From positions 1-34,250 of the forward strand of contig PGZW01000003.1 of the NCBI GenBank assembly GCA_002841515.1: 34,250 nt of DNA. The letters run 5' to 3'. The first letter of the stretch is position 1. Every line of letters starts with the position of its first letter. This document shows, piece by piece, positions 1-34,250 of the stretch. The stretch is from Firmicutes bacterium HGW-Firmicutes-19 (GTDB taxonomy: Bacteria > Bacillota_I > Bacilli_A > Erysipelotrichales > Erysipelotrichaceae). Made by a program: the position numbers and the translations under genes. The notes beneath the pieces are model-generated. The model was not told the DNA's origin. It saw nothing but the letters and a program-made list of their open reading frames with translations, and did not search any database.

Positions 1-392
1 ATATAGTAAAGTATGTTTCTCTCAAAAGTGTAATCTCTTATATCAACTATAAATCTCTTTTTATATTTCCGTACTAGTAAATCGAATAGAAAAATACCTA
101 CCACGGAATGAAGTAAGACAATCTTTTCAAACTTTCTTTCCTTGAGTGTTTTTCGAACAAACGTACAAAAACCAAAATACCCTGCTAGTTTTGATAATCT
201 ACTACTCCCTTCATTCATTGGTGAATAATATCTATAAATTTTCGAATTACCAAATGTTTCATCCAAACTATGTCGATCCCAGTATATAATAGACACATCT
301 GACTTAATTATGCTTTTATATTTGGCCAAATACGGTACTAGATACAAATTAGTTAATGATATAAAGCAGATTCCATTTAAAACATGAGACAT
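1..392 (-). CDS. Glycosyltransferase-like protein, 3' end truncated by window edge
   Basis: Open minus-strand frame from ATG at 392 (MSHVLNGICFISLTNLYLVPYLAKYKSIIKSDVSIIYWDRHSLDETFG...FIVDIRDYTFERN) with no stop to base 1; AGAGGA SD upstream; directly follows capG stop. Not in the ORF track because it is incomplete. Confidence 0.6.
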   Translation of the reverse strand, partial: MSHVLNGICFISLTNLYLVPYLAKYKSIIKSDVSIIYWDRHSLDETFGNSKIYRYYSPMNEGSSRLSKLAGYFGFCTFVRKTLKERKFEKIVLLHSVVGIFLFDLLVRKYKKRFIVDIRDYTFERNILYY

Positions 393-1508
393 CTAAAGAA
401 TCCTCTGCACATAATCAGTATAAGACAATATGACTCTTACCACCTTTTCAGAAACATTAGGCATAATATAATCCGACACTAGTCTTAAAGTATCTGTTTT
501 CTGTGTTTCTAGTGCTTTTAAACCTTGAAGTATTCTATCCTTCCTTAATCCAACCATCATGACTACTGCTTCTTCCATGGCTTCCGGACGTTCATGAGCC
601 TGACGGATATTAAGTGCTTTCAATCCTAAAATTGAAGATTCCTCACTGATTGTTCCACTGTCACTTAAAACAGTTTTAGCTCCTTTCTGAAGCTTTATAT
701 AATCACTAAAACCCAAAGGTTTTAATGTTTGGATCAATGTGTTGAATTCAATACCTTTGCTCTCAATCATCTTCCTAGTTCTTGGGTGAGTGCTCATGAT
801 AATCGGTAATTTGTATGTTTCCGCAATCGTATTCAAACTATCCACAAGATCCATGAAGTTTTCTTCTGAGTTAATGTTTTCTTCTCTATGTGCTGAAACA
901 ACAAAGTACTTACCTTCTTCTAGGTTAAGTCTTGCTATGATATCTGACTTCTCAATGTCTGCTTCTCTGGACTTTAGTACCTCAAACATAGGACTTCCGG
1001 TCTTAATAATACGATCAGCTGGCAGTCCTTCTCTAAGCAGATATTCTCGTGCGATATCACTGTATGTAAGATTGATATCCGCGATATGATCGACGATTTT
1101 ACGGTTGGTTTCTTCTGGTACCCGTTGATCAAAACAACGGTTTCCAGCCTCCATATGGAATATAGGAATGTGTTTTCTTTTCGCTGCGATGGCACACAGA
1201 CAACTATTTGTATCTCCTAAAACCAGAAATGCTTCTGGATTTACTTCATCCAATATTGGATCAATTTTGATGAGTATATTCCCAATTGTTTCAATCGCGC
1301 TTCCCTGAGCAGCATTTAAAAAGTAATCCGGCTTTCTTAACTTAAAGTCATTGAAAAAGACTTCATTGAGCTCATAATCATAATTTTGACCTGTATGAAC
1401 CAAAACATGCTCAATAGCTTCGGATGATTCAAGTTTGTTAATTACGGCAGATAACCGGATGATTTCCGGTCGGGTACCAACGACGGTCATGACTTTAAGT
1501 TTTTTCAT
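393..1508 (-). CDS. capG: UDP-GlcNAc 2-epimerase family enzyme (CapG/FnlC-like, UDP-L-FucNAc pathway)
   Basis: MKKLKVMTVVGTRPEIIRLSAVI..., HREENINS, SDSGTISEESSILG motifs; start moved to ATG at 1508 with GGAGG SD; third gene after capE-capF. Confidence 0.88.
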   Translation of the reverse strand: MKKLKVMTVVGTRPEIIRLSAVINKLESSEAIEHVLVHTGQNYDYELNEVFFNDFKLRKPDYFLNAAQGSAIETIGNILIKIDPILDEVNPEAFLVLGDTNSCLCAIAAKRKHIPIFHMEAGNRCFDQRVPEETNRKIVDHIADINLTYSDIAREYLLREGLPADRIIKTGSPMFEVLKSREADIEKSDIIARLNLEEGKYFVVSAHREENINSEENFMDLVDSLNTIAETYKLPIIMSTHPRTRKMIESKGIEFNTLIQTLKPLGFSDYIKLQKGAKTVLSDSGTISEESSILGLKALNIRQAHERPEAMEEAVVMMVGLRKDRILQGLKALETQKTDTLRLVSDYIMPNVSEKVVRVILSYTDYVQRIL

Positions 1509-1509
1509 G

Positions 1510-2619
1510 TTATACCTCCAAGAAAAATGTGTCTGGATTGTTTGGGTCAAATGCTTCATTGGCCCACATAATCGTAATCAAGTCTGCATCCCCAAGATTC
1601 TCTATGTTATGCGTGTAACCTGGTGGGATGTCTACAACTTCAAGCTTATCTCCACTGACGTTATATTCAACAATCTCATTTGTATCCAAAGTACGAAAAC
1701 GGATGACTCCTATTCCACTAACAACCAAAAATTTCTCATTCTTGGTGTGATGCCAGTGATTACCTTTTGTAATGCCAGGTTTAGAAATATTCACTGAAAC
1801 CTGACCGCGATCCGGAGTTTTTATAAATTCAGTGAACGATCCACGTTGATCAACATTCATTTTTAAAGGATAACTAAATTTGTCCTTTGGAAGAAAACTT
1901 AGATACGTGCTATAAAGTTTCTTAGTAAACGCATCTGACAAATATGGCACTTCCCTGTTATCGCGGCTAAGTTTGAATGAGTAAAGCAGTTCAACAATTT
2001 TACCTAATGTCACGGTGTGGACCGTTTGTACTTCACAAAATCTTCCAACAACATTTTCTTTACCTAATAGCGCGTTACATAATTCCTTGACTACATCATC
2101 AATATATACTAATTTCATAATTACATTGGGATCGTTGACCGCTATTTCTTCATCTCTTGAAATTTTATGACAGAATGTTGCAATGGCACTGTTATAGTTC
2201 GGTCTGCTCCACTTACCAAAAACATTCGGGAATCGATAAATCAAGACTTTGGAGTTTGTTTCTTCTGAATACTTAACCAGTAAATCTTCCCCTGCACGTT
2301 TGCTTAGACCATAAGGGTTCTCAAGTTCTGCCTGTATGGAAGAGGAAATCATGATCGGACAAGTATTGTTATGTTTTTTCAATAATGTAAGCAATTCTGA
2401 AGTAAAGCCAAAATTCCCTTCCATAAACTCACTTGGATTTTCAGGGCGGTTTACTCCTGCCAAATGAAAGACAAATTCGGCTTGTGCACAATACTCGTTC
2501 AATAATGAAAAATCCGTATCTTTATCAAACTCATAAATCTCCGAATATTTCCGGTTCTTTAGTTCTGCAATAAGATTTTTTCCAATAAAGCCTTGTGCTC
2601 CAGTTACCAGAATTTTCAT
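1510..2619 (-). CDS. capF: CapF/FnlB-like NAD-dependent reductase with C-terminal cupin
   Basis: N-terminal Rossmann MKILVTGAQGFIGKNLIAEL; C-terminal cupin GITKGNHWHHTKNEKFLVVSG...PPGYTHNIEN; located between capE and capG. Confidence 0.9.
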   Translation of the reverse strand: MKILVTGAQGFIGKNLIAELKNRKYSEIYEFDKDTDFSLLNEYCAQAEFVFHLAGVNRPENPSEFMEGNFGFTSELLTLLKKHNNTCPIMISSSIQAELENPYGLSKRAGEDLLVKYSEETNSKVLIYRFPNVFGKWSRPNYNSAIATFCHKISRDEEIAVNDPNVIMKLVYIDDVVKELCNALLGKENVVGRFCEVQTVHTVTLGKIVELLYSFKLSRDNREVPYLSDAFTKKLYSTYLSFLPKDKFSYPLKMNVDQRGSFTEFIKTPDRGQVSVNISKPGITKGNHWHHTKNEKFLVVSGIGVIRFRTLDTNEIVEYNVSGDKLEVVDIPPGYTHNIENLGDADLITIMWANEAFDPNNPDTFFLEV

Positions 2620-3644
2620 TATTTCACCCAGTTTTTCAATTCATTTCTGACATACTCTAATTCTAACAGTTTTTCTTTGACTTGTTCAACATTTAAACGA
2701 AGAGTGTTATGTGAGTTATACTCTTCTTCCCCGGAAAGTTTCGCATCACCTTCCACAAAGTATTTATCATAATTTAAATCACGTGTATCTGCCGGAACTC
2801 TGAAAAAATCTCCCATGTCTTTGGCTACAATGTACTCCTCTTTGGTAAGCAATGTTTCATACAACTTTTCACCGTGTCTGGTTCCAATGATCTTAATCTC
2901 ATTGTCTGCATTAAACAGTTCTTTCACAGCTTGCGCTAAATCACCTACGGTCGAAGCCGGGGCTTTCTGAACCATGATATCTCCAGCCGAAGCATTCTTA
3001 TATGCAAACACAACCAACTCAACGGCATCAGCCAGACTCATAAGAAAGCGAGTCATATGTGGATCGGTTACTGTAATCGGTAATCCCTTTTTAATCTGAT
3101 CAATAAACAACGGAATTACGGAACCACGAGACGCCATGACATTGCCATACCGTGTGCCACAGATCAAAGTATGACTAGGATCTACTGTCTTCGACTTCGC
3201 CACAAACACTTTCTCCATCATCGCCTTAGAAATTCCCATAGCATTAATCGGATATGCAGCCTTATCCGTGGAAAGACAGATAACTTTCTTAACTCCCATT
3301 TCAATAGCAGCGGTAAGAACATTATCCGTACCTATTACATTCGTCTTAACAGCTTCCATTGGAAAGAACTCACAGGATGGCACTTGCTTTAAAGCTGCTG
3401 CATGAAAAATGTAATCTACACCATGCATGGCATTCTTTACACTAGCAATATCACGAACATCACCAATGTAGAACTTAAGTTTATCGTTCTTGTAAAGCTT
3501 ACGCATGTCATCTTGTTTTTTCTCATCGCGGGAAAATATGCGAATCTCTTTAATGTCCGTATTCAAGAATCTTTCCATGACTGCATGACCAAATGAACCT
3601 GTTCCACCTGAAATAAGTATCGTTTGATTTTTAAACATTACCAT
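2619..3644 (-). CDS. capE: UDP-GlcNAc 4,6-dehydratase/5-epimerase, CapE/FnlA-like
   Basis: ILISGGTGSFGHAVMERFL, HAAALKQVPSCEFFPMEAVKTNVIGT, STDKAAYPINAMGISK; start could be ATG at 3644 or 3638. Confidence 0.9.
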   Translation of the reverse strand: MVMFKNQTILISGGTGSFGHAVMERFLNTDIKEIRIFSRDEKKQDDMRKLYKNDKLKFYIGDVRDIASVKNAMHGVDYIFHAAALKQVPSCEFFPMEAVKTNVIGTDNVLTAAIEMGVKKVICLSTDKAAYPINAMGISKAMMEKVFVAKSKTVDPSHTLICGTRYGNVMASRGSVIPLFIDQIKKGLPITVTDPHMTRFLMSLADAVELVVFAYKNASAGDIMVQKAPASTVGDLAQAVKELFNADNEIKIIGTRHGEKLYETLLTKEEYIVAKDMGDFFRVPADTRDLNYDKYFVEGDAKLSGEEEYNSHNTLRLNVEQVKEKLLELEYVRNELKNWVK

Positions 3645-4827
3645 TCACCATCCTTAATAAGTTCATCTCAATCTGATTCAATATCTTACTTTTCTCGAAA
3701 TTATTTTTATAATACTTCTTCGAATTTCTGCCAAAATTTTCTACATCAGCATTACAGCAAAAAAAGCCAATATTTTTGGCAAGTTCTTCGTAATCCTCAG
3801 CCGGTCCACAATACCCACAATTAGATTGTCTAATGACGTAATCAGTTTCCCCATTAATCGCACCAATTATTGGTTTGCTAGCAGCCATATAAGTTTGAAT
3901 TTTGCCAGGAAGGGTTAAGGAAAGGAAATCATCACTTTTCAATGTAACAAGCATTGCATCAGCAATTCCATAAAAATATGTCATTTCATTTAAGGGTCTT
4001 CTACCGTAAAACGATACATTAGTTAAAGAATAATCTTCAGCCATTTTTCTTATGTCTCTTAGTTTAGATCCTTCTCCAACAATGTGAAAAAATATATCGG
4101 ACTTCTCTTTGAGTATGTTAGCTGCTTTAATGATCGTTTCAACACTTTGTGCCTCACCTATGTTACCAGCAAAAACAAAATTTCTGCCCTGTACACTAAC
4201 TTTATCTACTTGACTAGTAAACAAATCTTCAGCATATTGTGGAATGTAATCGATTTTTTCATTGTCAATAACGTGGTTTTTTGCTAAATAATCAATAAAA
4301 CTATGAGATGTTACAGAAATCAAATCGGAATTCGAGTAAATATATTTTGAAATCTTATTAAAAACTCTATATATAAGTGAACTCTCACTTAAACCGCCCA
4401 TTCGTAAACTATCTGGCCATAGATCTAAACAATACAAAAAAAGTCTCCTTTTCGTTCGCCTTTTCATGACAATTGCCGGAAACACCATTGTTATAGGTGA
4501 TAGTTGATTTGCGTAAATTACATCGAAGTCTTTGCTTATAAACAGAGACTTTATTGAACAGGATATCGCAAAACTCAAATAATTCAAGAAAAGCGATAAC
4601 TTGCTTTTCCCTCTTCCGATCAAGAAACACCTTTTTACTGTTACACCATTGATAATTTCATTGCGATTTTTAAATAATCTGTACCTGTTTTGAATTATAC
4701 CTTCAGGGTAGTTTGGAAGACCTGTTAGAACTGTAACCGAATGACCTTTTAGTACAAGACTCTCACAGATATCAGTAATTCTAAATGGTTCTGGGTAATA
4801 GTATTGGCAAACGACAAGAATTTTCAT
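3631..4827 (-). CDS. Glycosyltransferase family 4 (WbuB-like, candidate fucosaminyl transferase)
   Basis: MKILVVCQYYYPEPFRITDICESLVLKGHSVTVLTGLPNYPEG; GT-B architecture; adjacent to FucNAc genes. Confidence 0.82.
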   Translation of the reverse strand: MKILVVCQYYYPEPFRITDICESLVLKGHSVTVLTGLPNYPEGIIQNRYRLFKNRNEIINGVTVKRCFLIGRGKSKLSLFLNYLSFAISCSIKSLFISKDFDVIYANQLSPITMVFPAIVMKRRTKRRLFLYCLDLWPDSLRMGGLSESSLIYRVFNKISKYIYSNSDLISVTSHSFIDYLAKNHVIDNEKIDYIPQYAEDLFTSQVDKVSVQGRNFVFAGNIGEAQSVETIIKAANILKEKSDIFFHIVGEGSKLRDIRKMAEDYSLTNVSFYGRRPLNEMTYFYGIADAMLVTLKSDDFLSLTLPGKIQTYMAASKPIIGAINGETDYVIRQSNCGYCGPAEDYEELAKNIGFFCCNADVENFGRNSKKYYKNNFEKSKILNQIEMNLLRMVNGNV

Positions 4828-5444
4828 CGTTGAGCCTCCACATTTGAGGATTCTGATGAAACTAAAGTTCCTTCCTTGATTCCCTTACTGCTTAACACAC
4901 TTGTGATAGTTAAGATGAAACATTTAATATCGAAAAACAATGACATCTTCTCGATATATTCGCCATCCAGTTTTGCTTTAATGGGGATTGGTAGTTCATC
5001 CCTGCCATTAATTTGTGCCCAACCGGTAAGTCCCGGAAGAACACTGTTGGCATTGTATTTCTCCCTTTCATCAATGAGATCATATTGATTCCAAAGAGCT
5101 GGTCTAGGACCGATGAAACTCATCTCACCTTTTAAGATATTGATGATTTGAGGGAGTTCGTCAAAGGATGACTTTCTAAGAAACTTCCCTACTTTAGTGA
5201 TCCACTGTTGTGGGTTTTCTAGCAGATGCGTCGGAGTGTCTTTTGGAGTATCAATTCTCATCGTTCGAAACTTCAGGATATAGAAATGAGACTTGTTTAT
5301 TCCGACTCTTTTCTGCTTGAAAAGAATCGGACCTTTGGAGTCAAGTTTTATTGCGATGATCAATAGTGCGAATATGGGTGATAGAACAATCAGACCAATG
5401 GCTGATAATGTTATATCGATAATTCTTTTGATTTTAATATACAT
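4824..5444 (-). CDS. Small phosphoglycosyltransferase (polyprenyl-phosphate sugar-1-P transferase, catalytic domain only)
   Basis: KRIIDITLSAIGLIVLSPIFALLIIAIKLDSKGPILFKQKRVG...FRTMR...RPALWNQYDLI...PGLTGWAQINGR; AAAGGAG SD. Confidence 0.92.
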   Translation of the reverse strand: MYIKIKRIIDITLSAIGLIVLSPIFALLIIAIKLDSKGPILFKQKRVGINKSHFYILKFRTMRIDTPKDTPTHLLENPQQWITKVGKFLRKSSFDELPQIINILKGEMSFIGPRPALWNQYDLIDEREKYNANSVLPGLTGWAQINGRDELPIPIKAKLDGEYIEKMSLFFDIKCFILTITSVLSSKGIKEGTLVSSESSNVEAQR

Positions 5445-5518
5445 TTCCCCACACTCCTTTATAATACGGCTTCGCCCACAGACGAGCTCCGCAGTTAACT
5501 ACTTCTATAAAATCTAAA

Positions 5519-5554
5519 GAGGCGTATGGTGCCACCTGCAACCTATACAACCTC
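5519..5554 (-). promoter_or_regulatory. Long imperfect RNA hairpin between loaP and the downstream gene; candidate LoaP recognition element or weak terminator
   Basis: Minus-strand RNA GAGG-UU-GUAU-A-GG-U-UGC-[AGGUG]-GCA-CC-AUAC-G-CCUC: 13 Watson-Crick pairs plus one possible U-G, with single-nt bulges; only an imperfect U-tract (UUUAGAUUUUAU) follows. Confidence 0.55.
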
Positions 5555-5560
5555 ATCAAA

Positions 5561-6073
5561 TTATTGCTTACTGATAATCTCTAATGCTACGGTGATCGTT
5601 CTTAGCTGGCCAAACATCTCGATATCCAGCTGTGCGATTCGTTTATGGCGGTCGATTTTCTTGATCATACTCTCATGTCCCATTAATGGACCTTCAGTTA
5701 TGATGATCTTATCGCCTTCGATAAGACCTATGGAATTCTCTATCACATGATCCTTATTCGCAAACTTCATCAAGAATTCCTTCTCATGTGGATATAAAGA
5801 TTCAGTTTCTTGATCATGTTTTAACAGTTTGATAAATCCTGTGAGCTGTTGAATCTCATTTTGAATGAACTTCTGAAATTCAGTGGTGTCATGTTTTGAT
5901 TTGACGAACACATAATTCTTGAAAAGAAGGACATCTTCTTTGCGCATTTCACTTTTGCTTTTAAATATCTTGGTAACCTTAGGAAGAAAAGCATCGTGGG
6001 CTGATTCGTTGATTTTTTCTTTTATTTTGAGCTCATGTCCGCCTCGGACAAACAGTACGTGCCAGTACATCAA
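5561..6073 (-). CDS. loaP: LoaP-type NusG paralogue (processive antiterminator)
   Basis: NGN-type start MMYWHVLFVRGGHELKIKEKIN...AFLPKVTKIFKSKSEMRKEDVLLFKNYVFVKS and KOW-like GDKIIITEGPLMGHESMIKKIDRHKRIAQLDIEMFGQ; embedded in a polysaccharide operon. Confidence 0.85.
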   Translation of the reverse strand: MMYWHVLFVRGGHELKIKEKINESAHDAFLPKVTKIFKSKSEMRKEDVLLFKNYVFVKSKHDTTEFQKFIQNEIQQLTGFIKLLKHDQETESLYPHEKEFLMKFANKDHVIENSIGLIEGDKIIITEGPLMGHESMIKKIDRHKRIAQLDIEMFGQLRTITVALEIISKQ

Positions 6074-7920
6074 CTCTGCCTGTAAGTCGGCACGGTTTCC
6101 ATCAGTGCCTTCACGATTTCTCCGCGCGACTGATCGACGGAAACGACTTTACGAAGATATTCCAACTCTCTGATGATCTGCTCTCTTTGAATGTTCATCG
6201 GCTTCGCCACTTTGATAAGCGGGTTGGGAGTTTCCTTTAACCCTTCCTCATCCATAAGTAGTTCTTCAAATAATTTCTCGCCTGGTCTTAAACCGGTGAA
6301 CGTAATATCGATATCCTGATACGGAACATATCCGGCAAGTGATATCATCTTCTCGGCTAAGTCGAGTATCTTAACGGGTTCACCCATATCGAGAACAAAT
6401 ATCTCTCCGCCTTCGCCATACGCCGCCGCCTGTAAGACCAGTGACACCGCTTCAGGAATGGTCATAAAGTAACGAATCATTTCCGGATCAGTGACCGTCA
6501 CCGGACCGCCACTGGCAATCTGCTTTTGAAAGAGTGGAATGACACTGCCATTGGAACCAAGTACATTACCGAATCTTACGGCCACAAACTTTGTCGGTCC
6601 TTCTTTACCGATGGTCTGAACCATCTTTTCCACAAAGCGCTTGGTCGCCCCCATGACATTGGTCGGATTGACAGCTTTGTCCGTCGATATCTGAACCATC
6701 TTCTTAACTTTGTGTTTCTTACATAGTTCGATGATATTGTGTGAGCCGAAGATATTGTTCTTCACGGCTTCACCCGGCATCGACTCCATCAGTGGCACAT
6801 GCTTGTGCGCAGCCGCATGAAACACGATATCAAACTCTCCTCTGGTAAAAATCATGTCCAGTGCTGAGAAGTCCCTTATAGAAGCTAGAATCGGAATAAA
6901 CTCCACATCTTCCTCAATTCTCTTATCCTTTTTCAAGATATTCAGTTCGGATTGTAATTCGTATATCGAATTTTCACTGATATCCAACATGATGACGCTT
7001 TTGGGCTGGTATTGTACGATCTGACGGACTAGCTCACTGCCAATCGAACCCCCAGCTCCGGTAACCAGAATGCTCTTCTTATATAACAATGTTCTTAAGT
7101 CATCCTGTTTGAGATGAATCTCTTTTCTGCCCAGCAAATCCTCAATCGAAATTTCACGGATGGAACGGTGGATACCGGCACTTTGAATCATGTCCTGCGA
7201 GCCGGTGATCATAAATACTTTGGCCTTACTGGCATAACACAACTGAGCAATCTGATTTTGCTTTTTAACCGAAATCGAAGGCATCGCGATGTAAATCACA
7301 TCGACCTTTTCCTTGATGGCCATCCACTCAACATCAACCGTTTTGCCTAGTACCGGCACACCCATGATCAGCTTACCGATTTTATAAATATCATCATCCA
7401 AGAAGCCGATGACTTTATTGTTATACTTACGGTTTTGTAAAATTTCTTTTAACAGCATCGTCCCTGCCTCACCGGCACCGACAATGATTGTCCGCTTGTC
7501 ATCACATGATTTGAAATTGTTTATTGAAACAAAGAGCCGAAAAATTCTATAAGAAAACCTAACCAGCACCAACATCAACACCACCAGCATCAATGCAATG
7601 AAATGCACACTAATTGGCAAATGGATGAGCGTAATATACTCACAAATGATATACACGATCAAGAAAGCAAACAACGAAGCCAACGAAACTCGTAAGGCCT
7701 CATCAACACTTGGTGATGACCAAAGTGTTTTATCAACTTGAGCTATCTTAAAAGCAATAAAATAAGAAATTGCGATGGCCGGAACAAGTTCCGTCAAATG
7801 ATGAAAATACGTCATATCGCGCAATGAAAAATCGAGACGGATCCACAGCGCTATATAATACGCCAGTAATACCATCACGATGTCGAATAAAGATAAAAGA
7901 ATATTGCGATATTTTTTCAA
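6070..7920 (-). CDS. Membrane-bound nucleoside-diphosphate-sugar 4,6-dehydratase (CapD/PglF-like)
   Basis: N-terminal TM helices, then KSILVTGAGGSIGSELVRQIV, HAAAHKHVPLMESMPGEAVKNN, STDKAVNPTNVMGATKR; TTG at 7920 proposed (KKYRNILLSLFD...), ORF-track start 7971 lies upstream of the predicted promoter. Confidence 0.88.
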   Translation of the reverse strand: MKKYRNILLSLFDIVMVLLAYYIALWIRLDFSLRDMTYFHHLTELVPAIAISYFIAFKIAQVDKTLWSSPSVDEALRVSLASLFAFLIVYIICEYITLIHLPISVHFIALMLVVLMLVLVRFSYRIFRLFVSINNFKSCDDKRTIIVGAGEAGTMLLKEILQNRKYNNKVIGFLDDDIYKIGKLIMGVPVLGKTVDVEWMAIKEKVDVIYIAMPSISVKKQNQIAQLCYASKAKVFMITGSQDMIQSAGIHRSIREISIEDLLGRKEIHLKQDDLRTLLYKKSILVTGAGGSIGSELVRQIVQYQPKSVIMLDISENSIYELQSELNILKKDKRIEEDVEFIPILASIRDFSALDMIFTRGEFDIVFHAAAHKHVPLMESMPGEAVKNNIFGSHNIIELCKKHKVKKMVQISTDKAVNPTNVMGATKRFVEKMVQTIGKEGPTKFVAVRFGNVLGSNGSVIPLFQKQIASGGPVTVTDPEMIRYFMTIPEAVSLVLQAAAYGEGGEIFVLDMGEPVKILDLAEKMISLAGYVPYQDIDITFTGLRPGEKLFEELLMDEEGLKETPNPLIKVAKPMNIQREQIIRELEYLRKVVSVDQSRGEIVKALMETVPTYRQS

Positions 7921-7944
7921 GAGCCCCACACCCCTAACGAGAAG

Positions 7945-7973
7945 AATATAACACAAGTGACTAAAATTCACAA
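7945..7973 (-). promoter_or_regulatory. Sigma-A-like promoter for capD-like/loaP operon
   Basis: Minus strand TTGTGA-N17-TATATT. Confidence 0.55.
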
Positions 7974-8070
7974 CTTTATCTTAGATGATTTCATTAATAT
8001 TGATAAAAATTCTCATGATATTTGATGAAAGACTTTTCAAAGACCGATTTTTTATACACTTTTGGTAGGC

Positions 8071-8108
8071 AAATGAAATTTCGTGAAATATCTTTCATTT
8101 GATATAAT
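8071..8108 (+). promoter_or_regulatory. Promoter region with operator-like inverted repeat upstream of candidate sRNA
   Basis: TATAAT at 8103-8108; AAATGAAA (8071-8078) / TTTCATTT (8093-8100) perfect inverted repeat with an inner TTTCGTGAAA overlapping the -35 region. Confidence 0.45.
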
Positions 8109-8114
8109 ATCTGA

Positions 8115-8293
8115 TGACAACACCTAAAATATGTGATAATATTTCAAATGTCGGAAATGCAATCCCCCCCACACACATTTCCGACAAGGATTACGGAACC
8201 CGTGGCGGCTTCCCCCAAGACGTCACATCTATCATGAGGGAACTCACGAATCCTGCAAAGCCAGCACCGCCCCCCGGTGCTGGTTTTATTATT
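8115..8293 (+). ncRNA. Candidate C-rich structured small RNA, class unknown
   Basis: Own -10; TGTCGGAAATG (8149-8159) / CATTTCCGACA (8176-8186) 11-bp stem with 16-nt loop containing C7; AGGATT...AATCCT long-range pairing; ends in strong terminator; no SD or convincing ORF; convergent with cpsB. Confidence 0.6.
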
Positions 8294-8294
8294 T
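8261..8294 (+). terminator. Intrinsic terminator of the candidate sRNA
   Basis: CCAGCACCG-CCCCC-CGGTGCTGG followed by TTTTATTATTT; 9-bp perfect GC-rich stem. Confidence 0.85.
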
Positions 8295-8301
8295 GCGAAA
8301 C

Positions 8302-8330
8302 AAAAAAAGAGAAATCATATGAATATCTCT
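8302..8330 (-). terminator. Intrinsic terminator after cpsB
   Basis: Minus strand AGAGATATTCATATGATTTCTCT followed by T7, immediately after the stop codon. Confidence 0.55.
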
Positions 8331-8333
8331 TCG

Positions 8334-9110
8334 TTATCTGCGCCACCAAGCTTTCTTTATTTCAATATTTGAAAGAGACTGATTGTTCTTTAATTTGTTT
8401 GGATTAATGATGCACAGTTGATCCGCAGTCTTTTGTTCAAATCGACGGGCAATCATCCCATAAACGTCATCCAACCGGCATTCCCGACTTCCCTCACCTT
8501 GATGAGCATCGGATGCCACGATATGAGCCAAGCCTTCACTGACCAACCGCCATGAAATCCTGTCTGCCCGCTCTCCATGGATGCCAAGTAGGCTGGTGCG
8601 GTTGATCTGAAAATGACAACCCCACGACTGCCACTTCCGACACGTATCGACCGCTTGTTTTTCATTGTCAAAATAGCGCTCTGGATGCGCGATTAACAGT
8701 TTGATGCCCATCCGATCGAGTTCGTAAATCGCATCTTGTACGATTCGAGATTCGATGGTTCTGCGCGTAAACTCAATTAACAGCCAATCCGTATCTTGAT
8801 AACACACAAATCTTCGTTCTACGATGGCTTTGATTGCTTCCTCATTGATCCGAAACTCACAGGCAGACTTCAATTCTAAGGGAAGCTCGTGTTCTTCACT
8901 AAGTTTCTTTAAGTCTGATAGCTTTTCTTCAATCTCTTGTTTTGTCGGATCATACATGCCCTCAATGATCTTATGCGGAGTGACAAAAAGCGTCGCAATC
9001 CCTGTGCTATGTGCACAGCGAAGCAACGCCAACGCCTCATCTTTACTTTTGACCCCATCATCAAAATCCCACAAGGCATGACAATGGGTATCGATAAACT
9101 TATTCTTCAT
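8334..9110 (-). CDS. cpsB: PHP-family tyrosine-protein phosphatase (CpsB/YwqE-like)
   Basis: FIDTHCHALWDFDDGVKSKDEALALLRCAHSTGIATLFVTPHKIIEGMY; HPERYF; ASDAHQ; start at M6 (9110) or 9125. Confidence 0.9.
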   Translation of the reverse strand: MKNKFIDTHCHALWDFDDGVKSKDEALALLRCAHSTGIATLFVTPHKIIEGMYDPTKQEIEEKLSDLKKLSEEHELPLELKSACEFRINEEAIKAIVERRFVCYQDTDWLLIEFTRRTIESRIVQDAIYELDRMGIKLLIAHPERYFDNEKQAVDTCRKWQSWGCHFQINRTSLLGIHGERADRISWRLVSEGLAHIVASDAHQGEGSRECRLDDVYGMIARRFEQKTADQLCIINPNKLKNNQSLSNIEIKKAWWRR

Positions 9111-9801
9111 AAAAATTGATTTCACCCAAGACCGGTAAATTCAATACTTTCTCTGCGTCATGACGATTATGGATGGTACGATCCAACATCAACTTCAAAA
9201 AGACGAAACCGACCGACAACATCAAGCCTAGCAAACCGCCAATCGCCGTATTCAACGTCGTATTAGGACCCACCTTCTTGGTATTGACCGTCGCCGCATC
9301 GATGACCCGCAAGTTATCGATGGTCATTGTTTCCACGACTTCCTCAATAAACACACTCACCACCCGGTTGGTCAATCGCGCGGAAAGTTCCGGATCGGTT
9401 GTTACTGCCGACACCCTGATGATCTGTGTATCACCGATCGCCGAAACCGACACGGCCGAGCGGATACTGTCCACATCCAGATTATCCCTGGTAAAATACG
9501 GGACGACCTGATTTAACACCGCATTGCTCTTCGCTAATTGAGTATACGTACCGACCAACCGCTGATTCACATTCAAATCGTTTAAATTCAAATTGCCTTC
9601 TTTAACTTCCGGTTGGATATACACGGTCGACTCACTGCGATATGTGGGCTGAATAAAAAAGCGCGTATACGCAAATGCTACTGTCAGGCCTAATGCCGTC
9701 ATCAAAATAATCAAAAGCGCATGCTTATACAATATGGCCAAAAGCTCGACCAAATCAATCTCAAACTCACGCTCATTTTCCTCAAAATACTTTTCTTCCA
9801 T
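9100..9801 (-). CDS. cpsC: Polysaccharide chain-length determinant/kinase modulator (Wzz; CpsC/YveK-like)
   Basis: MEEKYFEENEREFEIDLVELLAILYKHALLIILMTALGLTVAFAYTRF, C-terminal TM; start revised to 9801 with AGGGGG SD. Confidence 0.88.
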   Translation of the reverse strand: MEEKYFEENEREFEIDLVELLAILYKHALLIILMTALGLTVAFAYTRFFIQPTYRSESTVYIQPEVKEGNLNLNDLNVNQRLVGTYTQLAKSNAVLNQVVPYFTRDNLDVDSIRSAVSVSAIGDTQIIRVSAVTTDPELSARLTNRVVSVFIEEVVETMTIDNLRVIDAATVNTKKVGPNTTLNTAIGGLLGLMLSVGFVFLKLMLDRTIHNRHDAEKVLNLPVLGEINFYEE

Positions 9802-9822
9802 TGCACTACCCCCTACCGAAAC

Positions 9823-9828
9823 ATTATA
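9823..9828 (-). promoter_or_regulatory. Extended -10 promoter for cpsC
   Basis: Minus strand TGGTATAAT (TGnTATAAT) ~22 nt upstream of the cpsC start. Confidence 0.5.
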
Positions 9829-9910
9829 CCAAACAAATTCAAAGATGGAATACTTTAATACAAAAAACGAAAATTCAAACAAACAAACACCTATAAAAAC
9901 TCCTCAACTC

Positions 9911-9939
9911 TTTACAACGATGGTCTTGCTCGCTATAAT
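9911..9939 (+). promoter_or_regulatory. Sigma-A-like promoter for cpsD
   Basis: TTTACA-N17-TATAAT, 27 bp before the ATG at 9966. Confidence 0.75.
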
Positions 9940-9965
9940 TGACCTATGCTAAACAGGGGGAACTC

Positions 9966-10766
9966 ATGGAAAAAATCAACTTAGTCACCTTACGCGAAAA
10001 ACCTAAGAACTCAAATGGCGGATACGTATTCGATCACAGTGAAGCCTACCGTCATTTACGCACCAATATCGAATTTTCCGCATTTAACAGCGACATCAAT
10101 GTGTTGGTGGTCACCTCCGCCAACGCTGCGGAAGGCAAAAGTACTACTTCTGCCAATCTGGCCGTCGTCATGGCTTCTCATCGTCAACGCGTCCTTTTGA
10201 TTGACTGCGATTTACGTATTCCGGATATTCACCGTCTGTTTCACTTATCCAATGTTCACGGACTATCCGATGCTTTGCTTAACTTTAAAACTGAAGGGTT
10301 CAATGTACTGAAATATGTCCAGCAAATCAAGCATCCCAACATTGCTAATGATTTGTACGTCATGCCTTCAGGACCCAATGTCCCCAACCCTGCCGAAATG
10401 TTATCGTCCAAACGCTTTCGAGAGTTCATTGACTTTCTTAAGTTGCGCTTCGATATGATCATCATGGATGGTCCTCCGGTTTTGCCGGTACCCGATGCCA
10501 TTCCGGTCGGATTGGCCGCCGATGGCATGCTTTTCTGTGTGGCGAGTGAGCAAACCAAAAAGGAACATGCCAAAGTCGCCTTGACCCAATGTAAACGGGC
10601 TGGGATCAATGTGATTGGAACCTGCGTTACAATGATCAAAGAAGAACGTAATTCTTACTACAGTTACTATTACAATACCGTACAAAACAAGACACTGGGA
10701 CAACAGTTGAAACAGCGTAAGAAAAAAGTCCGAAAAGAAGATAAAAAGATTAAGCCCAATGTCTGA
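9966..10766 (+). CDS. cpsD: BY-type tyrosine kinase (CpsD/YwqD-like)
   Basis: Walker A SANAAEGKSTTSANLAV, Walker A' VLLIDCDLRIPDIH, MIIMDGPPV; C-terminal tyrosine cluster SYYSYYYN; start 9966 with AGGGGG SD. Confidence 0.92.
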   Translation: MEKINLVTLREKPKNSNGGYVFDHSEAYRHLRTNIEFSAFNSDINVLVVTSANAAEGKSTTSANLAVVMASHRQRVLLIDCDLRIPDIHRLFHLSNVHGLSDALLNFKTEGFNVLKYVQQIKHPNIANDLYVMPSGPNVPNPAEMLSSKRFREFIDFLKLRFDMIIMDGPPVLPVPDAIPVGLAADGMLFCVASEQTKKEHAKVALTQCKRAGINVIGTCVTMIKEERNSYYSYYYNTVQNKTLGQQLKQRKKKVRKEDKKIKPNV

Positions 10767-10831
10767 GAATAAAGTCAATTGTTCATGTGTGACGTTAATC
10801 CAATAGGATATAATACAAAGGAGTGATGGAT

Positions 10832-10987
10832 ATGCAAGATATACTGATTGGTGCTTTGTTTCTGGTTGCCTTTGGCGGATTAATGGTTTTTATCTACCGG
10901 ATTATTGGTGAAGATGCTAATAAAGTTCATGGATGTTGTGCCGGTGGCATGGTTATTGAAGAAGATAAGAAAACGGAAGTTGCTTAG
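10832..10987 (+). CDS. Small single-TM protein, 51 aa, unknown
   Basis: MQDILIGALFLVAFGGLMVFIYRIIGEDANKVHGCCAGGMVIEEDKKTEVA; AAGGAG SD at 10818-10823, TATAAT at 10809; terminator overlaps the stop. Confidence 0.6.
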   Translation: MQDILIGALFLVAFGGLMVFIYRIIGEDANKVHGCCAGGMVIEEDKKTEVA

Positions 10988-11002
10988 CAACCTCCGTTTT
11001 TT
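10970..11002. terminator. Bidirectional intrinsic terminator between convergent genes
   Basis: AAAACGGAAGTTGC-TTA-GCAACCTCCGTTTTTTT. Confidence 0.75.
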
Positions 11003-12525
11003 TAGTATCCAAGGGAACTTAACAGATCCACTAAAAACTCCACGACCCACTCCGGCGCAAAATAGTACTGAGCCGGTGAATTTCCGTCTTCATTGGTTAC
11101 CCCAAAGAGCGACTTGCCGTCAAAAATCGTTCCGAAGATCCGGATGCCATCCATACTTCTCAACAATATCTGCGGCGTCAAACCGACCGGCGGCAAATTC
11201 TCCGCCACGATCCACGAATCAAATGATAGCGAAGCTCTCAGTGCCTCCGCATTTTCTGCACTTATAGCACTCCACTCCTCAACAAACTCATCGGGATCAT
11301 TGGACCAAACACCGGTAAACACCTCATTGAGCGTCACATTCAACAATGCTTCACTCAGTTGAGGATATTTCGATATCGGACGAATCTGCGACAACATATT
11401 CTGCCCGTCCAATATTATGGTCACCGGAGCATAGTAGAACTCTTTGCGAACGACATCATTTTTAACCACAGACACACCGACCAACGAACGACTCTCATCC
11501 CACAGACAAATTGATAATGAGATGCCATCATCCGAAGAGACGATGTAAACCACATCCAACCCTCTTGCCGGCAAATCATGTGCCACGATCCAGTCTTGAA
11601 TGCGCAACAAATTACGCAATTCACTTCCCTGTGACTCACTTAAATCAAACCACTTTCCTTCCCACTCCATCCAGGAATCCCCGATGTAAGCACGGGATAG
11701 ATTGGCATTGATAAACTCAGCCACTTCCACTTCCACCACCGGACTCAACCGGCGCAACACTTCCTCAACTTCACCCAATACACTTATAGGCGCATAAAAC
11801 ACTTTGCGTGCATAGCCGACTTGTGCATTGATTACAGACACCAATGCCTGCTCCCCAAGCACTCCGACACTTAACGACCAGCCCCCGTCACCCCTCAACA
11901 TATAGTAAGACTCAAAGGCATACCCTTCCAAATCCTTCGCTTCACTCCAACGACTCATATCCAACATCGCCCGGATATACAGACTGTCCTCTTGTTTTAA
12001 CTCAAACCACTTATCCTCCATAGCCTCCTGTGAAGGCCCTACATAAGCGCTTGTAAACCACACACTCAATAACTCCTCCGGCAGATCTTTGTTGTCTCCA
12101 ATGACCAAATCCGGCTCAATGCGCGCATTGAATGCTTTTATTAAAGGTATAATATCTGCCGGTGCAAAATAAAACTCCCGGTTACGTGCCGAAGCATCCA
12201 CATAATATACTAAAGCATTCCCCTGATACTCACTGATTGACACCTTAGCACCACTATCGTCATACAAAACGATGATCGACTTTTGCGTTGTCACGGACAA
12301 GTCCTTTTGATAGGACCACTTCGTCATTTGAATGATATTAGTGATTTCGACTCGATCTGACTCAGCTAGCGGTTTCTGACGATCCACGGTCTCCATCATC
12401 CAGCCGCCCACATACACCTTGGTAAATTTCATATTCAAAAGGTCGTTGTCCGGCTTTTTGGCACAACCCGCCAACGACAATGAAACAACAAACAAAACCA
12501 ACAATATCGACAGATATCTTTTCAT
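11002..12525 (-). CDS. Lipoprotein composed of four tandem ~120-aa repeats, unknown function
   Basis: Signal peptide with lipobox LAGC; four aligned units each with (V/A)(Y/F)xG...W..A..L...(F)Y(Y/F)AP (see findings); AAAGGGGG SD. Confidence 0.85.
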   Translation of the reverse strand: MKRYLSILLVLFVVSLSLAGCAKKPDNDLLNMKFTKVYVGGWMMETVDRQKPLAESDRVEITNIIQMTKWSYQKDLSVTTQKSIIVLYDDSGAKVSISEYQGNALVYYVDASARNREFYFAPADIIPLIKAFNARIEPDLVIGDNKDLPEELLSVWFTSAYVGPSQEAMEDKWFELKQEDSLYIRAMLDMSRWSEAKDLEGYAFESYYMLRGDGGWSLSVGVLGEQALVSVINAQVGYARKVFYAPISVLGEVEEVLRRLSPVVEVEVAEFINANLSRAYIGDSWMEWEGKWFDLSESQGSELRNLLRIQDWIVAHDLPARGLDVVYIVSSDDGISLSICLWDESRSLVGVSVVKNDVVRKEFYYAPVTIILDGQNMLSQIRPISKYPQLSEALLNVTLNEVFTGVWSNDPDEFVEEWSAISAENAEALRASLSFDSWIVAENLPPVGLTPQILLRSMDGIRIFGTIFDGKSLFGVTNEDGNSPAQYYFAPEWVVEFLVDLLSSLGY

Positions 12526-12581
12526 ACATCCCCCTTTGCCGTTTCCTAAGCCTATTCTATCATAAACTCAATGACTGAAAC

Positions 12582-12607
12582 AAAAAAACGGAAATGAATT
12601 CCGTTTG
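12582..12607 (-). terminator. Intrinsic terminator after the DUF3048-like gene
   Basis: Minus strand AAACGGAA-TTCA-TTTCCGTTT then T-run. Confidence 0.75.
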
Positions 12608-13639
12608 TTACTCAAATGAAATTTTTACACGATCAGAAACGACTTGAATCCAAGTGTTACCCGGCTGTAACGTTATCTCAGCTCCTTGCCCATCAAAATA
12701 TCGTGTAATCGCTTTTTCATCCGACTTCGACCACGTGCCAACGATATACTTGCCATCGATAAAATACTCTGCTTTGCCCTTCGAAATAAAATCAACCAAA
12801 ACATAATCATATTTCTCAACGGCTGTATGTGGTGCGTGTAATAAAATAATATTGGACACTGAAACCTGCGAATTCGTATATGCATCCATCATAGGCTTCT
12901 CATTAATGTATCTTAGATATTTCATACTTGCTGAATCATAAACATACTTCACTTTATTGATCGAAGAATAATCCAGATGAATCGTCGCTGCGAAAACACT
13001 GGAAGTACTTGGAATATCATCAAACTCGAAACGACGCTCAAAATTCAACTCCGGTATCTTCACTAATGACGCTTTCGCATCGAAGAAAGCATTATGTGGA
13101 GCGTTTCTAGAAGTATCACGGGAGTAATAATCATCATTTAATCCACTGACACCATCAAAACGAACTGGCCACTTTGTATTGCGGATAATGGCATACGCAT
13201 TGCCCAAACCCGTTTCAGCAGCACCATAATGAGCGAATGGTAACATCCACTCTAACTGAATTTTAACAAAAGGTATCCTGGCACTGCGAACCGGTCCAAC
13301 TTTCGACGGAAACTCAGACTGAAAGATAGCTAAGAATCTAGATACTTGCCAACCATCCACAGCAATTTCATATACGATGTCCGCTACACCGATTCCTGAA
13401 TGCGGACGCGCAGCAGCACTGTTTTCAATCATCACAGCCACTGCTTTATATTTAATATTCTCATCAACTTCTGAACCATTAAAAACAGATCGAAATACTA
13501 TTTCATCAACTGGATCCTCAGGTTCGATGACAGGATCTTCTATGATAACTTCATCATCCGGATCTTTTATGGTCTCTTGCGGTTTGCAACCAGATAGAAA
13601 CAATACTAACAAAATCATTAAAATGAATATCTTCTTCAT
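12608..13639 (-). CDS. DUF3048 (YerB-like) lipoprotein
   Basis: MKKIFILMILLVLFLSGCKPQE lipobox; AVMIENSAAARPHSGIGVADIVYEIAVDGWQVSRFLAIFQSEFPSKVGPVRSAR typical of DUF3048; start revised to 13639 (AAAGGAG SD). Confidence 0.82.
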   Translation of the reverse strand: MKKIFILMILLVLFLSGCKPQETIKDPDDEVIIEDPVIEPEDPVDEIVFRSVFNGSEVDENIKYKAVAVMIENSAAARPHSGIGVADIVYEIAVDGWQVSRFLAIFQSEFPSKVGPVRSARIPFVKIQLEWMLPFAHYGAAETGLGNAYAIIRNTKWPVRFDGVSGLNDDYYSRDTSRNAPHNAFFDAKASLVKIPELNFERRFEFDDIPSTSSVFAATIHLDYSSINKVKYVYDSASMKYLRYINEKPMMDAYTNSQVSVSNIILLHAPHTAVEKYDYVLVDFISKGKAEYFIDGKYIVGTWSKSDEKAITRYFDGQGAEITLQPGNTWIQVVSDRVKISFE

Positions 13640-13652
13640 TCTTTCTCCTTTA

Positions 13653-15032
13653 TCAGTCCCACAAATCCTTCTGACTTTGCATCGCTGTAATCTGTGAAGC
13701 ATCCACGCCTTCAGATTTTTCATTTTGAAACATAATTTTAATCGTCAACAGAATGATATTGAAATCCTTCCAAATTGAATAGTTCTCTATATAAAACAAA
13801 TCCAACTTCAATTTATCATAAGGGGTCGTATTGTATTGACCGTACACCTGCGCATAACCTGATAAACCCGCCTTTACTTTCAATCGATATGCAAACTCAG
13901 GTATATACTTCTCATATTCAGCAGCAATATCGGGTCTTTCAGGACGCGGCCCGACAATCGACATATCACCGATAAAAATATTCAACAACTGCGGTAGCTC
14001 ATCAATATGCAACCGCCTTAACCACTTACCCACCGGCGTAATCCGTTCATCATCCTTCATCGCCAATCGGGCAATATGATCCTTCTCCGAATCAACCCTC
14101 ATGCTGCGAAACTTATAAATATCAAATTGCTTGCCATTGATTGTCAATCGCTTCTGTGTGTACAGTATGGGACCATTATCAGTCAATTTGATTAAAATAG
14201 CAACAATCAAAAACAGCGGCGATAAAATCAGGATTCCTACCGATGAACCGATGATATCCACAAATCTCTTAATTAATCTCTCCTCAAACCTCAACCCCCG
14301 ATTGTTTGCGAGCAAAAGTGGTGTATCAAACAAGTGAATGTTTTGTGAACCACGAATAATGATGTCCGAAATCTTCGGCGTCATAAACACCCGTTTGGAA
14401 CGTCGATAGCAATACTTCAAAATCCTGTTTCTCTCCCCTGATGAAACATCGGATATAATGATTTCCTTATACTCATCCGTTTTCTTAAGAACAAAATCAA
14501 TGCCCTCGCTTAAATATACGGTTTCTGCAATATCAAATGAATTCGTCCGATAATCCATTTTAAACTTTAAATCAATACTGTTTGGATTACCAACGATCAT
14601 CAACATTTTTCGAGGAGGAAAATAATGTGTATACAATGTTTTGCTAATAAAACTCCAAGTGATAATAAACAAAATCTGAATTGAGGTCATCATGATAAAA
14701 GGACCCCCATTAACAAAATAACGAGCAATCAAGCTGACCTGAGCAAAAATAATGGCATTTACCAATATGATCGCAATGGAATTTGTATAGATTATATCCG
14801 AAGTTCGGACAAAACCTAATCGATTACCACCATACATCTTAATTGCAATATACAGCAAGACCGCATAAATCAGAAACAGCAAATAATTACCATAGTTCCA
14901 AAAAGGATTCGGAATGGTTCTTGCGAAATTTTCATACCAGATATAAACAAATACAAGCGTTTGAAAAACCAACACAATAATAAATTGAAACAGAACCAAC
15001 CCTCGTCTCATGAACTCTTTGAAACCGACCAT
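13653..15032 (-). CDS. Full-length polyprenyl glycosylphosphotransferase (multi-TM plus catalytic domain)
   Basis: N-terminal TM helices; RFVDIIGSSVGILILSPLFLIVAILIKLTDNGPILYTQKRLT...FRSMRVDSEKDH...GPRPERPD...KAGLSGYAQVYGQYNT. Confidence 0.92.
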   Translation of the reverse strand: MVGFKEFMRRGLVLFQFIIVLVFQTLVFVYIWYENFARTIPNPFWNYGNYLLFLIYAVLLYIAIKMYGGNRLGFVRTSDIIYTNSIAIILVNAIIFAQVSLIARYFVNGGPFIMMTSIQILFIITWSFISKTLYTHYFPPRKMLMIVGNPNSIDLKFKMDYRTNSFDIAETVYLSEGIDFVLKKTDEYKEIIISDVSSGERNRILKYCYRRSKRVFMTPKISDIIIRGSQNIHLFDTPLLLANNRGLRFEERLIKRFVDIIGSSVGILILSPLFLIVAILIKLTDNGPILYTQKRLTINGKQFDIYKFRSMRVDSEKDHIARLAMKDDERITPVGKWLRRLHIDELPQLLNIFIGDMSIVGPRPERPDIAAEYEKYIPEFAYRLKVKAGLSGYAQVYGQYNTTPYDKLKLDLFYIENYSIWKDFNIILLTIKIMFQNEKSEGVDASQITAMQSQKDLWD

Positions 15033-15097
15033 TTCAATCCCTCATTTCAAATGCAGTGTAGCAATTAAACAAAATAAAGTCAATATTCGCGAAAAAA

Positions 15098-16111
15098 CTA
15101 ATAATATCTGGTAATCAATCCTGAATCATCTCTCTGCGATTTAGGTGCTTTAAACTGATTAGGATAATTACCAACCGAAATAAACATGATGATGACCTCG
15201 CTTTGAGGAACATTTAAGATTCTCCGGATTTGTTGCTCATTTTCAATTTTTAGATTTGCATTCAATGCACAACCAGCCAAACCGACAAACTCCAAAGAAT
15301 ATAACAAATTCATGGCATAAATACCTCCATCAATATATGCCTGGTTTCTTTCTTCGGGTCCAGAAAATACCTGAGTATCACTGCAAATCATAATCAAACT
15401 TTGAATATTTTGTCCAAAACCATTGAGACCGGCTTGAGCAATCAATACCTTCTTTTGAATGGCTTTGTCATTAATCACATGAATACGCCATGATTGACGA
15501 TTGCATACCGAAGGAGCTAAAACAGAAAGATCAAGAGCTCTTTTAAGCTTATCAAATTCAACTGGTGAATCCTCATAATCACGAACACTGATTCTGGATT
15601 TTGAAAAAACATCAAAAGAAGCATCTCTATTTCTCAACACTTCATCTTTGCTAAAAGTATTCGCCCCACCATATTGTTCATTTATATCAACATTAAAAGA
15701 CGAAAATTTTGAAATTATGTCAGAAATATCAACATCTTTATCTGCATGATACTCAATGTATGTCTTGATGGTTGACAATCCGGTACGATAGCGAATATCA
15801 CTGATATCAAAACCAGCATTCTTATATTCATCGAGCGCAGTAAAAAGAGCCGTTAATGCACGACGACCAAAACCTAGACGAATGTTTGGGTGACTTAATC
15901 CCTTCTCAATGGAATGATAGTAAAACGTAATTCTGGAACGAAGATTTTCCTTTGTTTGTGTTGTTCTAAGTCGAAACCCAGCATTGGAGAAACGCTTGTA
16001 ATCTAAATAATACAATTTCAACAATCGAAAACCATGATAGTAAAATGATTTAATTCTACGTACGATATTCACAATAAAATCGGGTAATATCCTTTTCAAC
16101 AAACTTCTCAT
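15098..16111 (-). CDS. Nitroreductase-family protein with N-terminal extension
   Basis: C-terminal half SRISVRDYEDSPVEFDKLKRALDLSVLAPSVCNRQSWRIHVI...IDGGIYAMNLLYSLEFVGLAGCALN; start revised to ATG 16111 with GAAGGAGG SD. Confidence 0.82.
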   Translation of the reverse strand: MRSLLKRILPDFIVNIVRRIKSFYYHGFRLLKLYYLDYKRFSNAGFRLRTTQTKENLRSRITFYYHSIEKGLSHPNIRLGFGRRALTALFTALDEYKNAGFDISDIRYRTGLSTIKTYIEYHADKDVDISDIISKFSSFNVDINEQYGGANTFSKDEVLRNRDASFDVFSKSRISVRDYEDSPVEFDKLKRALDLSVLAPSVCNRQSWRIHVINDKAIQKKVLIAQAGLNGFGQNIQSLIMICSDTQVFSGPEERNQAYIDGGIYAMNLLYSLEFVGLAGCALNANLKIENEQQIRRILNVPQSEVIIMFISVGNYPNQFKAPKSQRDDSGLITRYY

Positions 16112-16166
16112 ATAGTCCTCCTTCAACGGATAACGTTTATTTACCATACTTAAATTTATGAATTTG

Positions 16167-17123
16167 TTACCTAAATATGCCAGTTATCCAAACTCTTACA
16201 AACTTTTTAACGTCATATCCTGTCAACTTTCCCAGTTTTAGTAACAAAAACAGTTCCTTAAAAGCACTCTTGTAATTACTATGAGAGAGAAACAACATCA
16301 ATCGACGTCTTACATATTTCACCTTGATCATTTGTCGATAATATTCAAAATTTACCGGATTGATATAATCAAGAACTTTAAGCAACAATGACTCATGATT
16401 ACTAAGTTTTGTCAACAACTCAAACTCTGATATTTCTTTTCGAGAGTGACTCCCATGACGCAAATAATAGTCAAACAAGAATTCATCAATAATACCACAC
16501 TTCTTATAATACGCAAACGGTAATAAAATTTGCCAGTTTTGACCCGCTTTATGCTCAATAATTGAACGTGTCGGAAACAATACAAAAAAAGCACAAGATC
16601 GTACCATGTATCCTCCGGGTGCGAAATATACGTTTCGCTCTATAATCAAATCTTCAAAAAGATCATCACTTACTGTTGGATTTCGTTCGAGTGAACCTAC
16701 AACTGTCAATGTTTGCTCGTCTATAATCCTACTTTTACATACAACCATATCGAACTGCTGGTTGGTTTGAAGAAAATTCACCTTTTTGGTAATGTTATCC
16801 GGGTGCAAAACATCGTCAGAATCAGGCCAAGTTAGAAAACTGCCAGAAAAAACCTTTAACCCTTTATTAATAGCTACTGATGGACCTTGATTTTCCTGGA
16901 ACATGTAATGAAATCCATATCCGCGCAATTCGAATTTTGACTCATACGAACGAATGATTTCTTCAGTTTGATCCGTAGATCCGTCATTGATAATGATTAA
17001 CTCAATATTATCATAGGTTTGTGCTAACACTGAGTCTAAGAAGCGACCAAGATAGGATGCTCCGTTATAACAAGGTGAAACAATGCTGACAAGAGGTAAG
17101 TTGACATTGAAATCAGTACTCAT
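16167..17123 (-). CDS. Glycosyltransferase family 2
   Basis: VSIVSPCYNGASYLGRFLDSVLAQTYDNIELIIINDGSTDQTEEII...TWPDSDDVLHPDNI. Confidence 0.92.
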   Translation of the reverse strand: MSTDFNVNLPLVSIVSPCYNGASYLGRFLDSVLAQTYDNIELIIINDGSTDQTEEIIRSYESKFELRGYGFHYMFQENQGPSVAINKGLKVFSGSFLTWPDSDDVLHPDNITKKVNFLQTNQQFDMVVCKSRIIDEQTLTVVGSLERNPTVSDDLFEDLIIERNVYFAPGGYMVRSCAFFVLFPTRSIIEHKAGQNWQILLPFAYYKKCGIIDEFLFDYYLRHGSHSRKEISEFELLTKLSNHESLLLKVLDYINPVNFEYYRQMIKVKYVRRRLMLFLSHSNYKSAFKELFLLLKLGKLTGYDVKKFVRVWITGIFR

Positions 17124-18652
17124 GATTTAATCCTCCCCAACATTTTCCGACCAAAAATCTCGTAGAGATACGTAAACTCATCTCGTTTATTAAATGCCGC
17201 TAAAAACAAAAGATTGGGAACCAAAACAACTAATCCCATCAAAATGATAAAATTGAACCAGTTTACCTGACTGAAAAAACTTACTTGGACTATCTGAATT
17301 AAAGCTATTGCTATCATGATTGCCAGCAAATAAACGGCAGAATCCTTGTAATAATCAATACCAGACCGGTTAAACGCTCTTCTATAAACGATAAAAGGCT
17401 TACTTAATGTTGAAATCAACCCTGAAACGATCGTCCCTATATAAACACCTATCAACCCCATTGACTGAACTAAAATCACTGAAATCACTAAGTTAACAAT
17501 TGCCTGTATGATAGCGATATATTTATCATCCTCGAAAATTCCAGCAGCTGTCTTGAAATTGCCTACTACGATTCTTTGTCCCATAAAGTAGTAATTAATC
17601 AAAATCAAGATAACGACCGCTTGAGAAATCAGCATTTCCTTACCTATCCAAAGTTCGATAAATGGATTGATTAAAACATAAAAAGCTATGGTCGAGAATC
17701 CATAAACCCAAAAACCTAAAAATCGATACGCTTTGAAAACAAGATACTGACGATCTATGCTTTCTGACGCGATCAAATTTCCAAAACCCGAAATGACAGA
17801 ATTGAAAAGTATATTTATAAAGCCATTAACTGAGGCCATGATCATATTATAGTTGGAAATCAAACCAACCGTCGCAACATTGATAAACGTCGAAATGACG
17901 ATATTATCTGTTTGATAAATACTGATCGTACCGATTTTATGATAAATCAACGCTTTTATATTAGAGCGTATCGGTTCTTTCTCCTTTTCTGTCAAAGAAT
18001 CAATGTTCTTTTCCAATAGATAAGGATATAGTTTATTTAAATAAAGATTAACAAATATTTTCTGAAATAAACCAATGACGGCTCCAATAATCAAGAATGC
18101 TAAAAAACTCTTATAAACAAACAATACGATAATTTGAGAGACGACTGTTATAACAGTTGTTAGCGTGTGAATATTGGTTTGAATGTAATTTTTTTGCTCT
18201 GCATTGATTAAACTATACTTATATGCAACAAAATATGATGTAACTGTATTGAAAAGAAAAATCAAATAATAAATTGTTAATTCCGATGTTGTAATTGTTC
18301 CCGGATTCTTGACAATCAACGAAATAAATGGAACGATGGCCAACCCTAAAACTGCAATGGCGAGTGCGATATATAAATATGCCTTTCGATAATATTGCAT
18401 TAATTTTTTAATCATATGGACATCTTGTGCAGCCACTGGCTTATACAAGCTGTAATTCATAGCTGTTGCAATCCCAAGATCTGCTAGCGATAAAACAGAG
18501 AGAACATTCGTATATAATCCGTTAACACCTAAATACGCCACGCCTAAGAAACTGATAAAAATTGTTCTCGACAAAAATTGCATGAGCAAAAGCACAATGT
18601 TTCCAACATATCCAAATATAATGTTCTTTTTTGCTCGCTCGATCCTACTCAT
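17120..18652 (-). CDS. wzx: Wzx-type polysaccharide flippase
   Basis: ~12-14 hydrophobic helices; IIFGYVGNIVLLLMQFLSRTIFISFLGVAYLGVNGLYTNVLSVLSLADLGIATAMNYSLYKP. Confidence 0.88.
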   Translation of the reverse strand: MSRIERAKKNIIFGYVGNIVLLLMQFLSRTIFISFLGVAYLGVNGLYTNVLSVLSLADLGIATAMNYSLYKPVAAQDVHMIKKLMQYYRKAYLYIALAIAVLGLAIVPFISLIVKNPGTITTSELTIYYLIFLFNTVTSYFVAYKYSLINAEQKNYIQTNIHTLTTVITVVSQIIVLFVYKSFLAFLIIGAVIGLFQKIFVNLYLNKLYPYLLEKNIDSLTEKEKEPIRSNIKALIYHKIGTISIYQTDNIVISTFINVATVGLISNYNMIMASVNGFINILFNSVISGFGNLIASESIDRQYLVFKAYRFLGFWVYGFSTIAFYVLINPFIELWIGKEMLISQAVVILILINYYFMGQRIVVGNFKTAAGIFEDDKYIAIIQAIVNLVISVILVQSMGLIGVYIGTIVSGLISTLSKPFIVYRRAFNRSGIDYYKDSAVYLLAIMIAIALIQIVQVSFFSQVNWFNFIILMGLVVLVPNLLFLAAFNKRDEFTYLYEIFGRKMLGRIKS

Positions 18653-18658
18653 ATCGAA

Positions 18659-19795
18659 TTAATTTTCCTCAATGCCCAAAGATTCAGCCAAAAATTGATA
18701 AGAGGCTTTCTTTTGAATAGCTAAAATATCATCCACATGACCAAAGTCAACGTGAAACACATCTTCAATATCTAGGTTTTCAAAGACTCTGTGCTCTAAA
18801 TCAAAAGTTTTCAGCAATGTCTCCAATCTGGAAAACATTGATGACCCATGGATTGCAGAACGTTTGAACACAACAAATGGCGTATGAAAAATTATCGAAA
18901 AAACAGTTCCATGGAAAGAATCGGTACAAAACAATTGTGCATCACGAATTAATCCCACAAACTGTGATGGTCCACTCACATAAGCTTTCTTATCTTTTAT
19001 ATCTGAAAGATTGACGATTTTTAGATTTCTCAAATTCGCAAAATTCTGAATTATTTTTCTGTACTCAACAGAAACCTCACCTAGAAAATAAGTCAACAAA
19101 ATTCCCTGTTGTACTGGCATTTGCTTATAAATGATCTTTTGCCAATCATCAGCACTTAACAGCATCGTAGGATCCAAAACGACTGGAACATCCTTTCCTG
19201 TCAATTCTTTGCATATACGCGCTCCATCATTTTCCCTTACTGAAATATGCTCAATTTCACTTATCCATCGACGATAGTTTTTCTGCAAAGGATCCGGAAT
19301 TCGGGAAACTCCGAAACTTGGAGCATATGCAATTCTTTTATGAGGTGGCACAAAATAAAGAAAATACAAACCAGAACCACCAGAGTACATAGGATTCCAT
19401 ACCTGGTCACTTCCAGTTACAAAAAAATCAAAGTTAGCACAATAGGTTTCGTCAATGGATTTCTCAGAAACAGTAATACTAGACTCATGAATGAAGTCTG
19501 AAGTAAACTTCTTAAATAAAGCTGTTCTCTCATTATTCAGATTTGCCAAATTGCGTCTGTTACGTATTTTCCACAACCATATCCGCAAGGACTTAACAAG
19601 ATTTATATTAACAGATATTTGTGCAGACTTTTGACCTTCTGACTCACCAACTGATTGTTGAGGAGTTTCATTCCTGACAATTAATGTTTCAACAGAGAAA
19701 CCCAACGATTCTATAGCCTGCTGAAGCGCATAATTCTGAAGACGGTTCCCATGATTAAAATATCCATTCAATGTAATGATTGCAACTTTCTTCAC
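18659..19795 (-). CDS. Polysaccharide pyruvyl transferase family protein
   Basis: MKKVAIITLNGYFNHGNRLQNYALQQAIESLGF...FVTGSDQVWNPMY...LFCTDSFHGTVFSIIFHTPFVVF. Confidence 0.9.
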   Translation of the reverse strand: MKKVAIITLNGYFNHGNRLQNYALQQAIESLGFSVETLIVRNETPQQSVGESEGQKSAQISVNINLVKSLRIWLWKIRNRRNLANLNNERTALFKKFTSDFIHESSITVSEKSIDETYCANFDFFVTGSDQVWNPMYSGGSGLYFLYFVPPHKRIAYAPSFGVSRIPDPLQKNYRRWISEIEHISVRENDGARICKELTGKDVPVVLDPTMLLSADDWQKIIYKQMPVQQGILLTYFLGEVSVEYRKIIQNFANLRNLKIVNLSDIKDKKAYVSGPSQFVGLIRDAQLFCTDSFHGTVFSIIFHTPFVVFKRSAIHGSSMFSRLETLLKTFDLEHRVFENLDIEDVFHVDFGHVDDILAIQKKASYQFLAESLGIEEN

Positions 19796-19861
19796 GATAC
19801 CACTCCTTTCAAAATTAATATTCTACCACGTATCCATTCATTTGACCATTTTTTTATCAAA

Positions 19862-20830
19862 TCAAAAAATACGAACATACAAGATTGGCAATAGTCTAAA
19901 GAACATGTAATGTTTGTAACGATAAGTTATGTTCGCCTTTGATAACGCTTCTTGAGTAACGAAAGAAAAATAAAGTCTGAACTTGCTTATTAGGTCTGAC
20001 TTAATTGATTTTTTCAAATCTCTGCTTATCACGGATGAGTGTACATACATAAATTCCACCATGATTTTTTCTAAGATATATATTGCATAATATGGAATAA
20101 GTGACGGAAATCTCTCTTTTTGCAGATTGAGGACATCAATTCCACAGGTTACAGAATCAAGTCTGCCAATATGGAATGATTTGCCTGTTGCACTCTCAGG
20201 ATGCAACACATAATTATACAAGGGTTCACTTAATGTGATTGATTTATGGCACTGATTCAATACTGCAACATTAAAAGAATAGTCTTCACTTGCTCTTCGT
20301 ATCGGGAATCGGACATCCTCAATTACCTTTGACCTGAAGATTTTATTGCAAGTGTAATTAAGTACATTTTGTTGCATGGCATACCCTTTTACAATAGCAT
20401 CATTACTGGTCAACACCGAATCACTCAATATTTGACTTGCCCTTACCGAAAAATCTTCATTTAATAAGTTTACCGAGCATTCCACAAAATCTGCAGTATG
20501 CAGTAACAAACTCGAAACCATTTTCTCTATCATTCTAAGATCAATGAAATCATCTGAATCTACAAATCCTACAAAATCACCTCGAGCATAATCTAAGCCA
20601 AGATTCCTTGCGGCAGCCACACCTTGATTACTTTGAGTAATCGTGTTGAAGCGCTTATCTTTATTTTGTTGTTCTAGACATATTTTCAGACTCTCATCCG
20701 TAGAGCCGTCATCGACAAGAATAAACTGGCAATTCTCATAGGTCTGAAAACGTAAACTATCCATACATTTCAATAGGTGTTTTGAGGAATTGTATACCGG
20801 AACGATGATTGAAACTAAAAAATTATTCAT
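19862..20830 (-). CDS. Glycosyltransferase family 2
   Basis: VSIIVPVYNSSKHLLKCMDSLRFQTYENCQFILVDDGSTDESLKIC...FVDSDDFID. Confidence 0.92.
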   Translation of the reverse strand: MNNFLVSIIVPVYNSSKHLLKCMDSLRFQTYENCQFILVDDGSTDESLKICLEQQNKDKRFNTITQSNQGVAAARNLGLDYARGDFVGFVDSDDFIDLRMIEKMVSSLLLHTADFVECSVNLLNEDFSVRASQILSDSVLTSNDAIVKGYAMQQNVLNYTCNKIFRSKVIEDVRFPIRRASEDYSFNVAVLNQCHKSITLSEPLYNYVLHPESATGKSFHIGRLDSVTCGIDVLNLQKERFPSLIPYYAIYILEKIMVEFMYVHSSVISRDLKKSIKSDLISKFRLYFSFVTQEALSKANITYRYKHYMFFRLLPILYVRIF

Positions 20831-21959
20831 GACTGGTCCCTCTCAATACTTCATCATAACACGCTATAATCCGGTTGATAATTACAGCCGACGAAAAATG
20901 ACTCGCACAATAAGAACGGATCATGTCCGGATGATAAGAGTCCCTGTTTTGAATCATTCCGATCATAGCTGTCGCAAGCTCATCAATACTATCTCGGGAA
21001 ACTACGATGCCTGTTGACGGATGCACTATGGTTAGATGTGCATCTGTGTCGGTCATTATCACCGGTTTCCCGCAAGCCATTGCTTCTAGATATACAATTC
21101 CAAATGTTTCATGGCGGCTAGCTAGAACGAATGCGTCACATTGACTCATTTGATGAATAACTTCATCTCGATCCAAAGGACCTAAAAAATCGATATTGCG
21201 ATGTACATTCAGATTATAAGCCAACTTATGCAAATCCTCCTCCATATCCCCGCTCCCACCGATAGATAACTTGCAGTCTGGATGTTGCAGAATGACTTTT
21301 GCCATTGCTGATATAAGGACATCCATCCCTTTTTTATATGTTAGATAAGCCACTGATAAAAAACGAAACTCCTTGGAATCAAAAGCAGAAATGTCCGTAT
21401 CAAAGAATCTATCATCGACCATATTGTAGATTACTTTTATAGGTTTAGAAGTGAATCGCTCAATATCTTTCTTTAAACCATCACTTACTGCAATGATTGC
21501 ACCCGCATATTTATACCCTATGTTTACCATCATCCGATCTTTTCTGCTCAACTCATTTCGAGAGAAAATTGTACTATGCTCGGTTACGACATAAGGTAGT
21601 GAAAACAATTTGCACGCTGCAGCCGCAATAAAACCACCAATGAAAGAGTGAGCATGAACGATGTCTATCGATTTCATTTTGTTTAACGAGTAAATCATCC
21701 TTAACGTGTGAAATAGTTGGATAATCCATGCCGTCTTTGGGATAAAGTAATGTACGACATCAATGTAGGCAATAAATCCGTCTTCATCAATAATCTGACT
21801 CGATGATTTAATTCCCTCACTCAAATGATGAACATGACAATAAATCAGTATTACCTCATGATTGAACTTAGCTAATGATACAGCTTGCTCACGAAAGAAA
21901 GAACCCAATGTCGGATGCTTCTCTGACATATACCACGATGGTAATAAGCAAATTCTCAT
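20823..21959 (-). CDS. Glycosyltransferase family 4
   Basis: HPTLGSFFREQAVSLAKFNHEV..., RHETFGIVYLEAMACGKPVIMTD. Confidence 0.9.
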   Translation of the reverse strand: MRICLLPSWYMSEKHPTLGSFFREQAVSLAKFNHEVILIYCHVHHLSEGIKSSSQIIDEDGFIAYIDVVHYFIPKTAWIIQLFHTLRMIYSLNKMKSIDIVHAHSFIGGFIAAAACKLFSLPYVVTEHSTIFSRNELSRKDRMMVNIGYKYAGAIIAVSDGLKKDIERFTSKPIKVIYNMVDDRFFDTDISAFDSKEFRFLSVAYLTYKKGMDVLISAMAKVILQHPDCKLSIGGSGDMEEDLHKLAYNLNVHRNIDFLGPLDRDEVIHQMSQCDAFVLASRHETFGIVYLEAMACGKPVIMTDTDAHLTIVHPSTGIVVSRDSIDELATAMIGMIQNRDSYHPDMIRSYCASHFSSAVIINRIIACYDEVLRGTSHE

Positions 21960-23056
21960 ACTTCATCACCACACAAAATATCCGCAATCCGCTTACTCGC
22001 AAGCCCATCCCCATATGGATTGCTCGCCTGACTCATCCGAAGATACTCTTCTTCATTATCAAGCAATTGCTTAAACGATTTGTAAATAACGGTCTCGCTG
22101 GTACCCACAAGTTTTAAGGTACCGGCTTTTATTCCCTCCGGCCGCTCCGTCGTATCACGCATGACCAATACCGGTTTACCTAAACTTGGTGCCTCTTCCT
22201 GAATACCACCGCTATCCGTCAATATCAGATATGAACGGGCAAGCAGATTATGAAAGTCCAACACTTCCAACGGTTCTATGATCCTCATCCGGTCACTGTT
22301 ACCAAAGATTTCATTTGCAATTTGTCGAACCAACGGATTTTTATGAATCGGATATAATACTTTGATATCCGGATATTCTTGCAATATCCGATTAATCGCC
22401 GAAAACATATTTCGCATCGGTTCTCCGAGATTTTCCCTGCGATGAGCCGTCACAACGATCAGACGACTTCCCTGTGCCCAGAGCAACTGTGGATGCTTGT
22501 AAGTTTCTTTAACCGTCGTCTTCAAAGCATCGATTGCCGTATTTCCTGTAACAAAAATTGAATCCGGATTCTTACCTTCAGACAATAAATTATCCCTAGC
22601 AGTTTCAGTAGGCGCAAAATGATATTTGGCAATCAAACCAACCCCCTGACGGTTAAATTCCTCCGGAAAAGGCGAATATATATTATGCGTTCGCAAACCT
22701 GCCTCAACATGTCCGACCGGAATCTGAAGATAATAACAAGCCAATGCAGTCACGAATGTTGTCGAAGTATCACCATGAACCAACACGACATCCGGTTTCG
22801 ACTCTTCCAAAACTGCCTTAATTTTCTCAAGAATTGAAACTGTTACATCAAAAAGTGTCTGCTTATCTTTCATGATCGATAAATCATAGTCCGGGACAAC
22901 GGAAAACGCCGTTAGCACCTGATCCAACATTTCCCGATGTTGACCACTCACACAAACGACTGTTTCCAATGATTCTCTTGACTTAAGCTCCGTAACCAAC
23001 GGACACATTTTTATTGCTTCCGGACGTGTTCCAAAAACGATCATTACTTTTCGCAT
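21956..23056 (-). CDS. wecB: Non-hydrolysing UDP-GlcNAc 2-epimerase
   Basis: MRKVMIVFGTRPEAIKMCPLV, HGDTSTTFVTALACYYLQIPVGHVEAGLRT, TAHRRENLGEP, TDSGGIQEEAPSLGKPVLVMRDTTERPEG. Confidence 0.95.
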   Translation of the reverse strand: MRKVMIVFGTRPEAIKMCPLVTELKSRESLETVVCVSGQHREMLDQVLTAFSVVPDYDLSIMKDKQTLFDVTVSILEKIKAVLEESKPDVVLVHGDTSTTFVTALACYYLQIPVGHVEAGLRTHNIYSPFPEEFNRQGVGLIAKYHFAPTETARDNLLSEGKNPDSIFVTGNTAIDALKTTVKETYKHPQLLWAQGSRLIVVTAHRRENLGEPMRNMFSAINRILQEYPDIKVLYPIHKNPLVRQIANEIFGNSDRMRIIEPLEVLDFHNLLARSYLILTDSGGIQEEAPSLGKPVLVMRDTTERPEGIKAGTLKLVGTSETVIYKSFKQLLDNEEEYLRMSQASNPYGDGLASKRIADILCGDEV

Positions 23057-23068
23057 GATTATTGCTCC

Positions 23069-24298
23069 TTAAAGTTTATATGAATTTTCCAAGTGACACA
23101 CATTCTTGGTATCCAAGATAACTTTTCCCTTTAGTTTCGACATTTGATCTTTGATATGTTGATGTGCGACCATAATGACCACAACTTCAACATCTGTTAA
23201 GAATTGATCAAAATCATGATACTGATTTTCCACCAAATCCTTGCTTACCCAAGGATCAAATACTTTCAACGCCGGTGCTAAGTGTCTTTCCATGGCTTCC
23301 AATAATTGAAGTGTCGGACTTTCTCTTACATCATCAACATTTTCTTTGTAAGTTAGACCATATAACCCCACCTTGCTAAGGTCACTGAGCCCTTCTTTTT
23401 TCATGATCTGATGAACCCGCTCTAATACAAATTCCGGCATTGAATCATTGATTTTTCGGGCAGCCAAAATTATGTTTGCCAATCCCGGATAATCACCTAC
23501 CAAAAACCAGGGATCAACCGATATGCAATGACCGCCAACACCCGGTCCTGGTTGTAATATATTGACTCTTGGATGCTTATTGGCAATCCGAATGATCTCA
23601 TAAACATCCAAATCATCGGAGCGGCAGATCTTCGCAAGCTCATTGGCAAAGGCGATGTTGATATCGCGATATGTATTTTCTACAACCTTGGTCATTTCTG
23701 CTGTACGAATATCGGTGATTACGATTTCTCCTTCACAGAAAGACTCATACAGTTTCTTAATTCGTTCACCAATCGTCCGATCATCGACACCGATCGTACG
23801 CGCATTCTTCTTCAACTCATCAACCATATTACCTGGAATGATCCGCTCAGGAGCATGTGCAAGGTGGATGTCTCTGCCAATGACTAGACCCTTCTCATTA
23901 ATGACCGGACGAATGAAGCGATCGATTGTAGAAGGTGAAACCGTTGATTCAATGATAATTACAGCTCCGACTTCACAAACATCCAGAATTCCACGGACTG
24001 CTTTGATCACATAAACAGGATCGATTTTTTTACTCACCTTATCATACGGCGTCGGTACAGCAACAATATATATATCCGTGGTATGATAGTTTGTATCAAA
24101 TTCTATTCCACATGTACGAGCATGCTCAAACAATTCAGGTAAACCACTCTCTTCAAAAGTGATTTTGCCTTGGTTTAATTGTTCAACGAGCGCACGATTA
24201 TAATCACTACCTACCACCTTGACTCCAGATGTCGCAAACATTAAAGCAGTCGGCAACCCAATATAACCCATCCCAATAATGTTGATTTTTTTGTTCAT
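23069..24298 (-). CDS. wecC: UDP-N-acetyl-D-mannosamine dehydrogenase
   Basis: INIIGMGYIGLPTALMFATSGVKVVGSDYN, PGPGVGGHCISVDPWFL, GLTYKENVDDVRESP. Confidence 0.94.
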   Translation of the reverse strand: MNKKINIIGMGYIGLPTALMFATSGVKVVGSDYNRALVEQLNQGKITFEESGLPELFEHARTCGIEFDTNYHTTDIYIVAVPTPYDKVSKKIDPVYVIKAVRGILDVCEVGAVIIIESTVSPSTIDRFIRPVINEKGLVIGRDIHLAHAPERIIPGNMVDELKKNARTIGVDDRTIGERIKKLYESFCEGEIVITDIRTAEMTKVVENTYRDINIAFANELAKICRSDDLDVYEIIRIANKHPRVNILQPGPGVGGHCISVDPWFLVGDYPGLANIILAARKINDSMPEFVLERVHQIMKKEGLSDLSKVGLYGLTYKENVDDVRESPTLQLLEAMERHLAPALKVFDPWVSKDLVENQYHDFDQFLTDVEVVVIMVAHQHIKDQMSKLKGKVILDTKNVCHLENSYKL

Positions 24299-24301
24299 AT
24301 T

Positions 24302-25474
24302 TTACTCCTTGTTATTTTTAAGCGAAAGAAATTCAAAAGCTATTGTACTTGGATTCAACCGCTCGCTAGGCTTATAGATTTTATCCTCACTCAACATTGA
24401 ATTAAGTTTGGCTTCAATCATTTTTGAATCATTTACACACAACTCAAATCGGTCAAAAGACAATAAATACTGCTCCATCTTTCTAGATTCATCACCATCG
24501 ACAATGACCAATATCGGCTTATTGCTCGCCGCATAATGATATAACTTTCCTGGAATCTGATTTCCCTTTCGATTCAACAGACAGACAAGGATACGGCTTT
24601 GTTGTTCGATGTCAGTCACCTGAGACTGAGAAATTCGATTCAAAACTGAAATATGTTTACCTTTGACTTCAATGTCTGTATTACCCGCAATTACACTTCT
24701 TAGTTCCAAATGTTGAACCGCTTCAACAAAAGGCAGAATGTTACGCGAACGTGTATAATAATCACCCAAATAACAACAATCCAGTGGATAATTTTCACGC
24801 AACGCATATTCATTGATTTTGCGATATGGAATTGGCAGAAAACTTAGTTTTTGTGCTACCTTCCTATAACCCATCTGTTGCTGTTGGAGTGTAAATGGTG
24901 AAACATATACTACTTTGTCTGCCTCTTTGATTAGAGATTGCTCAAACATTTTCAAGATGAACGTTGGCCATATCGTCTGATTGGTAATATCAAATGCCAA
25001 CGGATCCCCCCAGTACTGAATCCAATGCTGACATTTCAATCCGCTTCTTAAGAGATTCCTCACGGCAATGTGTGAACTTTTTGGATCGGAAGAAGAAATA
25101 ATGATGTCATAATTCGAATGTCGGCAATGAATCTTATCCGCTTTTTTGGCAATCATGATTGTAAAATCATAAATGCTAAGTTTATGATATAACCAACGCA
25201 TCAACGGAAGCACCGACTTCTTCAATTTCCCGACAAAGCCATCATGTTTTTCAGTTACACCTACATAAGCATTTAGCTGAGATAAATAGCTGATCTCACA
25301 ATTTTGGGGTACTGCTAAGGTAGTATCCAACCACTCAGAGTTTTGAGTAGCCGGAATCGTCAATATCTCCACGGAATGACCCAAAGAAGTTATGCCTTCA
25401 ATCATAGCTAAATTTCTTAACGTAGCCGACGTGTTGAATTCCAAAGGTTTCAAGGTAACATACAAAATCCTCAT
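24302..25474 (-). CDS. Glycosyltransferase (GT-B fold)
   Basis: MRILYVTLKPLEFNTSATLRNLAMIEGITSLGHSVEILT...VYVSPFTLQQQQMGY...GKLYHYAASNKPILVIVDGD. Confidence 0.75.
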   Translation of the reverse strand: MRILYVTLKPLEFNTSATLRNLAMIEGITSLGHSVEILTIPATQNSEWLDTTLAVPQNCEISYLSQLNAYVGVTEKHDGFVGKLKKSVLPLMRWLYHKLSIYDFTIMIAKKADKIHCRHSNYDIIISSSDPKSSHIAVRNLLRSGLKCQHWIQYWGDPLAFDITNQTIWPTFILKMFEQSLIKEADKVVYVSPFTLQQQQMGYRKVAQKLSFLPIPYRKINEYALRENYPLDCCYLGDYYTRSRNILPFVEAVQHLELRSVIAGNTDIEVKGKHISVLNRISQSQVTDIEQQSRILVCLLNRKGNQIPGKLYHYAASNKPILVIVDGDESRKMEQYLLSFDRFELCVNDSKMIEAKLNSMLSEDKIYKPSERLNPSTIAFEFLSLKNNKE

Positions 25475-26934
25475 ATGATACCTCCGATAGCTATAAACCG
25501 AAGTGCTATGTAAGCAACTACCAAGATCGAACCGACGATAAGGCTGTCAATCAGATAAACCTTTCGTGCACTTTTACTCGAATTCAATATCCCGTCAACA
25601 CCCAAAATCATCATAAAGGGATAATAGAAGATCATATGACGGAAAGTAAATGTTGTAACGATAATACTTAGGAAAATCACGATGAAACTAAGTGAAATCC
25701 AATCAAATTGGCAAATGCGTTTAAAGATATAGGGCAACATGAAAAATGTAATACCAACCCCCGCTGAAACAGTGAGCATAACCGTCTCGACACCAAAACT
25801 ACGGATACCAATCATAGAGCCATATAATGAAGGAAATGGTGACACGAATGCATAGAGTGAGCGAAGGATAACTCCCATAGGCAATAAAGGAGTGTCAAAG
25901 ACAAAATAACTTAAACCTCCGACAGCTTGGGTTTGCTTATATTTTGTATAGAAATCCACATAATAAGAAAAATTTATGAACCGTGATTGAACGACTAATA
26001 CGACCGCAAGTACCAAAATCATAATCATCGAAAGAATTAACAGGGAAAACTTAAATTTATGCTCGTGATACAGTTTCTTGGTAAAGAACATAATTTTGGG
26101 CTTGTATTTGTCAAAAGTAATGAATGAAAAGATTGCGATTGGGTAAATCAACGTGTTTCTGCGCAGGTAATATAAAAGAACGATTGAGACTAGCAACATG
26201 GTATAGTCAAAAATCACACCAAAACGTGTAGCACGATCTGAAGTATATTTCCCGTAAAAGATTTTCGTCAGCAATACAGCTAGAAATATCACCAAAAATA
26301 AATTCAAAGTATCACGAAAAACATGAGAATTCACATATTGGACAATTGGCATTGCAGCGATTACTAAAACTGCGATATTTGCTACATTTCGTTTTAACGG
26401 TTCGACAAGTAAGATTAAATAATGAATTAACATCAAAGTATATATTAGTAAAAAGACATTGAGCGTCCTGCCTAGCCAAGTCGAATACCCCCCCAACGGT
26501 TTCGCTAGAAAAGCGACAACCGAAAGAAAAGCATAGTACAGTGACCCCACATCGTATTCAGACAATATGTGTGTTTGAATTGCCTGCGGTGTAAACAAGT
26601 TCTCCGCCATGGCCTTTAATGCACGCATTTCATAAGTTTTATCATCACTACCCCCAGAATAATAAGGATTTCCGTATTGAGCGGTGTTTCCGGCATAAAC
26701 AAACACAACAAAAATCAACGATATACTCAAGATAATGATATAAATCCACAACCATTCCTTTGGCCATTTACGTATAAACCACAGAGATAAAACAGAAAGA
26801 CCGATAAAGAAAAAATAGGTCGCTAGATTTTGGGAAATAAACAACCATGCGACAGCCCAAAAAACGTTGATCGTAACAACGATTTTAAAGGTTTGCTGAT
26901 CATTCATTGCCAATTTCATAACTGCCTTTTTCAA
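25471..26934 (-). CDS. Polytopic membrane protein, candidate polysaccharide polymerase (Wzy-like/GT-C-like)
   Basis: 487 aa with ~10+ TM helices, acidic loop YSGGSDDKTYEMRALKAM after the N-terminal helices; only polymerase candidate in the operon. Confidence 0.6.
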   Translation of the reverse strand: MKKAVMKLAMNDQQTFKIVVTINVFWAVAWLFISQNLATYFFFIGLSVLSLWFIRKWPKEWLWIYIIILSISLIFVVFVYAGNTAQYGNPYYSGGSDDKTYEMRALKAMAENLFTPQAIQTHILSEYDVGSLYYAFLSVVAFLAKPLGGYSTWLGRTLNVFLLIYTLMLIHYLILLVEPLKRNVANIAVLVIAAMPIVQYVNSHVFRDTLNLFLVIFLAVLLTKIFYGKYTSDRATRFGVIFDYTMLLVSIVLLYYLRRNTLIYPIAIFSFITFDKYKPKIMFFTKKLYHEHKFKFSLLILSMIMILVLAVVLVVQSRFINFSYYVDFYTKYKQTQAVGGLSYFVFDTPLLPMGVILRSLYAFVSPFPSLYGSMIGIRSFGVETVMLTVSAGVGITFFMLPYIFKRICQFDWISLSFIVIFLSIIVTTFTFRHMIFYYPFMMILGVDGILNSSKSARKVYLIDSLIVGSILVVAYIALRFIAIGGII

Positions 26935-27995
26935 AATGAATACACCTCTTTGATTCTGTCCTCTTCATTTTCCCAAAACATATCACTGCTCGATGTAAGC
27001 TGCTCATTCGCAATATCTTTAAGTGAAACCAACAACTCACGAATGGCGTTTACATCATACGGATCGACCGTAAAGCCCAAATTTTCACGTTTTACCCATT
27101 GAGCCAACAAAGTGTCTATAGAGACAATAACTCTTTTATTAAACGCGATCGACTCAAAAAATTTATTACTTACAGCATAATAAACATTCGCATCTTTATT
27201 AGGATAAGCCGCCCAAACAAGATCGCATTGACTATACAAATATGCAAGTTGAGATAAATCGAAACGTCCGGTAAATGTCACATTTGACTCTATCCCTTTT
27301 TTCCTGACATATTGCCTCAAAAACATTTCATCCGGACCACTGCCAGCCAACAACAGATGAATACTCTGTAACCCCGCAATCGCATCCAAAAGATTAACTA
27401 AAATCTCCTTATATCGCAAAACACCTATAAATCCTAAAGTAACATCATTGCTTATACGATCCTTATTAACGAAAGAAATCGAAGACTTCAATGGTTTGTT
27501 ATTGATGGTAATGCCTTGAGAATTCGGATAGTTATTTGCTTGATAATACTGAGAGAAGAATGGTGAAGCATATATGATTCCATCCACCTTTCGCATCATC
27601 CACTTTTCAAGAAGAACCCGTGTTTGGTTCACTAAACGATTAGCGAAAAACTTAATGTCGTACACTTCATAAATCAATTTTCTATCCTTTTTCAACAAAG
27701 AACATACAAAGGCCATTTCAAAGTCAACTCCGTGCAATATATCAATGGGATGTTGATTTAAATGTTTTTTAAAAGCAAACAGAAATTTAATCAAATAAAC
27801 AAGTTTCTTGTATTGATTCCCGTAACCAAAAGTATCGTTCAATGATGTGACATACTCTTCCTGTACAACGACTCCTGCTCGGTTCCAAACGTAAATACGA
27901 ACATTGAAAGAATGATTCATTTTCAAAATCGAATCTCTCATTTTAAGAGTTCTGGGTGGAATTGGATACTGATCACAAACGATGCAAATATTCAT
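26931..27995 (-). CDS. Glycosyltransferase family 4
   Basis: VTLGFIGVLRYKEILVNLLDAIAGL...LAGSGPDEMFLRQYVRKKGIESNVTFTGRFDLSQLAYLYSQCDLVWA. Confidence 0.85.
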   Translation of the reverse strand: MNICIVCDQYPIPPRTLKMRDSILKMNHSFNVRIYVWNRAGVVVQEEYVTSLNDTFGYGNQYKKLVYLIKFLFAFKKHLNQHPIDILHGVDFEMAFVCSLLKKDRKLIYEVYDIKFFANRLVNQTRVLLEKWMMRKVDGIIYASPFFSQYYQANNYPNSQGITINNKPLKSSISFVNKDRISNDVTLGFIGVLRYKEILVNLLDAIAGLQSIHLLLAGSGPDEMFLRQYVRKKGIESNVTFTGRFDLSQLAYLYSQCDLVWAAYPNKDANVYYAVSNKFFESIAFNKRVIVSIDTLLAQWVKRENLGFTVDPYDVNAIRELLVSLKDIANEQLTSSSDMFWENEEDRIKEVYSF

Positions 27996-28762
27996 ACTCG
28001 TACTTCCTTACTCTTTGAATATTTGTGTAATGTATTAAAAGCATAACGAATCGTATACAATAAAGCTTTGATAAGACTTAAGTGTAAATGATTTCTGAAA
28101 ATATTCCACACCCAGCCAATCGCTCTGACTTTATTGCCGCTGGTCGAACTAAAACTTTTACGATAGTCCGCCAGGATTTCATCCTGTCCAAAGGCCACAA
28201 TACCGCTATGTAATACAGAAAGCCAACAAGCAAAATCTTCATGTTTGATTTTCGGAAAAGTGAGACTTCTAACTACTTCGGTATCAATCATCACCGTTAA
28301 ACAACCAATATAATTCGCCCGGATCAAATCAGAAAAAGTTACCTTATCCGGTGCAGAAATGACCTGTTTACTTCTTACACTATTTTCATCCATGATTTGA
28401 TAAGACGAGAAAACGAATGCCGCTTGATTCTTCAACATGAAATCCAATTGCTTTTGAAGTTTATCAACTCGCCAACAATCATCACTGTCTAAAAAAGCGA
28501 CATAACGTCCCTGTGCATGGATTAATCCCGTGTTTCTGGCATTTGCAATGCCACCGTTATTTGGCAAGGATATGCATTTGATTCGACTATCCTTTTGTAC
28601 ATATTCTTCGATAATGGACAGTGTATCATCCGTTGATGCGTCATTGACAATAATCATTTCCCAACGCTTGTCACTCTGAGCAAGAACTGATTTAATACAT
28701 TCCCGAAGGTAACGGCTTGCATTGTAGGCCGGCGTAATGATTGAAATCATTGTTTTATTCAC
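27992..28762 (-). CDS. Glycosyltransferase family 2; first gene of the repeat-unit operon
   Basis: MISIITPAYNASRYLRECIKSVLAQSDKRWEMIIVNDASTDDTLSII...AFLDSDDCW. Confidence 0.92.
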   Translation of the reverse strand: MNKTMISIITPAYNASRYLRECIKSVLAQSDKRWEMIIVNDASTDDTLSIIEEYVQKDSRIKCISLPNNGGIANARNTGLIHAQGRYVAFLDSDDCWRVDKLQKQLDFMLKNQAAFVFSSYQIMDENSVRSKQVISAPDKVTFSDLIRANYIGCLTVMIDTEVVRSLTFPKIKHEDFACWLSVLHSGIVAFGQDEILADYRKSFSSTSGNKVRAIGWVWNIFRNHLHLSLIKALLYTIRYAFNTLHKYSKSKEVRV

Positions 28763-28787
28763 AATTTCCCCTCCGAAACCTGATAAA

Positions 28788-28816
28788 ATTATATCTTAAA
28801 CAGTGTATATTTACAA
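28788..28816 (-). promoter_or_regulatory. Sigma-A-like promoter for the repeat-unit operon
   Basis: Minus strand TTGTAA-N17-TATAAT, ~26 bp upstream of the 28762 start; no upstream terminator-free coding overlap. Confidence 0.65.
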
Positions 28817-28947
28817 TGTGACGAAAATTACTGAAACAAGAACTTCATAGATTAGCAAATCTACTAAAAAGACACAGAAATTAAATCAAATTAATCCGAA
28901 ATTCCGCATCTCAAAACCACAAAATATCTTAAATCTGCAAGGAACGC

Positions 28948-30336
28948 TTATTCCTCATCCATCATGTTTCGTATGATATCTTTAACGGATACCACCGAAT
29001 CAATATCAGGAATAACCACAAATAAATCCATGTTTCCAATACTGTATGTCGGTCGGTATGCATCAGTTCCGGTTATAAATGCTGATGAAAACTGCCAATC
29101 AATTCCTTTGTTTAACTGTAATTTGATTAGCTTGGAAATTTCTGTCGAACTGATATTGGTGTCAATATTTTTAGAAACGATACCAACGACTCTTTCTATT
29201 TTCGTTAACATGGTTGGCGACAATGCTTTTTTTATCATAGCTGTCAAAACTTTTTGCTGATTTTGAATCCGCTGCCCATCACCGCCTTCGAAAGCCTTTC
29301 TTTCACGAACATAATGGTGAGCCAACGTGCCATCCAAAGTGACATTGCCTTTTTTAAACTCAAATCCATCATGAGATATAAACGTTGTCTCATTATAAAT
29401 CGTTACTCCGCCCAATGCATCAACAATATTGATAAATGAAGTGAAATTTAAACGTACGTAATAGTTGATGTCTATCTCAAAGAAGTTTTCAATCGTTTGT
29501 ACCGTACAGTTTATTCCATATATTCCTGAGTGGGTCAGCTTATCATATGCATCGTTTTTACATGCCAGTTGAACATATAAATCCCGGGGCAAAGAAACCA
29601 TCAATACCTTCCCTGTTTTAGGATTGACCACCAACAGCATATTGACATCACTTCTGCTTCGTCGATTTATCGAACCAAATGTATCGATCCCGCTGATCAA
29701 AACAACGAAACTGTCTTTATCAACTTCCACTTCCTTTTTAATATCTTCTTTCGTAATTTCCTTTGAAATCGTATGTATCACCCTAACACGTGAGATAAAA
29801 GCAGGATTCTCATCCGTCAGATACTCCCAAATCGAATCATCGAGTAAAAGTACATCAATATTCCCATTATCCAGTGATCCGATTGCATCTTCGTTTTCGT
29901 TATATGTCAAAAGATTCATATTATAACCAAATTTTGCTTTAACTTGTGATGATAAATAATTACTTAATTCATCTTCCATAATTTGCAGCTTACCGAAGAA
30001 TTTTCCTTTCGCATCTTCCATGGTCTGAATTGGATTGGTCTTAAGCACAACAAACGACACGACATTGACCTCTTTTTCAAAATAATCCAAAATCCGCTCT
30101 GCAGAATACTGTGTATAGAAAAGCAACGTAGAAGTCAGTATCATCAACACGGACATTACGATGATCAAGGTTTTGGGTAGTTTTCTGAAAATCATCACTA
30201 AGATAAATAATGATCCAATCAGAAAAGCAGTCCAACGATAAAGCTCTGGGACAAATTGATTATATAACAAAGCCAGCAGGAAAATCACTGCCGAAATCAA
30301 ACCTATGATGTTGATACTTTTTCTTTTTAGCTTCAT
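28948..30336 (-). CDS. LytR-CpsA-Psr (LCP) family protein with an extra extracytoplasmic domain
   Basis: DSFVVLISGIDTFGSINRRSRSDVNMLLVVNPKTGKVLMVSLPRDLYVQL...HSGIYGINCTVQTIENFFEIDINYYVRLNF...YVRERKAFEGGDGQRIQNQQKVL; start revised to 30336 with GGAGGT SD. Confidence 0.92.
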   Translation of the reverse strand: MKLKRKSINIIGLISAVIFLLALLYNQFVPELYRWTAFLIGSLFILVMIFRKLPKTLIIVMSVLMILTSTLLFYTQYSAERILDYFEKEVNVVSFVVLKTNPIQTMEDAKGKFFGKLQIMEDELSNYLSSQVKAKFGYNMNLLTYNENEDAIGSLDNGNIDVLLLDDSIWEYLTDENPAFISRVRVIHTISKEITKEDIKKEVEVDKDSFVVLISGIDTFGSINRRSRSDVNMLLVVNPKTGKVLMVSLPRDLYVQLACKNDAYDKLTHSGIYGINCTVQTIENFFEIDINYYVRLNFTSFINIVDALGGVTIYNETTFISHDGFEFKKGNVTLDGTLAHHYVRERKAFEGGDGQRIQNQQKVLTAMIKKALSPTMLTKIERVVGIVSKNIDTNISSTEISKLIKLQLNKGIDWQFSSAFITGTDAYRPTYSIGNMDLFVVIPDIDSVVSVKDIIRNMMDEE

Positions 30337-30460
30337 AAAGAACCTCCGATAAAACATGTATTATTGTAACACATCAGATTTTAAAGTAAACATACCCCAT
30401 GAAAACACTTGCTTACACAGCCATTTATCGCGATTTCACACAATTCTTTGATATTTGCAC

Positions 30461-32092
30461 CTAGTTTTGCGTCTTCTTGCTTCTTGAAAAAAGCAAACCG
30501 ATCAAAGCAATGATGATCAAACCGATGATCACCAAAGCCCCCACCAACACGATATCCAGCGGATGTTCGTCTTTAATATCGACATCACTGACGATATACT
30601 CCCCGCCAACCAACACCTCAAACTCCACATACCCCTCGTCCACCGTAACAGACTGGGAATTGAGTTCAAGTGTCCGCGAGACCGGATCATATCGATATAA
30701 ATTCAGCGAAGCATTATGTGCAAACATTCCGCCGATATAAACACGCACGATCGTTCCAATCGGCAAATCATTGTTATGATTAAATCGGACGGCTTGAAAT
30801 CGCGAACTTTGTAATAAATCGGTAAGTTCATCTTTGTAATTTGAGTCCGTCTGGATACCGACATCGATGCTCAAACCGGAAATTAATGAACGACCGTCAA
30901 TCAACCAACGATACAGTAACTTGCCTTGCTCATCCATCTTTGAGATTTCCAGTATCTTCGCACTTCTGCGCACTTTATCCAAAACATCGCCGCTTAGCAA
31001 CGTAGCCCCGTCAACGATGACCGGAATCAACGTTGCTGTTGTCATATAGACGATATCCCCCAAATCCTGTAACTTGGTCTGTGGAGCATTTAGTGATCGT
31101 GTAACAAATATCGTATAGATCCTAGACTGACCATTTTCCGCAATGACGGTCACCTGAATCCTGTTTTCACCAAGCATCAGCAAATCGACATTGTCAATGA
31201 TCACACTGCTCTTTTCATCCGCTGCTTCCGCAATCACCAGCACATTATCCACGACATTTTCAACATCCACTCGATACTCCAGGATCGATGGAGAAAAATC
31301 ATGCGGATAACCATCAATTTCCAAACGCTTCAACTCTGAGTTGGACGCTAATAGCGTGACATTACCAAAAGCGTCTTTACGTATGACGTTGATTTTATAG
31401 GTACGCCGCGACCCGTTTTGTGCCGTAACGACAATATTGATCTCATTTCGGTAAACCGCTAAACTAAACGTCGAATCTTCTTTGACAGAAGCATTGGGGT
31501 CCTCTGCTTTCGCAAGGATCCGGATGCGTGACACATCATTTTCAACGATGAGCGAATATTCCAGTATATTGCGCTCAAAACCGATATTACCGACATTGGA
31601 TGACAGTTCTGAAAGAAAATTATTATTGGATTTAGGGGAAACGGTGGTAATCAGCTTTGTCGTACCACTGCCCGAAACTGTATCTGAAGATTCAAAAATT
31701 GTGCCTGCTACACTGTTTAATGAGACATTCACCGTCCCATCGACTGTAAACATTTCCTTGGCTTTGAAGCGAATGCTCATAAATGAAACCGGACCGCTTT
31801 TCCCTATGGTTGATGTTGCGATGATTTCATTTTCCGCATTGATTGACACACTGAATCCGTTGAGTCCTGAGGGACTTCCAACGATTTCCAGCAGATCACC
31901 ATCAAAATCCAACTGTACCGTTAGTTTTTCAAGGGCTTCATCGGATTCAAAAGCAAAGGTCAAGATGATTTCACCATTGACCTCGATAGTGTTGTTACCG
32001 GATATCGAAGTCGAAAGCGTCGCAGCTTGTACAAACACGGTTAAAACGGCTAACATCATGAATACTAGTAAAATTTTGAATAATTTTCGCAT
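30461..32092 (-). CDS. Secreted membrane-anchored protein: cohesin-like domain plus two cadherin-like beta-sandwich domains, C-terminal TM
   Basis: Signal peptide; EIILTFAFESDEALEKLTVQLDFDGDLLEIVG (cohesin-like); two copies ILEYSLIVENDVSRIRILAKAEDPNASV.../ILEYRVDVENVVDNVLVIAEAADEKSSV...; TM IVLVGALVIIGLIIIALIGLLFSRSKK. Confidence 0.75.
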   Translation of the reverse strand: MRKLFKILLVFMMLAVLTVFVQAATLSTSISGNNTIEVNGEIILTFAFESDEALEKLTVQLDFDGDLLEIVGSPSGLNGFSVSINAENEIIATSTIGKSGPVSFMSIRFKAKEMFTVDGTVNVSLNSVAGTIFESSDTVSGSGTTKLITTVSPKSNNNFLSELSSNVGNIGFERNILEYSLIVENDVSRIRILAKAEDPNASVKEDSTFSLAVYRNEINIVVTAQNGSRRTYKINVIRKDAFGNVTLLASNSELKRLEIDGYPHDFSPSILEYRVDVENVVDNVLVIAEAADEKSSVIIDNVDLLMLGENRIQVTVIAENGQSRIYTIFVTRSLNAPQTKLQDLGDIVYMTTATLIPVIVDGATLLSGDVLDKVRRSAKILEISKMDEQGKLLYRWLIDGRSLISGLSIDVGIQTDSNYKDELTDLLQSSRFQAVRFNHNNDLPIGTIVRVYIGGMFAHNASLNLYRYDPVSRTLELNSQSVTVDEGYVEFEVLVGGEYIVSDVDIKDEHPLDIVLVGALVIIGLIIIALIGLLFSRSKKTQN

Positions 32093-32142
32093 ACATACCC
32101 CCAAATATAAATCTCTGATAGCATTATATCACTGAACAACCA

Positions 32143-32166
32143 TAAAAAACAGAAACTGGTTCTGTT
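32143..32166 (-). terminator. Intrinsic terminator overlapping the stop of the VanY-like gene
   Basis: Minus strand AACAGAA-CCAGT-TTCTGTT-TTTT. Confidence 0.7.
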
Positions 32167-32929
32167 AGTTGTCCAATTCTTCCATGACTAAGCCACTTTC
32201 AAACAAGGTTGTTGCCAGTTCGACACCGACATACCGTAAATGCCAAGGTTCATATATATATCCGGTGATTTCCGTCTTATCTTTTGGATAACGGATGATA
32301 AATCCAAATCGGTGTGCATTGATGGCTAACCACTTACCCTCTTTGCTATCCCCGAAATCACCTTCAAAAGAACTGTTGCTGTTTGGCGATGTCACATCGA
32401 TGGCCAAACCCGTTTGATGTTCGCTGTGTCCGGGTTTTGCGGAAAAGGAATTGGCAACCGCTTCGCCATACTGTTTTACATATCGTTCATACAGCTGTTT
32501 CTGCACGGAGTAACTCCGATATCCGGATTGAAACCAAAGTTCTACACCTTCTTCTTTCGCAGCGCTAAACAACGCTTTCAATGCAACATTGACATCTTTA
32601 CGAATCATTACATTGCTGGCCCTTGGTGATGTTGCCACCTGTGTCCTTATTAAGTCCTGTGGGACAAAATTTGAAGGCAAACCAATTTCCTTATTCACCA
32701 AAATCGTAATCGGACGATAGTAGTAATGCGGATCTTTGGACAACTTATAAGTGCGTATGAATTGTTGATACACCAAAACCCGCACTTCATCGTTGACCAA
32801 GGACAAGTTGCCCTCCGTTTCTTCAACGAATTGATACGTTCCCTTGACTGGATGATCGCTGATGTCTTCCGGTATAACATTTGTACAACCGGTCAACAAA
32901 ACCAACACCACCAACAGAAATTTGTTCAT
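32165..32929 (-). CDS. D-Ala-D-Ala carboxypeptidase (VanY/M15B family) lipoprotein
   Basis: Lipobox LLTGC; FQSGYRSYSVQKQLYERYV...SAKPGHSEHQTGLAIDVT...EPWHLRYVG. Confidence 0.92.
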   Translation of the reverse strand: MNKFLLVVLVLLTGCTNVIPEDISDHPVKGTYQFVEETEGNLSLVNDEVRVLVYQQFIRTYKLSKDPHYYYRPITILVNKEIGLPSNFVPQDLIRTQVATSPRASNVMIRKDVNVALKALFSAAKEEGVELWFQSGYRSYSVQKQLYERYVKQYGEAVANSFSAKPGHSEHQTGLAIDVTSPNSNSSFEGDFGDSKEGKWLAINAHRFGFIIRYPKDKTEITGYIYEPWHLRYVGVELATTLFESGLVMEELDN

Positions 32930-32947
32930 TTTTTCTCCAGAGCTTGA

Positions 32948-34177
32948 TTACTTTTTAAGTTGTTTCAGCTTCCGTACCGCTTTTTTGGCGAATGGTAAAA
33001 CACTTTCAAACAGATGATAAACCAACGGCTGAATGATCAAATCAAACTCACCGATATACTCATCGACATGCGCACCCAACGAACGCTTAAACTCCCAAAG
33101 TCGATCATTTAAATCGCCGTTGACCCCGCCGAAATTAACAAACTCACAGCCGATGGTCCGGGCATATTCCATCGCCTGCGACCATACCAGATAGCCGGGT
33201 TCATATTTTGAAAATTCAATGTTCATTCCCGAATACACATACTCCGCGGTGTTGTTATGAAAAAGTACAAGCAAGCCGCCGATATCGGTCTGACCTCCAT
33301 ACTTCATTTGCATTTCAAGGAAAAATTCCTTCTCTTTTATAAAATTTTCGAGTTGAACGCGTTGTTCCATGACCCGATTTGTTTCTTTTTTAGCCACAGC
33401 GAGCGCTGATTGAAGCTGATGGATGGATTCATCGCAGTTTTTGATACCATCCGCAAGATCGATACTGGCCATAAAGAAAACCGTTTTGCCCTCAAACGCA
33501 TCGAAAAACCGCTGGAAATATTCACGGTTGCGAAGCGAAATACCCTTTCGAGCTTCGGTCAACTCCATCAGATAAGCAAAAGAATCGAGCTTCTCCTTAA
33601 AGAAAACATCAACCTTCACATTCTTCTTCACAGCGATCTTAATATTTCTTTTCGCCGAATTGGTAAAGCGTTCTTCCATATCGTCGCTTACTTGAGCAAC
33701 GGCATTGAATCGCGGCTGAGCGTATGCGCTCATCGGCGTATCAAACCCTTTGTGAACGATATTTTTATCCAAACTCAAATAATGATCCAACAAATCTGAC
33801 TGTTGTTCAATTACATTGCCCTTGGCATCATGTTTTCGATAAACCTGATTGGGATCAAACTTGACACAAAAAGCTCCCTGCTCTTTGGCGGTTTTTTTGA
33901 TGTGAGCAAAGAAGTCCTTTGCATATTTCTCGTCCGAAATCAGCGGACCGCGCGGGATGTAGAAAAGTTTTTTGCCAAAAGGAAAAGTGCGGACCAGAAT
34001 CTGCACCGCACATACGATATTACCATCCGACTCACCCACGATCCTCAAACACTTCCATTCGCGCTTGACGGTGGACCAGCCGGACATTTGAAACATGGAA
34101 CCTTCTTTATGATTGCGCACAAATTCGTCATACAACGCGATTTGTGGATCATTTCTGAATACAATACTCACAGACAT
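32948..34177 (-). CDS. FemAB/MurM-type peptidoglycan interpeptide-bridge aminoacyltransferase
   Basis: SMFQMSGWSTVKREWKCLRIV...FYIPRGPLI...coiled-coil KNCDESIHQLQSALAVAKKETNRVMEQRVQL...YVYSGMN...EYARTIGCEFVNFGGV; start ATG 34177 or GTG 34171. Confidence 0.9.
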   Translation of the reverse strand: MSVSIVFRNDPQIALYDEFVRNHKEGSMFQMSGWSTVKREWKCLRIVGESDGNIVCAVQILVRTFPFGKKLFYIPRGPLISDEKYAKDFFAHIKKTAKEQGAFCVKFDPNQVYRKHDAKGNVIEQQSDLLDHYLSLDKNIVHKGFDTPMSAYAQPRFNAVAQVSDDMEERFTNSAKRNIKIAVKKNVKVDVFFKEKLDSFAYLMELTEARKGISLRNREYFQRFFDAFEGKTVFFMASIDLADGIKNCDESIHQLQSALAVAKKETNRVMEQRVQLENFIKEKEFFLEMQMKYGGQTDIGGLLVLFHNNTAEYVYSGMNIEFSKYEPGYLVWSQAMEYARTIGCEFVNFGGVNGDLNDRLWEFKRSLGAHVDEYIGEFDLIIQPLVYHLFESVLPFAKKAVRKLKQLKK

Positions 34178-34189
34178 CCCTCCGCGCAC

Positions 34190-34195
34190 ATTATA
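34190..34195 (-). promoter_or_regulatory. Extended -10 promoter for the FemAB-like gene
   Basis: Minus strand TGTTATAATG just upstream of the start. Confidence 0.45.
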
Positions 34196-34250
34196 ACATA
34201 AGTCATTTTGAAAAATCCACGTCTGCTTCGTTACTGATCAAAAGAAAAAA

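Follow-up and report, generated by a model that had tools for sequence, protein, structure and literature searches.

The C-rich element at positions 8148-8290 of the window (the whole 34,250-nt stretch of Firmicutes bacterium HGW-Firmicutes-19 analyzed here) is a real sequence feature, and we are highly confident that it exists as an RNA gene, encoding a small RNA (sRNA) that lies between the minus-strand genes cpsB and capD (Table 1). We favor a scenario, in our judgment a probable one, in which the C-rich loops of this sRNA repress translation by pairing with G-rich ribosome-binding sites and do so independently of Hfq. Judging from sequence, G-rich start sites in the sRNA's own polysaccharide locus are the likely objects of this repression, and the capD-loaP mRNA may well be the main target, a proposal we make tentatively, as a close call. 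A first-pass annotation of this DNA had described a structured orphan C-rich sRNA; to that description we add a stable linkage between the RNA and the capD-loaP operon, the leader of which is complementary to the RNA.

Table 1. The sRNA gene, its structural elements and the neighboring genes and signals, by position in the window.
Feature	Position	Strand	Details
sRNA, ~143 nt, C-rich loops	8148..8290	+	Fold; homologs in G001, G005 and G006; frame-breaking indels
Conserved sRNA promoter, predicted	8114..8142	+	ATGACA 8114-8119; 17-nt spacer with TG 8134-8135; TAATAT 8137-8142
Hairpin 1	8149..8186	+	11-bp stem TGTCGGAAATG 8149-8159 / CATTTCCGACA 8176-8186; 16-nt loop CAATCCCCCCCACACA 8160-8175 (7 C, then ACACA)
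Domain 2	8187..8254	+	Closing helix AGGATT 8187-8192 / AATCCT 8249-8254; inner hairpin CTT-CCCCC-AAG (8209-8219); TTCCCCCAAG at 8210-8219 exposed
Hairpin 3, intrinsic terminator	8257..8290	+	Stem CCAGCACCG 8261-8269 / CGGTGCTGG 8275-8283; CCCCC loop, then T-tract (U-tract in the RNA); 96% identity over 8255-8290
capD-loaP operon promoter, predicted, divergent from the sRNA	7945..7973	-	TTGTGA-N17-TATATT with TG; conserved in four species
capD mRNA leader and start	7918..7938	-	GTTAGGGGTGTGGGGCTCTTG; identical in four species
capD/pglF-like polysaccharide dehydratase, candidate primary target	6070..7920	-	Probable TTG start; Pfam Polysacc_synt_2, E 4.6e-120
loaP, specialized NusG antiterminator, second gene of the capD operon	5561..6073	-	NF033641, 147 bits (cut-off 125)
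Sugar transferase, candidate target	4824..5444	-	Start region GGAGTGTGGGGAAATG; Pfam Bac_transf, E 2.1e-61
cpsB, CpsB/CapC phosphatase family	8334-9110	-	
wzz-like gene, candidate target	9100..9801	-	Start region GGTAGGGGGTAGTGCAATG, kept in G001 and G005; Pfam Wzz
wze-like tyrosine kinase, candidate target	9966..10766	+	Start region AGGGGGAACTCATG; TIGR01007

The predicted RNA would form three hairpins, each with a C-rich loop and the last being its own terminator, an anatomy that suggests a stand-alone regulatory sRNA. Positions 8148-8291 (144 nt) fold at -55.5 kcal/mol, with a z score of -6.7 relative to dinucleotide shuffles, none of which folded as well, whereas the complementary strand reached a z score of only -3.5; the wider segment 8110-8300 gave -57.6 kcal/mol (z -4.5). 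The stems, loops, terminator and TATAAT hexamer (8103-8108) named in the first-pass annotation were all found in place. In the ensemble prediction loops 1 and 2 are open, with an opening cost of about 0 kcal/mol, and the predicted fold exposes the C runs of all three loops, CCCCCCCACACACA (loop 1), UUCCCCC (loop 2) and CCCCC (terminator loop), which are kept in four species. Their lengths differ among relatives (loop 1 has 9 C in G005 and G006 compared to 7 in the window; loop 2 has 4 C in G005 compared to 5), yet they are always C runs.

Both a predicted promoter and a predicted intrinsic terminator are present for the sRNA and conserved in sequence, the promoter scoring 9 of 12, with TG, in a pattern scan. 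Given the conserved promoter block at 8112-8142, we infer that transcription would begin near position 8148, where the first stem has its base. Compared to the ~180-nt unit (8115-8293) that had been proposed earlier, the promoter and 5' end probably lie about 33 nt downstream of where they had been drawn; a 5' end nearer 8148 than 8115 is more likely on the basis of the sequence. The TATAAT at 8103, previously put forward as the promoter, sits in non-conserved sequence and reads CATAAT or CATAAA in relatives, although it may provide a second, strain-specific start. An inverted repeat (TGAAA-N4-TTTCA, 8084-8097) precedes the predicted sRNA start by approximately 57 bp; it is kept in three of the four species and is a possible operator. 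With its own promoter and terminator, an intrinsic-terminator-like hairpin that belongs to cpsB and precedes the sRNA in all four species, and a separate promoter for capD, the anatomy indicates that the sRNA is a separate transcription unit.

The window's genome has one copy of the sRNA, which occurs in four of the seven genomes of its genus (an Erysipelotrichaceae-related lineage), with homologs in G001 (MAG HGW-Firmicutes-10), G005 (Erysipelotrichaceae MAG C8_maxbin.054) and G006. Beyond the genus, a covariance model was run against 276 genomes of the family and 320 of the order (overlapping sets) under stricter filters, such that weak relatives may be missed, and only the four genus members matched. 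Pairwise identity among the four orthologs was 85-97% within the RNA (hairpin 1, 97%; domain 2, 85%; terminator, 96%) versus 43-61% in the flanks, with 60% upstream of the promoter (8061-8111), 94% in the promoter (8112-8142), 64% from the -10 element to the first stem (8143-8149) and 43% beyond the terminator. Conservation in four species of the genus, with sharp edges at promoter and terminator, supports the reading of a structured orphan C-rich sRNA. As for the genus members that do not have the sRNA, G002 and G004 have no close capD, and G003, which is only 69% complete, has a capD that is 53% identical and no detected loaP.

Covariation, which the first-pass annotation had suggested as a check, gave no significant support: two pairs change on both sides among the four sequences, a level reached by 71 of 500 shuffles. 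Because covariation was not significant with four sequences, we relied instead on wobble pairs to assign the strand. The variable pairs include U-A to U-G, U-A to G-U and G-U to A-U changes, and 181 of 183 cells are still paired when read on the plus strand versus 172 of 183 on the minus; the wobble pairs are compatible with the plus strand only, and the original plus-strand assignment is thereby upheld. That the minus strand is instead the functional one, as a leader or processive antitermination element with cpsB or capD, strikes us as very improbable. The element does lie between two minus-strand genes of a LoaP-encoding polysaccharide locus, and in this it recalls the EAR element of Bacillales polysaccharide operons (Bacillus eps), which is also a structured RNA within a polysaccharide locus. 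However, EAR acts in cis as part of the operon mRNA, whereas the sRNA, by its anatomy, forms a divergent transcription unit of its own that ends in its own terminator, and it has no Rfam match to EAR. Furthermore, a U-tract follows the hairpin on the plus strand only, and on the minus strand the element is preceded by the cpsB terminator and followed by the conserved capD promoter. We give almost no credence to a small protein-coding gene (ATG 8114, 97 codons) in place of an RNA gene. Such an open frame exists in the window, but 1- and 2-base indels break it in relatives, from which it follows that there is no conserved small protein gene; moreover, the translations diverge after about 20 residues and ATG 8114 coincides with the conserved -35 element.

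Precedent for C-rich regulatory RNAs is found in Gram-positive bacteria, where RsaE/RoxS, RNAIII, the csRNAs and IsrR pair with Shine-Dalgarno (SD) sequences through unpaired C-rich motifs and Hfq is dispensable. The sRNA resembles these in its C-rich unpaired motifs but differs in architecture and neighborhood, and the RsaE, RNAIII and csRNA families gave no Rfam match even at E values up to 10. In the whole window there were no Rfam matches at gathering score (RsaE/RoxS, RNAIII, 6S, SRP, tmRNA and others), as expected from the earlier impression that this was no known riboswitch, 6S, SRP RNA or tmRNA, and at E values up to 10 no family emerged, ar14 and Hrs10 appearing below threshold only. 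The best sub-threshold match on the plus strand was to ar14 (RF02344), full-length at 26.4 bits (E 0.005). Membership of the alpha-r14 family was rejected on two counts: (i) this score is below the gathering score of 58.8 bits and (ii) the CCUCCUCCC motif that defines the family, which should be unpaired in all three hairpins (PMC10746234), is absent from the sRNA, whose loops are CCCCCCCACAC, UUCCCCC and CCCCC.

There are nevertheless clear parallels in organization. NfeR1 has three redundant anti-SD loops (PMC10746234), and NfeR1/alpha-r14 and the sRNA alike have three hairpins, each with an unpaired anti-SD motif, although the former is from Alphaproteobacteria and the latter from a Firmicutes genus. 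In the portions of the sX13 report that we draw on (PMC3771888), this Xanthomonas sRNA has three stable stems with apical C-rich loops and acts at G-rich motifs near start codons independently of Hfq; the three stems, the C-rich loops, the proposed G-rich start-codon targets and the Hfq-independence thus recur in our proposal. The two differ in phylum, we found no sequence relation between them, and in those same portions no location beside a polysaccharide operon is described for sX13 (PMC3771888). By analogy, then, the sRNA appears to work like sX13 and NfeR1/alpha-r14 but belongs to neither.

In all four species capD adjoins the sRNA divergently and is followed by loaP where the contig permits checking. 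The capD-loaP leader GUUAGGGGUGUGGGGCUCUUG is identical across the four, compared to only about 60% identity in the sequence from capD to the sRNA. Loop 1 and the leader are both invariant and hence show no compensatory changes. The longest capD frame begins at GTG 7971, which lies upstream of the conserved promoter, and translation probably starts at TTG 7920 instead. The leader would then be shorter than 20 nt; it folds back weakly onto the start codon, and opening it is predicted to cost about 4 kcal/mol. Two further observations concern capD in the relatives. In the draft assembly of G001, the capD copy (C141:19617-21509) contains two TGA codons in frame and is either a pseudogene or affected by an assembly error. 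G005 has a second, diverged capD-loaP pair (contig C27, loci L162/L163; capD 56% identical), located about 23 kb from the first, for which no sRNA copy was detected.

The capD leader has two GGGG runs, a property of none of 197 background start regions (taken from sampled genome stretches). Its GTGTGGGG (7924-7931) is the complement of CCCCACAC in loop 1 and occurs elsewhere in the window only at 5447, besides the sRNA's own complement. Pairing of loop 1 with the leader was predicted at -16.5 kcal/mol, and 3 of the 197 background genes did as well (top 2%); the best loop pairing among the window's genes was that of the sugar transferase, at -18.3 and -19.9 kcal/mol. The wze start region is complementary to loop 2 UUCCCCC, with its GGGGG kept in G001 and G005, and the G-run start regions of capD, wzz and wze are conserved in G000, G001 and G005. 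A predicted lipoprotein gene (11002-12525) also has GGGGG in its start region; its product apparently consists of about four repeats that resemble one another, each roughly 110-120 residues long.

More generally, GGGG-containing start regions were found for 9 of 29 genes in the window compared to 17 of the 197 background genes (p=0.002), and against the same background for 10 of 46 in the G005 locus (p 0.015) and 7 of 34 in the G001 locus (p 0.043), p values that are not independent because the three genomes are related. The overall G content of start regions was similar (0.28 in the polysaccharide locus and 0.27 in the background). There was no enrichment in the G006 stretch (1 of 18), where gene content differs and capD is cut by the contig end; in G003, without the sRNA, the count was 1 of 16. 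Start codons in these counts come from a simple custom caller, and the G005 background stretches were picked where GTGTGGGG occurs, which if anything raises the background of G runs. The G-rich motifs expected near the start codons of the proposed targets are thus present, both as locus enrichment and in the invariant capD leader, and they lend substance to the earlier notion that the C-rich patches are aimed at SD sequences.

We do not claim exact seed matching, as shuffled versions of loop 1 paired with the capD leader equally well (mean -17.5 versus -16.5 kcal/mol for the real loop; 62% were as good); target choice would accordingly be by G-richness. The 8-mer GTGTGGGG was rejected as a specific seed, since across genomes it was not enriched ahead of start-like codons relative to a reversed control and most inspected matches fell within coding sequence. 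Together the shuffle and 8-mer results support recognition of G runs by C runs at ribosome-binding sites but not a unique seed. This bears on a different reading, in which the sRNA is a general anti-SD RNA with its main targets elsewhere in the genome and its place beside capD-loaP is mere inheritance. We regard it as unlikely, though deserving of serious consideration, as pairing that depends on G-richness only, together with the 17 background genes with GGGG start regions, would be enough for a wider regulon. Arguing for local targets instead are start-codon G runs that are two to four times commoner in the polysaccharide locus at a like overall G content, and a linkage to capD that is kept in four species even though the genes on the sRNA's other side differ in G006.

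In the mechanism we propose, the exposed C runs would pair with G runs at ribosome-binding sites and repress translation without any need for Hfq, which was not detected in any of the seven genomes of the genus by a search that found its positive controls. The main target would be the divergent capD-loaP mRNA, with its very short leader and G runs beside the start codon; its repression would lower LoaP levels, and the long polysaccharide operon would be transcribed less as a result. Possible co-targets are further polysaccharide genes whose start regions contain GGGG or GGGGG, namely wzz, wze and the lipoprotein gene, along with the sugar transferase in some species. It is also conceivable, albeit improbable, that the sRNA acts not by base pairing but by binding a protein, such as LoaP or a different RNA-binding regulator. 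Two facts speak for this: the adjoining operon has loaP as its second gene, and the RNA bound by LoaP proteins is a small hairpin (PMC12691694), as in the dfn/mln leader, which likewise lies near a loaP gene. However, the known LoaP ligand is a hairpin with a UNCG tetraloop (PMC12691694), and no UNCG hairpin (at least 6 pairs, at least 3 of them G-C) was found when the window was scanned, in the sRNA or elsewhere; the conserved loops of the sRNA are C runs. Returning to base pairing, we can envision, more speculatively and with some doubt, that the sRNA and LoaP constitute one divergent regulatory module in which silencing of capD-loaP switches the whole exopolysaccharide operon, while contacts with wzz and wze coordinate the assembly machinery.

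The RNA family is new, whereas its functional kind is already known from sX13, NfeR1/alpha-r14, RsaE and RNAIII. What we describe is an unlisted sRNA family, which our searches recovered only from a single, little-studied genus with no detectable Hfq, and a further, apparently independent case of three-hairpin C-rich sRNAs aimed at G-rich ribosome-binding sites. If the link to capD-loaP is true, small-RNA control would sit atop processive antitermination in polysaccharide synthesis, joining two regulatory layers that tend to be studied separately, and if the sRNA and LoaP do form one module, this would be the first known sRNA to control a LoaP-type processive antiterminator.
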